Of a stretch of 64,000 nt of DNA, positions 1-64,000 are shown piece after piece (the first letter of the stretch is position 1; every line of letters begins with the position of its first letter). Source of the DNA: Bacteroidota bacterium (GTDB lineage Bacteria; Bacteroidota; Bacteroidia; B-17B0; Aurantibacillaceae). Position numbers and translations under genes: made by a program. The notes beneath the pieces are model-generated. The model was not told the DNA's origin, did no database searches, and saw only the letters and a list, made by a program, of their open reading frames with translations. The stretch covers positions 62,001 through 126,000 of the forward strand of contig JAJNDK010000007.1 in NCBI GenBank assembly GCA_021156365.1. Direction: 5' to 3'.

Positions 1-276
1 CTGAGTGATGCAGATATCATTGTGCTGAATGACGCCGTTCCGAATCCTTTTGCAGAACAAACGATGATCGGGTACACAATTCCTGAAAATACAGGTGTGG
101 CACAGTTACTTTTCTATAACAGCGCCGGGCGTATCATCAAGTCCGTTGATATTAAAACAAAAGGCAAAGGGCAGCTCAGTGTTTTTGCGAATGACCTCAC
201 GAATGGCGTATATTCCTATTCACTTATTGTGGATGGAAAACTGATCGATACCAAAAAACTGGTGAAAACCGACTAA
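1..276 (+). CDS. C-terminal end of a T9SS cargo protein (type A sorting domain), 5' truncated by window edge
   Basis: The frame is open from base 1 and stops at 274-276, so only the last 91 residues are visible. They form a typical type A sorting domain: NDAVPNPF near the start, beta-strand-rich sequence with IPENTG and LLFYNSAGRII, and the closing pattern NGVYSYSLIVDGKLIDTKKLVK. In Bacteroidota this domain directs a protein through the outer membrane by the type IX system and is normally removed at the surface. The LSDADIIVLND lead-in recalls proteins with an endosialidase-chaperone tail domain, but the functional part lies outside the window. An internal GTG at 22 is not a real start. Confidence 0.85.
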   Translation: MSDADIIVLNDAVPNPFAEQTMIGYTIPENTGVAQLLFYNSAGRIIKSVDIKTKGKGQLSVFANDLTNGVYSYSLIVDGKLIDTKKLVKTD

Positions 277-296
277 ACCGTTTTGTACATTAAAAG

Positions 297-327
297 AAAA
301 GCTCCCTGGATCAGGGAGCTTTTTTTG
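297..327. terminator. Bidirectional rho-independent terminator between T9SS cargo gene and fabI
   Basis: Arms AGCTCCCTG and CAGGGAGCT flank a 3-nt GAT loop, with A-tract on the left and T-tract on the right, so the hairpin can end transcription in both directions. It lies between two convergent genes (stops at 276 and 350). Confidence 0.9.
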
Positions 328-349
328 TATGAAAGAGATTGCAGATGGA

Positions 350-1165
350 TTATTGAATTCCCATTTTTTCCATCATTTCCATGCTCACGCCGGTGTTGCT
401 ATAACCGCCATCGTGATACAGGTTTTGCATGTTTACCATACGGGTAAGATCACTGAACATAGAGATGCAATAATCGGCACAGCTTTCTGCGCTTGCGTTG
501 CCTAATGGAGAGATTGCATTAGCGTAATCGTAGAAATCGCCGAAGCCTTTGATACCGCTTCCGGCAGTGGTTTTTGTAGGTGATTGTGAAATAGAATTTA
601 CACGCACTTTTTTCGCTTTTCCGTAGTGGTAGCCAAAGCTTCTGCAGATGGATTCAAGCACTGCTTTTGCATCGGCCATATCGGTATAAAAAGGGTAGGT
701 ACGCTGTGCAGCAATATAACTAAGTGCAACTACGCTTCCCCATTCGTTGATCGCGTCCATTTTGTAGGCCGCGCTCAGCATTTTGTGCAGGGAAAGTGCA
801 GATACATCTATACTTTTGTTGTAGAAATCGTAATTCAATTCGGTGTAAGGGATATTCTTACGGATATTCGGACTCATACCGATACTGTGAAGAACGAAGT
901 CTAACTTGCCACCCAACACTTCCTGCGATTTGGTGAACAGGTTCGTGATCTCCTCTACATTGGTTGCATCTGCAGGTATGATCTCGGCATTGGTAGCCTC
1001 TGCCAGTTTTTTGATCTCACCCATACGCATAGCGATAGGAGCATTGGTCAGAACGATTTTAGCGCCCTGCGCATGCGCTTTTAAAGCTACTTTCCAGGCA
1101 ATGGAATTTTCATCCAGTGCACCGGTAATAATACCTCTTTTTCCTGCTAACAAGTTGTTACTCAT
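350..1165 (-). CDS. fabI: Enoyl-[acyl-carrier-protein] reductase (NADH), FabI type
   Basis: FabI catalyses the last reduction of each fatty-acid elongation cycle (trans-2-enoyl-ACP to acyl-ACP) in the cytoplasm. The 271-residue length is usual. The N-terminal nucleotide-binding loop is the FabI variant GIITGALDENSIAW (residues 11-24). The active-site pair is the FabI spacing Y-x6-K: Y160 and K167 in YTDMADAK, preceded by Y150, matching E. coli Y146/Y156/K163. The C-terminal substrate lid follows the QSPTKTTAGSGI segment, and DGGYSNTG closes the Rossmann fold. It is transcribed alone from a TACCTTTG box 23 nt upstream and ends at a shared terminator. Confidence 0.96.
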   Translation of the reverse strand: MSNNLLAGKRGIITGALDENSIAWKVALKAHAQGAKIVLTNAPIAMRMGEIKKLAEATNAEIIPADATNVEEITNLFTKSQEVLGGKLDFVLHSIGMSPNIRKNIPYTELNYDFYNKSIDVSALSLHKMLSAAYKMDAINEWGSVVALSYIAAQRTYPFYTDMADAKAVLESICRSFGYHYGKAKKVRVNSISQSPTKTTAGSGIKGFGDFYDYANAISPLGNASAESCADYCISMFSDLTRMVNMQNLYHDGGYSNTGVSMEMMEKMGIQ

Positions 1166-1188
1166 AGTGTGTGGTTTTTTTGATGGAG

Positions 1189-1196
1189 CAAAGGTA
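1189..1196 (-). promoter_or_regulatory. Bacteroidota -7 promoter box (TACCTTTG) of fabI
   Basis: Reverse strand reads TACCTTTG, a full match to TAnnTTTG, ending 23 nt before the fabI ATG. A clear -33 element was not identified. Confidence 0.6.
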
Positions 1197-1422
1197 CTAT
1201 TTTATATTAAACGGATCGCCCGGGCAGGAACCTTTGGAATGCTTCATTTCAGTAACAATTTGCATAAGCAGGTGCCGGCCGCTACATTGGATTGAGTCTT
1301 AGGTACTTTAGCCTGATTATCAGGAGGCAATTGTGAATATTTATTGATTAAAAAGCGAAATATTTCAATTATAAACCCGAAATTCGTGCTTTGTATAAAA
1401 CTAAAAAACCAACACAGATTAT

Positions 1423-2433
1423 ATGGAATTATATTTAGACTCCGCAAACCTCAAAGAAATTGAAGAAGGCTTTAAATTGGGTTTCCTGAATGGATTAACA
1501 ACCACACCCACTTTCATGCAGCGTGAAGGAATTACGGATATCGATGGTACTATTGTGAAACTGTCAAAAATGGTTCCTGTGTTGCAGATCGAAGCATTGG
1601 GAAATTCGGCAGAAGAAGTGTTAGCTGAAGCAGAACGTCAGTTGGCTCTTGGTCTGGATCCTCAAAGAACGGTGTTTAAGATCCCGGTTTCTCTCGAAGG
1701 CGTTCGTGCATGTAAAATGCTCAGAGATAAAGGATACCTGGTAAATGTACATTTGGTGTATACCTTGCAGCAGGCTTATATGGCTATGCATGCCGGCGCA
1801 TCCTATGTATGCCCCCTGGTAGGACGTTTGCAGGACCAGGGCCACGATGCACTGGCTCTTGTAGAGCAGTGTGTGGATGCAGTGGACGGATACGGATACG
1901 ATACGAAGATCATGTTCTCTTCGGTGAGACATGCAGAGCACGTTAGAAATGCTATTAATATCGGTGTGCACACGATCACCGTTCCGCTGAAAGTATTGAA
2001 ACAATTAACGGATAATAATTTCACCACCCTTGGTACCGAGCAGTTCATCGCTGATACACGTTTGATGACGGTGCGTGTGAAAGAAGCGATCAATGGTGTA
2101 AATCCGATCGTTTCTGCAGATACCGGCATGACCGATGCGATCATCAAAATGACGGAATATGGTTTCGGATGTATCACGGTAGTAAATAAAGATGGTTCGC
2201 TGAAAGGAGTATTTACCGATGGTGATTTGAGAAGACTGATCACAAGCGGCGGACGCGATGTGCTGAACAAAAAGATCGGTGATGTCGAATACAAAGCACC
2301 TATTTCTATCGAGGCGAGTGTGTTACTGAATGATGCAGCTGGTCTGTTCAAGAAAACGAATGTAGATACCATCCTGGTAACGGAAGGTGGCAAACCGGTT
2401 GGTATGCTGGATATCCAGGATATGAAAGGGTGA
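1423..2433 (+). CDS. Transaldolase / fructose-6-phosphate aldolase family (TalC/MipB) domain fused to a CBS pair
   Basis: Residues 1-220 align along their length with small class I aldolases of the TalC/FSA family: MELYLDSANLKEI start, Schiff-base lysine K86 in VFKIPVS, VYTLQQA, and PLVGRLQD. Residues about 230-336 are two CBS motifs resembling those of arabinose-5-phosphate isomerase KdsD (GVFTDGDLRR, final G-x-LDIQD). At key sites it has E57, the transaldolase-type residue, where FSA has Q59. It has L132 where transaldolases have Phe and FSA has Tyr131, and TTTPT where the family has TTNP(S), so the substrate-binding Asn28 is Thr. The aldolase fold is therefore clear but the substrate is not. 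CBS domains usually sense nucleotides, so regulation by a nucleotide or CMP-sugar is an inference. Single gene, ending just before a palindrome. Confidence 0.85.
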   Translation: MELYLDSANLKEIEEGFKLGFLNGLTTTPTFMQREGITDIDGTIVKLSKMVPVLQIEALGNSAEEVLAEAERQLALGLDPQRTVFKIPVSLEGVRACKMLRDKGYLVNVHLVYTLQQAYMAMHAGASYVCPLVGRLQDQGHDALALVEQCVDAVDGYGYDTKIMFSSVRHAEHVRNAINIGVHTITVPLKVLKQLTDNNFTTLGTEQFIADTRLMTVRVKEAINGVNPIVSADTGMTDAIIKMTEYGFGCITVVNKDGSLKGVFTDGDLRRLITSGGRDVLNKKIGDVEYKAPISIEASVLLNDAAGLFKKTNVDTILVTEGGKPVGMLDIQDMKG

Positions 2434-2457
2434 TAGTTCCGAACATATGATAATTTA

Positions 2458-2484
2458 AATTCGGGACGCACTGCGTCCCGAATT
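2458..2484. repeat. 27-nt perfect extragenic palindrome upstream of the DUF1016 nuclease gene
   Basis: Thirteen-bp arms (AATTCGGGACGCA and its complement) meet at a single central C (2471). The core CGCACTGCG recurs inside the downstream coding sequence (2798-2814). There is no T-tract, so it does not look like a normal terminator for the preceding gene, although it could still form an RNA hairpin. It ends 27 nt before the ATG at 2512. Confidence 0.85.
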
Positions 2485-2511
2485 GGTTTATAGATAGCCC
2501 CATTAAATGAG

Positions 2512-3540
2512 ATGAAACCCCGGAAAAAAACTTTATACAGCGAAATCAAAGGGATTCTTGAGGAAGCAAGAAATAGTGCGGTGCGCGCCGTTAATTTTTC
2601 GATGGTACTTACATATTGGGAGATTGGCCGCTTAATAGTGGAGGAAGAACAGAAAGGGAAAAGCCGCGCCGGGTACGGAGACATGATCATTGAAGAACTT
2701 TCGGACAAATTATCCGCAGAGTTTGGATCGGGATACAGCATAACGAGTCTCAAGAATTTCAGGCAGTTTTTCAAGGCTTTTCCTCAGGATCGAAAAAGCT
2801 CCGCACTGCGGAGCCAATTATCATGGACCCACTATCGTTTATTGATGCGGGTTGTGAGCAAGGAAGCCCGTCATTATTACCTCGAAGAGTCCATTTCTCA
2901 GAACTGGAGTTCCCGCGTTTTGGAAAGGCAAATTAATTCACTTTATTATGAGAGACTTTTGTCTTCGAAGAACAGGAAAGCGCTGGTGAAAAAGTCGTCG
3001 CTTGAGGCATCAAAGGATAAACCTACTATCTTGGATTTTGTGAAGGATCCATATGTACTTGAGTTTCTATCTTTAAAGCCAAATTCAACCCTTTACGAAA
3101 AGGAGCTCGAAACGGAATTGATAAACAAGCTTCAGCTGTTTATGCTTGAATTGGGAAAGGGCTTTTCTTTTGTGGAAAGACAAAAGCGAATTTCTGCAGA
3201 TGGGGAGCATTTTTACGTAGATCTTGTTTTTTATAATTATATCCTCAAGTGTTTTGTACTCATAGATCTGAAAGTTGGAAAGCTCACGCACCAGGATATA
3301 GGGCAGATGGATCTGTATGTAAGGTATTTTGAAGAAGAGATAAAACAAAGCTCGGATAATCCGACTATCGGTATAATTTTATGTACAGAAAAAAACGAAA
3401 CAGTCGTCAAATATTCTGTTTTAAAGGAAAGTAAGCAGCTCTTTGCAACTAAATATAAATTACATCTTCCTTCAGAAAAAGAGCTGATCGCGGAAGTAAA
3501 TTTTGAGCTGAGTCAATTAAAAAAGAGGAAGCTGAAATAA
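2512..3540 (+). CDS. YhcG-type PD-(D/E)xK nuclease family protein (DUF1016)
   Basis: 342 residues, normal for the YhcG/DUF1016 family. The N-terminal helical domain (about residues 8-150) has the conserved LTYWEIGRLIVEEEQ and SALRSQLSWTHYRLLMRV blocks. The C-terminal domain (about 170-342) is nuclease-like: D237 in FYVDLVF, then IDLK with D252 and K254 as the D-(x)14-DxK site, then Q265 in GQMDLYVRYF. Related proteins are linked to mobile DNA, restriction or DNA repair, with no agreed function. No methylase or partner gene is adjacent, so it is an orphan. A palindrome lies inside codons 96-101 and another just upstream, which is unusual. The purine-rich AGATGAAACCCCGG context and position after the palindrome support the ATG at 2512. 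Confidence 0.9.
   Translation: MKPRKKTLYSEIKGILEEARNSAVRAVNFSMVLTYWEIGRLIVEEEQKGKSRAGYGDMIIEELSDKLSAEFGSGYSITSLKNFRQFFKAFPQDRKSSALRSQLSWTHYRLLMRVVSKEARHYYLEESISQNWSSRVLERQINSLYYERLLSSKNRKALVKKSSLEASKDKPTILDFVKDPYVLEFLSLKPNSTLYEKELETELINKLQLFMLELGKGFSFVERQKRISADGEHFYVDLVFYNYILKCFVLIDLKVGKLTHQDIGQMDLYVRYFEEEIKQSSDNPTIGIILCTEKNETVVKYSVLKESKQLFATKYKLHLPSEKELIAEVNFELSQLKKRKLK
2798..2814. repeat. 17-nt palindrome inside the DUF1016 coding sequence
   Basis: Arms GCTCCGCA and TGCGGAGC around central C2806. It shares the nine-base core CGCACTGCG with the extragenic palindrome at 2458-2484 while the outer arms differ in sequence yet stay paired. It encodes part of SSALRS, immediately before the conserved QLSWTHY. 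Confidence 0.8.
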
Positions 3541-3553
3541 AAAGAAACCACAC

Positions 3554-4066
3554 ATGGAAAATGATGAGATCATAAATAAAGTAGCAGGCAGTGGTTTAAT
3601 TACTATAGACCTCGAAGAGTTCTATCCCAAAGGCGAACGGAAGCTGATCGATATCAAAGATCAGTTGTTCCAGGGATTAATCCTTAAGGAAAAAGATTTC
3701 CGGGAGTTTATTAAAACACACGACTGGGAGCAGTACAAAGATTGTTTTGTCGCTATTACCTGTTCGGTGGATGCGATCATTCCTACCTGGGCATTCATGT
3801 TGCTGACACTGGCCCTGCAGCCGTATGCTAAAAAGATCGTGTTCGGCGACCTGGAAAAACTGGAAACAGTATTGTTCACAGAAAAGCTGCAAAAGATCCG
3901 CCCGGAAGAATACAAAGATGCGCGTGTGGTCATCAAAGGATGCGGAAGCCTGCCTGTTCCAACCAATGCTTTTGTTCAGCTTACTGCTTTATTGCAGCCA
4001 CAGGTGAAAAGCCTGATGTATGGCGAGCCCTGCAGCACGGTGCCGCTCTATAAAAAACCAAAATAA
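3554..4066 (+). CDS. DUF2480 family protein
   Basis: 170-residue soluble protein with the features I associate with DUF2480, a family restricted to Bacteroidota: an N-terminal (N)KVAGSGLITIDLEEFYP, a central CSVDAIIPTWAFMLL, and a C-terminal CGSLPVPTNAFVQL that looks like an internal repeat of the same theme. C70 and D73 in the central motif and the basic KGCG stretch are candidate functional residues. No signal peptide or membrane segment is present. It starts 13 nt after the nuclease stop and may share its transcript. Function unknown. Confidence 0.8.
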   Translation: MENDEIINKVAGSGLITIDLEEFYPKGERKLIDIKDQLFQGLILKEKDFREFIKTHDWEQYKDCFVAITCSVDAIIPTWAFMLLTLALQPYAKKIVFGDLEKLETVLFTEKLQKIRPEEYKDARVVIKGCGSLPVPTNAFVQLTALLQPQVKSLMYGEPCSTVPLYKKPK

Positions 4067-4075
4067 AAATGATCT

Positions 4076-4780
4076 TTATTGCTTTGTATCGAATTTCCCT
4101 TTCGGAACAGGCTGGTTAAATTTAGTATCATAGTACAGCTCTTCCTGGTACAGCTTTCCATCCACATAGATCAGTAGTTTTGTTTCCACCTCTGTGTTGC
4201 AGGCCTTTTGTCGTTCTGCTACATCCACGCGTAAAAGAGCCCCGTTCGATCTTTCTGTGAACGATTCCAATAATAAAGTGGACTTGTTGATGCAGATCTG
4301 CGGAATATTGGAATCGGGCTTTGATGCACCTATCACATAACAGTCTTTCCCGTTTACCTGCTGTTCGGAGATCAGGCTCAGATCGATCCCTTCAGCATTG
4401 ATACGTTTCAGTACATCATCGATTTTCCGGAAGTACATGCCACCTAACAATAGCATGATCAGATTCTTGTTCTCATCCTTTTTATAAAATGCAAACTCCC
4501 GGTAATTATAGGAGCTGTCATTCTTAAAAACGACAAAATTACCTTTTAAGGTGTCTCCGAATTCGATCCGCAGTTTATCCGGATATTCAAGGTATTCGGT
4601 CCAGGTCGTAGAGCTTTTCAGAGAATCGTTGCGGTATTTATTAGTGGTTTGTTTAAAAGCGAGTGTTTTGCAGGGCTTTCCGTAATTCTTCTTATGTAAA
4701 GAAATGATTAAGTCCTTCCCGGTTTTGAACTGGGCAAAACAAAACAGTGGAAACAGTAGTAAAAGGAGTGATTTTCTCAT
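4076..4780 (-). CDS. Secreted LolA-like protein of unknown function
   Basis: 234 residues beginning with a clear signal peptide (MRKSLLLLLFPLFCFAQF, cleavage near residue 16-17). The mature part is rich in beta strands with alternating pairs such as YLEYPDKLRIEFGD and FVVFKNDSSYNYREF. This resembles periplasmic LolA/LolB-like outer-membrane lipoprotein carriers and the related DUF4292/DUF6263-type Bacteroidota proteins, but no decisive motif is present. It is convergent with the DUF2480 gene, the stops being only 9 nt apart, with no obvious terminator between them. Confidence 0.6.
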   Translation of the reverse strand: MRKSLLLLLFPLFCFAQFKTGKDLIISLHKKNYGKPCKTLAFKQTTNKYRNDSLKSSTTWTEYLEYPDKLRIEFGDTLKGNFVVFKNDSSYNYREFAFYKKDENKNLIMLLLGGMYFRKIDDVLKRINAEGIDLSLISEQQVNGKDCYVIGASKPDSNIPQICINKSTLLLESFTERSNGALLRVDVAERQKACNTEVETKLLIYVDGKLYQEELYYDTKFNQPVPKGKFDTKQ

Positions 4781-4954
4781 ACGTTCAATGGCTTTATGTG
4801 AAATTAGCTATTTCTGCGGTTCGGGCAGGATCAATTGGTATCAGGGGTTTTGTTGGAAATTAAAGGAAGAAAAGTGATGGATGACCGGTAATTAACAGCT
4901 TATCAACAGAAATAGCTAAAAAAACGGTCCCGAATAATAAACCTTAACTATTTG

Positions 4955-4984
4955 GTAACATTACAATGTAACTAAAGTAACATT
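4955..4984 (+). promoter_or_regulatory. Direct repeats GTAAC(A/T) upstream of the phosphate porin
   Basis: GTAACATT occurs at 4955-4962 and 4977-4984, with a related GTAACTAA at 4968-4975. The outer copies are 22 bp apart, two helical turns, as in direct-repeat sites read by PhoB-type regulators. The site lies 40-70 nt upstream of a porin/phosphate transporter set. Assignment to phosphate control is inference. Confidence 0.35.
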
Positions 4985-5023
4985 CAGGAGGTTTTTTTGC
5001 ATTCAAATTAATAATGAGTTAAT

Positions 5024-6223
5024 ATGAAAGGAGCGGTTACTATACTTTTGATTAATCTAATTGCAACATTTGGTTTTGCCCAGCAAAAGACACCGTATTT
5101 TAGTTTTAAGAACGGGCTTGGTTTTGCTACCCCCGATAGCTCGTATTCCATGAATATCCGTTTCCGGATGCAAAACCGCGTTCTGATGAACACAGCTTCC
5201 GACGAAGATCTGAGCCCTTCCTCATGGGATGCCCGGGTAAGACGTTGTCGTTTGAGCTTTGCCGGTCATATGTATAGCCCTAAACTGTCATACTATCTCC
5301 AGTTGTCGTTCTCGCGTGGAGATATGGACTGGAGCATGAATGATCCTTCCAACACGAATACAAGTCCGAATGCGGTGAGGGATGCCGTGATCTATTATAA
5401 GCCGAATCAGCACCTGCAGTTGGGCCTTGGACAAACAAAGCTTCCCGGAAACAGGCAGCGGGTTATTTCATCGGGTGCCCAGCAATTTTACGATCGATCA
5501 CCTGCCAATGCGAATTTCACACTCGACAGGGATTTTGGTGTATTTGCCAATTATAATTTCAAAGCAGGCTCAACTTTTAAAACGATCATAAAAACAGCCA
5601 TTTCTTCAGGCGAGGGGCGAAACAGCCTCATGAGTAATTCCGGGCTTGCTTATACCGGCCGTGTTGAGATCCTGCCAATGGGCGATTTTTCGGAAGGTGG
5701 CGATTATTTCGAAGGCGATGTGCTGCGTGAAGAAAAACCTAAAATGTCTTTCGGAGGTGGTTATCATTTCAATGACCTGGCGATCCGTGCACAAGGAGAG
5801 CTTGGAAGAGATCTGTATACACCCAAAAGCTTTCATACGTATTTTGCGGATGTATTGTTCAAATACAAAGGCCTGGCAGTTACTGCTGAATACATACGAC
5901 GTGATTGTGATAACCCCTTTACAAAAAGCGGAAGCAGCACACGTTTTGTGATCGATGGGGATGGTATCAATACGCAGCTGAGCTATTGTTTCAAAAGCAA
6001 ATGGGAGATCGCAGCACGTCACACGCTTGTCAGCCCTCATAAAGATCTCTACGCTTTCATGAACCAGAACGAGCAGTTTGGTCTTGGCATTACAAAATAC
6101 CTGATGAAGCACAAGGTAAAAGGACAGTTCAATGTTTTTTATAACCGCGACAGGAATTTACACACCGCAAAAGAGATGAATAAGTACTTTTTTGGCGTAT
6201 TCCAGGTAGAATTGGGTATTTAA
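5024..6223 (+). CDS. Phosphate-selective porin O/P family outer-membrane protein
   Basis: 399 residues with signal peptide MKGAVTILLINLIATFGFAQQ. The body has the alternating pattern of a 16-strand barrel typical of the OprO/OprP family: INIRFRMQNR-like start (MNIRFRMQNRVLMNT), VRRCRLSFAGHMYSPKLSYYLQLSFS, GLGQTKLPGNRQRVISSG, FTLDRDFGVFANY, and terminal aromatic-rich strand ending in FGVFQVELGI. Porins of this family form anion channels, and some are specific for phosphate. The two Pit phosphate transporters 55 nt downstream strengthen the phosphate assignment. Direct repeats lie upstream. Confidence 0.88.
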   Translation: MKGAVTILLINLIATFGFAQQKTPYFSFKNGLGFATPDSSYSMNIRFRMQNRVLMNTASDEDLSPSSWDARVRRCRLSFAGHMYSPKLSYYLQLSFSRGDMDWSMNDPSNTNTSPNAVRDAVIYYKPNQHLQLGLGQTKLPGNRQRVISSGAQQFYDRSPANANFTLDRDFGVFANYNFKAGSTFKTIIKTAISSGEGRNSLMSNSGLAYTGRVEILPMGDFSEGGDYFEGDVLREEKPKMSFGGGYHFNDLAIRAQGELGRDLYTPKSFHTYFADVLFKYKGLAVTAEYIRRDCDNPFTKSGSSTRFVIDGDGINTQLSYCFKSKWEIAARHTLVSPHKDLYAFMNQNEQFGLGITKYLMKHKVKGQFNVFYNRDRNLHTAKEMNKYFFGVFQVELGI

Positions 6224-6277
6224 TACTAATTTTACGCCCTCTAAATGATAAATTTACATTAAACGAAAAGAGATTAT

Positions 6278-7681
6278 ATGTTTGGATTAGATACAGGATT
6301 AGCGATTTTACTTATACTTTGCTTATTATTAGCTTGTTTTTTTGAATTTATCAATGGATTTCACGATACGGCAAATGCTGTAGCCACCGTTATCTATACC
6401 AATTCCATGAAGCCTACCGTAGCAGTAGTGTACAGTGGAGCTTTGAATTTTATCGGTGTAATTACCGGTGGTATAGCCGTGGCGATGGGAATTGTAAACC
6501 TGCTCCCGATGGAGGTGCTGGTAGATGCCAATCCGTACCATGGAATTGCCATGATACTCGCACTCCTGATCAGCGCGATCGCCTGGAATTTCGGAACATG
6601 GTATTTTGGTATTCCTTCTTCCAGCTCGCATACACTCATCGGCTCGATATTAGGGATTGGGATTGCGTTTTATTTCCTTCCGGACAATGTGGGTGGAGGT
6701 GCAGTGAACTGGGACAAGGCAAAAGATACCGGCTGGGCTTTGCTCTTGTCGCCGCTCGCAGGTTTTTCCATGGCCATCATTGTCATGTTCATATTTAAAC
6801 GTTTGGTGAAAAGCGAAACCGTATACAAAGAGCCTACTCCCGGCCAGAAACCTCCGATCTGGATCCGTATGATGCTTGGATTGACCTGTGGCCTCGTGAG
6901 CTTCTTTCACGGACAGAACGACGGACAGAAAGGTGTTGGTATTATTATGATGATCCTCATCGCGATCCTTCCGGGATATTTTTCACTCGATGAACGGGTG
7001 AACATACAAAGTATTGCCGGCAACCTGAACAGGATCGAACACATCATTGTACATACGGATACCAGCAAGTTCGGGGAAGACGAGTTCAAGCATTATCAAA
7101 CTGTCATAAAACACAATGCCGGATATAAATCCACTGCCGGAGAAAAATTCAATTCCAATGAGATCGTTCTAACGGATCGTTTCAGCATCCGCAAAGATGT
7201 GGTAAAGTTGACCAAATCAGCAGAAAAACTGATCAAAAGCCCGAATTTCGCCATTACCGAAAATGATAAAAGGGATTTAGAAGCTGAAATAAAAGAGGCA
7301 AAGAAACTGGTAGAATATGCACCGGGCTGGGTGATCATCATGATCTCCGTTTGTCTTGGTCTCGGTACTATGATCGGGTGGAAACGTGTAGTGAAAACGA
7401 TCGGGGAGAAAATCGGTAAGCAGCACATGAGCTATGCACAGGGTGCAAGCGCGGAGATCGTTGCATCCATCGGTATCGGGATGGCAACCTGGAAAGGCCT
7501 GCCGGTAAGTACCACACACATGTTGTCCTCGGGTATCATGGGAACGATGGTGGCGAAGAAAGGTTTGAAAAATTTACAAAAGAAAACAATTATCAATATC
7601 TTACTGGCATGGGTGCTTACACTCCCCGTAACCATTGTGCTTTCGGGCAGTCTGTTCATTTTGTTCAGATGGCTTTTCTAA
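6278..7681 (+). CDS. Inorganic phosphate transporter, Pit/PHO-4 family (copy 1)
   Basis: 467-residue polytopic membrane protein. The duplicated Pit signature is visible in both halves: GFHDTANAVATVIYTNS (about residues 28-44) and, near the C terminus, GASAEIVASIGIGMATWKGLPVSTTH. GIPSSSSHTLIGS and FFHGQNDGQKGVG are also family hallmarks. Pit proteins carry metal-phosphate complexes with protons or Na+ into the cytoplasm. A soluble loop (about residues 240-345) separates the halves. It lies in line with the porin (55-nt gap) and is closed by a terminator, suggesting a porin-pit operon. The next gene is a close tandem copy. Confidence 0.95.
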   Translation: MFGLDTGLAILLILCLLLACFFEFINGFHDTANAVATVIYTNSMKPTVAVVYSGALNFIGVITGGIAVAMGIVNLLPMEVLVDANPYHGIAMILALLISAIAWNFGTWYFGIPSSSSHTLIGSILGIGIAFYFLPDNVGGGAVNWDKAKDTGWALLLSPLAGFSMAIIVMFIFKRLVKSETVYKEPTPGQKPPIWIRMMLGLTCGLVSFFHGQNDGQKGVGIIMMILIAILPGYFSLDERVNIQSIAGNLNRIEHIIVHTDTSKFGEDEFKHYQTVIKHNAGYKSTAGEKFNSNEIVLTDRFSIRKDVVKLTKSAEKLIKSPNFAITENDKRDLEAEIKEAKKLVEYAPGWVIIMISVCLGLGTMIGWKRVVKTIGEKIGKQHMSYAQGASAEIVASIGIGMATWKGLPVSTTHMLSSGIMGTMVAKKGLKNLQKKTIINILLAWVLTLPVTIVLSGSLFILFRWLF

Positions 7682-7703
7682 ACCGGCTTTAATAAATCTA
7701 AAG

Positions 7704-7731
7704 ATCCTTCCACCCGGAAGGATTTTTTTTT
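7704..7731 (+). terminator. Rho-independent terminator after first Pit gene
   Basis: Arms ATCCTTCC (7704-7711) and GGAAGGAT (7716-7723) around ACCC, followed by a run of T. It separates the two Pit genes into distinct transcripts. Confidence 0.9.
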
Positions 7732-7794
7732 GAGTATACCGGTATTTAACTAATGCTTAATATTAAGTTAACTCCACAAAAGAGCAATTGGGGC

Positions 7795-7802
7795 TACATT
7801 TG
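7795..7802 (+). promoter_or_regulatory. -7 promoter box (TACATTTG) for second Pit gene
   Basis: Exact TAnnTTTG match 19 nt before the ATG at 7822 and downstream of the terminator at 7704-7731. It lies inside the longer open frame that begins at 7753, which argues that translation starts at 7822. Confidence 0.7.
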
Positions 7803-7821
7803 TGGAAATTTAAATGAGTTT

Positions 7822-9225
7822 ATGTTTGGATTAGATACTGGCCTGGCAATTTTATTGGTTGTTTGTTTATTATTAGCTTGTTTTTTTGAATTTATAAACG
7901 GTTTCCACGACACAGCTAATGCAGTAGCCACCGTGATCTATACCAACTCAATGAAACCTACTGTTGCAGTTGTATACAGCGGGGCATTGAATTTTATCGG
8001 AGTTATTACAGGCGGTATCGCCGTAGCAATGGGGATTGTGAATCTCCTTCCAATGGAAGTGTTGGTGGATTCTAATCCCTACCATGGTATAGCCATGATC
8101 CTGGCACTTCTCCTAAGCGCGATCATCTGGAATTTCGGTACCTGGTATTTCGGTATCCCGTCTTCCAGCTCACATACACTTATCGGTTCTATTCTTGGTA
8201 TCGGCCTTGCATTTTATTTTTTACCCGATAATGTAGGCGGAAGCGCCGTGAACTGGGACAAAGCAAAAGACACGGGCTGGGCGCTTCTGTTGTCGCCAGT
8301 TGCGGGTTTTTCGCTGGCGATCATCGTCATGTTTATTTTCAAACGACTGATAAAGAATGAGACGGTATATAAAGAACCCGTTCCCGGCAACAAGCCTCCG
8401 ATCTGGATCCGTATGATGTTAGGCCTGACCTGTGGTATGGTGAGTTTTTTTCATGGGCAGAACGACGGACAAAAAGGGGTAGGTATCATTATGATGATCC
8501 TCATTGCCATTCTGCCCGGATATTTCTCGCTCGATGAACGGGTGAACATGCAAAGTATCGCAGCGAATGTTGCAAAGATAGAATACATCGTTACACATTC
8601 CGATACTACTAAGTTCGGTGCTGATGAATTTAAACATTCCACCATCGTCAGGGAAAATGCTGTGGCTTACAAGCAGGTCACAGGAAAAAAATTCAATTCA
8701 ACTGATATTGCCATAACGGACCGTTTTGGTATCCGCAGGGATGTAGTGAAGCTAACAAAGTCAGCAGAAAAGCTGATCCGGAGCCCGAATTTTGCCATTT
8801 CCAAGAATAACAAAAAAGAACTGGAAGCAGAAATAAAAAGTGCTAAAAAACTGGTGGAGTATGCACCCAGCTGGGTGATCGTTGTGATCTCCATGTGCCT
8901 CGGACTGGGTACGATGATCGGCTGGAAACGTGTCGTGAAAACGATCGGGGAGAAAATTGGTAAGCAGCACATGAGCTATGCGCAGGGAGCAAGTGCGGAG
9001 ATCGTTGCATCCATCGGCATCGGTATGGCTACCTGGAAAGGGCTGCCGGTAAGTACCACACATATGTTATCCTCGGGCATCATGGGAACGATGGTGGCGA
9101 AGAAAGGTCTGAAGAATTTACAAAAGAAAACCATCATCAATATCCTGCTGGCCTGGGTGCTTACATTACCTGTAACCATTGTGCTTTCCGGAGGATTGTT
9201 CCTTTTCTTCCGCTGGGTTTTCTAA
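7822..9225 (+). CDS. Inorganic phosphate transporter, Pit/PHO-4 family (copy 2, tandem duplicate)
   Basis: 467 residues from the ATG at 7822. The frame is open from 7753, but the MFGLDTGLAILL start matches copy 1 exactly and a promoter box lies between the two possible starts. Residues 1-235 and 345-467 are almost identical to copy 1, including GFHDTANAVATVIYTNS and GLPVSTTHMLSSGIMG. The central soluble loop (about 240-345) has diverged, for example NLNRIEHIIVHTDTS against NVAKIEYIVTHSDTT. Separate promoter and terminator signals suggest independent expression from copy 1, perhaps for different phosphate regimes; that is inference. Confidence 0.94.
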   Translation: MFGLDTGLAILLVVCLLLACFFEFINGFHDTANAVATVIYTNSMKPTVAVVYSGALNFIGVITGGIAVAMGIVNLLPMEVLVDSNPYHGIAMILALLLSAIIWNFGTWYFGIPSSSSHTLIGSILGIGLAFYFLPDNVGGSAVNWDKAKDTGWALLLSPVAGFSLAIIVMFIFKRLIKNETVYKEPVPGNKPPIWIRMMLGLTCGMVSFFHGQNDGQKGVGIIMMILIAILPGYFSLDERVNMQSIAANVAKIEYIVTHSDTTKFGADEFKHSTIVRENAVAYKQVTGKKFNSTDIAITDRFGIRRDVVKLTKSAEKLIRSPNFAISKNNKKELEAEIKSAKKLVEYAPSWVIVVISMCLGLGTMIGWKRVVKTIGEKIGKQHMSYAQGASAEIVASIGIGMATWKGLPVSTTHMLSSGIMGTMVAKKGLKNLQKKTIINILLAWVLTLPVTIVLSGGLFLFFRWVF

Positions 9226-9283
9226 AGAGAATTTTGCGTCCAGGATTTCATTCCTAACTACATAGTAGTGTTGATTAAAGAAT

Positions 9284-9325
9284 AAACAAAAAACATCAGG
9301 TCGTCCGACTTCGTATTTTTTGTTT
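9284..9325 (+). terminator. Possible A/T-arm terminator after second Pit gene
   Basis: AAACAAAAAA (9284-9293) pairs with TTTTTTGTTT (9316-9325), enclosing a GTCG/CGAC inner pairing. The outer arms are A/T only, so strength is uncertain. The rest of 9226-9408 shows nothing else recognisable. Confidence 0.4.
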
Positions 9326-9408
9326 TATCAACAATGGGCTTTTGAACAATTTCTTAACTCTTAATACTGGCTTCACAGTTCCTTAATCGAATACTAATGC
9401 TGTGTATA

Positions 9409-9416
9409 TAGCTTTG
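9409..9416 (+). promoter_or_regulatory. -7 promoter box (TAGCTTTG) upstream of the envelope operon
   Basis: Exact TAnnTTTG match. It ends 16 nt before a TTG-initiated small ORF and 233 nt before the metallophosphoesterase ATG, so it either drives the small ORF plus the operon or gives a long leader. Confidence 0.5.
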
Positions 9417-9432
9417 CACTAAACTTAATTAA

Positions 9433-9639
9433 TTGACAACATTTGCCCACACACTAAGCCGCAAAGAGTTCCTTAAGTTTTTCGCCTCCCTGATAGTTTT
9501 TTTTGTTCTCCTGAATATACTAAAGACAGTGGCGGTTTTCAAAGCCGTCTCTCAGAAATTAGCCGAACCGTTTCTCCTGTACGATTCACTCCTGTATTCC
9601 GCTTTCAGAAGCAGAGCTATAAATAAGCAACATAAATAA
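9433..9639 (+). CDS. Possible small single-pass membrane protein (68 aa, TTG start)
   Basis: The frame encodes 68 residues with a strongly hydrophobic stretch (FLKFFASLIVFFVLLNIL, about residues 13-30) followed by a basic tail. Its start lies 16 nt after a full -7 box, and its stop is 10 nt before the metallophosphoesterase start, which is operon-like spacing. Against it: the start codon is TTG and no family is recognised. It could be a leader peptide, a membrane-anchored small protein, or chance coding in a long leader. Confidence 0.4.
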   Translation: MTTFAHTLSRKEFLKFFASLIVFFVLLNILKTVAVFKAVSQKLAEPFLLYDSLLYSAFRSRAINKQHK

Positions 9640-9649
9640 AAATAACCAT

Positions 9650-10603
9650 ATGAGCCAGACAACTACGATCAAAAAAAAGAAGCGCAAAATAGACCTGCTG
9701 GTGATCTCCGACATCCACCTCGGAACCTATGGTTGCCACAGCAAAGAATTGTTGCGTTACCTGAAAAGTATCAAACCTAAGATGATCGTACTGAACGGCG
9801 ACATCATTGATATGTGGCAATTCAACAAACGCTACTGGCCGAAATCGCATATGAAAGTGATCCATAAGATCATCAAGTGGATAAGCAAAGGTGTGAAGGT
9901 ATATTATATAACAGGCAACCATGATGAAATGCTTCGGAAATTCGCCGGATTCAAAATGGGCTCCCTGGTTATTGATAATAAGCTGTTGCTGGACCTGGAT
10001 GGAAAAAAGACATGGATCTTTCACGGAGATGTGTTCGATGTAACGATGAAACATTCCAAATGGCTTACCCGCCTTGGCTCTCATGGCTATGATCTGCTGA
10101 TCCTTATCAATGCATTTTGCAACTGGGTATCCGTAAAAATGGGCCGGGGAAAGATCTCTTTGTCCAAAACGATTAAGAACAGCGTGAAGCAGGCCGTGAA
10201 GTTCATTAACGATTTTGAAAAAACAACTGCTGAGATCGCGATCGCAAATGGATATGACTATGTACTTTGCGGACATATCCATCAGCCGGAAATAAAAACG
10301 ATCGTTACGGAAAAAGGATCGGTGCAATACCTGAACTCGGGCGACTGGATCGAAAACCTTACCGCTCTTGAATACAATGAAGGTGCATGGAGCCTGTTCC
10401 AGTACAAGGATGAGGATTTCCCGCATGATAGCGAAGAAGAGGCAGACGAAAACATTATGCAGATGAGCAATGATGAGATCTTCAATCAGATGCTGAGCGA
10501 ATTCATGGTGAGTGGAAACAAGGAAGACCTGTCGACGGGCAAAGCAGAAAACAAATCTTCGGAAAAATCAGCTCTGAGTAAAATGATCACCATTACATTC
10601 TGA
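9650..10603 (+). CDS. LpxH-like metallophosphoesterase (UDP-2,3-diacylglucosamine diphosphatase family)
   Basis: 317 residues with a complete binuclear calcineurin-like site: D21-x-H23 (SDIHLG), D51 (NGDIIDMW), N90-H91 (GNHDE), H125 (FHGD), H209 and H211 (CGHIHQP), and the family's NSGDW at about 230. GDIIDMWQF and the GHIHQPE context match LpxH and LpxH-like proteins, which hydrolyse the pyrophosphate of UDP-diacylglucosamine in lipid A synthesis at the inner membrane. It is longer than classical LpxH (about 240 aa) because of an acidic, low-complexity C-terminal tail (about residues 255-317), so it may be one of the broader paralogues. It is the first firm gene of a tight three-gene run with a GT and a GH1. 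Confidence 0.85.
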   Translation: MSQTTTIKKKKRKIDLLVISDIHLGTYGCHSKELLRYLKSIKPKMIVLNGDIIDMWQFNKRYWPKSHMKVIHKIIKWISKGVKVYYITGNHDEMLRKFAGFKMGSLVIDNKLLLDLDGKKTWIFHGDVFDVTMKHSKWLTRLGSHGYDLLILINAFCNWVSVKMGRGKISLSKTIKNSVKQAVKFINDFEKTTAEIAIANGYDYVLCGHIHQPEIKTIVTEKGSVQYLNSGDWIENLTALEYNEGAWSLFQYKDEDFPHDSEEEADENIMQMSNDEIFNQMLSEFMVSGNKEDLSTGKAENKSSEKSALSKMITITF

Positions 10604-10607
10604 CAAC

Positions 10608-11648
10608 ATGAAAATACTATACGCTGTTCAGGGCACCGGAAACGGTCATATAACAAGGGCGATGGAGATCATACCGTATCTGCAGAAGAAAGGCGAAACC
10701 GATATTCTTGTCAGTGGCATTTCTTCCGACCTGCAATTGCCTTTCCCGGTCAAGTTCAAATTAAAAGGCCTGTTCTTTGTGTTTGGTAAGCAGGGTGGGG
10801 TGGACATCTGGAAAACGTATAGGAAAATGAATTCCCTGCGCCTGCTACGCGAGATCAAAACACTGAACGTAGAAAAATACGATCTCATCATCAGTGATTT
10901 TGAGCCCGTTTCCTGCTGGGCTGCCATACGGGCGAAGAAACCCTGCATTGGACTGAGCAACCAGGTAGCCACCCTGCATCCGCTTGCTCCCAAACCTGAA
11001 AAGATGGATATGCTTGGCAAAATGGTACTGGAACACTATGCGCCTTCTACCTATAATTATGGATATCATTTTAAGAGCCTCGACAAGAATGTGTATACAC
11101 CTATCATCCGGAAAGAAGTGCGGAAGATAAAAACATCGAACGAAGGATATTATACGGTTTATCTGCCTTCGTATGACGACGAACGTATCATTAAAAATCT
11201 TTCGTATTTTGATCACATCAAATGGCAGGTGTTTTCGAAGAACAGCAAAAAGAAATACAAGGAAAAAAACATCAGTATATTTCCCATCCAGACAGAAGCT
11301 TTTCTTCAAAGTATGGCTGCTTCGAACGGAGTCCTTTGCAATGCAGGTTTCGGTACCACTTCCGAAGCCCTGTTCCTGAAGAAGAAGCTGCTGGTCGTGC
11401 CTATGAAAAAACAATATGAACAGCACTGCAACGCAGCTATGCTGAAAAGTATGGGAGTTCCGGTAATAAAAAAGCTGAATAAGAAATTCAGGGAAGATAT
11501 TGCTGAATGGATCGACAGCTCCAAAGTTGTAAAAGTAAATTATCCCGATATGACGGAGCAGATCATTGATACGATCATTACCAACCATGCCGGAACGCGG
11601 ATCATTGATGCCGATTCCGAATCATCTCACTACAATATGTTCCAATAG
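10608..11648 (+). CDS. GT-B fold glycosyltransferase (MurG/UGT-like)
   Basis: 346 residues. The N terminus MKILYAVQGTGNGHITRAMEI is the glycine-rich loop of GT-B enzymes that process 'MJ1255-like' or MurG-like acceptors. The C-terminal half has the donor-site pattern NAGFGTTSEALFLKKKLLVVPMKKQYEQHCNA (about residues 245-275), where H and Q/E residues usually grip the UDP-sugar. No signal peptide or membrane helix is seen, so it probably works on the cytoplasmic membrane face. It begins 4 nt after the metallophosphoesterase stop and ends 3 nt before the glycosidase, so the three are probably co-translated. Acceptor and sugar cannot be told from sequence. Confidence 0.82.
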   Translation: MKILYAVQGTGNGHITRAMEIIPYLQKKGETDILVSGISSDLQLPFPVKFKLKGLFFVFGKQGGVDIWKTYRKMNSLRLLREIKTLNVEKYDLIISDFEPVSCWAAIRAKKPCIGLSNQVATLHPLAPKPEKMDMLGKMVLEHYAPSTYNYGYHFKSLDKNVYTPIIRKEVRKIKTSNEGYYTVYLPSYDDERIIKNLSYFDHIKWQVFSKNSKKKYKEKNISIFPIQTEAFLQSMAASNGVLCNAGFGTTSEALFLKKKLLVVPMKKQYEQHCNAAMLKSMGVPVIKKLNKKFREDIAEWIDSSKVVKVNYPDMTEQIIDTIITNHAGTRIIDADSESSHYNMFQ

Positions 11649-11651
11649 TAT

Positions 11652-13022
11652 ATGAAGTACGAACACCCGCCATTAAAAGCAGCGGCGAAGAAAATAAAGA
11701 AAACGGATTTTGGTGATGGTTTTACCTGGGGCGTTTCTTCCTCTGCACTTCAGACGGAAGGAGCCTGTGATGCTGATGGTAAAGGACCTTCCATCTGGGA
11801 TGTGTTTTCGAAAGAAAAGAAAAAGATCCTGAACAACGATTCACCTGCGGTTGCCTGCAACTTTTACGGGCAGTATAAGGAGGATATTGCTCTACTAAAA
11901 AAACTGAACATCCCTAATTACCGTTTTTCCATTTCCTGGTCGCGCATTCTTCCAAACGGTACCGGGCAGGTGAATCAGAAAGGGCTCGATTTTTATCATA
12001 AAGTAATTGATGCCTGTATCGGCGCGGGGATAGAACCCTGGGTAACTTTGTATCATTGGGATCTTCCTGCGGCTTTGCAGGAGCAGGGCGGGTGGACCAA
12101 CAGGAAGATCATCGGATGGTTTGAAGAGTATGTACGTGTTTGTGTAAATGCATACAAGGGTAAAGTAAAATGCTGGATGGTGCTGAATGAGCCGATGGTG
12201 TTTACCGGTGCAGGATATTTTTTAGGCGTGCATGCTCCGGGCAAAAAGGGCTTGTCGAATTTTCTTCCTGCCATACACCATGCAGTGATGTGTCAGTCAG
12301 GAGGAGCACGCATCATTCGACAACTGCAGCCGGATGCGCAGATAGGTACTACGTATTCCTGTTCATACGTAACTCCGCAAACCGATTCGAAAAGAGACAA
12401 AGAAGCTGCCAAACGTATCGATGCCCTGTTGAACCGGATGTTCATAGAACCCGCATTGGGGTTGGGTTACCCGATGGAGACGATTCCCTTCCTGAAGCGT
12501 TTGCAAAAGTATATGAAACCCGGCGATGAGGAAAAAATGATCTTCGATTTCGATTTCATTGGTATTCAGAATTATACACGCGAAGTGGTTTCGTACACGT
12601 TTTACATTCCTTACCTGCAGGCGAAATTGGTGCCGGCCGACAAACGCAAGGTATTCCGTACGGCAATGAACTGGGAAGTGTATCCCGAAGCCATTTATGA
12701 AATGATAAAGAAATTCGGGCATTACAAAAAAGTAAAGAAGGTGATCGTAACGGAGAATGGTGCCTCCTTTCCCGACCTGCTGGAAGATAATGCAGTGAAC
12801 GATACGGAACGGATCAATTTTTTAGGATCCTACCTGGAGCAGGTGTTAAAAGCAAAGCAGGAAGGCCATAAAGTAGAAGGGTATTTTGTATGGTCGCTCA
12901 CTGATAATTTTGAGTGGGCGGAAGGATATCACCAGCGATTCGGCCTTATCTATGTTGATTTTGCAACGCAGCAGCGCACGGTAAAGAAATCCGGCTATTG
13001 GTACAGGGATTTTTTGAAATGA
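11652..13022 (+). CDS. Glycoside hydrolase family 1 (beta-glucosidase-like)
   Basis: 456 residues with both catalytic glutamates of GH1: acid/base E180 in VLNEP and nucleophile E368 in IVTENGAS. FTWGVSSSALQTEGA, RFSISWSRILP and the aglycone-side WSLTDNFEWAEGYHQRFG complete the family pattern. No signal peptide is present, so the enzyme should be cytoplasmic. That is unusual beside an LpxH-like enzyme and a glycosyltransferase, and suggests turnover or editing of an intracellular glycoside or glycolipid rather than digestion of external sugars (inference). The Y-rich 'FYIPYLQ' insertion near residue 317 is typical of Bacteroidota members. Last gene of the run; the repeat array follows. Confidence 0.93.
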   Translation: MKYEHPPLKAAAKKIKKTDFGDGFTWGVSSSALQTEGACDADGKGPSIWDVFSKEKKKILNNDSPAVACNFYGQYKEDIALLKKLNIPNYRFSISWSRILPNGTGQVNQKGLDFYHKVIDACIGAGIEPWVTLYHWDLPAALQEQGGWTNRKIIGWFEEYVRVCVNAYKGKVKCWMVLNEPMVFTGAGYFLGVHAPGKKGLSNFLPAIHHAVMCQSGGARIIRQLQPDAQIGTTYSCSYVTPQTDSKRDKEAAKRIDALLNRMFIEPALGLGYPMETIPFLKRLQKYMKPGDEEKMIFDFDFIGIQNYTREVVSYTFYIPYLQAKLVPADKRKVFRTAMNWEVYPEAIYEMIKKFGHYKKVKKVIVTENGASFPDLLEDNAVNDTERINFLGSYLEQVLKAKQEGHKVEGYFVWSLTDNFEWAEGYHQRFGLIYVDFATQQRTVKKSGYWYRDFLK

Positions 13023-13099
13023 AGGTACCGAAAGAAGGATAAAATCCCATTCAGGATCGCTTTGGCGTTAGAAAACCAACGGAAACCATAGAAAATACT

Positions 13100-13653
13100 A
13101 AGTCAGATGCCCTCCGACTTGCCCTTCAGCACAAAAAGAGTAAGTCAAACTCAATCTGACTTGTCGAATAACAAGTAAAAAGCTAAGTCAACCCGAATCT
13201 GACTTACCTAATTAGTGGAAAAATGATAAGTCAAACCCAATCTGACTTGTCGGATAATGAGTAAAAAGCTAAGTCAACCCGAATCTGACTTACCTAATTA
13301 GTGGAAAATGATAAGTGAAACCCAATCTGACTTGTCGGATAATGAGTAAAAAGCTAAGTCAACCCGAATCTGACTTACCCAATCAGGAGAAAAATGGTAA
13401 GTCAAACCCAATCTGACTTGTCGGATAAGGAGTAAAAAGCTAAGTCAACCCGAATCTGACTTACCCAATCAGGAGAAAAACAGTAAGTCAAACTCAATCT
13501 GACTTGTCGGTTAAGGAGTGAAAAGTTAAGTCAACTCACATTTGACTTGTTAAAACAGGAAAAAAACCAGGTCAGGATCGGTTTGACTTGCTATACTACC
13601 GGAAAAACGGAAGGAAAAAAGAGAACAAAACAAAGTCAACATCCTTCTGACTT
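13100..13653. repeat. Array of 13 hairpin repeats, 21-nt unit AAGTCA-N9-TGACTT with a 43-bp period
   Basis: Thirteen units start at 13100, 13142, 13185, 13228, 13271, 13313, 13356, 13399, 13442, 13485, 13528, 13569 and 13633. Each is an inverted repeat AAGTCA/TGACTT around nine bases. Two unit types alternate (inner ACCCGAATC against AACYCAATC), as do two 22-nt linkers (GTCGGATAATGAGTAAAAAGCT type and ACCTAATTAGTGGAAAAATGAT type), giving an 86-bp higher-order repeat. Linkers resemble one another, so they are not CRISPR spacers. The array fills the gap between convergent genes, its last unit ending 6 nt from the kdsB stop. Units at either end are the most diverged. Confidence 0.95.
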
Positions 13654-13658
13654 GCTGC

Positions 13659-14396
13659 TTACTTCCCCATCAGCTTCAGCACCTTCTCAATATCGTCCGG
13701 TGTGTCCACGCAATGACTATCATATTTGGTAGTGATGCATTTGATCTTGTATCCCGCTTCCAGCCAGCGTAATTGTTCCAGCGATTCGGCTTTCTCCAGC
13801 GGCGATGGCATTAGTCGGGTGATCCGTTCCAGTATATCAGTGCGGTAGGCATACATTCCTACATGGCGAAAATAATTGTGGTGTTTGTGCCAGTCTTTTT
13901 CTTCGATCCCTTTGATAAAAGGAATTACCATACGGCTGAAGAACAAAGCTTCCTGTTTATCGTTCAATACGATCTTCACTTCTCCTTTATCAAACAGGAC
14001 ATCGTGAGAATCTACCGCTATCATTTGTGTGACCAGCTCTGCATTGTCTTTGCAGGCACCCGCCAGCTCATCGATCTGCTCGGGAGCGAGGAAAGGCTCA
14101 TCGCCCTGGATATTGATCACATATTCATAAGTGCCTTCTGTTTTTTTCAATGCTTCAAAGCAACGATCCGTTCCGCTGGGGTGATGCGGCAGGGTATTCA
14201 CTACATTTCCTCCAAAGCTTTTTACATGCTCCATGATCCGTTCGTCGTCGGTAGCTACTACTACTTTTGCCAGTTTTTTTGCTTTGGCAGCCTGCTCATA
14301 TACGCGCTGTATCATCGATTTGCCTTCGATCTCTACAAGTGGTTTGCCCGGAAAACGGCTGGATGCATAACGTGCGGGGATAATTCCTAAGATCAT
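13659..14396 (-). CDS. kdsB: 3-deoxy-manno-octulosonate cytidylyltransferase (CMP-Kdo synthetase)
   Basis: 245 residues, standard for KdsB. The nucleotide-binding start MILGIIPARYASSRFPGKPL, VVATDDERI (about 46-54), HPSGTDRCFEA (about 78-88), NIQGDEPF (about 95-102) with the metal-binding aspartate, and HVGMYAYR are all diagnostic. The enzyme couples CTP to Kdo for LPS inner-core synthesis in the cytoplasm. The upstream KdsC-like phosphatase lies on the same strand with a gap of about 80 nt. Downstream, the message would run directly into the hairpin array, which could act as its 3' end. Confidence 0.97.
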   Translation of the reverse strand: MILGIIPARYASSRFPGKPLVEIEGKSMIQRVYEQAAKAKKLAKVVVATDDERIMEHVKSFGGNVVNTLPHHPSGTDRCFEALKKTEGTYEYVINIQGDEPFLAPEQIDELAGACKDNAELVTQMIAVDSHDVLFDKGEVKIVLNDKQEALFFSRMVIPFIKGIEEKDWHKHHNYFRHVGMYAYRTDILERITRLMPSPLEKAESLEQLRWLEAGYKIKCITTKYDSHCVDTPDDIEKVLKLMGK

Positions 14397-14475
14397 ATTG
14401 GTTGAATATTTTTGGTTTCGTGTTTCGGGTTAGTAATTACAGGATTCAGGATAAGCGTCCCAATCTTACATCTTT

Positions 14476-15195
14476 TTAAATGGAAGAATCCACTGTTATT
14501 ATCTTATCCTGCAAAGTGAAATAGGCAGTGCTGACCATTTTCTTTCTGTGCACATAAGTAGTATAATCTGCCGAATAGTCCGTACGGTGCCGGATCACCT
14601 CTTCAAATGTCCCGTTCAGTCCCATCAGCATTTCACAGGCTTCCCGGATAGCGTAATTAGCGCCATTATTAGCTGTGATATAATCAGCCAGCTTATTCTC
14701 CCGTACATATTTCTTGAAAAGCAGGCCGGCATCCCTGTTCACCATGATGCGCACGCCGCATACTTTTGCAATAGACAGATCCAGTACATCATCGAAGAAA
14801 AAACAGATCTCTTCCGGTTTTAGGTTGTGTTGTTTGCAAAAATGTTCGAGAGCATGAACCTTATCGGCAACCTTGTAATAACAACCATGAAAACATTCAC
14901 GCTTGCTGAAGTTAAATGAGATCTGGTTTCGTTCTCCCGAAATAACAGCGATATAAGGCAAGTCCTGTTTTTGTGTGAAATGAGAGAAACGAAGCAGGTT
15001 GGTGCCCATGCTGTCAGCTTCATTAAAATTACTGCTGCTGCCTTCGCCTTTAAAAGCGCTGTTGAAAACGCCATCCCAGTCGAACAAAAAAGCTTTGACT
15101 TTCGCGAATTTTTCTTTCAGCATTTCTGCCGGGCTTAAAAACTCTGCTCCGGCATTGCTGAACAGCTGGTAAATCGTCTGTGTGTTTTTATCCAT
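14476..15195 (-). CDS. KdsC-like HAD phosphatase (Kdo-8-phosphate phosphatase family)
   Basis: About 239 residues from the ATG at 15195; a longer frame to 15234 exists, but a -7 box lies between the two starts. KdsC-family landmarks in order are DWDGV (nucleophile D39 and D41), VISGER, the lysine in ADKVHAL, FFDDVLDLSIAKVCG, and NYAIREACEMLMG, the family C-terminal pattern. KdsC removes phosphate from Kdo-8-P before activation by KdsB, which is the next gene. It differs from KdsC in having about 30 extra N-terminal residues, a 40-residue C-terminal extension, and FFDD instead of VGDD, so a divergent substrate is possible. Confidence 0.8.
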   Translation of the reverse strand: MDKNTQTIYQLFSNAGAEFLSPAEMLKEKFAKVKAFLFDWDGVFNSAFKGEGSSSNFNEADSMGTNLLRFSHFTQKQDLPYIAVISGERNQISFNFSKRECFHGCYYKVADKVHALEHFCKQHNLKPEEICFFFDDVLDLSIAKVCGVRIMVNRDAGLLFKKYVRENKLADYITANNGANYAIREACEMLMGLNGTFEEVIRHRTDYSADYTTYVHRKKMVSTAYFTLQDKIITVDSSI

Positions 15196-15203
15196 AAGAG
15201 TCT

Positions 15204-15211
15204 CAAAAGTA
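15204..15211 (-). promoter_or_regulatory. -7 promoter box (TACTTTTG) of the KdsC-like gene
   Basis: Reverse-strand TACTTTTG ends 8 nt before the ATG at 15195 and lies inside the alternative longer frame, so it decides the start. Confidence 0.55.
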
Positions 15212-15302
15212 TCTAATTTTATTGAAATTTCCATCCCTGCGGCGGGTCACTGCCGTTTTTTTTGAAATCTTACTAATTCGGAATCCGTGCCTGCCCATTC
15301 AA

Positions 15303-15310
15303 TATCTTTG
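15303..15310 (+). promoter_or_regulatory. -7 promoter box (TATCTTTG) of the giant adhesin gene
   Basis: Exact TAnnTTTG match ending only 4 nt before the ATG at 15315, implying a leaderless or nearly leaderless mRNA. Confidence 0.6.
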
Positions 15311-15314
15311 ATTC

Positions 15315-18300
15315 ATGAAATTAAAAAGGTATTGGTGGATTGTTGTGTGTATGCTCTCTTTCAGTGCGATACAGGCATGTCCCGGCTCCGTAAATTTTAC
15401 CTTTCAGAGCCCGTGGTGTGTGAACACCGCCATCACTTTTGTAAATACGTCCAGCGGTAGTTCTCCCGTTTCTTTTACCTGGACCTGGGGAGATGCTTCT
15501 GCTCCGACTACAGTCCCTACGAATGCCAATCAAACACATACATACAGCACCAACGGACCGAAAACAGTAAAGCTTGTACGGACTTTTGCCAACGGTTGTA
15601 TGGACTCTGTTACACACGTGGTCACCATTGTGAACAATACCGTAAGCGCTCCTACTTTTAATTTCTCACCGAACAACGGTTGCGCAAATGTTCCTGTGAA
15701 TTTCACGAATACAAGCGGGGGCGGACTGAGCTACAGCTGGGATTTCGGAGATCCTTCTTCCGGCGGGCAAAACACCTCTACGCAGTCGAACCCGTCACAC
15801 AGCTTTACGGCTACCGGACCAGGTGGCAGCACTGTTTACACTGTTACACTTACAGGATCCAATTCATCGGGCTGCAGTAATGCGACGACCAATACAGTGA
15901 GTGTCGGCAATAAGCCGGATGCCACATTGCTCGACTCGAATATTTTTCAGCCTTTCAGCAATTGCGGGAATCCGAATCTTACACCGGCCACTCCAGGATA
16001 CCATATCGCGATCCAGAATGGTTCTACCACACAGGCAACGAATGCTAACTATTCGATCAACTGGGGTGATGGCTCTGCTGTTTTTTCAAGCGCTACGTTC
16101 ACGCAGGAATCGCATGATTATAACGCCCTTGGAATTTATACCATTACATTAACAGTAACGGGGATGAATGGTTGTGTGGCAACGAAAACGTACCAGGTTT
16201 TTAATCTCACGAATCCTTCAGTCGGTTTGAACAGCCCGGGGAATACCCTGGGTTGTGCGCCGATCACACTTACCTTCCCGGTTACATTGGATAGCGCCAA
16301 CCTGAATTTCACAACCTACACTTTTGATTTTGACGACGGCTCTCCGACAGTTACCTGGACTCCGCCAGCTGTGTTTACTTCCATCACACATACCTTCAAC
16401 ACTCCATCCTGTGGAAGAGTCGGAAATCAGTTCACGGTGAAAGTAACGGCGAAGAATGCCTGCGATTCTACAACGGCAACGGTCAATAATATTAAAGTTT
16501 CTTCCAAACCGACAGCTAATTTCTCCGCTTCCCCGAATCCCGGTTGTGTAGGCATTCCGGTGAGTTTCACCAACTCTACCACACAGGGCTGTAATGCAAC
16601 GAACGGAAGTACGATCACTTCCTATGTATGGAATTTCGGTGACGGAACGCCAGCTACTTCGCCCAGCACTTCACCGGTGGCACAGGCGCACACGTATACT
16701 GCTACCGGCACATACAACGTAACACTTACTGCCACTTCTTCCTGTGGACCCAGCACCATGACTATCCCGGTAAAAATACTCGGACCACCTGTAGCTGCAT
16801 TTACCATTACACCGCCCGCCTGCGCACCCGTGACGATCAATACGACCAATCAATCTACCGGCGATTCCCTGACCTACAATTGGAATGCTGTTCCCGGTGG
16901 CTGGTCGTTCACAGGTGGAACAGATGCAGACGATCTGCAGCCTAAATTTTTATTTTCCACAGCAGGAACTTACACGATCACACTTACTACCACCAATCCC
17001 TGCGGAGTTCGCATAAAAGACACAGTGGTTATTATTAAATCCATTCCGACTGTAACCTTATCTGCAATTCCGGGTGGTTGTCAGCCTTACGCAATTACTC
17101 CTTCTGCAACGTATACTACAGGCGGCGGAACTATTTCCACGTATGCATGGACTTTTGCAGGCGGTACTCCTACAACAGCTGCTACATCGGTAGCTCCTGG
17201 CATTACGTATAACGCAGCCGGAAATTACACGGTGAATATTACTGCTACCAATGAATGCGGGCCTGCAACGGCAAGCCAGAATTTTTCGGTGAGTCCGCAG
17301 CCCACAGCCAATGCAGGTGCAAACACATCGGTGTGTGGTGGAAGCCCTGCCAGCATCGGATCTGCCAGCTTGCCCGGCCTGAGCTATTCCTGGTCTTCGA
17401 TCCCTGCCGGATTTTCTTCAGCGGTCTCTGATCCGTCCGTAAGTCCTTCTGCTACCACATCCTATGTAGTAAGTGTTTCGAATGGTTTGTGTGCGAAGAC
17501 AGATACAGTAATAGTTTCGGTGAGTCCATTACCTGTGGTGAATGCCGGTGCTCCGCAAATATTTTGTATCAACGGAGCAGCTGCTACTTTAACGGGAACA
17601 CCTTCGGGTGGAACCTGGAGTGGAACAGGTGTTTCAGCTGCCGGATTGTTTACGCCTTCTGTTGCAGGAGTCGGTGCACAAACTTTAACGTATAGCTATA
17701 CAGACGGAGCAACTACCTGCTCCAATTCATCTACGGTAAATATCACCGTAAGCGCGTTGCCGGTGGTGAATGCAGGAACCAATATTATTGCCTGTAACCA
17801 ACCGGGTACCATATCCCTCACCGGATTTTCTCCTGCGGGCGGCGTATGGAGTGGAACCGGAGTAACGGGAGCAGGTGTGTTCACACCATCAACGGCAGGA
17901 TTCGGAATTCATGAATTGATCTATACCTATGCAGATGCAAACGGTTGCGCGAATAAAGATACACTACTTGCAGATGTTCAAAATCCATCCACAGCGAATG
18001 CAGGAAATAATGATACGATCTGTTTGAATAACGGTGTTTTGAATCTGGTTGGTTTTTCACCTGCGGGCGGAACCTGGAGCGGAACAGGTGTTTCAGGAAA
18101 TACATTCGATCCTTCTGTGGCAGGTGTGGGCACGGTTACACTTACCTATACATTTGGAGTGGGGACATGTGCTACTAACGATACACGGAATGTAGTGGTA
18201 AAACCATTGCCTGTTGTAAATGCAGGGAACAATCAATCCGTTTGTATAGATGCTGCTGCATTTAACCTTACAGGTTTCAGTCCGGCAGGCGGAACCTGGA

Positions 18301-21300
18301 GCGGGCCCGGAATTACCAGTGCAGCATTGGGAACATTCAATCCTGCAACAGCCGGAGCAGGTGCACATGCACTTACTTATAGTTATACCGATCCTGTGAC
18401 GAACTGTACAAATGCAGCTGTAAAAACAATAACCGTAAATGCACTTCCACTTGTGAATGCAGGAACCGGAACCTTGTATTGCAATCAGCCTGCTGTTATT
18501 ATATTGAGTGGATATTCGCCTGTAGGCGGAACCTGGAGCGGGAACGGAATTGTAAGTGCAGCGGCAGGAACATTCGATCCATCCACTGCTTCCTTAGGCA
18601 ACGATACCTTGCGTTATACATTTACCGATGCGAATGGATGTACAAACAATGATACGATCATCAATACGATTATTGCTCCGAGTGTTGCCAATGCCGGGAC
18701 CAACGATACAGTATGTGTGGATGCAGCTGCTTTCACCTTAAGTGGTTTTACTCCTGCCGGCGGAACATGGACAGGTACAGGAGTTTCAGCTGCGGGCCTG
18801 TTTACGCCTTCAGCTGCCGGTGCAGGAACCTATACTTTAACCTACACATTCGGAGTTGGTACCTGCCAGACTTCCGATACAAAGGTAATCGTGGTGAATG
18901 CATTGCCTGTTGTGAATGCCGGACCGGGGAATATCACTTGTCTGAATGCTCCTCCTTTTAACCTGAATGGATTTTCTCCTGTAGGTGGTGTGTGGAGTGG
19001 AACAGGCATCACCGGTGCAAGTGCCGGTACATTCGATCCTGCTGTTTCCGGGACCGGAACTTTTACACTTACCTATACATTCACAGATGCTGTTACGCAT
19101 TGCATCAATTCAGCTACTACAACGGTTACGATCAATCCACTTCCGGCAGTAGATGCAGGAACGGGATACACGGTTTGTAACCAGCCCATCACTGTTACAC
19201 TCACCGGCTTTACACCTGCAGGTGGAACATGGAGCGGGGCTGGCGTTTCAGCAGCAGGTGTATTTAATCCGGCAACGGCAGGTGTGGGAACCGAGATCTT
19301 AACGTATACTTTCACGAGTGGTATTGGTTGTTTTAATACCGACACGATCCGTATGACAGTGATCGCACCGGTGATCGCCAATGCAGGGCCCAATGATACG
19401 ATATGCCTGAACAACGGTTTATTATTGCTGAGTGGTTTCACACCTCCGGCAGGAACCTGGACGGGAACAGGCATCACAGCTGCCTCGGGTACTTTTGATC
19501 CGCTGGTATCAGGTGCTGGTAATTTTCCCATTGTCTATAGCTTCGGAACAGGAACCTGTCTGACCACTTCCACTAAAAATGTGATCGTAAAATCGTTACC
19601 TGTTATGACAGCAGGACCTGACCAGACAACCTGTATCAGCAGTAATGCATTTACGGTAAGTGGATTTTCACCTGCGGGTGGCAGCTGGAGCGGAACGGGA
19701 ATAAATGCAGCAGGAGTGTTCAATCCATTGGTGGCAGGAGTGGGAGTACATACATTAACGTACACCTATACTGATCCGGTTACCAATTGTACGGACACAC
19801 GTACCAAAACCGTTGAAGTAGGAGCCTTGCCGGTTGTCGCTTTCAATGTTCCTGCCGTGAACTGTATCAATCTTTCTACAGTATTTACCAATACTACAAC
19901 AGGAGCCAATGATTATCAATGGTTCTTTGGCGATGGCGGAACCTCTTCTTTGCAGTCCCCTTCACATATCTATACTACAACAGGTTTTTATACCGTGGAA
20001 TTGATTGCTACCAGTCCATTAGGTTGTACAGATTCAGCTTTTCAATCCACACAATTGATCGCACCGCCGCTTGCTGTTTTTACGACCACACCGGATTCAG
20101 GCTGTGCACCTTTGAATGTGATTTTTACGAATAGCTCATCAGGCGATTATATTTCATTTACCTGGGATCTTGGTAACGGTGTTTCGGTAACAGATACAGT
20201 AGCGCCTGCACAGATCTATCAACAAGGTTTGTACGATACCACCTATTATATATCATTAACGGTAAGCAATCAATGTGCGAGTGTCGGGTACTTTGATTCA
20301 GTGGTCGTAAAACCGGTACCTGTTGTTGATTTCGGAACCAATGTGAGCGAAGGATGTTCTCCGCTTCCGATCCTGTTCAACAATATATCTACAGGTAATG
20401 CAGATGTGTATACCTGGAATTTCGGAGACGGGACAGCTAACAGTAATGCGATCAATCCTCCGGCACATATTTATTTCACAGGAACCAACGATACTACATT
20501 TACGATCACGCTTACGGGAGTGAATGAATGCGGTAGTGATACCATGCGCAGGAATATCCTCGTTCATCCAAACACAGTGAATGCATTTTTTAATACCAGC
20601 AGCCTTGCAGGCTGTGCACCGCATACCATTGCTTACACCAATTTTGCATCCGGTGGGAATTTCGTTACCTGGGATTTTGGTGACGGGAATACCTCCACAC
20701 AAGCAAGCCCGACACATACGTATCTGAATGCCGGGATCTATACCTGTTATCAATACGTGAACAACGGCTGCAGCTACGATACCTTTAGTGTGGTGATCAC
20801 CGTTCATCCGCCTCCGGGACTTTCTTTTAATTCAACACCGGCTACTACCTGTGCTAACCAGGCCATTACCTTCAATAATACTTCTGTGAATGCAGTGAAT
20901 TTTGATTGGTTTTTCGGTGATGGTGATTCTTCGAACCTTGTAAGCCCTTCCCACAGCTTCGGCAGTCCGGGAAGCTATACGGTAACACTGATCGGTACTT
21001 CCACCACATTCGGATGCAGGGATACGGTTACTTCAACAGTAAATATCAATTCATTGCCTGTGCCTGTATTTGCACCGAATATTGATTTTGGTTGTATGCC
21101 GCTTCCTGTCAATTTCTCCAATAATTCAACAAATGCTGCTTTTTATATCTGGAATTTCGGTGACGGAAATACATCTACAGCGGCTACTCCGTCACACACC
21201 TACACTAACCAGGGAATGTATACCATTACATTGGCGGCAGAGAACCTGAATGGCTGCAGAGATTCCATCACTCACCAGGTGAATGTATATCCGAAGCCGG

Positions 21301-22358
21301 TAGCTGATTTTGCTTTATCCGCTACTTATGCCTGTACGTTTCCTGCCAATGTATCACTTACCAATAATTCCACCGGAGCCACAGGATATCAGTGGGACCT
21401 GGGTAACGGACAGACTCCTGTGACGAATAACGCTGTTGCCACTTACACTGCAAACGGTCTGTACACGATCTCATTGATCGTGAACAATACCTACGGTTGT
21501 AAAGACACTGCTCTTAATACCTTCAACGTGTATCCGACACCGGTAGTGAATTTTACGCCGAGTGGGATATTAGGTTGCGAAGAGTATGCGGTCACTTTCA
21601 GTAATGAAACACAGGACGGTATTTCCTATATATGGCTTTTCACCGATGGTACCACTTCTACAGACAGCACACCAACGCATATTTTCCAGGACAGTGGCGT
21701 GTACGGCGTAACACTGATCGCTACCAGCTATGCTACCTGTTCCGATACATTAGTGAGACCGAACCTGATCACCGTGAATCCTTCCCCGCAATCGGATTTC
21801 TCCTATAATCAATTGTATTCGGAAGGTATTCCTAACGGGACGATCCAGTTCCTGAATGCTTCTGTAGGCGCGCTTGCCTATACCTGGAATTTCGGGGATG
21901 GTGCCGGAACAAATGCCGAAACACATCCTGAACACCAGTTCCCGGGAGTGGATACCTATAATGTAACGCTCATTTCCGAGAATCAATATCACTGTACGGA
22001 TACGATCGTGAAACCGGTGAAAGTGGATTATTTCCAAGGCTTGTTCGTGCCGAATGCATTTATTCCCGGTTCTGCTTATGAAGACCTGCGTTATTTTATC
22101 CCGAAAGGAAAAACATTAAAAACATATCGTTTACAGATCTTCAACACCTGGGGAACCTTATTGTTTGAAAGTGATAAGCTGGATGGCAGCGGTGCGCCGG
22201 TAGATGGCTGGGACGGCACCTTCCAGGGAGAGCCCTGCGCACAGGATGTATACGTATGGAAAGTAGAGGCGATTTTCCGGAACGATTCGATCTGGCTAGG
22301 GAAAGAGTATACGGATAAGGAAGTAAAGAATACGGGGACAGTAACATTATTAAGATAA
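15315..22358 (+). CDS. Giant PKD/Ig-like repeat surface protein with T9SS type B (gliding-motility) C-terminal domain
   Basis: 2347 residues. A signal peptide (about residues 1-21, ending IQACPG) is followed by PKD-type domains with the WDFGDG/WNFGDG signature (about 25-740). Next come ten tandem modules of about 77 residues (741-1506) built on (V)NAG...C...L(T/S)GF(S/T)PAGGTWSGTG...F.P..AG.GT.TLTYT. More PKD domains follow (about 1507-2225). The last 100 residues (FVPNAFIPGS...LQIFNTWGTLLFES...DGWDGTF...DVYVWKVEA) are the gliding-motility-associated type B sorting domain. The protein should be exported by the type IX system and act as a surface adhesin or cell-contact protein. The PorP/SprF-like gene directly downstream is the usual partner of type B cargo. 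Confidence 0.95.
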   Translation: MKLKRYWWIVVCMLSFSAIQACPGSVNFTFQSPWCVNTAITFVNTSSGSSPVSFTWTWGDASAPTTVPTNANQTHTYSTNGPKTVKLVRTFANGCMDSVTHVVTIVNNTVSAPTFNFSPNNGCANVPVNFTNTSGGGLSYSWDFGDPSSGGQNTSTQSNPSHSFTATGPGGSTVYTVTLTGSNSSGCSNATTNTVSVGNKPDATLLDSNIFQPFSNCGNPNLTPATPGYHIAIQNGSTTQATNANYSINWGDGSAVFSSATFTQESHDYNALGIYTITLTVTGMNGCVATKTYQVFNLTNPSVGLNSPGNTLGCAPITLTFPVTLDSANLNFTTYTFDFDDGSPTVTWTPPAVFTSITHTFNTPSCGRVGNQFTVKVTAKNACDSTTATVNNIKVSSKPTANFSASPNPGCVGIPVSFTNSTTQGCNATNGSTITSYVWNFGDGTPATSPSTSPVAQAHTYTATGTYNVTLTATSSCGPSTMTIPVKILGPPVAAFTITPPACAPVTINTTNQSTGDSLTYNWNAVPGGWSFTGGTDADDLQPKFLFSTAGTYTITLTTTNPCGVRIKDTVVIIKSIPTVTLSAIPGGCQPYAITPSATYTTGGGTISTYAWTFAGGTPTTAATSVAPGITYNAAGNYTVNITATNECGPATASQNFSVSPQPTANAGANTSVCGGSPASIGSASLPGLSYSWSSIPAGFSSAVSDPSVSPSATTSYVVSVSNGLCAKTDTVIVSVSPLPVVNAGAPQIFCINGAAATLTGTPSGGTWSGTGVSAAGLFTPSVAGVGAQTLTYSYTDGATTCSNSSTVNITVSALPVVNAGTNIIACNQPGTISLTGFSPAGGVWSGTGVTGAGVFTPSTAGFGIHELIYTYADANGCANKDTLLADVQNPSTANAGNNDTICLNNGVLNLVGFSPAGGTWSGTGVSGNTFDPSVAGVGTVTLTYTFGVGTCATNDTRNVVVKPLPVVNAGNNQSVCIDAAAFNLTGFSPAGGTWSGPGITSAALGTFNPATAGAGAHALTYSYTDPVTNCTNAAVKTITVNALPLVNAGTGTLYCNQPAVIILSGYSPVGGTWSGNGIVSAAAGTFDPSTASLGNDTLRYTFTDANGCTNNDTIINTIIAPSVANAGTNDTVCVDAAAFTLSGFTPAGGTWTGTGVSAAGLFTPSAAGAGTYTLTYTFGVGTCQTSDTKVIVVNALPVVNAGPGNITCLNAPPFNLNGFSPVGGVWSGTGITGASAGTFDPAVSGTGTFTLTYTFTDAVTHCINSATTTVTINPLPAVDAGTGYTVCNQPITVTLTGFTPAGGTWSGAGVSAAGVFNPATAGVGTEILTYTFTSGIGCFNTDTIRMTVIAPVIANAGPNDTICLNNGLLLLSGFTPPAGTWTGTGITAASGTFDPLVSGAGNFPIVYSFGTGTCLTTSTKNVIVKSLPVMTAGPDQTTCISSNAFTVSGFSPAGGSWSGTGINAAGVFNPLVAGVGVHTLTYTYTDPVTNCTDTRTKTVEVGALPVVAFNVPAVNCINLSTVFTNTTTGANDYQWFFGDGGTSSLQSPSHIYTTTGFYTVELIATSPLGCTDSAFQSTQLIAPPLAVFTTTPDSGCAPLNVIFTNSSSGDYISFTWDLGNGVSVTDTVAPAQIYQQGLYDTTYYISLTVSNQCASVGYFDSVVVKPVPVVDFGTNVSEGCSPLPILFNNISTGNADVYTWNFGDGTANSNAINPPAHIYFTGTNDTTFTITLTGVNECGSDTMRRNILVHPNTVNAFFNTSSLAGCAPHTIAYTNFASGGNFVTWDFGDGNTSTQASPTHTYLNAGIYTCYQYVNNGCSYDTFSVVITVHPPPGLSFNSTPATTCANQAITFNNTSVNAVNFDWFFGDGDSSNLVSPSHSFGSPGSYTVTLIGTSTTFGCRDTVTSTVNINSLPVPVFAPNIDFGCMPLPVNFSNNSTNAAFYIWNFGDGNTSTAATPSHTYTNQGMYTITLAAENLNGCRDSITHQVNVYPKPVADFALSATYACTFPANVSLTNNSTGATGYQWDLGNGQTPVTNNAVATYTANGLYTISLIVNNTYGCKDTALNTFNVYPTPVVNFTPSGILGCEEYAVTFSNETQDGISYIWLFTDGTTSTDSTPTHIFQDSGVYGVTLIATSYATCSDTLVRPNLITVNPSPQSDFSYNQLYSEGIPNGTIQFLNASVGALAYTWNFGDGAGTNAETHPEHQFPGVDTYNVTLISENQYHCTDTIVKPVKVDYFQGLFVPNAFIPGSAYEDLRYFIPKGKTLKTYRLQIFNTWGTLLFESDKLDGSGAPVDGWDGTFQGEPCAQDVYVWKVEAIFRNDSIWLGKEYTDKEVKNTGTVTLLR
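17535..19832 (+). repeat. Ten tandem ~230-bp modules forming a three-module super-repeat within the adhesin
   Basis: Ten protein modules of about 77 residues cover residues 741-1506. Three types recur in order. The first type (modules 1, 4, 7, 10) ends with YTxTDxVTxC-like sequence. The second (2, 5, 8) carries CNQP and usually an xxNGC ending. The third (3, 6, 9) mostly starts NDT(I/V)C and ends FGVGTC or FGTGTC. The unit of duplication thus looks like a block of three modules, about 690 bp. Confidence 0.88.
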
Positions 22359-22455
22359 TACGATAATGAACCATATAAGGACATATAAGAGTGGAAGCGG
22401 TCTGGTATCAGTTACCGTAATTAACCCGAAATCTGTAACCCGAAATCCGGAACAG

Positions 22456-23535
22456 ATGAAAAAAGGCATACTTTACTTACTTGTACTACTGCTGTCAGCA
22501 TCTGCTATAATATGTAAAGCTCAGGATCCTGCTTCTTCGCAGTTCTTTTTTAATCCGATGTATTTGAATCCTGCTTTTGCGGGAACCACAAAGGGCGCCC
22601 GTTTCGGTGGAATCTATCGCAATCAGTGGCCGAACGTGCCGAGCAAATTTGTCACCTACAATGCCTGGGGTGATATTTACAATCCCTTGTTCCACGGTGG
22701 TTTGGGGCTGATTGCTATGCAGGATGTGTCGGGAGAAGGTATGTTCAAAACGACCAGCATTGGTTTCATTCAGTCTTATGAACGTGCTATTCCGAAAATT
22801 GTCCGTTTACGTGCGGGATACAATGTAACGATGATCAATAAAAAGATCGATTGGAGCCGGCTTACCTTCCCCGATCAGCTGGATCCGGTGATGGGGCAGG
22901 TGTACCAGACCAAAGCCAATCCCGGGAACGCAGCCGGAAAAACATTTATTGATTTCACCGCCGGGTTCATGGCCGACTTTCCGAAGTTCAGGGTAGGGGA
23001 GAGCCAGATCACGAATACGATCGGTTATGTGATGAATCACCTGACGGAGCCGCAACAGTCGGTGATCGGCGGAACAGCCATCCTGCCTGCGAAGCATACG
23101 GTTCATTATACAATGGTTATCTCTATTGCAGATGCCAATCCCAATGAAAAAGCATTGTACATCTCTCCGAATGTGATCTGGGAAAAGCAGGCCAATTTTT
23201 CTAATTCGGTTTTAGGTTTTTATGTAACGCGGGATCCATTGATCGGCGGGCTTTTCTACCGCAAACGTAAATTCTCCAACTTTAAGGACAGTGATGCGAT
23301 GATCGTGTACCTCGGTGTGAAAGCAAATTTCAGTAAGTATTCGGATGTGCGGATCGGGTATAGCTACGATGTAACAGTTAATAAATTATCTTCCAATACA
23401 CTGGGCGCGCATGAGCTTTCACTGGTCTTCGATTTCAAACATTCCACCTTATTCTCCAAAAACCATAAGCTCAAACGCCGTAACAGACGTGCGATGGATT
23501 GTGAGGATTTCGGAAGTAAGAGTTTGATTTTTTAA
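22456..23535 (+). CDS. PorP/SprF family type IX secretion outer-membrane protein
   Basis: 359 residues from the ATG at 22456. The frame extends to 22366, but MKKGILYLLVLLLSASAIICKAQD is a clear signal peptide. The mature start (DPASSQFFFNPMYLNPAFAGT) and early strand (GARFGGIYRNQWPNVPSKFVTYNAWGDIYN) are the family hallmark, and the body is a beta-barrel pattern. The C-terminal ELSLVFDFKH is followed by a basic tail (KLKRRNRRAM). PorP/SprF proteins are paired with type B cargo, retaining or helping to secrete it. The gene lies about 100 nt behind the giant adhesin, so the two are likely a dedicated pair. Confidence 0.94.
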   Translation: MKKGILYLLVLLLSASAIICKAQDPASSQFFFNPMYLNPAFAGTTKGARFGGIYRNQWPNVPSKFVTYNAWGDIYNPLFHGGLGLIAMQDVSGEGMFKTTSIGFIQSYERAIPKIVRLRAGYNVTMINKKIDWSRLTFPDQLDPVMGQVYQTKANPGNAAGKTFIDFTAGFMADFPKFRVGESQITNTIGYVMNHLTEPQQSVIGGTAILPAKHTVHYTMVISIADANPNEKALYISPNVIWEKQANFSNSVLGFYVTRDPLIGGLFYRKRKFSNFKDSDAMIVYLGVKANFSKYSDVRIGYSYDVTVNKLSSNTLGAHELSLVFDFKHSTLFSKNHKLKRRNRRAMDCEDFGSKSLIF

Positions 23536-23589
23536 CCGCAAAGATCTATAAGAGATCATTTTTCTTATGAATTATGATCGAAGCATTGT

Positions 23590-23597
23590 TATATTTG
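23590..23597 (+). promoter_or_regulatory. -7 promoter box (TATATTTG)
   Basis: Exact TAnnTTTG match ending 4 nt before the ATG at 23602, another candidate leaderless start. Confidence 0.55.
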
Positions 23598-23601
23598 AGC
23601 G

Positions 23602-24438
23602 ATGAAACACTCTTTCCTTCCTATCATCCGACACGAATTAGCCGACACTCCCGGGAATGAAAAGATGCTTAACTACTGCAGCGACCTTATCGACCATTAT
23701 GAGTCAATACGTCCGGAGACTACACGAAAATTCAGAAAACTGCTGGAGAAATACAATTACGATACCATCCCTGTTTTCGCAGAGTACCCGGAGTATCCGC
23801 ATGTAACGCTGATGAAAAGTATTGGTGAGCTGAAATTCTGCGCAGTGATCGATTACGAGGGTGGTGTAACAGGTATGGATGATGAGATCGGGATCATCGG
23901 GTCAGCGCCGGATTTTTATTATGAAGATGAGTCAGGCATGGAAGACCGGAGCTGGGAATTCCATACGAATATTGTATTTACCTGGCTGGCTACGATCTGG
24001 CAGGAAATCAAAGGCTGGGAGTATGGTATTGTTGTAAAAACGCTGGAAAACAATAGCGTTGCTGTTTTTGTATTTAATGATTTGGCCTGCGATCAATTGT
24101 CGGAGTATGTCCATTATAATGATAAGACAAAAAGGCTTTCATCGTTTTTCAAAACGGACCTGTCTGTACTTGAGATATACAGCCGGGTTTCACTGGAGGA
24201 ATATCCGCATGATCTGGCGAAGAGCAGCAGGTACTGTTTTCGAAAAGACAATGAAAGAAAAGAAATGACTGTGAAAGGCAACGAAACAGAAGAAAAATAT
24301 CTGCGGGAAACGCAAATGGAACCGATCTCTGAAATTAAAATTCATAAGAACCCGGTTGAGGCAAGGCGATATGTAATGGCTACCACAAAAAACTGGATCG
24401 AAGAGGGGTTCAGAGAAGAGATCTGTACTATTTCATAA
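23602..24438 (+). CDS. Hypothetical cytoplasmic protein
   Basis: 278 residues, no signal peptide or membrane helix, not recognised. The middle is aromatic and acidic (DFYYEDESGMEDRSWEF; FTWLATIWQEIKGWEYGIVVKTLENNS), and the tail (about 220-278) is charged and helical. Its last 11 nt overlap the convergent primase-like gene. A promoter box sits 4 nt upstream of the ATG, so it forms its own transcript. The HTNIVFTWLATIWQEI block may mark a small structural domain, but no function can be assigned. Confidence 0.65.
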   Translation: MKHSFLPIIRHELADTPGNEKMLNYCSDLIDHYESIRPETTRKFRKLLEKYNYDTIPVFAEYPEYPHVTLMKSIGELKFCAVIDYEGGVTGMDDEIGIIGSAPDFYYEDESGMEDRSWEFHTNIVFTWLATIWQEIKGWEYGIVVKTLENNSVAVFVFNDLACDQLSEYVHYNDKTKRLSSFFKTDLSVLEIYSRVSLEEYPHDLAKSSRYCFRKDNERKEMTVKGNETEEKYLRETQMEPISEIKIHKNPVEARRYVMATTKNWIEEGFREEICTIS

Positions 24439-25111
24439 AATACGGCACAAACTTTCCCTGATTACACCCAACCACAGGAATCAGATCATTCGACATGATA
24501 TTCAGATCGCTTTTGTAAGTATGTGCTTTGATCTGCGGATACCACGTGCTTCCAAGGTCATCCATACGCACGAGGCAATGAAAACCACCGTTCGTTTTGA
24601 TGAAAGTTAGCTTGTCTTCCGCAACAATGGATTTAATGAATTTCGCGATCTCCAGATAATCTTCGCCTTCTTTGATGTCTACATCAATGTCCATAAAATG
24701 TTTGGTGCCGTTGCTCGCCTGGATCACATCATTGGCCATGGATTTAATATTGATGCCTTGCTTATTGGTACGAATCACTTCGAGGCATTGATTGATCAGG
24801 TCGAAGCTGGCTTTATGCTGGTCTTTGGGATTGAAGCCCATGTACACGCCTAAATTCACCTGCGGGATCGTTTTTCCATCGTTTTGATACAAGCCTTCTG
24901 CCACTTCCCACTGGCGGATGGTCTGGATGATCTTTTGCTTGTTATTCACTGCTTCCCGCTTCAGTTTGAGGGCTGAAGGGATGTCGCTTTCCGGGTTCCA
25001 TTTCTTCCGTGCGATCAGGATCAGGAAATAACTTTCATTGATCTTTAATTCGGGTAAAAAGTCAATGAACTTTTGTAATTGAGCTTCGTCGTGTATCAGT
25101 TTGTAATTCAT
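24428..25111 (-). CDS. Possible archaeo-eukaryotic primase-fold (AEP-like) protein
   Basis: 227 residues. The N terminus (NYKLIHDEAQLQKFIDFLPELKINESYFLILIARKKW) is a conserved beginning I associate with uncharacterised phage and bacterial proteins. The C-terminal half has two AEP-like motifs: FMDIDVD (about residues 138-144), an hhhDhD metal-binding motif, and KTNGGFHCLV (about 173-182), resembling the sxH motif II. A late DLIPVVGCNQGKFVPYF is also conserved in that family. If the fold is right, it may be a small PrimPol-like or nucleotidyl-transfer enzyme. No helicase or phage genes are near. It follows the transglutaminase by 9 nt. Confidence 0.5.
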   Translation of the reverse strand: MNYKLIHDEAQLQKFIDFLPELKINESYFLILIARKKWNPESDIPSALKLKREAVNNKQKIIQTIRQWEVAEGLYQNDGKTIPQVNLGVYMGFNPKDQHKASFDLINQCLEVIRTNKQGINIKSMANDVIQASNGTKHFMDIDVDIKEGEDYLEIAKFIKSIVAEDKLTFIKTNGGFHCLVRMDDLGSTWYPQIKAHTYKSDLNIMSNDLIPVVGCNQGKFVPYFMK

Positions 25112-25120
25112 AAATTGATT

Positions 25121-26251
25121 TTATTTCTTCAATCCTTTCTCCGCCTTTTTCAGATAAGCCAGCTGTTCATCCACCTGTTTTTGCTGAGAAATGACGGCCT
25201 CATTCATTTTCACAAATATTTCCCTGTATTCGCTGGTATTGGCTCTTGACTTCAATAACAACCTGTTTACGGATTTGTGATTCCGGCTACAGTTCAGGAG
25301 CATTTCCCTTGCTTTTTTGAAATTGGTTTTAGTCGGCTTTTTAACCAGCGTGTTGTTGTGAAAATAGACATAATCATCGTAATAAATACTGCTGGAGATC
25401 AGCTCGCTTGCCGCTGAATTATTAATGAAAATGTCCAGGTTGGAAGCAAAGATCTTGCTGCTGGTATCCGTTTGATAGTAGTGCAGGTAGTCGGTATACT
25501 CGCGTTCTTCTTTTGGGAGTTTCAGATAGGCATGAATACTGTCCCGGTAATTATATTTTTTTTCTATTCCAGGGACCAGGCTGTCTGCCGCAAAACCGCT
25601 CCTGTTGACCGGTGAATTTAATAGCTGCCACATCGGATCCAGCGGAAGATGATCTTTGATAAAAGATTCGGGCCGGCTCAGGAAGTATTTGTCTGAAAAT
25701 TTTTTCACGAGGTTTCCCTTCGGATCAATGTACCCATTGGACCAGGTGACGTCCAGTAATCCCAGGGTACTGTCGATCTTCACAAAATTCCATACGTGCA
25801 GAATGTCCGTAGAGACCACTCCGTCGGGCATTTTGGTATAGCCCAGTACTTTTTCACAGGGAATGGAAGAGGCTGCACAAAATTTCACCATCAGGTTGGA
25901 AATACCTTCGCATACACCCGTTTTTCTTTTGAAAACCGTATCTGCTACCTGCGAAAAATTATTGCTGCCATTCACATTATAGATGCTCATGATCTCCAGG
26001 TCTCTCAGGCGTTTGGTATCATAGCTCACGTTCAGGGCAGTCCAGGTGTAATAAGCACGCACCCTGTCTTCAGTCTTGCTGAAATTCTTATTTACGAAAG
26101 CGGTAACGGAATCAAAACTCTGCTTGTCTTTTTTACTGAACAGGAAAATTTTGTTGTCGATGGAGTTGTAATATTCGATCTTTGAAAATTGTGCAGGGCT
26201 GCAGAGCGGTAGCAGCAGGAGAAGGAAAGGTAGCAGGCACAATCGTTTCAT
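25121..26251 (-). CDS. Secreted transglutaminase-like (papain-fold) protein
   Basis: 376 residues with signal peptide MKRLCLLPFLLLLLPLCSPAQF. A transglutaminase-like core spans about residues 45-175, with the catalytic triad C114 (KTGVCEGISNL), H152 (ILHVWNFVKI) and D167 (GLLDVTWSNG) in the normal order. Family members act as proteases or cross-linking/peptide-cleaving enzymes in the periplasm or at the surface. The C-terminal 200 residues are helical and charged, of unknown role. A -7 box ends 4 nt before the ATG. The primase-like gene follows 9 nt downstream, probably in the same transcript. Confidence 0.88.
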   Translation of the reverse strand: MKRLCLLPFLLLLLPLCSPAQFSKIEYYNSIDNKIFLFSKKDKQSFDSVTAFVNKNFSKTEDRVRAYYTWTALNVSYDTKRLRDLEIMSIYNVNGSNNFSQVADTVFKRKTGVCEGISNLMVKFCAASSIPCEKVLGYTKMPDGVVSTDILHVWNFVKIDSTLGLLDVTWSNGYIDPKGNLVKKFSDKYFLSRPESFIKDHLPLDPMWQLLNSPVNRSGFAADSLVPGIEKKYNYRDSIHAYLKLPKEEREYTDYLHYYQTDTSSKIFASNLDIFINNSAASELISSSIYYDDYVYFHNNTLVKKPTKTNFKKAREMLLNCSRNHKSVNRLLLKSRANTSEYREIFVKMNEAVISQQKQVDEQLAYLKKAEKGLKK

Positions 26252-26255
26252 ACTA

Positions 26256-26263
26256 CAAATTTA
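26256..26263 (-). promoter_or_regulatory. -7 promoter box (TAAATTTG) of the transglutaminase gene
   Basis: Reverse-strand TAAATTTG, ending 4 nt before the ATG at 26251. No good -33 element was found. Confidence 0.45.
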
Positions 26264-26326
26264 ATCTAAAAACGATGGTTTTGCCATTTTCCTTAACGTT
26301 CTTTTGGAAGAAATGCCGCCGAATGC

Positions 26327-26334
26327 TATATTTG
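26327..26334 (+). promoter_or_regulatory. -7 promoter box (TATATTTG) of the PLD lipoprotein gene
   Basis: Exact TAnnTTTG match with a TTTTG about 20 nt upstream (ending 26306) as a -33 element. It ends 5 nt before the ATG at 26340 and lies inside the longer TTG-initiated frame from 26304, ruling that start out. Confidence 0.65.
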
Positions 26335-26339
26335 GATCT

Positions 26340-27872
26340 ATGTTCAAAACACTACTATCTCTATCAGCTTTGTTTCTGCTGGTGTCCTGCTCGGGGGATC
26401 AGCCCCCGCAAACAGTGAAAGCAACACCTGATTTTTGCAGCAGTATTCATCGCAATGATTCGCTGAGTATCACTGAAGCGTTGAAACCGATAGAAGAACA
26501 GATGAAAAACAAAACAGGTGTGTTCGTGTTGGAAGAAGGCGGAACGTCTATGATCACCCGTGCCTGGCTGAGCGAATATGCAGAGAAGAAGATCGATATC
26601 CAGTATTTCATTTTTTCGACGGACAATGTAGGACTCATCGCATTGGATTATATCGTGCGTGCAGCCGACAGGGGAGTGAAGGTGCGGATCCTTCTCGACG
26701 ATATTATGGTGGAGGCAAAAGCACACGATCTGCTGGTACTGGATGCACATGAAAATATTGAAGTGAAGATCTACAACCCGGGTGTGAACCTTGGAAAGAA
26801 CCTGATCGATAAGTATACTATACTGGCGAATGACTTCAGAGGCGCCAACCAACGCATGCACAATAAAACATTTACGGTCGATGATAAAGTGGTGATCACA
26901 GGCGGGCGAAATATTGCGGATGAATACTTTGATTACGATCATGAATACAATTTTCGTGACAGGGATGTGCTGATCCTTGGAAAGGCTGTAGGCCAGGTGG
27001 AGCAATCCTTTGAGCTTTTCTGGAACCATTCCCTCAGTGTAGCGGTAACAGAGGTGGTAACTACAAAAGACACGATCATTACCGGGCATTGTTTTGACAG
27101 GCTGCATCAGTATGCCTGCGATACCCTTAATTTCTGGCCGCAGGTACGGGACAGGATCCAACAGCTTCCACAGGCATTCTCAGCGATCCAACAATCGGGC
27201 GGCCTGGTGTGGCTCGACAGTGTATGTTTTGTTTCGGACTTCCCGGGGAAGAACGATGGCTCGAAACAATTGGAGGGTGGGGGAATGACAACCTTTGAGC
27301 TGATGAAGTTAGTGGCGGAAGCAAAAACATCTGTTGATATTCAATCACCTTATCTGATCACAACGGAGCTTGGACAAAAATTATTCAGGGGTGCTGTGAA
27401 GCGTGGTGTCAGGGTCCGGATCCTCACAAATAGCCTCGCTTCTACCGACAACCTCGAAGCCTTCGGTGGTTACCAGAAATGCAGAAATGCTTTGCTGGAA
27501 ACAGGCATCCGCATCTTCGAGTTCAGGCCGGATGCCCCTGTGCGTTACAAAGTGATGGCAAGTGCCCTGCAAAAGAAACTGAGCTATGCGCCGATATTCG
27601 GACTGCATGCAAAATCAATGGTGGTTGATGGAAAAACTACGGTGATCGGAACGTTTAACCTGGATCCGAGAAGCGCCAATCTCAATACAGAATGTTTTGC
27701 GGTGATCTATTCGGAGCAGATCGCACAGGGAGTACTGAAAGGGATGGAGGAGGAATTCAAACCGGAAAATGCCTGGGAAACGACGAAGACCTATAACCCG
27801 GATGCCCTTGCCGGCAAACAAAAAAACACCGATTTGATCCACAAAAAACTGATCCCGAAAGAAATTCTTTAA
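26340..27872 (+). CDS. Phospholipase D family lipoprotein (cardiolipin synthase-like)
   Basis: 510 residues from the ATG at 26340. A lipoprotein signal MFKTLLSLSALFLLVSC gives a lipid-modified C17. Two HKD active sites are complete: H174-x-K176-x4-D181 (MHNKTFTVDDK) and H424-x-K426-x4-D431 (LHAKSMVVDGK), the second followed by GTFNLDPRS. Such proteins transfer phosphatidyl groups (cardiolipin synthesis) or hydrolyse phospholipids. As a lipoprotein this one would act in the periplasm or on the outer-membrane inner leaflet, which fits the PLDc_2 'YmdC/ClsC-like' group. It stands alone with its own promoter. Confidence 0.93.
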   Translation: MFKTLLSLSALFLLVSCSGDQPPQTVKATPDFCSSIHRNDSLSITEALKPIEEQMKNKTGVFVLEEGGTSMITRAWLSEYAEKKIDIQYFIFSTDNVGLIALDYIVRAADRGVKVRILLDDIMVEAKAHDLLVLDAHENIEVKIYNPGVNLGKNLIDKYTILANDFRGANQRMHNKTFTVDDKVVITGGRNIADEYFDYDHEYNFRDRDVLILGKAVGQVEQSFELFWNHSLSVAVTEVVTTKDTIITGHCFDRLHQYACDTLNFWPQVRDRIQQLPQAFSAIQQSGGLVWLDSVCFVSDFPGKNDGSKQLEGGGMTTFELMKLVAEAKTSVDIQSPYLITTELGQKLFRGAVKRGVRVRILTNSLASTDNLEAFGGYQKCRNALLETGIRIFEFRPDAPVRYKVMASALQKKLSYAPIFGLHAKSMVVDGKTTVIGTFNLDPRSANLNTECFAVIYSEQIAQGVLKGMEEEFKPENAWETTKTYNPDALAGKQKNTDLIHKKLIPKEIL

Positions 27873-27933
27873 GCGCTTATCTAAAATTGTTGTGCATTAA
27901 CAAATCTTCAAACCACAGACCTCCTGCGCTTCG

Positions 27934-27941
27934 TATATTTG
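27934..27941 (+). promoter_or_regulatory. -7 promoter box (TATATTTG)
   Basis: Exact TAnnTTTG match ending 16 nt before the ATG at 27958. Confidence 0.6.
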
Positions 27942-27957
27942 TATAAATAAGAACAGC

Positions 27958-28386
27958 ATGTATACTACCCGCATTCTCTCTTCCGTCGCATTGTTTTGTG
28001 CAATTTTTTTCAGTGGCAACATCAATGCCCAATCCACCGAGCTCTCTGTAGCCGGATCATCTGACAACCTTTATTTTCTTCCTGTCGAAGAAGAGCCTTC
28101 TTACAAAGGTGACCCCGATTCTTTAGTGCATTTCATCAGTTCCGGCATCGCTTATCCGCAGGATGCCATCGATAAGAATGTTTCGGGAACCGTTTACGTC
28201 TCCTTCGTGATCCTCGAAAACGGAGAATTGAGTGATGTAAAAGTGTTCAAAGGTATTGGCAGCGGCTGTGATGAAGAAGCAGTCCGCGTTATCAAAATGA
28301 CAAGCGGTCGCTGGTTACCAGGCCGCCAGAAAGGCAAGACCGTGAAAGTGTTTTACAACCTGCCGGTCCGTTTTTCACTAACATAG
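27958..28386 (+). CDS. Secreted TonB C-terminal domain protein (copy 1)
   Basis: 142 residues: a cleavable signal peptide (MYTTRILSSVALFCAIFFSGNINAQS), a short linker, then a TonB_C domain (about residues 50-142). The domain has GIAYPQDAIDKNVSGTVYVSFVILENGELSDVKVFKG and CDEEAVRVIKMTSGRWLPGRQKGKTVKVFYNLPVRF, the usual YP..A...G.V.V.F.v...G.....v. pattern. Unlike a true TonB it has no retained membrane anchor and no proline-rich spacer. It cannot couple ExbBD to a receptor in the classical way and may be a soluble periplasmic partner. A paralogue follows with its own promoter box. Confidence 0.87.
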   Translation: MYTTRILSSVALFCAIFFSGNINAQSTELSVAGSSDNLYFLPVEEEPSYKGDPDSLVHFISSGIAYPQDAIDKNVSGTVYVSFVILENGELSDVKVFKGIGSGCDEEAVRVIKMTSGRWLPGRQKGKTVKVFYNLPVRFSLT

Positions 28387-28458
28387 ACTTTTTCGACCAC
28401 TTATCAAGTTTGTTCAGCCACTTATCAGTTGCTGCTTTTTATTCCCATGTGCATGCAA

Positions 28459-28466
28459 TAGCTTTG
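28459..28466 (+). promoter_or_regulatory. -7 promoter box (TAGCTTTG)
   Basis: Exact TAnnTTTG match ending 10 nt before the ATG at 28477. Confidence 0.55.
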
Positions 28467-28476
28467 CTCAAAAAAA

Positions 28477-28911
28477 ATGAGAAGATCTGTTGCATCGTAT
28501 CTGCTGTCTGTTTTGTTTGCCTGTTTTTTTACGATCGGTATGCAGGCGCAGGTGGACGCGATCAAAGTAGATGAAAACAAGGTATTTGAGTTCATGGACC
28601 TGGACGAAAAGCCTGTCTTCAGGAAGGATGTATCGGACAGCTATGATTCGCTCAGGCGGTATGTACAGGACCAGATTGTTTACCCAAACGAAGCACTTAA
28701 GTACCATGCCTTGGGAAGGGTTTACGTTTCCTATGTGGTGCTGGAAGATGGAAAAGTGGATCAGGTAAAGATACTTAAAGGCCTTGGGTATGGACTTGAT
28801 CAAGAGGCAATGCGGGTGATCAGATTGACAAGCGGCCTATGGACTCCGGGAAAGAAAAACGGAAAACCGGTAAAAGTGCGGATGAGCCTCCCGATAAAGT
28901 TTGCCATGTAA
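28477..28911 (+). CDS. Secreted TonB C-terminal domain protein (copy 2)
   Basis: 144 residues with signal peptide MRRSVASYLLSVLFACFFTIGMQAQ and a TonB_C domain (about 50-144): IVYPNEALKYHALGRVYVSYVVLEDGKVDQVKILKG, then LDQEAMRVIRLTSGLWTPGKKNGKPVKVRMSLPIKF. It is clearly paralogous to the gene 90 nt upstream and shares the signal-peptide/no-anchor architecture and the TSG-x-W-xPG-x-K signature, but the linkers have diverged. The two form a tandem pair of independently transcribed genes. Confidence 0.86.
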   Translation: MRRSVASYLLSVLFACFFTIGMQAQVDAIKVDENKVFEFMDLDEKPVFRKDVSDSYDSLRRYVQDQIVYPNEALKYHALGRVYVSYVVLEDGKVDQVKILKGLGYGLDQEAMRVIRLTSGLWTPGKKNGKPVKVRMSLPIKFAM

Positions 28912-29040
28912 AGCCGCAAATCAGTGAATTTTTTTTTGATGGCTTACGGAACGTATAAAATTGGTAAGGAACTGATTTAAAGAGGGGTCAGCGGAGCGTT
29001 TTAACAAAACTATCCTACTGTTTTTTTCATTATCTTTACT

Positions 29041-29048
29041 TACATTTG
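29041..29048 (+). promoter_or_regulatory. -7 promoter box (TACATTTG) of the lipoprotein/barrel/cargo operon
   Basis: Exact TAnnTTTG match ending 12 nt before the ATG at 29061. Confidence 0.6.
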
Positions 29049-29060
29049 TGAGCTTAGCAT

Positions 29061-30662
29061 ATGAAAATATATATAATACCGGTTCTTGCTTCTATCCTGT
29101 TTTTTTCCTGCAAAAAGGAGAAGCCGTATTGGGATACGGATATTGTGGCTCCGGTAGCTACTTCATCGCTCAATCTTACCAACCTCTTCCCGGATACACT
29201 CCTGGAGTCCAATTCGGACGGCAGTCTGAAGATCGCCCTGGAAACGGATCTCTTCAAGCTTGCAGCCGATACCCTGCTGAAATTGCCGGATACCACATTT
29301 GAGAATGTATATATCCCTTTTACTTTTCCGGGTTTTTACACCTATCAGCCTAATGATAATATCAATTTCCTTCCAAACAATGAAGTGAAATTCGATATAG
29401 CTAATGGTGTAAAGCTGAAAGAGGCGATCATTCGTTCAGGAAAGCTGCATATCGAGATCTACAATCCCTTAAGGCAGCCTACTATTTTTACCTGTTCGGT
29501 ACTTTCCGCCAAACTGAACAATGTACCGTTGAGTATCGCTATGCAAATGCCGGCAGGTACCCAGGCTTCACCCGCTTACCGCGATACTTTTGTAGATGTG
29601 AGCAATTATCGTGTTGATTTTTCAGGAGCTATCGGCAATCAATCCAATACCGTTATTGAGAATATGGCTGTACTGATCTCTCCTGCCGCAACGGCGGATA
29701 CTTTAAAATATGGAGATACATTACGCACCAATATTACCTTCGTAGATATTGTTCCGCAGTTCGGACGGGGATATTTCGGAACGCAGACACTTAACTTAGG
29801 ACCGGATACCACTGTGTTCGATGTTTTCAACCAGATCAGCAGCGGTACATTAGGACTCGATGAAGCCACGATCGAATTGCTGGTATCTAACCAGTTTGGT
29901 ATCGATCTCCGGAGCACTATCACTGCATTGCAATCATTGAACCCGCAAAACGCTACGGTGACACTTACAGGCCCGAGCATTGGTTCTTCTTTTAATGTGG
30001 GCAGGGCTACAGCAACAGGAAATCCTGCTTCGCCGGTAATACCTTATAACAAGACACTGGTATACAACGAGCTGAATTCCAATCTTACGCAATTCATTGG
30101 TAATCTGCCGCGCAGCATTTCCTATTCGCTCAATTCACAGCTGAATCCGTTGGGCAATGTTTCGGGATTCAACGATTTTGTTTACTACGGAACTTCGCTG
30201 AGCGCCCGGATGAAAGCAGAGATACCATTGAAGTTTTCGGCTAACAATATTGTTCTGTTGGATACTACTGAATTTGACGTGTCTTCTCTTACCGAACAGA
30301 TCGACAATGTGAACGAAGGGAAACTGAGATTACGTGCTACGAATTCTTATCCTTTTAATCTTTCACTCACGGGTGTGTTGCTCGATGAGAACAACAATCC
30401 TATTGAAACACTGATAAGCGGACCGAATAATGTGATCCTGTCTCCGAATGTGGACGGAAACGGCATTAGTGTGGGATCACGCGAGACCTGGCTGGAGATC
30501 CCTTTCGATCGCAGTAAGCTTGAAAGTATGAAGAAAGCTAAGAAGATCGCATATTACATTGGTTTCAATACTACTAACCAGCCAAATTCGGTCACCTTCC
30601 TGAATTCATATAAGCTGGATCTTTTATTAACTGCGGACTTTAATTATTCTGTCAACAAGTGA
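29061..30662 (+). CDS. Large surface or periplasmic lipoprotein of unknown function
   Basis: 533 residues with a lipoprotein signal MKIYIIPVLASILFFSC (lipobox LFFSC, modified C17) followed by a short KKEKPYWDTD spacer. The mature protein is almost entirely beta-rich with many TDT/DTT and IxLxxTxF repeats (LDEATIELLVSN, AEIPLKFSANNIVLLDTTEFDVSS), resembling immunoglobulin-like or BON-type strand ladders. It begins a three-gene operon with an outer-membrane barrel (4-nt overlap, GTGA) and a T9SS cargo, so it may be a lipoprotein partner of that barrel. No catalytic motif seen. Confidence 0.75.
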   Translation: MKIYIIPVLASILFFSCKKEKPYWDTDIVAPVATSSLNLTNLFPDTLLESNSDGSLKIALETDLFKLAADTLLKLPDTTFENVYIPFTFPGFYTYQPNDNINFLPNNEVKFDIANGVKLKEAIIRSGKLHIEIYNPLRQPTIFTCSVLSAKLNNVPLSIAMQMPAGTQASPAYRDTFVDVSNYRVDFSGAIGNQSNTVIENMAVLISPAATADTLKYGDTLRTNITFVDIVPQFGRGYFGTQTLNLGPDTTVFDVFNQISSGTLGLDEATIELLVSNQFGIDLRSTITALQSLNPQNATVTLTGPSIGSSFNVGRATATGNPASPVIPYNKTLVYNELNSNLTQFIGNLPRSISYSLNSQLNPLGNVSGFNDFVYYGTSLSARMKAEIPLKFSANNIVLLDTTEFDVSSLTEQIDNVNEGKLRLRATNSYPFNLSLTGVLLDENNNPIETLISGPNNVILSPNVDGNGISVGSRETWLEIPFDRSKLESMKKAKKIAYYIGFNTTNQPNSVTFLNSYKLDLLLTADFNYSVNK

Positions 30663-31912
30663 GAAATTCTTTTTTTATACTCTCCGTCATTCTATTGCTG
30701 TGCAGTACTTCAGTAACGAAAGCCCAATTCGGTATTGCCTTCATGGATTATGTGGAAAACAAACGCAGCATTAATCTTGGAGCTGAATACGAGATCAACT
30801 CGGATTTCCTTTCCAATGATTTCATTAACCGTTTTTATCTCGGGGGATATATTGATAAAAGCATGAAAGACCGGCAAATGGGCAGGCTTTCGGGCTCCAA
30901 CGTGATCGGTGGTCTTGTGAATACACATCTCACTGCGTTTTTCGGAAAAGACAGCAGTCGCTATCGTTTTTTAGTAGGTGTTAATCATCGTCAGTTCTTT
31001 AATGCTTCGATCACCGATGATACCTATATGCTGGGTTTTTACGGGAATAAACAATTCCAGGGAGAGTCGGCGAATCTCGGGAAATCCGAAGTGAATAACT
31101 ACACTTTCCAGGAATACAAAATGGGGTTCGTTATTGACGGGATCGATACATCCAAAGCGATCATGGGTATGGCATTATCGTACCTTCAGGGGCAGAATTT
31201 TATCCGTCTTCGTACCAATGACTCGCAAATGAACACAGCCGCAGATGCTTCCTCTATCAGTCTTTCCACAGATGCCGAATTGTCCCTCAGTGATACAGCT
31301 GCAAAAAAATGGACCGACTATACAGGAGGGGGGATGAGTGCAGAATTTTTTGCACAAACGCCTTACACATCAAGGTTAGGAAAAAGTAAATTCTTTTTAT
31401 CTGTTTCCAATCTTGGTTTTATCCGCTGGAGCGATCAGTCTCTCAATTACAAAGCGGATTCTACTTTTACGTTTTCGGGGGTGAATGTGAGCAATGTGTT
31501 CGACCTTCGCGATTCTACACTGAATGCTATCTCTCTCGATTCGATCGTTACTAATTCCACCAGCTTAACGCGCGCGCATACATCCACTAACCTGCCGGTT
31601 ACTTTCCTGATCATCCATAAGATCCGTTTTAATAAACTGTTCGAGCTTACCAATGGTTTCCGCCATTTGTTCAATGCCAATTACAAGCCTTATTTATTTG
31701 TAGACGGAGCTTTTTATATATCGAAGAACTTCGCAACCAATGTGCATGTGGGTTTTGGAGGCTATGGAAAACTAAGTGGTGGTATCGGAATAAATATAAA
31801 TATTAAAGATCATTTTGTCTTAAAGTTAGGTTCCAACAGCCTGCAGGGTTTTGTAGCGCCGAAGAGCACACTGGGACAAAGCGCGTATTGCACCGTTTCC
31901 TATAAATTCTAA
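30659..31912 (+). CDS. Outer-membrane beta-barrel protein (DUF5723-like)
   Basis: 417 residues beginning with GTG in a GTGA overlap with the preceding stop, indicating translational coupling. Signal peptide MRNSFFILSVILLLCSTSVTKAQF. Barrel-like alternation and phrases typical of DUF5723 proteins are visible: GRLSGSNVIGGLVNTHLTAFFG, FFLSVSNLGFIRWSDQSLNYKAD, and a C-terminal INIKDHFVLKLGSNS...CTVSYKF with terminal aromatic F. It is probably embedded in the outer membrane. Its partners are the upstream lipoprotein and the T9SS cargo 6 nt downstream. Confidence 0.75.
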   Translation: MRNSFFILSVILLLCSTSVTKAQFGIAFMDYVENKRSINLGAEYEINSDFLSNDFINRFYLGGYIDKSMKDRQMGRLSGSNVIGGLVNTHLTAFFGKDSSRYRFLVGVNHRQFFNASITDDTYMLGFYGNKQFQGESANLGKSEVNNYTFQEYKMGFVIDGIDTSKAIMGMALSYLQGQNFIRLRTNDSQMNTAADASSISLSTDAELSLSDTAAKKWTDYTGGGMSAEFFAQTPYTSRLGKSKFFLSVSNLGFIRWSDQSLNYKADSTFTFSGVNVSNVFDLRDSTLNAISLDSIVTNSTSLTRAHTSTNLPVTFLIIHKIRFNKLFELTNGFRHLFNANYKPYLFVDGAFYISKNFATNVHVGFGGYGKLSGGIGININIKDHFVLKLGSNSLQGFVAPKSTLGQSAYCTVSYKF

Positions 31913-31917
31913 ACAAC

Positions 31918-33426
31918 ATGAGAATCATACGGATCATACTTTTTGCCATTGTCTCTTTCCAGGCAGTAGCACAACAGCCACTGAGATACAGAATCTATGG
32001 AGGAGCGAACCAGGATGAAGCCGAAGATTTTGTGGAAACACACGACAAAGGTTTCCTGATCTGCGGATCTTCCAGCAGCTTTGGGCAGGGGGCCAGCTCT
32101 GTTTATGTAATAAAAACCGACAGCAACGGGATCTTCAAATGGGGACAAACCTATGGATGGATCAATTCGGATCGTGGAATGAGCATTCAAAATACACCCG
32201 ATCATGGCGCCTTTATTTCGGGCTTCAGCAATTCATTCAATAATTTTGATTACGATGCGTATGTGGTAAGAATAGATTCAGACGGTGTTTTTCAATGGCA
32301 GCGTACCTATGGAGGAAACGATTGGGATTTTTTGTATGCTTCGTATCCGACTCCCGACAGTGGTTTAGTGTTGGTAGGTGAAACCTATAGCGATACACAG
32401 GGAGATGCGGATGCGTATATGATCCGGATCAATAAATCAGGTGACGTGGTGTGGTCCCGAAAACTGGGAACAGCTTACCATGAACGTTTCAATTCGGTTA
32501 CGATCATGGAAAACAGTATTTATGCCTGTGGAAAAATAACAGATCCGGCCACCATGACATCCGCCATGCTGATCGCACGTTATTCTCCCGACGGTACGTT
32601 TATCGACAGTAGCATGATACATCCGGTACCGGGCCGGAATTACGAATTGAGCTCTATTACCAATGCTTCCTATAGCGATCTCCTGCTAAGCGGTGGGCTT
32701 GTGGATCCGGGTGCTCCCGCCGGTGCCCAGCAGGCAGAGATCCGGATGCGTATCGATACGAACCTTACGGTTATGTGGCTGGAGTCGCCCGCCAACCTGG
32801 GAGCTACCAAAGTCTGCAGACACACGTTTGAAGACAACAGGGGGCATATGATGTGTACTTATACAGTGAACGGAGGGAACGGAAAAACTGCTATGTTCCT
32901 TGCTGATTTTAATGCCGGCAATGGATATGTGTATGGCCAGACCTATGGCGGTCTCGAAGAAGAGGAAGGGGTAAAAGGAATGATCACTTCACGCAATACC
33001 CTCGCTTTTCTGGGCAATACATACAGCTGGGGGCACGGGGATCAGGATTACTGGCTGGTATTGTTTAAGGCTGATACGCTTATCAGCGATGCGGGAATGC
33101 CGTCAAGCGCTTTTTATTATCATATGGATACGATCTATCTGTCGCCTATCGGCCTTAAAGAAATTGCATCTTCTGAAACAAAACTGTTCCCGAATCCTGT
33201 TTCAAACAACGGAGTGCTGACGATAATTCATGATCCTTCTACAGCAAATTTCAGCTCCATCGAATTACTGGACATACAGGGACGAAAACTTGGGGCTGTT
33301 GCGATTGACAATGCAGAAGAATTCTATTTCGATCTTCGTGATCTTACTCTTGCTACAGGTATGTATATCGTACGTTTGAAAGGCGATGAGGCTGTTCAGA
33401 CCATAAAGATCTCCGTGCAGGATTAG
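31918..33426 (+). CDS. T9SS-exported beta-propeller-like protein with type A sorting domain
   Basis: 502 residues: signal peptide MRIIRIILFAIVSFQAVAQQ, then repeated blades of the kind (F/Y)G(G)xxxDxAxxxxxTxDGGFLxxGxSxSxGxGxxDxYVIKxDxxGxxxWxxTYGG (about residues 25-380), and a C-terminal sorting domain of about 90 residues (TKLFPNPVSNNGVLTI...LDIQGRKLG...LATGMYIVRLKG). The repeats resemble secreted surface propellers of Bacteroidota, so export to the surface is well supported. It is the third gene of a lipoprotein/barrel/cargo operon. Ligand or substrate unknown. Confidence 0.88.
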   Translation: MRIIRIILFAIVSFQAVAQQPLRYRIYGGANQDEAEDFVETHDKGFLICGSSSSFGQGASSVYVIKTDSNGIFKWGQTYGWINSDRGMSIQNTPDHGAFISGFSNSFNNFDYDAYVVRIDSDGVFQWQRTYGGNDWDFLYASYPTPDSGLVLVGETYSDTQGDADAYMIRINKSGDVVWSRKLGTAYHERFNSVTIMENSIYACGKITDPATMTSAMLIARYSPDGTFIDSSMIHPVPGRNYELSSITNASYSDLLLSGGLVDPGAPAGAQQAEIRMRIDTNLTVMWLESPANLGATKVCRHTFEDNRGHMMCTYTVNGGNGKTAMFLADFNAGNGYVYGQTYGGLEEEEGVKGMITSRNTLAFLGNTYSWGHGDQDYWLVLFKADTLISDAGMPSSAFYYHMDTIYLSPIGLKEIASSETKLFPNPVSNNGVLTIIHDPSTANFSSIELLDIQGRKLGAVAIDNAEEFYFDLRDLTLATGMYIVRLKGDEAVQTIKISVQD

Positions 33427-33480
33427 GATATCTTAACATCTGCCCCTACGCTTTTTTTCGTAAATATGTAAAACCAAATC

Positions 33481-33993
33481 ATGAAAAAGCGAGCGATCAT
33501 CTTATTTTTCAGTTGTTGCAGCATCCTGGCTTCCTGCCAGAATAACAGCAATAAACCAGTAAATCAAAAACCAGCAGGTATGGAAACAGATAAAGTAGTG
33601 AAAACAGAAGAGGAGTGGAAAAAGATCCTGACTCCCGAACAATACGAAATAATCCGCAAAAAAGGAACAGAGGCACCGTTCAGCGGCAAGTACGATGCGA
33701 CCTTTGAAAAAGGCACTTATACCTGCGCTGCCTGTGACTTTGAGCTGTTCAAATCCGATATGAAATTCGATTCGCGTTGTGGATGGCCGAGCTTTGATAA
33801 TGAAATAGCCGGCGATCGCGTGAAAAAAGTGAAAGACTTCACACATGGAATGGTACGTACGGAAATTCTCTGCGCGCGTTGTGGCGGTCACCTCGGGCAC
33901 ATTTTTGATGATGGCCCTACTGCTACCGGTAACAGGTACTGCGTAAATTCCGTTTCTATTCATTTCATTCCGGATACAACGAAAACGAAATAA
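33481..33993 (+). CDS. msrB: Peptide-methionine (R)-S-oxide reductase, lipoprotein form
   Basis: 170 residues. A lipoprotein signal (lipobox LASC19 in FSCCSILASCQN) places it outside the cytoplasm. The MsrB domain (about 42-165) has four zinc ligands C82/C85 and C131/C134 (TCAACDFEL, CARCGGHLGH), CGWPSF, and catalytic C154 in NRYCVNSVSIHF. It reduces methionine R-sulfoxide in oxidised envelope proteins, using an electron donor not encoded here. A strong terminator follows. Confidence 0.95.
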   Translation: MKKRAIILFFSCCSILASCQNNSNKPVNQKPAGMETDKVVKTEEEWKKILTPEQYEIIRKKGTEAPFSGKYDATFEKGTYTCAACDFELFKSDMKFDSRCGWPSFDNEIAGDRVKKVKDFTHGMVRTEILCARCGGHLGHIFDDGPTATGNRYCVNSVSIHFIPDTTKTK

Positions 33994-34014
33994 GTACGAA
34001 TGTTAAAAAATCTG

Positions 34015-34049
34015 ATCCCTGTTTGTTAAAAAGCAGGGATTATTTTTTT
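34015..34049 (+). terminator. Rho-independent terminator after msrB
   Basis: Arms ATCCCTG (34015-34021) and CAGGGAT (34034-34040) around a 12-nt loop, followed by a run of T. Confidence 0.85.
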
Positions 34050-34060
34050 AATTAAAATAG

Positions 34061-34082
34061 TATTTAGACATTTGTCTAAATA
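34061..34082. promoter_or_regulatory. 22-bp perfect inverted repeat: candidate operator of the ArsR/SdpR-type regulator
   Basis: TATTTAGACA and TGTCTAAATA are separated by TT. The site overlaps a one-mismatch -7 box (GACATTTG, 34067-34074) and lies just before the regulator gene, so autoregulation by promoter occlusion is likely. The TTG at 34072 sits inside the site, so translation more probably starts at GTG 34096. Confidence 0.75.
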
Positions 34083-34095
34083 TTTAATTAATCAG

Positions 34096-34383
34096 GTGAA
34101 TCTACTGTTCAAAGCACTGAATGATCCGACACGCCGGGAGATCCTGGAACTGTTGAAAGAAGGAGATAAAACGGCAGGTGAAATCGCCGATTGTTTCCAT
34201 ATTTCCAAACCCAGCATCTCTCATCATCTTGATCTGTTGAAACAGGCGGGGCTCGTTGATTCGGTGAAAAACGGGCAGTTCGTTTCCTATTCATTAAATA
34301 TGACAGTGATGGACGAATTGTTCTCCTGGCTTGTTCAATTTAAAAAAAAGAAACGAAATGGAACGGAAAGAAAAAAGAAATGA
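34096..34383 (+). CDS. ArsR/SmtB-family transcriptional repressor (SdpR/YvaP-like)
   Basis: 95 residues from GTG 34096 (a TTG at 34072 lies inside the operator). The winged-helix core has FKALNDPTRREILELLKEGDKTAGEIADCFHISKPSISHHLDLLKQAGLVDSVKNGQFVSYSLN, typical of SdpR-type ArsR proteins. The usual metal-binding CVC pair is absent, so it is unlikely to be a metal sensor. The sdpI-like gene begins at 34358, inside its 3' end, so the pair is translationally linked. It probably represses its own operon through the inverted repeat at 34061-34082 and is relieved by the SdpI-like protein, as in Bacillus (inference). Confidence 0.9.
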   Translation: MNLLFKALNDPTRREILELLKEGDKTAGEIADCFHISKPSISHHLDLLKQAGLVDSVKNGQFVSYSLNMTVMDELFSWLVQFKKKKRNGTERKKK

Positions 34384-35023
34384 GGTAGTGCTGTTATTGC
34401 TTGCAGTATTGCCCGTGGTGTATCTGCTGATCAGCTGGAATGCATTACCGGATCCTGTACCTGTGCACTATTCTGTGAACATGGTGCCTAACGGTTACCA
34501 ATCAAAGATTTCGCTGCTTCTGTGTCTTGTACTTTTTAATGCAGCTTTTTATGTATTGTTCAAATATATTCACCGGATCGATCCGAAGAAGAAAATAAAC
34601 CCCCAAAGCAGGATCTATACCATCCTTCGGTTTGCTACCGGGGTGTTGCTCTCCTTCCTGGGAATGCTTATGCTGGTGATGGCGCAGGATCAGACATTAG
34701 TACTGGCCGGGAATAAACTCATAGTATTGTTTGTAGGGGTGTTGTTTATTGTTTTAGGAAATTACCTGCCCGTAGTAAAACAAAATTATTTCATTGGCAT
34801 TCGCACGCCCTGGACACTCGATAACGAGTCTGTATGGACAAAAACTCACCGGGTAGGAGGAAAGCTGTTCTTTATTGGTGGTTTGTTGATTGCCGGTGCT
34901 GCATTTTTCCCGGATCCGGAAATTTCTTTTTGGATAGTGATGTCTGTGACCATTGGTGTAGCCGTGTTTTCTATTCTCTATTCGTTCCTGATTTTCCGCA
35001 GGGAAAAAAGAGGACATGCCTGA
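34358..35023 (+). CDS. SdpI-family membrane protein
   Basis: 221 residues from the ATG at 34358, which overlaps the repressor gene; an upstream frame start at 34331 gives extra charged residues and is less likely. Six hydrophobic segments are visible. The DUF1648-like start (WNALPDPVPVHYSVNMVPNGYQSK) and the SdpI block GNYLPVVKQNYFIGIRTPWTLDNESVWTKTHRVGGKLFFIGG are diagnostic. In Bacillus subtilis SdpI confers immunity to the SdpC toxin and sequesters SdpR at the membrane. No SdpC-like toxin is visible in this window, so its ligand is unknown. Confidence 0.9.
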   Translation: MERKEKRNEVVLLLLAVLPVVYLLISWNALPDPVPVHYSVNMVPNGYQSKISLLLCLVLFNAAFYVLFKYIHRIDPKKKINPQSRIYTILRFATGVLLSFLGMLMLVMAQDQTLVLAGNKLIVLFVGVLFIVLGNYLPVVKQNYFIGIRTPWTLDNESVWTKTHRVGGKLFFIGGLLIAGAAFFPDPEISFWIVMSVTIGVAVFSILYSFLIFRREKRGHA

Positions 35024-35076
35024 GAACTTCTACTGCTATTTTAATTCCGGTCGGGATTTTGTATCTTTAAGCGACC

Positions 35077-35694
35077 ATGCTACGTTGCTTTAAAATAGGG
35101 ATATTTTGCTGCTTTGTCCTTGCCTGCACTTTTGTGTGTGCACAAAATGATTCTGTTCAGTTCATCCAGGTTCACTTTTTGTATGGCTCCAAACCTGCGC
35201 GTGGACATAAGAAGACAGAATTTAAATACTTCGGAGGTATACACGGCGGTCATGTGACGATCCAGATCGATAGCATGGATTATGGCTTTGAGCCTTCACA
35301 GGGTTTTCATGTATTTGCGCATCGCAAAAAATACAAGAGTGATTATGTAGACAAACGATTAAGCGGAACACAACGCTACCCGGATGGAAATAAAGCGGTG
35401 ACATTTATTGTACCCGTTTCCAAAGAGCAAAATGAAAGAATACGGGCCATTATTTACGGCTATTGCTCCAGCACTCCTTACGATTATGCCTTTTTCGGGA
35501 TGCGCTGTGCGGCTTCTACCAGTGATATTCTTGCACAGATCGGTCTCCAGAAAAAGCGCAATCGTTTTTTAACGATCTCCCGAACCTTCTATCCCAAAAA
35601 GTTACGTAAACGCATGTTCCGACTGGCCGAAAAAAACGGATACAAAGTCGTTCGGCAGGAAGGAAGGAGCAGCCGGAAATGGGAAAAAGACTAA
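35077..35694 (+). CDS. Secreted protein, possibly papain/NlpC-like
   Basis: 205 residues with signal peptide MLRCFKIGIFCCFVLACTFVCAQ. A histidine motif (FGGIHGGHVTIQIDSMDYGFEP, about residues 50-72) precedes a cysteine motif (SSTPYDYAFFGMRCAASTSDILAQIG, about 130-155). A His-then-Cys order with a YDxxFxGxxCxxxxxxxL pattern suggests a circularly permuted NlpC/P60 or LRAT-like fold, but this is tentative. The C terminus is very basic. A one-mismatch -7 box lies close upstream. It is a single gene between the sdp pair and the SPFH gene. Confidence 0.6.
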   Translation: MLRCFKIGIFCCFVLACTFVCAQNDSVQFIQVHFLYGSKPARGHKKTEFKYFGGIHGGHVTIQIDSMDYGFEPSQGFHVFAHRKKYKSDYVDKRLSGTQRYPDGNKAVTFIVPVSKEQNERIRAIIYGYCSSTPYDYAFFGMRCAASTSDILAQIGLQKKRNRFLTISRTFYPKKLRKRMFRLAEKNGYKVVRQEGRSSRKWEKD

Positions 35695-35825
35695 GACCTG
35701 CGTCATTTTTGCTTTCACTTTCCATTCCTGTCATTCACCTTCCGGAACAGGTTATTTACCAAAAATTAATTTCCATATTAAATCCTTTTTTATACATTTA
35801 CTTAAACTTTTAAATTTTTTAAAAC

Positions 35826-36947
35826 ATGGGATTATTTGATTTTGTAAAGGGCGAATTAATAGATATTATCGAGTGGGTCGACTCCAGCAATGATACGATC
35901 ATGTGGAAGTTTCCACGGAAAAACAATGATCATGAAATTAAGAACAATGCCAAACTTACGGTAAGGGAAAGCCAGCAGGCTGTTTTCCTAAATGAAGGAA
36001 CGATTGCCGATGTTTTCAAACCGGGAATGTACACGCTTCAAACTCAGAATATGCCGATCCTTGCTACACTGAAAGGATGGAAGTATGGCTTCGACAGCCC
36101 GTTCAAAGCAGACGTATACTTTGTAAGTACTAAACAATTCATCGATCAGAAATGGGGAACCAAGAATCCGATCACAGTAAGTGATCCACGCTTCGGTATG
36201 GTTGAGCTAAGAGCTTTCGGTAACTTTGCTTATCGTGTTACGGATGCGGGTTTATTCCTGAAAGAGATTGCCGGTACGGATGTGAATTATACCACGGACG
36301 AACTGGAAAATCAACTGAAAACAAAAGTAATGCGTAAGTTTACAGATCTTGCGGCAAGCAGCAACCTTACCATTGATAAATTTGCCAGCAACCTGGACGA
36401 GCTTTCAGATATGGCAAAAGAAAACCTGAATGCCTACTTCCTGACTCTGGGTCTTAGTATTACAGACTTCAACGTGGAGAATGTGTCCATGCCGGAAGAT
36501 ATCAAAAAAGAGATCTTTGCCTACTCACGTATGAATGCGCAAGGGGACAACTGGACGAAAATGAATGCCATGAATGTGATGAACACTGCCGCTCAGAACG
36601 AAGGTATGGGTGGAGCAGGAATGGGCATGGGAGTTGGAATGGGCATGGGTAACATGATGGGCAATATGATGGGCAACATGTTCAATCCGAACCAACAAAA
36701 CCAGCAAACAGGAATGAATACGCCACCGCCGCCGCCACCGCTTTCCAGCTATTTTGTGGCTGTAAACGGACAGCAGACAGGCCCTTTCAATATGCAGCAA
36801 CTGCAGGGAATGATCGCAGGAGGACAATTCAATCCGAATTCGCAGGTATGGAAACAAGGAATGGCCGCATGGAGTGCAGCATCTGCTGTTCCTGAATTGC
36901 AGGCTTTATTCGGAGCAATGCCACCACCGCCACCACCGGTAGGATAA
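35826..36947 (+). CDS. SPFH-domain protein with C-terminal GYF_2 domain (YdjI/virion-core-like)
   Basis: 373 residues. An SPFH/band-7-like domain (about 1-245) begins MGLFDFVKGELIDIIEWVDSSNDTIMWKFPRKNNDHEIKNNAKLTVRESQQAVFLNEG, typical of the 'SPFH domain-Zn ribbon' or virion core protein group. A Met/Gly-rich linker (GMGMGVGMGMGNMMGNMM) and proline run come next, followed by a GYF_2 domain (YFVAVNGQQTGPFNMQQLQGMIAGGQFNPNSQVWKQGMAAWSA, about 307-365). It probably forms a membrane-associated scaffold or stress platform. The zinc-ribbon gene downstream is its usual genomic partner, though a strong terminator intervenes. Confidence 0.9.
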   Translation: MGLFDFVKGELIDIIEWVDSSNDTIMWKFPRKNNDHEIKNNAKLTVRESQQAVFLNEGTIADVFKPGMYTLQTQNMPILATLKGWKYGFDSPFKADVYFVSTKQFIDQKWGTKNPITVSDPRFGMVELRAFGNFAYRVTDAGLFLKEIAGTDVNYTTDELENQLKTKVMRKFTDLAASSNLTIDKFASNLDELSDMAKENLNAYFLTLGLSITDFNVENVSMPEDIKKEIFAYSRMNAQGDNWTKMNAMNVMNTAAQNEGMGGAGMGMGVGMGMGNMMGNMMGNMFNPNQQNQQTGMNTPPPPPPLSSYFVAVNGQQTGPFNMQQLQGMIAGGQFNPNSQVWKQGMAAWSAASAVPELQALFGAMPPPPPPVG

Positions 36948-36966
36948 TCCAGTACATATATAATTG

Positions 36967-37000
36967 AAGTGCCACATTCAAACCTGTGGCACTTTTTTTT
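36967..37000 (+). terminator. Strong rho-independent terminator after the SPFH gene
   Basis: Arms AAGTGCCACA (36967-36976) and TGTGGCACTT (36985-36994) around eight bases, then a long T run. The longer open frame of the next gene begins inside it and is therefore not the real start. Confidence 0.92.
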
Positions 37001-37037
37001 CGGACAAAATCATAAACAAACAATACTACACCTTAAG

Positions 37038-38153
37038 ATGAGCAACGACTTTAATGAAAAAACAGCTGAGATCGATCAGAAGAAAATAAAATGTAAGGAC
37101 TGCGGTGGCTTTTTGACTTTCGCTGTCGGCACTACCCATTTGAACTGCCAGTATTGCGGCGCAAAAAATGAAATAGAAGTGGAGCTCGCTAAAACAGAAG
37201 AGATCGACTTTGAAAAATTCCTCTCCGAAGCATCTCACAAACAGGATGAACAGCAGATCAGCACCGTGAAATGTGATGGCTGCGGAGCTTCTACCACGAT
37301 GGCGCCGAATGTGACTTCTGATAACTGCCCGTTTTGTGCCACACCGCTTGTCATTAAGAACGGTACCACCCGAAGTATTATCCGTCCCAAATACATGCTG
37401 CCTTTTAAGATCGATCGGAAAAAGGCAGATGGCCTTTTCACGGGCTGGGTAGGTGGTTTGTGGTTTGCACCGAATGACCTGAAAAGATATGCTGCCCACA
37501 CCGCAGAGAAGCTGAACGGGATGTATATGCCGTATTGGACTTATGACAGCAATACCGCCAGCGATTATACAGGTATGCGCGGTGATCATTATTATGACAC
37601 AGAAAGCTACACCGACTCGGAAGGAAAGAGCCAGACAAGACAGGTGCAGAAAACACGCTGGACACCAGCCAGGGGCCATGTGCATAATAAATTTGACGAT
37701 ATACTCGTGTGTGCGAGCAAGGCATTACCCGATAAAATGACACGCGACCTGGAGCCCTGGGATCTGCCGGAGCTGGTAAATTTCAACGATTCGTTCCTGA
37801 GCGGTTTTAAAACAGAAAGCTACCAGGTAGAAGTGAAAGAAGGGTTTGATGTAGCAAAAAAAGTGATGGATAAGGAGATCGGTGAAACCGTAAGAAAGGA
37901 TATAGGCGGGGATACACAAACCGTAACTACTATCAGCACAGACTACAACGACATCACTTTTAAGCATATTTTACTGCCTATCTGGATCAGCGCTTACCGG
38001 TACAACGAAAAAGTGTACCGTTTTACGATCAATGCGCGTACAGGGGAAGTGCAGGGTGAGCGCCCGTACAGTGTGGCGAAGATTGTCCTGGCTGTGGTAA
38101 CAGTAGTGGCGGTGATAGCAACCGCCATCTGGTTTTTCAAAAGCCGCGGATAG
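37038..38153 (+). CDS. Zinc-ribbon protein with C-terminal membrane helix, SPFH-associated
   Basis: 371 residues from the ATG at 37038. Two Cys4 zinc ribbons are visible: CKDCGGFL...CQYCGAK (about residues 16-42) and CDGCGAST...CPFCATPL (about 76-98). Next comes a domain with MLPFKIDRKKADGLFTGWVGGLWFAPNDL, a LNGMYMPYWTYD motif and a Tyr/Asp-rich loop. The last 25 residues (IVLAVVTVVAVIATAIWFFKSRG) form a single transmembrane helix. Similar proteins (TFIIB-type zinc ribbon, YdjG-like) accompany SPFH/YdjI proteins in PspA-type stress systems. Here the two are adjacent on the same strand but split by a terminator. Confidence 0.85.
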   Translation: MSNDFNEKTAEIDQKKIKCKDCGGFLTFAVGTTHLNCQYCGAKNEIEVELAKTEEIDFEKFLSEASHKQDEQQISTVKCDGCGASTTMAPNVTSDNCPFCATPLVIKNGTTRSIIRPKYMLPFKIDRKKADGLFTGWVGGLWFAPNDLKRYAAHTAEKLNGMYMPYWTYDSNTASDYTGMRGDHYYDTESYTDSEGKSQTRQVQKTRWTPARGHVHNKFDDILVCASKALPDKMTRDLEPWDLPELVNFNDSFLSGFKTESYQVEVKEGFDVAKKVMDKEIGETVRKDIGGDTQTVTTISTDYNDITFKHILLPIWISAYRYNEKVYRFTINARTGEVQGERPYSVAKIVLAVVTVVAVIATAIWFFKSRG

Positions 38154-38199
38154 TTAATGCCTTGTGGATAACTGATTTTGCATAAACCCAAAAAAAGAC

Positions 38200-38207
38200 T
38201 ATTTTTG
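38200..38207 (+). promoter_or_regulatory. -7 promoter box (TATTTTTG)
   Basis: Exact TAnnTTTG match ending 20 nt before the ATG at 38228. Confidence 0.55.
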
Positions 38208-38227
38208 TAGTCCTTTAAAATAATGTT

Positions 38228-38767
38228 ATGGATTTAAGCGGAATTATTTCAATTAATGGCATGCCGGGTTTATACAAGGTAGTGGCCAATTCAAAAAGCG
38301 GTGTTATCGTAGAGTCGTTAACGGAGAAAAAACGTTTCCCGGTATTCGGTGCAAGCAAGATCAGTGCTTTGGAAGATATCAGCATGTTTGCGGAAAGCGG
38401 CGACAAACCTCTTTCTGAGATCATGAAGTCGGTCTTTGATAAAGAAAAAGGTGGAAAAGCCATCGATCACAAGGCAGATGACAAGGCTGTTGAAGCTTAT
38501 TTTGCAGAGATCCTGCCCGATTACGACAAAGAACGTGTATACGTTTCCAATATGCGCAAGCTGTTCAACTGGTACAACCTAATGCAGGAAACCGGTAACC
38601 TGAAGGAAGTGGAAGAAGAAAAAGAAGGCGAAACAAAAAAGCCGAAGCTTACCGCCGAAGAAAAGAAAAAAGTAGCTGCTGCAGGTGCCAAGAAAGACAC
38701 AGGCAAAGTGAAAACAGCAGCAGGTAACAGAAAAACTACTGGTGTAAGAAAAGCAGGAACAGCATAA
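38228..38767 (+). CDS. DUF5606 family protein
   Basis: 179 residues. The first 130 are a conserved Bacteroidota fold: MDLSGIISINGMPGLYKVVANSKSGVIVESLTEKKRFPVFGASKISALEDISMF, then YFAEILPDYDKERVYVSNMRKLFNWYNLMQETG. The tail (about 132-179) is a Lys/Ala/Glu-rich disordered segment (EEKKKVAAAGAKKDTGKVKTAAGNRKTTG) that could bind nucleic acid or ribosomes (inference). No signal peptide. Function unknown; the family is common and broadly conserved in the phylum. Confidence 0.85.
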   Translation: MDLSGIISINGMPGLYKVVANSKSGVIVESLTEKKRFPVFGASKISALEDISMFAESGDKPLSEIMKSVFDKEKGGKAIDHKADDKAVEAYFAEILPDYDKERVYVSNMRKLFNWYNLMQETGNLKEVEEEKEGETKKPKLTAEEKKKVAAAGAKKDTGKVKTAAGNRKTTGVRKAGTA

Positions 38768-38840
38768 GTTGTTCCCGTTCTTAATATAATTAATAGTAGG
38801 GCGTATCGTAATTGGTACGCCGTACTTATTTTCAATACAT

Positions 38841-39413
38841 ATGAAATTATTCAGATTTTTCACGCAGGGATTGCTGGTTCTTGTTCCGATAGGGATAACA
38901 CTCATTATCCTGTTAAAACTGTATTCTTTCCTGAACGGTATGTTGCTCCGTTTTAACCTTCCGGCAGATAATATTTTTGTAGTAGTTATCAGTATGCTGG
39001 CGGTTGTCGCTATCATTATCGTAATCGGCATCTTTGCTTCTTCCTTCATTTTTAAAGGTGTTTTTGCCTTCTTAGAGAAGATCATTGAGCATACACCCGG
39101 GATCAAACATGTGTATTCGCCCGTAAAGGATTTTATGCAGGCTTTTGTGGGCAATAAAAAGAAATTTAACCGGCCGGTGCTGGTTCTTACCAACCCGGCT
39201 GCAGGAATAGAAGAACTGGGCTTTATTACCAATGAGGACCTGAGCGATTTTGGGGTGACAGGTAAAGTGGCCGTTTACATGCCGCATTCCTACGCATTTT
39301 CAGGCAGGGTGGTTTTTGTACCGAAGGAAAATATCCGGAAAGTAGAGGCAAAAGCGGGCGATACCATGAAATTTATCGTTACCGGAGGGGTAGTGGAAGC
39401 GCACGACGATTAA
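38841..39413 (+). CDS. DUF502 family membrane protein
   Basis: 190 residues with two transmembrane helices (about residues 8-28 and 48-70) and a cytosolic or periplasmic tail. GLLVLVPIGITLIILLKLYSFLNG, HTPGIKHVYSPVKDFMQAF and VAVYMPHSYAFSGRVVFVPKENI are the DUF502 landmarks. Function is unknown, but the family is widespread in bacteria and chloroplasts and associates with the envelope. An inverted repeat (GGCGTA/TACGCC, 38800-38821) precedes it. It lies between DUF5606 and the coiled-coil gene on the same strand. Confidence 0.87.
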   Translation: MKLFRFFTQGLLVLVPIGITLIILLKLYSFLNGMLLRFNLPADNIFVVVISMLAVVAIIIVIGIFASSFIFKGVFAFLEKIIEHTPGIKHVYSPVKDFMQAFVGNKKKFNRPVLVLTNPAAGIEELGFITNEDLSDFGVTGKVAVYMPHSYAFSGRVVFVPKENIRKVEAKAGDTMKFIVTGGVVEAHDD

Positions 39414-39496
39414 CAATTGCGGGAACTGAATTCTGTCCAAATCCCTTGTTTCAATTAAAGTATTTTTTGTACCTTGTTCGTAAAATATATACTATC

Positions 39497-40168
39497 ATGA
39501 AGCTATTTTATACTACTGTTTTTTCGCTGCTTTTGTGTGCAGCGGCTTTTGCACAAAAAGTTGAAGTAAGTGAAAGTTCCGAAAGTTTCTCGGTGGGCAG
39601 GCAGCCGGCTATTGTTGCGGTATTCCAGCACAGTGATAAAGATAAGATCGAGAAGGAATGGAAAAGCCTCATAAAAAGCTTCAAACCCGACGATGTAAAT
39701 GATAAAAAAGGGGAGTATTTTTTTGATAATGCCAAATTCACTTCATTGGGAAATAATACGGTGGATGTGCATTCAATAGTAATGGCAAAAGGCAAGGACG
39801 ATGAGATCCGTCTGACGGTATGCTTCGATCTGGGTGGAGCTTATGCGAGCGGAAGCTCACATAGCAAGGAAATGAGCTACTTCAAAAACATGGTGAAGGA
39901 TTTTGCTGTGAAAATGACGAAAGATCACTACGACGATAAAGTGAAAGAAGCCTCCAAAGCGTTGACCAAGCTGAACGACAAGCAGGCTGACCTCGAAAAA
40001 GATAACAAAGGTCTCGAAAAGGACATTGTAGATTACAACGACAGGATCAAAAAATCGCAGGAGAAAATAGAGCTGAATAAAAAAGAGATCGAAACGAAGA
40101 AAACGGAAGTAGGCGCTCAGCAAAAAGTCCTGGACGGATTAAAAAGCAAACAAAGCAGCGTAAACTAA
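39497..40168 (+). CDS. Secreted coiled-coil protein of unknown function
   Basis: 223 residues from the ATG at 39497; an upstream open frame to 39446 is not supported. Signal peptide MKLFYTTVFSLLLCAAAFAQK. The N-terminal half (about 20-130) looks globular (QPAIVAVFQHSDKDKIEKEWKSLIKSF, EYFFDNAKFTSLGNNTVDVHS). The C-terminal half (about 140-223) is a continuous heptad-rich coiled coil with many K, E and Q residues. It lies 9 nt before the PorE-like gene and may be co-transcribed with it, suggesting a periplasmic or envelope role. No family is recognised with confidence. Confidence 0.72.
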   Translation: MKLFYTTVFSLLLCAAAFAQKVEVSESSESFSVGRQPAIVAVFQHSDKDKIEKEWKSLIKSFKPDDVNDKKGEYFFDNAKFTSLGNNTVDVHSIVMAKGKDDEIRLTVCFDLGGAYASGSSHSKEMSYFKNMVKDFAVKMTKDHYDDKVKEASKALTKLNDKQADLEKDNKGLEKDIVDYNDRIKKSQEKIELNKKEIETKKTEVGAQQKVLDGLKSKQSSVN

Positions 40169-40177
40169 TCTGCAAAA

Positions 40178-42163
40178 ATGCATTTCACATACAGCATACT
40201 TTTAAAAAAAGGAATAAAGAACTTGTTTTTTTTATTCCTTTTTTGTTTTGGAATATACGGAAACGGGCAGGCACAATCCCTGAAATCCCTTTTGAAACAG
40301 GGTGAGGAAGCCATGGCGGATAAGAACTATTATTCGGCTGCACAGATCTATAACCGGGTGATCCTGATCGATTCTGCTTCCATTGATTTTCAATACAAAT
40401 ATGCCACAGCCAGCCGCCTGAATGCCGATCCGGAGATTGCCGAACGCTGGTATCAGAAAGTATTTAAAAAAGACAACGGGAAATTGTATCCGGAAACAAC
40501 TTTTTGGCTCGGAATGATCTATAAGAACGAGGCTAAATACAAGGATGCAAAAAAAATGTTCCTGAAATTTTACAGCAAGAATAAATCCAGTAAAGATGCT
40601 GCCCGGAAACAGATGGCGGTGAAAGCAAAGCTCGAATCCGAAGCCTGCGATCTTGCACAGATATTGATCAAAAATCCTTTACCGGTAAAAGTGGAGCACC
40701 TCGATAGCCTTGTGAACAGCAAGGTTTCGGAGTACGCACCTTTTGAGTGGGACAGTACGCTCTATTTTTCCTCACTCCGGTTCAGCAACAACAGGGATAA
40801 AAAGAACAATGTAAATTTCAATAAGCTGTACACGGCAAAACAAAAAGGAAATGCATTCCTGAAGGCACAGGAATTAGATACACTGTTCAATAAGAACGAC
40901 ATTCACAATGCCAATACCTGTTTCAACAAAGCTTTCACTAAAATATTCATTACCCGCTGCAATCAGAAGGATGCTTCCTCGTTCCAGTGTGAGATCTGGG
41001 TTTCGGACTGGCAGAACAGCAAATGGAGCGATTTCAAAAAACTGCCGGAGCAGGTGAATGCGCTGAACAGCAACAATACCCAGCCAAATGTAGCATTGCT
41101 TGACAGTATGGAATACCTGTTCTTCTCTTCCAACCGGACTGGTGGAGCAGGAGGGCAGGATATCTGGTACAGTAAGATCAACGAGAATGGGTCCTTCGGC
41201 CCGGCTGTCAATGCCGGAAAAAAGGTGAACAGTACGGAGGATGAGATCACCCCTTTTTATGTGCATCAGCAAAAGTTTTTGTACTTCAGCTCCACCTGGC
41301 ACAAAGGCCTTGGCAGCTTCGATATTTTTAAATCGTCATGGAAGAACGGAGGCTTTGAAGATCCGGAAAATGCAGGCTATCCGATCAATTCGCCACTTAA
41401 CGATATTTATTACAGTGTCAGCAGTCGTAAAAACATGGCTTATATTTCTTCCAACCGGAAAGGATCTTATTTTGAAGAAAAACAAAGCTGTTGCAACGAT
41501 ATTTACCGTTTCACTATTCCACCGCTGGAAATCCCGCCTCCGCCGGTGGATACATCTGTTGTCCTGATCAACCAGATGAAAGTACTGGTGCCGCTCACGC
41601 TTTTTTTTCACAACGATGAACCGAATCCGAAAACCAAAGCGATCGTCACTACTAAGAATTACAAAACGACTTATGATGAATATAAACAGCTTCAGTCGAA
41701 GTACCATGTGGAATATCCCAAAGGTCTGGATCCTGAAGCAGCCATATTAGCAGAGAACAGGGTGGAGAATTTTTTTGAGGACAGTGTGGATGCCGGGATG
41801 CACGATCTCGATAAATTTGCAGAGCTGCTCGAAAAAGTACTGGCCCGTCATGAAAAAGTGAAAATTACGATGAAAGGTTTTTGCAGTCCGCTGGCTTCTA
41901 CCGACTATAATGTAAACCTTGCGAAACGAAGGGTTTCCAGCCTGCAGAACTATTTCAGGGAATACAAGAACGGGATCTTTGTAAAGTATATCGATAATAC
42001 GAATGAAGCGGAAGGCCGGATCGAATTCTTTGAAGAGGACATCGGTGAATTACTGCAAAGTAAAGTAAGTGATGATGTTAAGGATACACGGAATTCTGTA
42101 TACAGCCCGTATGCAGCAGCAGAACGGAAGATCCAGATCATTGCCGTGAGTTATCTGAAGTAA
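40178..42163 (+). CDS. PorE-like TPR / beta-propeller / OmpA-like protein
   Basis: 661 residues with an N-terminal signal (hydrophobic segment FFLFLFCFGIYGNGQAQS). In order: TPR-like helices (about 35-150, e.g. AMADKNYYSAAQIYNRVILID and FWLGMIYKNEAKYKDAKKMFLKFY); WD40/PD40-type blades (about 185-455: YFSSLRF, LFFSSNRTGGAGGQDIWYSK, LYFSSTWHKGLGSFDIFKS, AYISSNRKG); a linker; and an OmpA-like peptidoglycan-binding region (about 530-661: VKITMKGFCSPLASTDYNVNLAKRRVSSLQNYF). This is the layout of PorE/SprE-linked T9SS proteins that tie the translocon to peptidoglycan. No lipobox is evident, unlike classical PorE. Confidence 0.87.
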   Translation: MHFTYSILLKKGIKNLFFLFLFCFGIYGNGQAQSLKSLLKQGEEAMADKNYYSAAQIYNRVILIDSASIDFQYKYATASRLNADPEIAERWYQKVFKKDNGKLYPETTFWLGMIYKNEAKYKDAKKMFLKFYSKNKSSKDAARKQMAVKAKLESEACDLAQILIKNPLPVKVEHLDSLVNSKVSEYAPFEWDSTLYFSSLRFSNNRDKKNNVNFNKLYTAKQKGNAFLKAQELDTLFNKNDIHNANTCFNKAFTKIFITRCNQKDASSFQCEIWVSDWQNSKWSDFKKLPEQVNALNSNNTQPNVALLDSMEYLFFSSNRTGGAGGQDIWYSKINENGSFGPAVNAGKKVNSTEDEITPFYVHQQKFLYFSSTWHKGLGSFDIFKSSWKNGGFEDPENAGYPINSPLNDIYYSVSSRKNMAYISSNRKGSYFEEKQSCCNDIYRFTIPPLEIPPPPVDTSVVLINQMKVLVPLTLFFHNDEPNPKTKAIVTTKNYKTTYDEYKQLQSKYHVEYPKGLDPEAAILAENRVENFFEDSVDAGMHDLDKFAELLEKVLARHEKVKITMKGFCSPLASTDYNVNLAKRRVSSLQNYFREYKNGIFVKYIDNTNEAEGRIEFFEEDIGELLQSKVSDDVKDTRNSVYSPYAAAERKIQIIAVSYLK

Positions 42164-42175
42164 TTCTTATACTGT

Positions 42176-43195
42176 CTATACTTTTTCAAAAAAACGCAGA
42201 CAGTTTACTTCCTTATCCAATTCTCCTTTCCCATCCAGGTACTCTACAAACTGCTTTGCAAAAAAAGGAGCGAGCATAACAGCCTTGGTGCCAAAACCAT
42301 TAAATACCAATGCTTCCGGATGATCCGGGTGTTTTCCTATAACCGGCCTCCTGTCGATCACTGATGGGCGCACTCCGGCTTCGTGTTTTAGTATTTCATA
42401 CGCGAAGGGCACCAGCTTCCTGAATTTCTCTTCTAACTCGTTTCGTCCTGCAGGACTCACGGCATCGGTCAGATCCTGCCAGTTGTAGGTAGCGCCTATT
42501 TTATACAGATCGTGACCTAAAGGCAGTATAAAAAAACCTTTGTTCAGGATGTAATCGATGTCTAAGTCTTCACAGTGGATCGTAAGCACCTCGCCTTTGG
42601 CAGGCTTCATAGGAATAAAACCAAACAACGGATTGTTTTTTATCAGGTGACCTTCGCAGAAAATAATGGAAGCCGCACTATTACCTTTATAAGAAACGCT
42701 GCCGTTCTTTATCTCAAGTACAGCATGATTAAATATTTCTCCAAGGTAATACTGAAGAGTGCTTAGATGGCTTTGTGTCTTTTCTAAAAAAACAGCCGTA
42801 TAGATGTTGCCCGTCTGTAACACAGCTCCGGCCTCTGATGCGACCGGGCTATGAATGCTGAACGTGTCAGGATCGAGGTAGTCTTTCATTTCTTCCCCTG
42901 CCTTTTTTTTCCAGAAGATCTTTTCCTGTTCTTCGGTAAAAAGCTTCAGCATTTTCCGGTTCTCAAGAAAAGTAGCGCCGAGCATTGTTTCCGCCTCTTC
43001 GTAAAAATCATGCAGTGCGGGAATTACATCATCGGCCAGCCAGCTTTTGGTAAGCCGTTTGAAAACAACAGGGTTCCAGATGCCAGCTGCGACTTTTGAT
43101 GAGGAAGAAAGCTCCGGTTTGTCAATCACCAGGACGGATTTTCCTTGTTTGATCAGCTCCAGGGCCAGCACGCTGCCTGCGATTCCCTGCCCCAC
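42176..43195 (-). CDS. FAD-dependent oxidoreductase (DAO superfamily); true start probably upstream
   Basis: The visible frame gives 339 residues from GTG 43195 and starts directly at VGQGIAGSVLALELIKQGKSVLVIDKPE, the dinucleotide-binding GxGxxG/E-fold of DAO proteins. Family members usually have about 8-10 more residues supplying the first beta strand. The same frame continues upstream in codons for RHFDHILVG with no ATG/GTG/TTG; the nearest possible initiators are ATC codons at 43222 and 43219. The rest fits a FAD oxidase: SKVAAGIWNPVVFKRLTKSW, GEVLTIHCEDL, GHDLYKIGATYNW, VRPSVIDRRPVIG and a final NGFGTKAVMLAPFFA. Its substrate is unknown. Confidence 0.8.
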   Translation of the reverse strand: MGQGIAGSVLALELIKQGKSVLVIDKPELSSSSKVAAGIWNPVVFKRLTKSWLADDVIPALHDFYEEAETMLGATFLENRKMLKLFTEEQEKIFWKKKAGEEMKDYLDPDTFSIHSPVASEAGAVLQTGNIYTAVFLEKTQSHLSTLQYYLGEIFNHAVLEIKNGSVSYKGNSAASIIFCEGHLIKNNPLFGFIPMKPAKGEVLTIHCEDLDIDYILNKGFFILPLGHDLYKIGATYNWQDLTDAVSPAGRNELEEKFRKLVPFAYEILKHEAGVRPSVIDRRPVIGKHPDHPEALVFNGFGTKAVMLAPFFAKQFVEYLDGKGELDKEVNCLRFFEKV

Positions 43196-43223
43196 AAGTA
43201 TATGATCGAAGTGTCTGATGATG

Positions 43224-43958
43224 CTATTTTTCGAATTGGTATTGGCTGTAATCCATCAGCACCACTTTGATGAATTGTTCATCGCGCAGCGTGGTGATCA
43301 CTTCCATTTTTGCTTTTACTTTTTTCGATAGCTGCATAAGCCCTGCACTGTCCCCATTCCGGACGCAGTGATCAAATACATCCTTGATGATGCCCATGTC
43401 TTTATCGCTGAGCTTGCTTACTTCCTGGAATACGATCTTATAATCGCTGGCGGTTTTGTACAGGATGGTGTTTTTTAGGCTCACTTTTTGTTTCATACTT
43501 ACAACGGTAGTGCCTGCAGCCATATCGCCGAGCCGTTGCGACCGTTCACTCAAAGCTACTGTGAGCAGTGCGATAACCCCATTGAAAAGCACCGTATCTA
43601 TGATCCGCATCACCCAGCGCACAAGATAGGCGCCAAATCCGGGTTGTGTACCATCCAGTTTCACCACTTTTATCTTCATGATTTTTTTTCCAAGGCTCTG
43701 CCCGTTGAAGAACTGTTCCATCAGGAGGTGATAGAGCAGCATCGGAAGTGTGATGGCCATTATGAAGGCAAAAAAGCCAAAGGATGTCATATTATCGAAT
43801 GCATTACTTACGCCAAATCCGATACAGGCGGCCACAAAATAGGCGACCATAAACAAGGTATCCAGCAGGGATGCAAGTATCCGCTCACCAACCCCGGCAG
43901 GCTGATAGCTGATGAGTACATTTTGTGTAGTATTGATGTGAATACCGTCGTCGAACAT
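43224..43958 (-). CDS. RDD family membrane protein
   Basis: 244 residues from the ATG at 43958; the frame is open further to 44102, but MFDDGIHINTTQNVLISYQPAG is the usual RDD start. RDD membrane segments follow (GERILASLLDTLFMVAYFVAACIGFG, FGFFAFIMAITLPMLLYHLLME, RWVMRIIDTVLFNGVIALLTVALS) with FFNGQSLGKKIMKIKVVKLDG and QRLGDMAAGTTVV, both family hallmarks. The C-terminal 70 residues are soluble and helical. It is divergently paired with SpoIIM and belongs to the RDD/SpoIIM/DUF4129/DUF4350/MoxR neighbourhood. Confidence 0.88.
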   Translation of the reverse strand: MFDDGIHINTTQNVLISYQPAGVGERILASLLDTLFMVAYFVAACIGFGVSNAFDNMTSFGFFAFIMAITLPMLLYHLLMEQFFNGQSLGKKIMKIKVVKLDGTQPGFGAYLVRWVMRIIDTVLFNGVIALLTVALSERSQRLGDMAAGTTVVSMKQKVSLKNTILYKTASDYKIVFQEVSKLSDKDMGIIKDVFDHCVRNGDSAGLMQLSKKVKAKMEVITTLRDEQFIKVVLMDYSQYQFEK

Positions 43959-44004
43959 GTTTAAAAAATAGTCCCTAAATATCGAAAAAAAATTGCATTT
44001 TAGC

Positions 44005-45003
44005 ATGAAGATTAAGGCCTCTGTGAAAGAAATTACCTTTTTAAAGCAAAATTCGGAAAAGTGGGAGCAAATGGAAGCAACCATTGAAAAAGGTATTGCC
44101 AATAATCCCCGTGAAATTGCTGATATTTTTATAGAGCTGACGAACGATCTTTCTTATGCGCGTACCTATTACCCGCAGTCCAATACCACACTATACCTCA
44201 ATGCGCTGACTGCCAAAACGCACCAGGCGATCTATAGGAACAAGAAAGAAGAACGTGGACGGTTCCTTCGTTTTTGGAAAACGGAAGTACCTACCATGTT
44301 TGCAAAATACCACGTGCAGTTGTTGATCGCTTTCCTTGTGCTTATGGTAAGCGCAGTGATAGGTTTTGTGTCGCAGGTATACGATGCCGATTTTGTAAGA
44401 CTAGTCTTAGGTGATGAATATGTGAATAAAACCCTGGAGCGCATAAAAGACGGGAATGCATTGGGCATCTACGGCGAGGATTCGGAGTCAGTGATGTTCA
44501 TTGGGATCACGATCAATAATATTCGTGTTTCTTTTATAGCTTTTGTATTCGGGATGATCTTTTCGCTCGGAACGGCTTATGTACTTTTTCAAACGGGTAT
44601 GATGATGGGCTGTTTTCACGCCATGTTCTTAAAATACGGGCTGTTTGTTAAATCCCTCTTAGTAGTATACATTCACGGCACCCTCGAAATATCGGCTATC
44701 GTTATTGCCGGTTGTGCAGGTTTTGTATTGGGTAATAGTTTTATGTTCCCCGGCACGTATACACGGATGCAATCTTTCAAAAGGGGAGCGCTGGATAGCC
44801 TGAAGATCGTTATCTGCCTCGTACCTGTATTTATTGTTGCGGGTTTCCTCGAAAGTTTCGTTACCCGGTATACTGACATGCCTGTATGGCTCAGTCTTAC
44901 CATCATCTGCGGTACCGGTGCTTTTATTATCTGGTATTTCGTTATTTATCCTCTCTATTTAACTATAAACTCAAAACATGTACCAACAGCCACGCTCAAC
45001 TAA
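44005..45003 (+). CDS. SpoIIM/DUF95 family membrane protein
   Basis: 332 residues from the ATG at 44005 (a TTG frame start at 43993 is less likely). The N-terminal 100 residues are charged helices (ASVKEITFLKQNSEKWEQMEATIEKG, YYPQSNTTLYLNALTAKTHQAIY). About five membrane segments follow, including FGMIFSLGTAYVLFQTGMMMGCFHAMFLKYGL and the SpoIIM block VVYIHGTLEISAIVIAGCAGFVLGNSFMFPG. Bacteroidota versions sit in MoxR clusters, not sporulation loci. The gene overlaps the next by 26 nt (44978-45003). Confidence 0.88.
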   Translation: MKIKASVKEITFLKQNSEKWEQMEATIEKGIANNPREIADIFIELTNDLSYARTYYPQSNTTLYLNALTAKTHQAIYRNKKEERGRFLRFWKTEVPTMFAKYHVQLLIAFLVLMVSAVIGFVSQVYDADFVRLVLGDEYVNKTLERIKDGNALGIYGEDSESVMFIGITINNIRVSFIAFVFGMIFSLGTAYVLFQTGMMMGCFHAMFLKYGLFVKSLLVVYIHGTLEISAIVIAGCAGFVLGNSFMFPGTYTRMQSFKRGALDSLKIVICLVPVFIVAGFLESFVTRYTDMPVWLSLTIICGTGAFIIWYFVIYPLYLTINSKHVPTATLN

Positions 45004-45952
45004 GGTTATCTTCAACCAGCAACGTGATTTCGGAAAGATATTTACCGATGCGTTTAAATTCTTTAAGTATAATTTCAAAAGCCTGTTAGGAGCTGTCCTC
45101 CTGGTCGCTGGTCCTCTTTTTATGATAGCGGGTGGTATCAATGGGTATCTCCAGGCAATGGGGAACGACCTGTCCAGTTTGTTTAGTTTCAGAAGCATAA
45201 CGCGCCGTTCGTATCTCAGTGATTTTGATGTATCCGATTACCTGTTCATGATGTTAGTGTACTTCATTGTCCTGATGGCAGCTTATGTGGTATACAGTGC
45301 TATCGTTAACAGGTATCTGATCCTTTCACAAAAGAAGCAGGAAGGTGAAAAGATCACGACAGCGGAGCTGATGCAATACCTGCCTGCCGATGCATGGAGA
45401 TTGTTCTATAACTATCTCCTGCTGACACTTGTAGCCCTGGTTTTTACAATCGGATTGGTGATCGTACTGATGATCCCGATATTAGGTGCACTTGCTTTCC
45501 TTGTCGGGTTTCTGTTGGTGGGACCTAACCTGATGTATGCATTGACAAACGCTCCTTATCTTGTGCTGAGAGATGAAATACTGATCACGCAGGCTTTCGG
45601 AAAAAGCTGGAAGTACATGCGGATAACCGGGAATTACTGGTGGACCTGGCTGCTGATGGTGGTGGCGTATATTATGATAAGTGTGGCAAGTGTTGTTTTT
45701 GCGCTTCCACAGCTCGTACTTACGATGGTGAGCACATTTTCCCGTTTGCGTTTTGATGAGTACGGAGACGGTGGCGATAGCGGAGTAGGAGCGATCTGGT
45801 TCATTATCTTTGCCATTATAGCTGTAGTAGGGCAGCACCTGCTTATGCCTTTGCTGAATATGTTCACTGCCCTTACCTATCACAGCCACGAGGAAATGGA
45901 AGAAGGAACAGGCCTTAAAGACCGGATAGACCAGATAGGGCTCAATAATTAA
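44978..45952 (+). CDS. Polytopic membrane protein, DUF4013/glycerophosphodiester-membrane-domain-like
   Basis: 324 residues with six to seven predicted transmembrane helices, for example LLGAVLLVAGPLFMIAGGI, FMMLVYFIVLMAAYVVYSAIV, LLLTLVALVFTIGLVIVLMIPILGALAFLVGFLLVGPNLMYA and WFIIFAIIAVVGQHLLMPL. The FTDAFKFFKYNFKSLLGAVL start and the HSHEEMEEGTGLKDRIDQIGLNN tail are typical of the Bacteroidota gene found between SpoIIM and DUF4129 in MoxR clusters. It overlaps SpoIIM by 26 nt, indicating coupled translation. No catalytic residues visible. Confidence 0.75.
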   Translation: MYQQPRSTKVIFNQQRDFGKIFTDAFKFFKYNFKSLLGAVLLVAGPLFMIAGGINGYLQAMGNDLSSLFSFRSITRRSYLSDFDVSDYLFMMLVYFIVLMAAYVVYSAIVNRYLILSQKKQEGEKITTAELMQYLPADAWRLFYNYLLLTLVALVFTIGLVIVLMIPILGALAFLVGFLLVGPNLMYALTNAPYLVLRDEILITQAFGKSWKYMRITGNYWWTWLLMVVAYIMISVASVVFALPQLVLTMVSTFSRLRFDEYGDGGDSGVGAIWFIIFAIIAVVGQHLLMPLLNMFTALTYHSHEEMEEGTGLKDRIDQIGLNN

Positions 45953-45976
45953 TTTGTTTTTGATCGCTACGCTGGT

Positions 45977-46681
45977 TTGAAATTCCTGAAATTTACATAT
46001 TGTTTATTTATTTGCCTGGTGCTTTTGTGCCATGGCCGCAGTGTGGGCAACACGCCTGCAAAAGATACGCTTGCTCCTGCAGCCCTGAAAATAGACAAGG
46101 CTACAGAGCAGGAAGTATTTTCGGACGATGCATATAAAACAACCGATTCGGTTGATAAATCGGAAAAGGAAGGATTCTGGGACTGGCTGATCCGGAAGCT
46201 GTTTGGCGATGTAAGCGACCGGAATGTAGAACGGTTCTGGAACATTTTTTTGCTGCTCCTTGGTGTTTTGTTTATTGCGGGAATTGTTTTCATTGTAATA
46301 AAAATGAACGGCGGAAAGATCTTCCGGGGAGAAAGCTCCAAAACATCTGTTTTTACCGACATAGGTGAAAATATTGATTCTATTGATGTGGACGCTTTAG
46401 TGAAAGAAGCGATCGATAAAGGAGATTACCGGCTTGCTTTCCGATACAGTTACCTGAAAAGCCTCCAATTGATGAACAATAAGGAGCTTATTGACTGGAA
46501 GCCTTATAAAACAAATTATGAGTACTATATAGAATTTAAAAAACAATCGTCTAAATCCCTGTTCAGGGACCTGTACACAGGATTTGAATACGTTTGGTAC
46601 GGAGATGCTGTACTGACCAGGGATACCTTCGAAAAATACAGAACAGAATTCAATAATTTTAATCAGCAGTTAGGTGTTTAA
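45977..46681 (+). CDS. DUF4129-like membrane protein
   Basis: 234 residues from TTG 45977, 24 nt after the previous stop; no ATG gives a better start. A signal or first hydrophobic segment (FTYCLFICLVLLC) is followed by an acidic linker, a transmembrane helix (NIFLLLLGVLFIAGIVFIVIKM, about 90-112), and a cytosolic domain with IDVDALVKEAIDKGDYRLAFRYSYLKSLQLMNNKELIDWKPYKTNYEYYIEF, matching the DUF4129/transglutaminase-associated C-terminal pattern. It overlaps the DUF4350 gene by 8 nt. Probably a structural membrane component of the MoxR cluster. Confidence 0.75.
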   Translation: MKFLKFTYCLFICLVLLCHGRSVGNTPAKDTLAPAALKIDKATEQEVFSDDAYKTTDSVDKSEKEGFWDWLIRKLFGDVSDRNVERFWNIFLLLLGVLFIAGIVFIVIKMNGGKIFRGESSKTSVFTDIGENIDSIDVDALVKEAIDKGDYRLAFRYSYLKSLQLMNNKELIDWKPYKTNYEYYIEFKKQSSKSLFRDLYTGFEYVWYGDAVLTRDTFEKYRTEFNNFNQQLGV

Positions 46682-47867
46682 AGGGAACAGGAAATATATC
46701 GTCTTTTTTCTGCTGGTGTTTGCTGCCATTGTGTATGTACAAATGAAAGCGCCCCGCCCCGTGAACTGGCGTAAAACATACAAACAAAAAGATATGATCC
46801 CTTTTGGCTGCAATGCTATGTATGAGCTGTTGGACCGGTCGGCGTTTAAAGACAAAATGGAAGTGACGGAGGAGACAATTTATTCGGGGCTTGATTCTAC
46901 AACAGAGGCCCGCTCTTCCACTATATTTATCAATGACCTGTTTAAGATAGATGACATTGAAACCAGGATGTTGCTAAACTATGTTTCAAAAGGAAATAAG
47001 GTATTGATAGCGGCTAATTTTTTCGATGGAAAACTGGCAGATACGCTTAAAATAAAAACGAACCTTAGTTACGGATATTTTATTCCGAAAAAGGAAGAAG
47101 GAAAATTTACAGTCGTATATCACCAGGGGCTGAAGGATCAAAGGCTGTATTCCTATAATGACGGAGTAACTCCTTCTTATTTCACTTCTTTCGACACTTC
47201 GCGTGCAAAGATCATCGCAGCTGATACAAACAAGAATCCTTTGTTCATTTCCCTGCAGTTTGGAAAGGGCACATTTTACCTGATGAGTAACCCGGAGGTA
47301 TTTGCAAATTACAATGTGGTGAACAGGCTTGCCCGTAATTACCCATACAAAGCTTTGTCCTATATAGATATGCCGCGCATCTGTTGGGATGAGAATTACA
47401 AAACGTACAATTCGAAAATAAAGAACCCGCTGCAGTTTATTTTCGGGAACGATGCATTGTATGCGGCTTATTCGGTTGCGCTCCTGTCTATCCTGCTGTT
47501 TATGGTGTTTAATCTCAAGCGCAGGCAGCGTCCGATCCCGGTGATCACTCCGCCTTCCAATTCCACACTGGACTTTGTGGAAGTGATCGGTAATGTATAT
47601 TTTAATGCAAAGAACCATAAGATCATTGCGGAAGAAAAAATAAATTCATTCCTCGATACGATCCGTTTTAAATTCCAGGTAAACACACAGCTGATCACAA
47701 ACGACGTACTGAAACGGATAGCAGCCTTATCCGGGATCGAACGGACAGAAATAGATACTTTGTTTGAACGTATTGAAACGATACAGTACAAAAGAACCAT
47801 CTCTGAAAAACAATTAATAGAATTAAACACCTTAATAGAACAGTTTCATAAAAAAAATAAACGCTAA
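46674..47867 (+). CDS. DUF4350 domain membrane protein
   Basis: 397 residues from GTG 46674, overlapping the previous gene by 8 nt and ending in TAATG with the MoxR start. N-terminal anchor (KYIVFFLLVFAAIVYVQMKAP), then a DUF4350-like domain (about 35-245: YKQKDMIPFGCNAMYELLDRS, TIFINDLFKIDDIETRMLLNYVSKGNKVLIAAN, FISLQFGKGTFYLMSNPEVFANYNVVN), a second membrane helix (AAYSVALLSILLFMVFNL, about 270-288) and a helical cytosolic tail. The GATase-like fold of DUF4350 is thought to lie outside the membrane. Function within the cluster is unknown. Confidence 0.85.
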   Translation: MFKGNRKYIVFFLLVFAAIVYVQMKAPRPVNWRKTYKQKDMIPFGCNAMYELLDRSAFKDKMEVTEETIYSGLDSTTEARSSTIFINDLFKIDDIETRMLLNYVSKGNKVLIAANFFDGKLADTLKIKTNLSYGYFIPKKEEGKFTVVYHQGLKDQRLYSYNDGVTPSYFTSFDTSRAKIIAADTNKNPLFISLQFGKGTFYLMSNPEVFANYNVVNRLARNYPYKALSYIDMPRICWDENYKTYNSKIKNPLQFIFGNDALYAAYSVALLSILLFMVFNLKRRQRPIPVITPPSNSTLDFVEVIGNVYFNAKNHKIIAEEKINSFLDTIRFKFQVNTQLITNDVLKRIAALSGIERTEIDTLFERIETIQYKRTISEKQLIELNTLIEQFHKKNKR

Positions 47868-48841
47868 TGGAAAACACATTTTCAAACAGGGTTGATCTTC
47901 GCGATATCAACAACGCTTCGGAAAAGATCAAAGCCGAAATAGGTAAATACATTGTTGGGCAGCACCAGATGACCGATCTTTTGCTCATTGCTTTGCTGGC
48001 CGATGGACATGTATTGATAGAAGGTGTTCCGGGAGTTGCAAAAACATTGACGGCTAAATTGCTGGCCCGTACTATCCATGCGGATTTCAAAAGGATCCAG
48101 TTCACTCCCGACCTGATGCCTTCTGATATTATCGGGACCTCTGTTTTCAATGCACAATCCAATAGCTTTGAATTCAGGAAAGGACCTTTGTTTGCCAATC
48201 TTGTGCTGGCGGATGAGATCAACCGTGCTCCTGCTAAAACACAGGCAGCATTGTTTGAAGCAATGGAAGAACGGCAGATCACCAGCGACGGAACGACCTA
48301 TCCGCTGGGTTATCCTTTTATGGTGTTGGCTACTCAAAACCCGATCGAACAAGAGGGAACCTACCGTTTGCCGGAGGCGCAGCTGGATCGTTTCCTGTTC
48401 AAAATAGAAGTGACGTATCCAGATCTGGCCCAGGAAACGGAGATCCTGAACCTGTACCACCTGAAGAAAAACACGGTTGATCTCTCTACGATCAACCAGG
48501 TGCTCAGCGGATCGGATATCAGGGCGCTGAGAGATACGATGGCCAATATCCATGTAGAGCAGAACCTGCTGAGATACATTGCCGAGATCGTACATGAAAC
48601 GCGTCACAATACCTGGTTGTTCTTAGGTGCATCCCCGCGGGCCTCCCTGGCTATCCTGAATGCTTCCAAAGCCTGTGCGGCCCTGAGAGGAAGGGATTTC
48701 ATCAGCCCGGACGATATCAAATATGTTACGCCGCATGTACTCAAACACCGCGTGATCATTACTCCTGAAAAAGAAATGGAAGGACTTACTGCCGGCGATG
48801 TGGTGAAGAAGATCATTGAGAAAGTGGAAGTGCCGAGGTAA
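47867..48841 (+). CDS. MoxR-family AAA+ ATPase
   Basis: 324 residues. Walker A GVPGVAKT (53-60), Walker B LVLADEINRAPAKTQAAL (about 113-130, D116/E117), sensor I ATQNP and sensor II region SPRASLAILNASKACAALRGRDFISPDDIKYV are complete. MoxR proteins act as chaperones that load or mature metallo or VWA-domain partners. Its start codon overlaps the DUF4350 stop (TAATGG). In most Bacteroidota clusters a DUF58 gene follows; here the downstream gene is an ORF6N pseudogene, so that partner is missing from the window. Confidence 0.95.
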   Translation: MENTFSNRVDLRDINNASEKIKAEIGKYIVGQHQMTDLLLIALLADGHVLIEGVPGVAKTLTAKLLARTIHADFKRIQFTPDLMPSDIIGTSVFNAQSNSFEFRKGPLFANLVLADEINRAPAKTQAALFEAMEERQITSDGTTYPLGYPFMVLATQNPIEQEGTYRLPEAQLDRFLFKIEVTYPDLAQETEILNLYHLKKNTVDLSTINQVLSGSDIRALRDTMANIHVEQNLLRYIAEIVHETRHNTWLFLGASPRASLAILNASKACAALRGRDFISPDDIKYVTPHVLKHRVIITPEKEMEGLTAGDVVKKIIEKVEVPR

Positions 48842-48842
48842 T

Positions 48843-48871
48843 CTTGAGGTGCCGGATTGGCACCTTTAAAG
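48843..48871. repeat. Extragenic palindrome upstream of the ORF6N gene, related to one inside it
   Basis: AGGTGCC (48847-48853) pairs with GGCACCT (48859-48865) across GGATT; CTT (48843-48845) and AAG (48869-48871) may extend it. Aligned with the internal palindrome at 49114-49140, 18 of the first 23 bases are identical. One paired position has changed on both arms (C-G to T-A), keeping the stem. It ends 33-39 nt before the ATG at 48905 and directly follows moxR. It could also act as a weak moxR terminator. Confidence 0.8.
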
Positions 48872-48904
48872 AAAAGCACCTGTTATAACTTATAGCTAAG
48901 CGAC

Positions 48905-49469
48905 ATGGCAAAAAAGGAAACAGCATTGATGATAGCCGATGAAGTGGTTATGAATAAGATCTACTACATCAGGGGGCATAAAGTGATGCTGGACAGTGAT
49001 CTTGCGGAGCTGTATCAGATAGAAACCAAACAATTAAAAAGGCAGGTAAAAAGGAATATCGACCGGTTCCCGGAGGATTTTATGTTTGAACTGACCGAAG
49101 AAGAATTTGAGATCTTGAGGCGCCAATTTGGCGCCTCAAGTTGGGGAGGTACAAGATATTTCCCAATGGTGTTTACAGAACATGGAGTACTCATGCTGTC
49201 GAGCGTTTTGAACAGCCAGAAGGCAATTTCTGTAAATATTCAAATCATGCGCATCTTTGCGAAAATCCGGCACATGTTGATGGATAATACCGAGCTCCGA
49301 CTAGAGATCGAGAAGATGCCAGCAAAAGGAAAGTAGATAACCAGAATCAGAACATAGAAGTGGTATTCCGATACCTCGACGAGTTGCTTGAAAAGAAGGA
49401 GCAGCTGGTTCCACGAAAAAAATCGGGTACAAACTGCCGGAAAAAAATAGCCAAAAACCTGGAAAATAA
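48905..49469 (+). pseudogene. ORF6N-domain (KilA-N-like) protein, disrupted by two single-base deletions
   Basis: The intact first frame (48905-49336) gives the ORF6N domain: KIYYIRGHKVMLDSDLAELYQIETKQLKRQVKRNIDRFPEDFMFELTEEEFEILRRQFGASSWGGTRYFPMVFTEHGVLML. It then shifts to an early stop. The normal C-terminal helix and basic end reappear in the other frames: KVDNQNQNIEVVFRYLDELLEKKEQLVPRKK, then IGYKLPEKNSQKPGK and a stop at 49467-49469. Restoring one base near 49318 and one in the A7 run at 49416-49422 gives a 188-residue protein of normal length. ORF6N is a phage-derived DNA-binding domain. The deletions may be real decay or sequencing errors. Confidence 0.85.
49114..49140. repeat. 27-nt perfect palindrome inside the ORF6N coding sequence
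   Basis: Arms of 13 bp (CTTGAGGCGCCAA and its complement) around T49127. It encodes ILRRQFGASS, the segment before the conserved WGG of the ORF6N domain, and is a close relative of the extragenic palindrome at 48843-48871. Confidence 0.9.
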
Positions 49470-49568
49470 TTCCCATACTGGCATAACAAACTATGATAAC
49501 TATTCGGAATTGTCTGTAATTTGTTTTATACTTTCTCAGCGGACTTTGCGGTAAAAAGGCGTTACATT

Positions 49569-50987
49569 CTAAAACTGAAAATAAATAAACTCATTCGCAT
49601 TGAACTTCCCGATCAGGAAGATCGTAAGCAGTACCGTCACATAAAAAGCAGGGCGGGCAAAGTCTTCAAAGAAACGAAGCCTGTTCAGCAAGGCATATTC
49701 TTCGTTCAGCTCTTTCAAAAACAAAAACAGGATCAGTGACAAGGCGATCAGTAAAGGAAAAAGATCGGTCACTGTTTTTAGCTCGGGCATACATGCTGAG
49801 GCATTAAAGGAAGTAAAGATCTTTTGATAGATCGTAAAAAGATCGCAGGTACTGAGTGCTCTGAAAGCGATCAGCGAAAGTGTGTGAAAAAGAAGCAGGT
49901 ACAACCAGCCGGTAATTGCAGGTACTTTGAATGGCCGGCTGCGTTTCGAATTCATCAGCTCCAGGATATAAACGATCCCATGCATGGCTCCCCAGATCAC
50001 AAAGGTCCATTTGGCGCCATGCCACAGACCGCTGATGAGGAATACAAGGAAAATATTGAAAAGCCAGCGCCGGTAGGTACACCGGTTGCCGCCCAGCGAA
50101 ATATAAAGGTAATCCCTGAACCAGGTAGTGATGGAAATATGATTGCGCTGCCAGAATTCAATGAGCGATTTCGAGAGCAATGGGCGGCGCCAGTTCAGGC
50201 TGAAGTTGATGCCGAAATATTTGGCAACACCGGTTGCAATATCCGAATAACCCGAAAGATCGCAATAGACCTGCACCACAAACAGGAAGCCTGCAAATAG
50301 TAGCGTAGATCCTGAAAAATGAGATACATCATTAAAAACGGGTGTGACGATCTCTCCTAAGCGGTCGGCGATCACGATCTTTTTGAAAAACCCCCATACA
50401 ACGAGACGGGTGGCTTTTTCCCATTCTATGTTACGCAGGAAATGTTGTTCATACAGTTGTGGCATCAGGCTGTTGTAGCGTACTACCGGCCCTGCCACCA
50501 TATGCGGGAAGAAGGAAACATACAAGGCAAACATACCCAGGCTGTCATTGGGCTTGTAGGTACCCCGGTATACATCTATCGTATAGCTCAGGGACTGGAA
50601 GGTATAGAACGAAAGCCCGGCTGGAATGACCAATGCCTGCAGCATAGAGAAATTGCTAAGCGAAAGGATATTCGTAACAGAGAAAACCGTGTTGAGGGCA
50701 AAGATGCTGTATTTGAAGGCAAACAACACGCCGAGGTTACTAACGAGACTCAGCAGCAGCCATTGTTTTTTTTGTAGTTTGTTTGTCGACTGGCTGATCT
50801 TTTTTGCAGCGTAATAATCCACGACTGTGGTTCCCATCAACAGAAGACAGTACCAGGGATTGTAGCTGAAATAGAAATAATAGCTGGCGGCTAATAAAAG
50901 AAGCCATCTGAAACGATGCGGAAGGCACCAGTAGAACCCAAACACTATAGGAAGGAAAAAAAGGAAGTGCAGTGAGTTGAATAACAT
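49569..50987 (-). CDS. MBOAT-family membrane O-acyltransferase (AlgI-like)
   Basis: 472-residue polytopic protein with about eleven membrane segments. MBOAT landmarks: LLAASYYFYFSYNPWYCLLL, GLSFYTFQSLSYTIDVYRG, FFPHMVAGPVVRY, EFWQRNHISITTWFRDYLYISLGGNR with H283, and ISGLWHGAKWTFVIWG with the catalytic H323. AlgI-type MBOATs pass acyl (usually acetyl) groups to exported polysaccharides, acting with a GDSL/SGNH or AlgX-like partner. None of those partners is adjacent, so the acceptor is unknown. The gene stands alone, ending about 100 nt from the ORF6N pseudogene end. Confidence 0.93.
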   Translation of the reverse strand: MLFNSLHFLFFLPIVFGFYWCLPHRFRWLLLLAASYYFYFSYNPWYCLLLMGTTVVDYYAAKKISQSTNKLQKKQWLLLSLVSNLGVLFAFKYSIFALNTVFSVTNILSLSNFSMLQALVIPAGLSFYTFQSLSYTIDVYRGTYKPNDSLGMFALYVSFFPHMVAGPVVRYNSLMPQLYEQHFLRNIEWEKATRLVVWGFFKKIVIADRLGEIVTPVFNDVSHFSGSTLLFAGFLFVVQVYCDLSGYSDIATGVAKYFGINFSLNWRRPLLSKSLIEFWQRNHISITTWFRDYLYISLGGNRCTYRRWLFNIFLVFLISGLWHGAKWTFVIWGAMHGIVYILELMNSKRSRPFKVPAITGWLYLLLFHTLSLIAFRALSTCDLFTIYQKIFTSFNASACMPELKTVTDLFPLLIALSLILFLFLKELNEEYALLNRLRFFEDFARPAFYVTVLLTIFLIGKFNANEFIYFQF

Positions 50988-51070
50988 GGACGATCTTGAT
51001 ATTTACAATTTGTAAATTTTAATCCGGCAAAAAATAAAATGGTCATTCATCCCGATAGCGGGTCTCCGAA

Positions 51071-51502
51071 TCAATCATGCTTTTTTTTAACCATTGCATT
51101 GTTGTCGTTGATCTCAAAGATCCAGGAACCGTCGAAGATCTGGGGCAGATACCGTTTGTACAAAAGCATGCGTGCATTGGTATGTCTTCCGTCTTCATCA
51201 TCTTTGTCCACCGCATTGAATTCATAGGTCATCATCTTCGGGTGTTCGCGCATAAATGCCCGTACGATCTCAGAAATAGTGCGCATTACGCCGTATACCT
51301 CACCACGATTGGTGGCCACATATTCCTCGCCTTCGAACTCATCGTTGATCACACCGAAAACAATGGTTGCATGCAATATATTGTCCTGCCTTCTTCCGAA
51401 CCGAACTTCATAACGCAAACCGGAAGGCGTGTTGAAATAGAACACACTTGCTGATTTGATGGCCGGGTATTCGATCGGGTATATATCTTTAGGCTCACTC
51501 AT
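51071..51502 (-). CDS. Hypothetical cytoplasmic protein
   Basis: 143 residues, no signal peptide. A central beta-rich region (YEVRFGRRQDNILHATIVFGVINDEFEGEEYVATNRGEVYGVMRTISEI) is followed by a helix (AFMREHPKMMTYEFNAVDKDDEDGRHTNARMLLYKRYLPQIF) and an acidic/basic end. The TNRGEVYGVMRTISEIVRAFMREHP stretch is a candidate nucleotide- or protein-binding motif, but no family is recognised. It is the third gene of a rhodanese/DedA/hypothetical operon on the minus strand, separated from DedA by 18 nt, so a membrane-homeostasis link is possible. Confidence 0.68.
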   Translation of the reverse strand: MSEPKDIYPIEYPAIKSASVFYFNTPSGLRYEVRFGRRQDNILHATIVFGVINDEFEGEEYVATNRGEVYGVMRTISEIVRAFMREHPKMMTYEFNAVDKDDEDGRHTNARMLLYKRYLPQIFDGSWIFEINDNNAMVKKKHD

Positions 51503-51520
51503 ATATTGCTCTTGCCAGGT

Positions 51521-52189
51521 TTACTGTTTTTTTGCTGTAAATTTTGATTTAAGAAAACCGATAATCACCGGGAGAACAGAAATTAAAATGATCCCAAACA
51601 CTACTTTTTCGAAATTCTTCTGCACCCATGCGTTTGTTCCGAGGAAATACCCGGCAGTGGTAAGCGCCGTAACCCATATCACAGCCCCGATAACACAGAA
51701 GGTGATGTACTTCCTGTAATTCATATTACCGATACCGGCAGCAAAAGGTGCAAAGGTGCGTACGATCGGGATGAAGCGGGCCAGGATAATGGTCAGGCCC
51801 CCGTGCTTTGCATAGAAGGCTTCGGTTTTTACAAGATAATCACGCTTGATGATCCTGTTCAATCCTTTGATCTCGAAGATCCGTATGCCCAGTGTCCGCC
51901 CGATCAGGTAATTGAGATTATCGCCTACAATAGCGGAGAGGATGAGTAAAAAGATGATCATCACCGGGTTCAATACTTCCGGGTAGATAGCTGAAAACAT
52001 GCCCATGGTAAACAGCAGGGAATCTCCGGGTAAAAAAGGAGTAGCCACTAATCCTGTTTCGCAGAAAATGATCAGGCAAACGAGGAAGTAGGTAAGCGTT
52101 CCGTGCTCTTTAATAAAACATTCGAGATAACATTTGGTGTGCAGTATAAGGTCCAGTATGCCAATCGATGTGCAGTCGCAATTTTCCAT
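51521..52189 (-). CDS. DedA/VTT-family membrane protein
   Basis: 222 residues with four to five membrane segments. VTT-domain landmarks: FCETGLVATPFLPGDSLLFTMG (E and the FLPGDSLL motif), SAIVGDNLNYLIGRTLGIRIF (G-D-x-x-x-Y-x-x-G), and ARFIPIVRTFAPFAAGIGNMNYRKYITFCVIGAVIW (R-F-x-P-x-x-R). DedA proteins are undecaprenyl-phosphate and lipid scramblase-like factors needed for envelope stability. It lies 15 nt after the rhodanese gene and 18 nt before the hypothetical gene, forming one operon. Confidence 0.9.
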   Translation of the reverse strand: MENCDCTSIGILDLILHTKCYLECFIKEHGTLTYFLVCLIIFCETGLVATPFLPGDSLLFTMGMFSAIYPEVLNPVMIIFLLILSAIVGDNLNYLIGRTLGIRIFEIKGLNRIIKRDYLVKTEAFYAKHGGLTIILARFIPIVRTFAPFAAGIGNMNYRKYITFCVIGAVIWVTALTTAGYFLGTNAWVQKNFEKVVFGIILISVLPVIIGFLKSKFTAKKQ

Positions 52190-52204
52190 AGAAGCTGATA
52201 GAAT

Positions 52205-52522
52205 TTAGTAGTTTGGCATGGATGGATCGATCTCCTGCGCCCACGCGAGAATCCCACCCTGCAGGTTATAGAGATTGGTAAAACCATGTTCCTGCTCCAG
52301 GGCCATGATAACGGTGGCAGAGCGTTTTCCGCTCCGGCAATGTACAACCACGGTTTTGTCGCGTGATATTTTGTCGATATGATCCATCACTTCACCCATC
52401 GGGATCAGCTCGCCATTCAGATTACAGATATCGAACTCGTGTTCTTCACGTACATCGATCAGTTGAAAATCCTCTTTTTTGTCGAGCATTTCTTTCAGGC
52501 GGCTAACAGAAACTTCTTTCAT
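52205..52522 (-). CDS. Single-domain rhodanese-like protein
   Basis: 105 residues with the rhodanese landmarks IDVREEHEFDICNLNGELIPMGEV (about 22-45) and the active-site loop HCRSGKRSA with C62. The catalytic loop has the CRSGxRS form of sulfurtransferases rather than phosphatases. Single-domain rhodaneses move sulfur as persulfide or act as carriers. It is the first gene of the rhodanese/DedA operon and lacks a signal peptide, so it is cytoplasmic. Confidence 0.92.
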   Translation of the reverse strand: MKEVSVSRLKEMLDKKEDFQLIDVREEHEFDICNLNGELIPMGEVMDHIDKISRDKTVVVHCRSGKRSATVIMALEQEHGFTNLYNLQGGILAWAQEIDPSMPNY

Positions 52523-52779
52523 GTGTGTGTTTTTAATTGTACCAAACCATCCTTTCTCTATCCATATGAAGCTCAGGGCTATTTCAGGATCTTAGAGGAC
52601 TCATTTCCCAATATGTATCGGGACTCCAAACATAACCATTCGCTTAAAAAAAAACAATAGGGGCTTTCCGTACTTATTAAAAGTAAAAAGGCTCCTTTGT
52701 GGATAAAATATCCTGAAAAAATTAGGCTTTCACCGGATCCGCTCTTTGCAGGCCGGGAATATTACAGGTAGAGCGGCTT

Positions 52780-54519
52780 TTATTTGCATTTGTACAGCAG
52801 CTCGGCCATTTTTTCATCCTTCCGGTAGATGTCGATATAACGATGCAGGCCCGTAGAATCGGCAACAGTAGAGTAATACCGTACAAAGATCGGAATGGTT
52901 CTCTTCATATTGATCTGACGCTGCTCCGGGGTTGCAAAATAAAGAGCCAGGGTATCATACGGCACTTTTGAAGTGTCTTCCCTGGCTAAGAACTTGGCGG
53001 TTTCCCAGTATTTCTCCAAACGCATGCAACCATGGCTCTGGTAACGGTAAAAAGTTTTGAAATAACGTTTGCTGTTCGTATCATGGAGATAAACCCCGTG
53101 TTTATTGTTGAAGTTAAATTTTACAACCCCTAAACTATTGTCATCACCAATCCGTTGTCTGAACTTGAAAGGAAGATTTGTTTTATTGTACCTTTTCCAG
53201 CTGATGGTTTTGGTATCCAGTACTTCACCTTTGGAATTGATCACTTCAAAATTCTTCTTCCGCAGGTACGAGCTGTCTCTTTGTACTGCCGGCAGGATCT
53301 CTTTCCATGCGATGCTGTAAGGAACGGTCCAGTAGGGATAAATGAGCATGTAGTTGATCCTCGAAGTAAGGGTAGGAGTTTGCGTTTCTGGTTTTCCTAC
53401 AACGATACGTGAGTAGAGCACCAGTGTATCTTTCCCTACCGTTTTCATGATCAGCTCTTTCGCTTTTTTACTCTTACGAAGCCTTCTGTCGATTTTACCG
53501 TTGTTATATTCATAAATATGCAGATCGGCAGCAGGAATATTTACCCAGAAATATCTGTCCGGAAAATCTTTGGGCTCCCATCTCCATCGCTCCAAGGCCA
53601 TTTCCATTTGGCGAATACCTGCCTCTTTCGACAAACGCAGGGTTTGTTTGGTGAGCTTGCCCAGCTTACCGTCCGGATCCAGGTTCATTTTCTGTTGATA
53701 AGACTTTATAGCCTTCGCCATTTTTAAACTGTCCGGATCGGTTCCGGTGCTGTCATAATCGCCCGATGCTAACAATCGCTTTTTTAAGCTGACCAGGAAT
53801 ACGGTAGTATCCGTAATATTGGAGAAAGAAACAGAATCCCAATCCGTTTTTTCATATTCAAGAATGTATTTTTTTAGCTCTTTTTTCAGGAAGAGATAGC
53901 CTTCATGCCTGGGTTCCAGCGCGTCCAGTGCAGCACGGATGTTCTTTGAGCTTAATCCTTTGGCCAGTGTCAGGTTCCAGCCACTGTCCAGCTTTGCGGG
54001 TTTCCATTCTATCAGCAGACTGTCGGGATAAAACCGGCCTTTGTTGAGATGTGCGCCGAATTTGTAATAGGCATCCGACAAAAGCAGATCTATTTTTGCC
54101 AGCGCCATGGCATCGTAGTTTTCTTCCTGCTTGTTGTAAACGGATTTATAAAGGCTATCAATTGTTTTGTAATGATAATCGTTGGGGATCAGGCCATAGA
54201 ACCGCGCATCTTTAATGATCTTAAACAGCGTGTCGCCTAATGGATTCCAGGTACCTTTGTCGGTAAACAGGGTTTGCGGTCCTGCAGTATAATTGGTTTT
54301 GAAAAAAGGATAGGTGATCAGGGTGTCTTTCGACAGGATCAAAACAGTATCCTTCACATTATTTTTCAATAATTTTTTCAATTGCTCACCGGATATCTTG
54401 TTCACATCCTGTGGTGTCTTTGCAATGACTTTTTTGTCGGAATTTTCTTCATTACCACATCCGCAAAGGATCAAAAGGAAGAGAAGAAAAAGCAGGAAAT
54501 GTGTACTCTTTGTGTTCAT
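52780..54519 (-). CDS. L,D-transpeptidase, YcbB-type lipoprotein
   Basis: 579 residues. Lipoprotein signal MNTKSTHFLLFLLFLLILCGCGNE (lipobox LCGC). A helical N-terminal domain is followed by a peptidoglycan-binding motif region (MAKAIKSYQQKMNLDPDGKLGKLTKQTL, about 265-295) and a YkuD domain (about 330-560). The catalytic motif is HGVYLHDTNS...HGCMR with H496 and nucleophile C498. YcbB-type enzymes make 3-3 cross-links or attach proteins to peptidoglycan, conferring beta-lactam tolerance. Genes on either side are separate transcripts; the 52523-52779 gap shows no clear feature. Confidence 0.94.
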   Translation of the reverse strand: MNTKSTHFLLFLLFLLILCGCGNEENSDKKVIAKTPQDVNKISGEQLKKLLKNNVKDTVLILSKDTLITYPFFKTNYTAGPQTLFTDKGTWNPLGDTLFKIIKDARFYGLIPNDYHYKTIDSLYKSVYNKQEENYDAMALAKIDLLLSDAYYKFGAHLNKGRFYPDSLLIEWKPAKLDSGWNLTLAKGLSSKNIRAALDALEPRHEGYLFLKKELKKYILEYEKTDWDSVSFSNITDTTVFLVSLKKRLLASGDYDSTGTDPDSLKMAKAIKSYQQKMNLDPDGKLGKLTKQTLRLSKEAGIRQMEMALERWRWEPKDFPDRYFWVNIPAADLHIYEYNNGKIDRRLRKSKKAKELIMKTVGKDTLVLYSRIVVGKPETQTPTLTSRINYMLIYPYWTVPYSIAWKEILPAVQRDSSYLRKKNFEVINSKGEVLDTKTISWKRYNKTNLPFKFRQRIGDDNSLGVVKFNFNNKHGVYLHDTNSKRYFKTFYRYQSHGCMRLEKYWETAKFLAREDTSKVPYDTLALYFATPEQRQINMKRTIPIFVRYYSTVADSTGLHRYIDIYRKDEKMAELLYKCK

Positions 54520-54695
54520 ATGAAATCTAATGTAAAGATACCGATTTCTTCTACATCTGTATTTTAATATTCGTGAAAGTTTGGTTTTGATGGGTGAACG
54601 ACCTGCTTTTGGACGTGAATGTCATGCGCTTAAGCAAAAGAACCCTGCGTTTGTTAATGAAACGGCTGCGTTAAAAAAAGTAAATAAAAAGTGAA

Positions 54696-55568
54696 CTAAA
54701 TTAGGTTATAATTCCTGTATTCCCCGGCCCGGTAACCGGTAGCTTTTTCCAGTTTCAGCAAAAAGCGGTCTTTCAGCGAAAGCTTTATTTTAGAAGGATC
54801 GAAATTAAAATCCCAGTTATACCGGTTTAGCCGTTCCTTCATTACCAGCGGATGCGAACCGGTGAAAGGTGCGAGCACATCAATGGCCGAGTAATCAAAT
54901 TCTTCAGCATCGCCGATATGTTCCTTCATCCAGGTATCGTCGTGCCAGAGCTTATTGAAATTCTTTTGTTTTTCCTGCTGGGCTTTCGGAGGTTTTACCC
55001 AACCGTAATGGTAAACGAATGCATCCACGGGCTTTACTTTCAGCTTACTGTTGTCGCGCTTCCGGAATCCCTGCGCATCCTTGTAGGATACAATATCGGG
55101 GCTGTTCCGGATAATACGGATCTCTTTCCGGTACCATTTCCGGGAGTCACCTACATAATTATAACTGCCGTAGAAATGGGTGTAGTTGAAAAGCAAACCA
55201 TCCACTTCTTTGTGATCTTTCCACTTTTCCATTGTTTCACGAATGCCTGCATGATATTTTTCGTGGATCACTTCGTCGCTTTGAATGTAGAATGCCCAAT
55301 CGCTGTCTTTCGAAATATGCGATAAGGCTTTGTTCGTTTCGTCGGCTAACACTTTACCTCCCACACGCAGACTATCATCCCACACGGATTCCACGATCTT
55401 TATTTTCGGCGATTGGATGGATCGGATCAGCTGCATGGTTTCGTCTTCCGAATTGCCCACACTGACAATAAACTCATCGCAAACCGGAAGTATGGATGTA
55501 ATGGCTTCCACCACCGGGTAATCATATTTAAGCGCATTTCGAATAATGGTAAAACCGGAGACTTTCAT
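54696..55568 (-). CDS. Glycosyltransferase family 2 (GT-A)
   Basis: 290 residues. The GT-A core has MKVSGFTIIRNALKYDYPVVEAITSILPVCDEFIVSVGNSEDETMQLIRSI, then ADETNKALSHISKDSDWAFYIQSDEVIHEKY. The QSDEV serves as the metal/donor DxD-like site, and FRKRDNSKLK and HYGWVKPPKAQ appear late. No membrane helix is present, so it is peripheral to the cytoplasmic membrane. It overlaps the stop of the histidine kinase gene by TAATG, hinting that its product is linked to the signal sensed by that kinase. Sugar and acceptor unknown. Confidence 0.85.
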   Translation of the reverse strand: MKVSGFTIIRNALKYDYPVVEAITSILPVCDEFIVSVGNSEDETMQLIRSIQSPKIKIVESVWDDSLRVGGKVLADETNKALSHISKDSDWAFYIQSDEVIHEKYHAGIRETMEKWKDHKEVDGLLFNYTHFYGSYNYVGDSRKWYRKEIRIIRNSPDIVSYKDAQGFRKRDNSKLKVKPVDAFVYHYGWVKPPKAQQEKQKNFNKLWHDDTWMKEHIGDAEEFDYSAIDVLAPFTGSHPLVMKERLNRYNWDFNFDPSKIKLSLKDRFLLKLEKATGYRAGEYRNYNLI

Positions 55569-58500
55569 TAAGGTGTTTTCGTAATGTCTTTATCAATGTT
55601 GAAAAAAATGACCTCGTAAAGCGTGCCCTGTTCCGGGAGCTTGCGGATAGTGCCATTCAACTGGTCCACTAAAATATTGATCAGCTCTAATCCGAAGGAA
55701 ACAGTGCCCTCATCTTTTCTCTCTTCGAAGCCCTTACCATTGTCGCCGGCTAGCATCCGGTATTTTTTTGGTTCGATTTGCTCAATACGGATAAGGATCG
55801 TTTTATTTTTGATGCTCTCGTCAAATGCATATTTAAAAGAGTTGGACACGATCTCATTGATCAGCAGCCCGATCGGGATCGTTGTATCAAGGCCTATTTG
55901 TGAAACATTGATGTCGATCTCCGTTTTGATCTCCAGATTGTTTTTGTACACATATGCCAGGTATTCCACGATCCGCTCGATATAAGGTCCCAGTTTGTTA
56001 TTCGTAAGATCCTTGGCAGAGTATAGTTTTTCGTGCAGGACAGCCATGGTATACACACGGTTCTGACATTCTTTAAAAATGGCAAGGGTGTTTTCGTCGG
56101 TAATATAAGAGGACTGAAGATTGATAATACTGTTGATCACCTGCAGATTGTTCTTTACACGATGATGCACTTCCTTATAAAGCGTTTCGATCTCTAATTT
56201 TTGTTTGGTGATCTCCCGGGTCCTTAACTCAATAAGGCTTTCTAACTTCTCATTGGAAAGCTGTATTCTTCGGGTCCTGAATTTCATGAAAATATACACG
56301 CTGGCAGCTAACAGGAAAAGCATCAGTATAATAAACCACCATGTTTTCCAGAAAGCCTGCCTGATCTCGAAAGCAAACTGGGTATAAGAAGCTTTATTGA
56401 TATCATCGGTATAGGCCATTACTTTCATGGTATACCTGCCTGCCGGCAAATTGGTATACGTTGCATTTTTTGTGGTGTTGTCGATCCAGTCTCCGTCAAA
56501 ACCTTCGAGGAAAACCCTGTACTTTACCTTCTCAGGATGAAATAAATTGATCCCGGTAAAATCGAAAGAGATATTGTTCTCACTGTAGGGAAGCACCAGG
56601 TCGGTAGGCAGCTTGAACCAATTGGTAAGGTTGTCGGAATACCCCGCCCAGTCTGTTTTGTCGTAGGGGAACAGGCGGATGTTGGTGAGGTGGATAGATG
56701 TGCGGTGATCCTCGGCCTTGTCGTTGGCAGGAAGGTATTTGATCACGCCTTTGATCGTTCCGAAGAAAATATTCCCGGCCGTATCCACCGATACGCATCT
56801 CGAATTGCACTCAAGTCCCTTGAAACCTTCCGAGATCCCGTAGTTCTTGATCTCCAGGATATCGCCATTGGGTTGAATGGTCATTTTATCGATCCCTTTA
56901 TTTGTGCCCACATACACTCTTCCTTTTTTATCGGAAGTCAGAAGATAGATCGTATTGGAAGTAAGCGCATCCGAAATATTGAAACTCGAAAACTCCTGCC
57001 CGTTATAGCGGATAAGGCAACGATCGGTGCCGAACCAGACATTCCCAAAAGAATCCTCGGTAATGCTCCCGATGTATTTGTTACAAAGATTGGTTCCAAG
57101 CACAAAATCCTCTATCAGGCCATCTTTCATCCGGTTGATGCCATTCCCCGTTCCGATCCAGATGTTGCCTTTCTTATCCTGAAACAGACTGTGGATAAAG
57201 TCATGGTTAAGTCCGTCTTTTTGAGTATACAGCCTGAAGCTGCTGCCATCGAACTTCAAAAGTCCTTCGCCATATACACTGATCCAGAGATTGTTTTGTG
57301 CGTCGCATAACAGGGTACGAACGTACTTTTTAGTGGTGGGCAGGTCGAGCTTATACACTTTTCCTTTATCTATGTAGTTCAGGCCATTCTTGGTACCTAT
57401 CCATATTTTTCCGTTTTTGTCCTGGGCCAGTGCACGTATGGATCGTGACAGGATCCCTTTGGTTTCGTCAAAGCATTCGAGCTCGTTGTTGTATAACCTG
57501 TAAAGCCCGAGGCTTTGACTGGCAGCCCACACAGCGCCATCCTTGTCGCAGAGTATGGAAAAAACATCCGCCCGTTTAAAACCCTCTATATTATCGAAAT
57601 AGGAAAAAGGACAGGGAAAATATTTTATCAGGCCGCTGCCATTTGTTCCGAACCAGATGTTCCCGTAATGATCCTCGCAAAATGCAAGGATGTTATTATT
57701 CGGAAAGCCATTGGCCTGGTTGATGAAAGTGATGGTTTTATAATCGTACTTTACAATGCCGAAATCATTTGTCCCCAGCCAGAGATTGTTCTCTTTATCA
57801 ATGAGGATAGATTGAGCGGAGATCTGGTTGAGCTGTTCGTTTTTGGTATAGGGGGTAAGGATGTACTTATCGTTATGCGCTTTGGAAAGGATGTAAAGGC
57901 CATTTCCGTAACTTCCCAGCCAGATATTCCCGTTTTTGTCCTGGGCGATGGAGGAAAAAGGAAAATGAATATCAAAAGCGCTGTTCAGGTCTACAAGGCT
58001 GTAGCCGTTGTAGATAAAAAGACTTTTGTCGGTCAGGATCCAGATATTGCCCGATTTGTCGCGAAACAATTTATAGATCTTATGGTTGGCAAAGATCTCG
58101 CTGTGAAATTCGGAAATGGATTTCCCTTCGAGGATATCGATGCCATGATCAAAAGCCACCAGCATCTGGTTATTCTTGGCCCGGCAGATAGAAATAACCC
58201 CTCCGCTTTCCCGGAGTCCATCGTCTTTTGTAAGTACCCTGAATTTTTTTCCATCAAAGATCGAAAGCCCGCCCCAGGTAGAGCCTACCCAGATATTCCC
58301 GTTGTGATCTTCTTCGATCGTATTTACGATATTCCCGGCCAGGCCGTCTTTTTCGTCGTATACTTTGAACGTGTTCCCATCGTACTCGTTGATCCCTCCC
58401 CCGGCCGTACCGATCCATAAAAATCCTCTCGAATCTTCCATAATGCAGTTCACCTGCGATTGCGAAAGGCCATGTTCTACCGAGATGGCTGTAAAGTGGT

Positions 58501-58585
58501 ACGTTTGGGAAGAAAGGCGAAAAAAAGTAAACAAGGCAATTACCGGCAGTATATAACGGCAGGCCTTATTTACAAATGGGGACAT
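55568..58585 (-). CDS. Two-component regulator propeller histidine kinase (periplasmic Reg_prop, Y_Y_Y, HisKA_2)
   Basis: 1005 residues from the ATG at 58585; a frame open to 58642 overlaps a terminator, so it is rejected. Signal peptide, then a large sensor of Reg_prop blades (repeats of GxIWxGTxxGGLxxYDGxxF, about 30-660). Then a Y_Y_Y domain (YSENNISFDFTGINLFHPEKVKYRVFLEGFDGDW), a transmembrane helix (WWFIILMLFLLAASVYIFMKF, about 755-775), HisKA_2 (HHRVKNNLQVINSIINLQ, about 807-824) and a HATPase core (LLINEIVSNSFKYAF, GDNGKGF, SFGLELI). It is a membrane kinase with no receiver domain and no response-regulator gene nearby. Confidence 0.93.
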   Translation of the reverse strand: MSPFVNKACRYILPVIALFTFFRLSSQTYHFTAISVEHGLSQSQVNCIMEDSRGFLWIGTAGGGINEYDGNTFKVYDEKDGLAGNIVNTIEEDHNGNIWVGSTWGGLSIFDGKKFRVLTKDDGLRESGGVISICRAKNNQMLVAFDHGIDILEGKSISEFHSEIFANHKIYKLFRDKSGNIWILTDKSLFIYNGYSLVDLNSAFDIHFPFSSIAQDKNGNIWLGSYGNGLYILSKAHNDKYILTPYTKNEQLNQISAQSILIDKENNLWLGTNDFGIVKYDYKTITFINQANGFPNNNILAFCEDHYGNIWFGTNGSGLIKYFPCPFSYFDNIEGFKRADVFSILCDKDGAVWAASQSLGLYRLYNNELECFDETKGILSRSIRALAQDKNGKIWIGTKNGLNYIDKGKVYKLDLPTTKKYVRTLLCDAQNNLWISVYGEGLLKFDGSSFRLYTQKDGLNHDFIHSLFQDKKGNIWIGTGNGINRMKDGLIEDFVLGTNLCNKYIGSITEDSFGNVWFGTDRCLIRYNGQEFSSFNISDALTSNTIYLLTSDKKGRVYVGTNKGIDKMTIQPNGDILEIKNYGISEGFKGLECNSRCVSVDTAGNIFFGTIKGVIKYLPANDKAEDHRTSIHLTNIRLFPYDKTDWAGYSDNLTNWFKLPTDLVLPYSENNISFDFTGINLFHPEKVKYRVFLEGFDGDWIDNTTKNATYTNLPAGRYTMKVMAYTDDINKASYTQFAFEIRQAFWKTWWFIILMLFLLAASVYIFMKFRTRRIQLSNEKLESLIELRTREITKQKLEIETLYKEVHHRVKNNLQVINSIINLQSSYITDENTLAIFKECQNRVYTMAVLHEKLYSAKDLTNNKLGPYIERIVEYLAYVYKNNLEIKTEIDINVSQIGLDTTIPIGLLINEIVSNSFKYAFDESIKNKTILIRIEQIEPKKYRMLAGDNGKGFEERKDEGTVSFGLELINILVDQLNGTIRKLPEQGTLYEVIFFNIDKDITKTP

Positions 58586-58625
58586 AAACGGAAAATTGTG
58601 TAGGATGAAGATAAGAATAAAATTG

Positions 58626-58652
58626 AAAAAGCCCCGGATCACGGGGCTTTTT
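58626..58652 (-). terminator. Rho-independent terminator between a small gene and the kinase
   Basis: GCCCCG (58631-58636) and CGGGGC (58642-58647) with A-tract on one side and T-tract on the other. It ends the upstream minus-strand gene and lies inside the extended kinase frame, fixing the kinase start at 58585. Confidence 0.9.
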
Positions 58653-59009
58653 TTATTCTGAAACTTTTATGACCTCAAAGCTTTTTATGTCGGAAATGGT
58701 TCCTAAAAATTCGCTTTCGAGAGTAACCAGGCCGATCTTCTTAGCCTGTTCCTTGTTCAATGGTTTTACAGGATACCAACGGTTGTCGTCAGCAACGGCC
58801 AGTTCAACTTCTTTATTGCTCAGCACCTGGTTCAGTTGTTTTTGTGTAAGGAACACGATTCCCTGTGCCTCATCTTCTTCGTTTTCGTCTGCAATTAATA
58901 TATTACCAATTACCTTCAGTTTTGGTACTTCAGGTTTGTATTTAAATTCTATTCCATCAATAGTATTGTATTCAACGTACTCTATTCCTGTCAGGTGAAT
59001 CTCTTTCAT
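58653..59009 (-). CDS. Hypothetical small protein
   Basis: 118 residues from the ATG at 59009; a TTG at 59036 lies inside the promoter box at 59034-59041 and is rejected. The sequence is beta/alpha mixed, acidic in the middle (NILIADENEEDEAQGIVFLTQKQL), with no signal peptide or motif recognised. It has its own promoter 24 nt upstream and its own terminator, so it is a monocistronic unit. Confidence 0.7.
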   Translation of the reverse strand: MKEIHLTGIEYVEYNTIDGIEFKYKPEVPKLKVIGNILIADENEEDEAQGIVFLTQKQLNQVLSNKEVELAVADDNRWYPVKPLNKEQAKKIGLVTLESEFLGTISDIKSFEVIKVSE

Positions 59010-59033
59010 GTTCCTTAATTTCAATATTTCCGG

Positions 59034-59041
59034 CAAATATA
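59034..59041 (-). promoter_or_regulatory. -7 promoter box (TATATTTG)
   Basis: Exact TAnnTTTG match on the reverse strand, ending 24 nt before the ATG at 59009. Confidence 0.6.
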
Positions 59042-59196
59042 CTATAATGAATGGTTGTAAGCCAATTTTAGTCGTTATTTTTTAACAATTTATCTTAATT
59101 TCCACAAATTTAGTGTGTTTTTTTACGGATTTTGAGCTCCTTTTTGGGGATAATTTCACGGGAAAACAAACCGGGGCAAGGTCTGCTAAAGAGCCT

Positions 59197-60357
59197 TTAT
59201 TTCATTTTAGCGGTTGAGAATTCGACAAGCAGCTTTTTCACCTCTGTGTATTTGGTCAGGGGGAGGGTTTTGCCGATATCATACACATCGTGGTAAGCTT
59301 TTATCCCTCCCATTGTATAAATGAAAAAAGCAGGAACCCCTTTTTCCGTGAACCAGTAATGATCACTGTTGGCCGCTTTTCCACGGGATTTTACCAGGGG
59401 AAGCAGTTTCCCGTTCTCATTGATCTGCTTCAGAAGCTCAAAATCGTTCTTATATTCCGTGGCATTTACCACTGTTATTCCCTCATCGCCTGTTCCCAGA
59501 AGATCAAGATTTACAAGAAAACGGATCTTCCCAAGCGGGAACAAGGGATGATCGACATAATATTTTGAGCCCAGCAGCCCTGCTTCCTCGCCGGCAAAGG
59601 CAATAAAGGCAACGGAATAAGCCGGTTTGTTCTTCGAAAAATGATCGATCAGGTTGATCAGCATAGATACGCCGCTGGCATTGTCATTGGCACCCGGAAA
59701 GATCGTTTCCTTTCCCATCATCCCGAGGTGATCATAATGTGCCGTGAAAACAATGAACGAATCGGGCTGCCTGCTGCCTTTGATAAATCCACATACATTC
59801 TGCAGCTTGAATTTTTTTTCCAGCTTACTTTCTATCCGGATATCGAGACTTTTTATTTCACCCGGGAAGGAGTCTTTCAGGAGCGTGATCGCCGTATATC
59901 CTGCCTGTTCGGTGGCAACACTCCAGGTAAGCTTTTTCTCTTTTTTTACCAGCACTGGCAGGCGCATGTTATTGGCAACCCAGGTGATACTGTCTTTTGG
60001 AAAAAAAGTGAAACTTCCTGAAACACCTTTGCTTTCGGGACCTACGATGTAATGAACCCCGGGGATCAGTTTTTTTTCACCCGCGATCACCGACATTTTT
60101 CCCGGGAAGGTATTTACATCCGTCGTGAAAAACTGAGAGTACGAGTGTTTATTGAGGGGTGTTAATAAATAGTCTTTATAAGTATTATTGAGATAAGTGG
60201 CCGCTTTTTCGTTGCCTTTTTTCACATAGCCTCTGCCGGCAAATTCTTTGGAAGTAAGCTTTTCAATTACTTTTCTGGCAAGCACAATATCTTCCGATTG
60301 TGAAAAAGAAGGACAACAGATGCTTACAAAAAGGAGCAGGCAGAATGAACGAAGCAT
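59197..60357 (-). CDS. M28 family metallopeptidase (exported)
   Basis: 386 residues with signal peptide MLRSFCLLLFVSICCPSFSQS. The zinc site is complete: H207 and D209 in TAHYDHLG, D225 in GANDNASG, E257/E258 in FAGEEAGLLGS, D285 in NLDLLG, and H356 in AYHDVYD. Members are di-zinc aminopeptidases acting in the periplasm or outside the cell. A protease-associated-type insertion occupies about residues 90-190. It directly precedes the 60358-61008 gene's stop with zero spacing, suggesting an operon. Confidence 0.94.
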   Translation of the reverse strand: MLRSFCLLLFVSICCPSFSQSEDIVLARKVIEKLTSKEFAGRGYVKKGNEKAATYLNNTYKDYLLTPLNKHSYSQFFTTDVNTFPGKMSVIAGEKKLIPGVHYIVGPESKGVSGSFTFFPKDSITWVANNMRLPVLVKKEKKLTWSVATEQAGYTAITLLKDSFPGEIKSLDIRIESKLEKKFKLQNVCGFIKGSRQPDSFIVFTAHYDHLGMMGKETIFPGANDNASGVSMLINLIDHFSKNKPAYSVAFIAFAGEEAGLLGSKYYVDHPLFPLGKIRFLVNLDLLGTGDEGITVVNATEYKNDFELLKQINENGKLLPLVKSRGKAANSDHYWFTEKGVPAFFIYTMGGIKAYHDVYDIGKTLPLTKYTEVKKLLVEFSTAKMK

Positions 60358-61008
60358 TTATTGGAAGCGTTTTTGTGTGAGCGAATAGATCATCTTTACA
60401 AGCGGATGCTCCGGTTTCCAGGAATACAGATTTTTCAGGTTTTCCAGGTAATTCTCTGCATCTTCAGGTGTTTCGGTCAGGTTTAACTGATCGAGTGCGG
60501 CAGAAAATTCGGAAGCGCTTTGATGGAACAGCTCGTTGATCATCCGGTATTTGTCGTTAATGCCAAACTCCACTTTTTTACGCATGATCACTTTACTCTC
60601 TCCCGTTTTTTCTTCTTTATGCTCAGAGCTGATCTTTTGTGGCTCCGGTTTTTTCGCTGTTACAGGCTCCGGCTTGGCGGCAGTGATTACAGCGGGCTCC
60701 GGCTTCACTGTTTTTTCTTCCTGAGAACTATCCGGATCGGCAATTTCTGTAACAGTGCGCACCTCTTCCTGCTTATTGATGTTTTCCATTATCTTGAGAT
60801 GTACATTCAGATCGGAGAATTGTTCTTTTTGCTCGGAAACGAATTTATAGGCAGACAGGATCCGGATCAATTGTTCGCTTTCATGCAGCGTGTTTTCTAT
60901 TTCTTTTACGCTCAGGTTCAGGTTTTCGGGAGAAGAGAGGAGAGGCAGTAGTTTGAGCAGCTTTTCAGCCTGCTCACGCATTTTTTCTGCTAATACTTTT
61001 TTTTGCAT
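60358..61008 (-). CDS. Hypothetical protein with coiled coil and Pro/Glu-rich linker
   Basis: 216 residues. N-terminal coiled-coil helices (MREQAEKLLKLLPLLS..., SVKEIENTLHESEQLIRIL), a long disordered segment rich in K, E and P (VKPEPAVITAAKPEPVTAKKPEPQ, about 95-145), then a helical C-terminal domain (YRMINELFHQSASEFSAALDQLNLTETPEDAENYLENLKNLYSWKPEHPLVKMIYSLTQKRF). The C-terminal block is conserved in many Bacteroidota, but its function is unknown. It lies just upstream of the M28 peptidase and abuts it. Confidence 0.75.
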   Translation of the reverse strand: MQKKVLAEKMREQAEKLLKLLPLLSSPENLNLSVKEIENTLHESEQLIRILSAYKFVSEQKEQFSDLNVHLKIMENINKQEEVRTVTEIADPDSSQEEKTVKPEPAVITAAKPEPVTAKKPEPQKISSEHKEEKTGESKVIMRKKVEFGINDKYRMINELFHQSASEFSAALDQLNLTETPEDAENYLENLKNLYSWKPEHPLVKMIYSLTQKRFQ

Positions 61009-61113
61009 AGGCTATTTGCTAAATCAGAAACAACTTCTTAAAATTACATTTATTTTTACAGCTTTAACGTGATGGCTTTTATTTTCATTTCACGTTTTAT
61101 AAACAATTAACAG

Positions 61114-61686
61114 ATGTTTTTAGAGAACATAAAAAGCGGGCCGCATCGCAAAGGCTGGATAGAAGTAATATGCGGAAGTATGTTCTCAGGCAAAACGGAA
61201 GAGCTGATCAGGAGAATGAAGCGCGCCCAGTTTGCCAAACAGAAAGTAGAGATCTTCAAGCCCTCCATTGATACCCGCTACGATGAAATAAACGTGGTGA
61301 GCCATAATTCAAACAGCATTGTTTCCACACCTGTTCCCTCCAGCTCCAATATCCTGTTGCTCACAACGGATGTAGATGTGGTAGGGATCGATGAGGCGCA
61401 ATTCTTTGATGAAGGGATCGTAACCGTTTGCAACAAACTGGCTGAGAATGGTGTACGTGTGATCGTAGCCGGCCTCGATATGGATTACACGGGGAAGCCG
61501 TTTGGTCCCATCCCGGCCTTACTTGCCTGTGCAGAGTACGTAACAAAGGTGCACGCCATCTGCATGCGTTGCGGGAATCCGGCTCTGTTCTCGCACCGGA
61601 AAACAGCCGACACATCGCTTGTGCTGCTGGGCGAAATAGAAAGTTATGAGCCGCTTTGCAGAGAGTGTTTCAACAAAGAAAAATAA
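61114..61686 (+). CDS. tdk: Thymidine kinase
   Basis: 190 residues, standard for type II thymidine kinases. Walker A GSMFSGKT (21-28), the Walker B-like [14 protein letters not shown] (about 90-105), the lasso loop [35 protein letters not shown] with two cysteines, and a second pair CRECF near the C terminus forming the structural zinc site. It phosphorylates thymidine for salvage in the cytoplasm. It reads divergently from the 60358-61008 gene. Confidence 0.97.
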
Positions 61687-61755
61687 GGAACCGTTTTTAC
61701 GAATAGTGAAACCCGACAAGGCAATAAATTCAGTATCTTGTCGTATTATTAAAAA

Positions 61756-62358
61756 GTGAAGTCCACCTCTAACATATTTATTCTTCTGATCATTTTGTTT
61801 TTGAGTGCCTGCAGTGGGTATTCGAAGCTTTCCAAAAACCAGAAAAAATGGGTGCGCAAACATCCTTTTGCAGCATTGAAAGTAAAGAAGATCAACCAGC
61901 GTACGGATGTTGTTTATGCCTATGTGAAAAGTAAGAACCTGCTCGATTCCTTTGAAAATGGAGGAAAGCTGGACGCATACCGGCATATTTATTACATGGC
62001 TATGCTGGCGCAAAAAATAAACCCCGGGAAATTAAGATCTCTCGGAGAAGCGCACGAAGAAGACAATTACCTCGATTATTTGAAAGGAAAATATGAGAAC
62101 GGGGAACCGCCCGATAGCCTGTCCTGTGTAATGGATATTTTCAATAATTCGGTTGGGATAGAGTTGGTGGATGATGCCAGCAAAACCCTTTCGCCCGAAG
62201 CTTTATCGAAAAAATGCATGGATGCGATACGAAGCGGTCAGGCCTGGTTTTTCCGGCGCGATGAAAAAGGCAATTATGTCAATTGCCACGGAACGGTTAT
62301 CGATATGGCCTCCTACAAAGGAAAATGGAACATTCCCAAATGTTTGGTGCAGCGGTAA
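61756..62358 (+). CDS. Lipoprotein with DxxRH motif (DUF6973-like)
   Basis: 200 residues from GTG 61756. Lipoprotein signal (IILFLSAC, modified C19). The central motif GGKLDAYRHIYYMAMLAQKINPGKLRSLGEAHEEDNY (about 75-110) matches a pattern I associate with DUF6973-type proteins (DAxRHxxW...AHE), where D, R/H and H/E may form an enzyme site. DUF6973 domains often occur in toxins and surface proteins, but here it stands alone as a lipoprotein. Function unknown. Confidence 0.65.
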   Translation: MKSTSNIFILLIILFLSACSGYSKLSKNQKKWVRKHPFAALKVKKINQRTDVVYAYVKSKNLLDSFENGGKLDAYRHIYYMAMLAQKINPGKLRSLGEAHEEDNYLDYLKGKYENGEPPDSLSCVMDIFNNSVGIELVDDASKTLSPEALSKKCMDAIRSGQAWFFRRDEKGNYVNCHGTVIDMASYKGKWNIPKCLVQR

Positions 62359-62365
62359 AAAACTT

Positions 62366-62373
62366 TATTTTTG
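62366..62373 (+). promoter_or_regulatory. -7 promoter box (TATTTTTG)
   Basis: Exact TAnnTTTG match ending 22 nt before the ATG at 62396. Confidence 0.45.
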
Positions 62374-62395
62374 ATGCAGGAAACGACAAATCAGT

Positions 62396-62983
62396 ATGAG
62401 CAGGATCCTGTTTTTTGTATACACATTTCTTTTTTCATTCGCTTTGTCAGGACAGGAACAGTTCTCTATCGGGCTGGGTGCCGAATATTCCGAGAATTTT
62501 TCCATACGTAATTATTCCGGAACGATACAGGTGGAAGTTCCGCTTGGCGACCGTTTCGGGATGAATTACAAGCTCGGTATCGGAGGCTCCACCGACAGGG
62601 TATTTTACCTGCATTCTCCGGTAGGAGCGGCTTTCGGGACTATTTTGCTGAAAAGCCTTGGCGGGAACAATTCGAGTGCTGTCAATACGATCGGTGTTTT
62701 GCTGATCGCCATCCCGGAAGGCATTACTTTTTATCCCAACCCGGATGCCGATATCAGGGTAGGAATTTATGTGGCTCCCTTAGGTTGTGATTACTGGTAT
62801 AAAAATTCAAACTATGAGTATTTCCGTTTCTCCGGTGAAGTGGGAGGGAAGGTGAAATTTCCATTGGGCAAGGATGACCGGATAGACCTGCAATTGCAGG
62901 GAGGACTTCGGTACCTGTACCGCAACAAAGTAATAGAGCCCTTTTTTATCCATGCCGGGGCCGGCCTATCCTTCAATTTTTAA
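62396..62983 (+). CDS. Outer-membrane beta-barrel protein, small
   Basis: 195 residues with signal peptide MSRILFFVYTFLFSFALSGQEQ. Eight-strand-like alternation and glycine-rich turns (FSIGLGAEYSENFSIRNYSGTIQVEVPLGDRFGMNYKLGIGG, FFIHAGAGLSFNF with terminal aromatic) indicate a small OmpA/OmpW-type barrel. No functional motif is visible. It is flanked by two promoter boxes and is likely a single-gene unit. Confidence 0.72.
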   Translation: MSRILFFVYTFLFSFALSGQEQFSIGLGAEYSENFSIRNYSGTIQVEVPLGDRFGMNYKLGIGGSTDRVFYLHSPVGAAFGTILLKSLGGNNSSAVNTIGVLLIAIPEGITFYPNPDADIRVGIYVAPLGCDYWYKNSNYEYFRFSGEVGGKVKFPLGKDDRIDLQLQGGLRYLYRNKVIEPFFIHAGAGLSFNF

Positions 62984-63022
62984 GAAAGCGTTTTTTAACT
63001 TGACTCTTTGTACCGTAAAGAC

Positions 63023-63030
63023 TACATTTG
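63023..63030 (+). promoter_or_regulatory. -7 promoter box (TACATTTG) with -33 TTG
   Basis: Exact TAnnTTTG match with TTG at 63000-63002, 20 nt upstream, as the -33 element. It ends 4 nt before the ATG at 63035 and lies inside the longer frame from 63008, excluding that start. Confidence 0.7.
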
Positions 63031-63034
63031 TAGA

Positions 63035-63529
63035 ATGTACACAGCAACGGTAAATAATACTTCTTATAAGGTCGAAAAAGAAGGCAATAACTTAACGGTA
63101 AATGGCGAAAAGATCAGCCTCGATACCTTTGAAGTTACTTCTTCCTCTTTTCATATCCTGAAAAATAATGTTTCATACAATGTGGATGTGATCAGGGTGA
63201 ACAAAGAAGAGAAAACAGCGCTTATTCGTGTGAACGGAAACAAATACGAAGTGAAAGTAACCGATAAGTTTGACGAGCTCCTGAAGAACCTTGGGATGGA
63301 TTCGCTGGCTGCGAAAAAGGTCAATAATATCAAAGCGCCAATGCCGGGCCTGGTATTGAACATCATTGCGAAAGAAGGTGATACCGTGAAAAAAGGCGAT
63401 CCGCTATTGGTGCTGGAAGCCATGAAGATGGAGAATATCCTGAAGTCGCCAACGGATGGAGTGGTAAAGCGGATTGCAGTGACGAAAGGAATTGCAGTAG
63501 AAAAAAATCAATTACTGATCGAATTTTAA
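63035..63529 (+). CDS. Biotin/lipoyl attachment protein (biotin carboxyl carrier of an acyl-CoA carboxylase)
   Basis: 164 residues from the ATG at 63035. The C-terminal swinging domain has APMPGLVLNIIAKEGDTVKKGDPLLVLEAMKMEN (about 101-134), with the biotinylated lysine K131 in EAMKMEN. The N-terminal 90 residues (VNNTSYKVEKEGNNLTVNGEKISLD...) are a beta-rich adaptor as in propionyl/acetyl-CoA carboxylase small subunits. The carboxylase subunits are not in the window. The promoter box abuts the start, so the mRNA may be leaderless. Confidence 0.93.
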   Translation: MYTATVNNTSYKVEKEGNNLTVNGEKISLDTFEVTSSSFHILKNNVSYNVDVIRVNKEEKTALIRVNGNKYEVKVTDKFDELLKNLGMDSLAAKKVNNIKAPMPGLVLNIIAKEGDTVKKGDPLLVLEAMKMENILKSPTDGVVKRIAVTKGIAVEKNQLLIEF

Positions 63530-63540
63530 AACTTCAGACC

Positions 63541-64000
63541 ATGAGCGATAGTCGCAGAGATTTTTTGAGAAAAGGAGCCCTCCTGTCACTGAGTGGCCTT
63601 GCGGGTTCTGCATTGGGAAATGAGAGTGCTGAAAAACTGGAAACTTTAGGATCTTTTGCAAACGGTACTGATGGAGGAAAATTCACACTTCCTGTTCTTC
63701 CTTATGCCTACGATGCACTGGAGCCTTTTATCGATCAGCAGACCATGGTGATCCATCACAGCAAGCATCACCAGGCATATGTGGATAATCTCAATAAAGC
63801 ATTGAACGGCTATACCGGTAAGGATATAAAATCGCCACAAACGTTTCAGAGCATTTTTGATGTGGCGTCAAAAATTCCTGCTCCTCTCCGCAACAATGCA
63901 GGCGGACATTACAACCATTCGCTGTTCTGGACGCTCATGAAAGAGAACAAGGATAACAAGCCTAATCTGCCAACGGGAAAATTAGCGGATGCTATTACTG
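63541..64000 (+). CDS. Fe/Mn superoxide dismutase with a Tat-type signal, 3' truncated by window edge
   Basis: The frame is open from ATG 63541 to the end of the window (153 codons visible). The N terminus MSDSRRDFLRKGALLSLSGLAGSALG has an RRxFL twin-arginine motif, a hydrophobic stretch and an AxG cleavage region, so export by the Tat system is predicted. The SOD domain begins about residue 48: FTLPVLPYAYDALEPFID, then the metal ligand H72 in MVIHHSKHHQAYV and H126 in GGHYNHSLFW. The later aspartate and histidine ligands lie beyond the window. It starts 12 nt after the biotin carrier stop. A folded metalloprotein exported by Tat would protect the envelope from superoxide. Confidence 0.93.
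   Translation, partial: MSDSRRDFLRKGALLSLSGLAGSALGNESAEKLETLGSFANGTDGGKFTLPVLPYAYDALEPFIDQQTMVIHHSKHHQAYVDNLNKALNGYTGKDIKSPQTFQSIFDVASKIPAPLRNNAGGHYNHSLFWTLMKENKDNKPNLPTGKLADAIT

Follow-up and report, generated by a model that had tools for sequence, protein, structure and literature searches.

ORF6N genes, and probably KilA-N and Bro-N genes, carry a predicted DNA target of their own protein in the codons of the DNA-binding domain

ORF6N genes have a DNA palindrome in the codons of their DNA-binding domain, which is very likely the binding site (operator) of the protein that the same gene encodes. The palindrome is conserved at the DNA level, covaries with the recognition helix of the protein and is predicted from that helix in further genes; nearly the same site occurs in two reading frames, and one class of sites is absent from genomes without ORF6N. 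The covariation with the helix, the prediction of bases by the code and the presence of the same palindrome in two frames make the protein's own operator the best reading of this site. In at least three phage-derived regulator families, ORF6N, KilA-N and Bro-N, the codons of the DNA-binding domain probably contain the protein's own DNA target, so specificity and target would form one recombinable unit with a readable code, perhaps defining immunity-like types, each of which would silence only copies of its own type, either resident or incoming.

The window, which is the whole stretch of 64,000 nucleotides analysed here, has an unsplit ORF6N gene on the forward strand (48905..49336), which encodes a protein of 143 amino acids. 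This protein matches PF10543 at residues 17-101 (E 2.2e-36, profile positions 1-86 of 86) and has no other Pfam domain; its PHROG annotation is anti-repressor, which is annotation only. The open frames of its relatives mostly have about 165-220 amino acids, and the C-terminal tail of the window protein, shorter than most, looks truncated; the domain itself is full-length. The region past the stop codon (49337-49545) resembles by eye the C-terminal tail of the relatives in another frame, and an open reading frame at 49360-49554 is listed downstream of the gene. The neighbours, which we take from their sequences to be a moxR-like gene on one side and a convergent MBOAT-like gene on the other, have adjacent homologues in a sister species (G047) with no ORF6N gene between them, so the ORF6N gene comes or goes as a unit. 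The ORF6N-free intergenic region after moxR in that species (L264) has, by eye, a different ACACAGAG-type repeat.

Two palindromes are present at this gene, as the initial annotation described. The internal one is a perfect palindrome of 27 nucleotides (49114..49140, forward strand, centre at 49127) in the codons of I70-S79, with 13/13 pairs around a central T and half-sites within 49118-49136, and it is the predicted operator. The upstream one (48843..48871, forward strand) is imperfect and its centre is about 49 nucleotides ahead of the start codon; its best symmetric part is AGGTGCC-N5-GGCACCT at 48847-48865, being weaker outside, and its half-sites match the own type at 12/14 positions. 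By count, 18 of 23 aligned bases match between the two palindromes (alignment gives 80% over 25), and a double change of C-G against T-A is found at pair 6 from the centre. This change had been taken as an argument that the paired structure is maintained; it is weak alone, as one double change in one pair of copies, and the argument is carried by the comparison of 233 genes described below. In a genome-wide count of copies, the half-site pattern AGGNGCCN5GGCNCCT was found without mismatch at exactly two places of the 5.3-Mb genome, which are the upstream and internal sites of this gene. At up to two mismatches the pattern was no commoner than its control (74 against 100), so only the exact matches are informative. 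The upstream hairpin of the window is, as judged from its half-sites, a predicted own-type site. Synonymous recoding of the window palindrome codons reached 13 pairs in 0 of 200,000 versions and at least 11 pairs in 49.

A palindrome in these codons is a trait of the ORF6N family. The genome of the window has four ORF6N genes with palindromes in the same codons, each of a different sequence, and those of L007 and L008 are imperfect, with 11/13 pairs each. The family comparison covered 233 genes, nearly all from Bacteroidota records; five hits with an unaligned centre or too near the locus end were left out, and loci L154-L182, which were brought in by the palindrome pattern, were excluded from the internal-palindrome statistics. 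Pairing is 73-99% at 13 positions, 60-70% at positions 14-15 and 12-28% beyond them. These genes have 152 unique 27-mers, one of which is misaligned (L259, with one pair) and was dropped from the mutual information, upstream own-match, recoding and half-site counts. The 151 unique sites have a mean of 11.74/13 pairs. Synonymous recodings, drawn according to codon usage and with the protein unchanged, have 5.46 +/- 0.13, and left and right halves joined across different ORF6N genes have 8.96 +/- 0.10 pairs. Perfect palindromes are 43 of the 151 sites, against 1 of 75,500 recodings. The palindrome is thus kept beyond the protein sequence, as had been suggested: synonymous recodings lose the pairing, silent positions take part in it, and the arms vary yet stay complementary. 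The peptide follows the DNA: four palindromes translate to LRSQIVTS, LKSQFATS, LRCQFGTS and LRRQFGAS, respectively. A common imperfection is an A.A mismatch at pair 6 (30/151 sites), and the imperfect sites count against the operator reading.

Mutual information was calculated in 226 genes (Neff 93) between each position of the palindrome and the residues encoded outside it, with shuffles that ignore relatedness, so the Z-scores are inflated. Summed over positions, it is 0.74 at residue 42, 1.70 at residue 43, 0.79 at residue 45 and 1.99 at residue 46, and these four residues covary with palindrome positions 4-8. They belong to the predicted recognition helix (residues 41-50, codons at 49025..49054 on the forward strand), which is encoded about 30 codons upstream of the palindrome. 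The AlphaFold model (mean pLDDT 84.9) has a predicted helix-turn-helix, formed by helices 30-37 and 41-50, plus a long C-terminal helix. The values are at most 0.31 at residues 47-61 and reach 0.79 at residue 62 (codon at 49088..49090, forward strand; palindrome positions 5, 6 and 8), 0.46 at residue 68, 0.61-0.91 at residues 81-85 and 0.49 at residue 88; the scores of residues 68 and 81-88, which are near the palindrome, count against the operator reading. The covariation partner of the internal palindrome is, on these scores, its predicted recognition helix. The covariation proposed initially was between the upstream and internal palindromes, and across ORF6N loci it does not hold as a rule.

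Residue 46 predicts base 4 of the palindrome in 213 of 218 ORF6N genes, five genes breaking the rule (the 218 are the 226 genes less five with a gap and three with Leu at this residue). Arg goes with C (73/75), Glu with G (64/66), Gln with A (61/62) and Lys with C (15/15). The sole exception among Gln genes is L008 of the window's own genome, whose internal site is off the code and whose upstream palindrome fits the helix. K42 occurs with G at position 7 in 174/174 genes, and residue 84 (Arg or Lys; codon at 49154..49156, forward strand) covaries with position 10, R84 being found with G in 150/152 genes and K84 with A in 55/56. Residue 84 adjoins the palindrome, so a protein-level coupling may be involved at this residue. 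In direct contacts with DNA, Arg or Lys prefers G, Gln prefers A and Glu prefers C, on either strand.

Viral contigs, phage scaffolds and plasmids, including those of Campylobacterota, Spirochaetota, Fusobacteriota and Bacillota, gave a further set of 40 distinct sites, to which the code was applied. If a centre up to 12 nucleotides away had at least two pairs more than the aligned centre, the best-paired one was used. At least nine pairs are present in 35/40 sites, of which 22 have A at base 4, nine have C and four have G; the other five were outside the code count, as was one more without a helix. Residue 46 predicts base 4 in 34/34 genes with a readable helix, two of which (L299 and L315) share a 27-mer with the first set, and K42 predicts G at position 7 in 12/12. 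Four of the five sites below nine pairs (L316, L332, L323 and L321) have a palindrome that is displaced by about five codons in the 3' direction, and they fit the code. One ORF6N gene with a 13/13 palindrome is on plasmid pTS1 of Treponema saccharophilum (L294), where its neighbours are a DNA methyltransferase and a winged-helix gene on one side and a restriction endonuclease subunit S gene on the other.

The association was also followed on a tree, for which the columns concerned were taken out of the alignment and five of the 226 rows were left out as too short. Residue 46 changes 58 times on this tree and base 4 changes 59 times. Supported independent pairs that contrast Glu with Gln go the same way in 8/8 cases in nearly all of 200 pairings, with none opposite (median p 0.008). 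For K42 and G at position 7, 7.5/11 pairs agree in direction and no pair is opposed (median p 0.016), and for R84 and K84 7.6/8 agree. The contrast of Arg or Lys with Glu or Gln has only four supported independent pairs (p 0.125), which are too few for significance. At a locus common to nine genomes, among them L122 and L127, both Flavobacteriaceae, helix and palindrome differ together, and all nine genes fit the code when compared by eye. Identity at this locus, as window means, is 0.86-0.91 at the start and 0.85-0.92 in much of the second half, is 0.55-0.80 in the stretch from helix to palindrome and drops again at the very end. In three genes of this locus (L069, L251 and L253), missense changes in one arm are offset by silent ones in the opposite arm.

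Viral contigs have genes with the recognition helix ETRALKQ[AS]VKRN, spelled ENRALKQAVKRN in L325, in which nearly the same palindrome is found in two codon phases. The peptide over it is ...VSQNVIPP in one phase and ...LIT[NIF]CD or VITNCD in the other. Between the two groups compared (L318, L322, L325 and L326 against L316, L332, L323 and L321) the helix is the same and the peptide differs. In these viral genes, the DNA site is what is kept, and the peptide is not. Covariation with the helix, prediction on further genes and the two-frame palindrome all point to binding of the palindrome by the protein, which is very probable, as was initially suggested.

Sites outside the gene follow a looser pattern. 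A core-type palindrome is found up to 250 bp upstream of the start codon in 63/217 genes, mostly in the last 100 bp, and 154/217 have none; downstream, 14/210 genes have one or more palindromes within 350 bp, with seven in one case. Over whole arms, the proximal upstream site is no more similar to its own internal site than chance (18.61/27 against 18.26 +/- 0.29 in permuted pairs; 54 distinct pairs). The initial proposal of an upstream hairpin covarying with the internal palindrome therefore fails as a general rule: only a minority of genes have an upstream site, and most of these sites vary without regard to the internal palindrome. That the upstream site faithfully copies the internal palindrome is likewise rejected as a rule. 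By half-site score, own-type upstream sites occur in 29/216 genes, one of which is the window gene, against 18.9 +/- 3.2 expected (p 0.002), a modest excess. Upstream sites of any class with a half-site score of at least 12/14 are present in 58/216 genes and 4/210 control stretches, and at 11/14 or more in 75 genes and 31 control stretches. Most upstream sites are off the specificity of their own gene, which would be odd if classic promoter operators were the rule and counts against the operator reading; these flanking sites may belong to paralogues or be left over from earlier specificities. Some ORF6N genes have beside them arrays of up to seven palindromes with different arms, at 325-574 downstream in L127, -512 to -299 upstream in L080 and -376 to -269 upstream in L141, counted from the internal centre. 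Donor cassettes for diversification were considered for these arrays and set aside, as no homology beyond the palindrome was seen by eye in the arrays printed, except for one copy in L109. This downstream copy is within a remnant of an ORF6N gene.

ORF6N is present in 62/87 genomes of the family and 117/395 of the phylum. A pattern for the TCA/TCG class of sites is found at four places in the genome of the window, all at ORF6N loci, and among the 87 family genomes in 50/62 with ORF6N and 0/25 without it; the reversed control was found in one genome. These counts reject a dispersed repeat (REP/BIME) for the pattern tested. Of 29 pattern loci fetched, 26 contain ORF6N or a part of it and three, from relatives, have no ORF6N within 3 kb. 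With the patterns tested, the genome of the window showed no regulon outside ORF6N loci, which counts against the operator reading.

KilA-N and Bro-N genes appear from their sequences to have the same architecture as ORF6N, which for Bro-N is indicated by pairing counts. In loci fetched by Pfam domain alone, those with short flanks being dropped (ORF6N 50/54, KilA-N 20/30, Bro-N 26/30 and moxR 29/30 used), a palindrome of at least 11/13 pairs is present in the domain region of 50/50 ORF6N, 16/20 KilA-N and 20/26 Bro-N genes, and in 1/29 moxR controls. The 800-nt control stretches from these same loci that have such a palindrome are four for ORF6N, none for KilA-N, four for Bro-N and five for moxR. 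With viral relatives, 79/80 KilA-N genes have at least ten pairs, the viral set being the best 80 of more matches, as is the genome-contig set; two hits were dropped, and one site with three pairs was removed before the covariation and pairing statistics. The centre of the KilA-N palindrome is mostly GAATTC and its arms are very diverse; pairing falls from 11.83 to 8.72 +/- 0.19 when halves are swapped between genes. Covariation is strongest 26-32 residues before the central Glu, where six of seven residues have 1.44-2.65, and is at most 0.63 between this cluster and the palindrome. Residues beyond the palindrome also reach 1.1-1.7, which counts against the operator reading. Viral Bro-N genes have at least ten pairs in 38/45 cases, against 39/360 codon-permuted versions; three of 55 loci without the N-terminal part, plus duplicates, had been left out, which left 46 and then 45 genes. 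Three Bro-N genes, presumably DinD-like (L413, L415 and L417), have even-centred palindromes, such as CCATTTTCCTGATATCGGGAAAATGGT in L417, a class distinct from the ACAAATTGT-centred Bro-N sites.

Beside a tyrosine recombinase gene, two ORF6N loci break off at the palindrome. An alternative explanation is that the palindrome is kept as an attachment site (attB) for integrative elements and is spread by hybrid junctions. A search of the 87 family genomes at 1e-30 found 26 integrase loci. For all seven integrases at least 73% identical to the query, that recombinase, a palindrome lies 246-257 bp ahead of the int start codon, and in six of the seven an ORF6N half abuts it, in both orientations; no ORF6N half was found at the 19 more distant loci of these genomes. 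The junction palindromes are hybrids, and the ORF6N gene is split at the insertion loci of this clade, which are in genomes other than that of the window (L339:1395-2798, L338:613-2880, L345-L349, L363 and L364). A phylum-wide search at 1e-60 found none, with four candidates scored per listed genome. The pattern is thus limited to one integrase clade, gives the host gene no clear reason to keep an attachment site perfect, and predicts neither the covariation with the helix nor the same architecture in KilA-N and Bro-N; as the reason for the palindrome, an attachment site is improbable. The seven palindromes and six ORF6N halves do indicate that the predicted operator is also the attachment site for one element family.

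Long self-complementary stems within transcripts, and the T-rich stretches seen by eye after some flanking copies, would suit an RNA hairpin, in which folding of the mRNA at this site would act on translation, decay or termination. In such a hairpin G.U pairs would be tolerated, but on the sense strand they are not favoured over A.C (40 G.T and 59 A.C in internal sites, 57 and 55 in non-coding copies, 19 and 17 in KilA-N), the region 48600-49500 of the window has no Rfam match at the gathering threshold, and the covariation with the helix is left unexplained. A structured cis-regulatory RNA is therefore disfavoured and very improbable. It is hardly credible that the palindrome arises at the protein level, from a peptide that touches the recognition helix together with codon bias. 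The second palindrome half does encode Gly, Ala or Val, which go with Arg, Glu or Gln at residue 46, but silent sites pair, synonymous recodings lose pairing, nearly the same DNA site is found in another frame over an unrelated peptide, and non-coding copies share the vocabulary of sites. Such coupling is refuted for the palindrome itself and may hold partly for residue 84. The protein could also bind the palindrome for another purpose, such as tethering or partition, as ParB does at parS, or recombination and spread of its own gene. Presence or absence of the single gene between loci, the arrays of copies beside some genes, and a helix-turn-helix with a long C-terminal helix that has weak fold similarity to RacA (Z 4.1) and pSK1 Par (4.0) are in line with this. 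The comparison with PDB structures also gave weak matches to Ski-like/Dachshund domains (6.1 and 5.5), granulovirus Orf22 (5.7) and Mbp1 (3.6); the weakness of these fold matches counts against the operator reading, and a sequence search of the PDB with the ORF6N protein found no relative (best E 0.8). Against another purpose, Pfam shows ORF6N alone in the window protein, the 154 genes noted above have no further core-type site upstream, and, unlike a homing nuclease target, the site stays intact within the gene. Binding for such a purpose is unlikely.

With the palindrome as the protein's own operator, each of its half-sites would be contacted by one recognition helix of an ORF6N homodimer. 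Positions 4-6 from the centre would be read by residues 46, 43 and 45 and position 7 by residue 42, and the wing residue 84 would probably read position 10. The dimer would bind within the reading frame that encodes it, about 195-225 bp downstream of the start codon, and would most likely exert negative autoregulation as a roadblock to elongation; genes with an own-type site in the promoter region, such as the window gene, could also be repressed by occlusion or looping. As the site lies in the codons of the specificity region, a recombination event that swaps the specificity would swap the site too. Protein and target would be inherited as one unit and could diversify while staying matched.

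A predicted target, which is read from their own gene and needs no experiment, is thus gained for families whose usual annotation is phage antirepressor or domain-containing protein. The ORF6N recognition code is directly testable, and a code for KilA-N is suggested; both could be a new source of orthogonal regulator-operator pairs. The peptide motif L-R-S-Q-x-x-T-S is explained by the DNA site from which it is translated. Here a palindrome in the DNA clearly constrains the sequence of a protein, and silent changes compensate missense ones. A regulator with recognisable sites mainly at its own gene family is also widespread, given its frequency in the genomes of the family and the phylum.

Autoregulation by itself would be ordinary. 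No described system is known to us whose target sits within the codons for its own binding domain and varies along with the recognition residues. A literature search on ORF6N, KilA-N, Bro-N, palindromes and intragenic operators found no such system among the papers listed, which is weak evidence of novelty as subscription journals are poorly covered. Autoregulated repressors with intragenic operators, and parS inside spo0J/parB of Bacillus subtilis, also have a palindromic site inside their own gene; their site is not known to lie in the specificity codons or to covary with the helix across a family, whereas ORF6N has both features.

The Bro network groups the same families, ORF6N, KilA-N and Bro-N, with others as domain-swapping phage regulators, and the accessible description of it does not mention self-encoded sites (PMC10111431). 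The stoperators of cluster A mycobacteriophages are repressor sites outside promoters that stop elongation, so both this stop and their diversifying immune specificities are similar to those proposed for ORF6N. They are asymmetric and spread over the phage genome, and the descriptions at hand do not place them in the codons of the DNA-binding domain (PMC9283540, PMC6550527). In the integration-dependent immunity of mycobacteriophage BPs, attP is inside the repressor gene and 33 C-terminal residues are removed, so, as the available account has it, an attachment site lies inside a regulator gene in both cases; it is the phage attP in BPs, whereas in ORF6N it is an attB in a resident gene, at the predicted operator of that gene (PMC4557955). 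Mutual information between recognition residues and site bases has been used in MerR regulators with Prot-DNA-Korr, where, according to the text available, the sites are aligned as separate DNA motifs, whereas the ORF6N site is within the codons of the regulator (PMC5045206).
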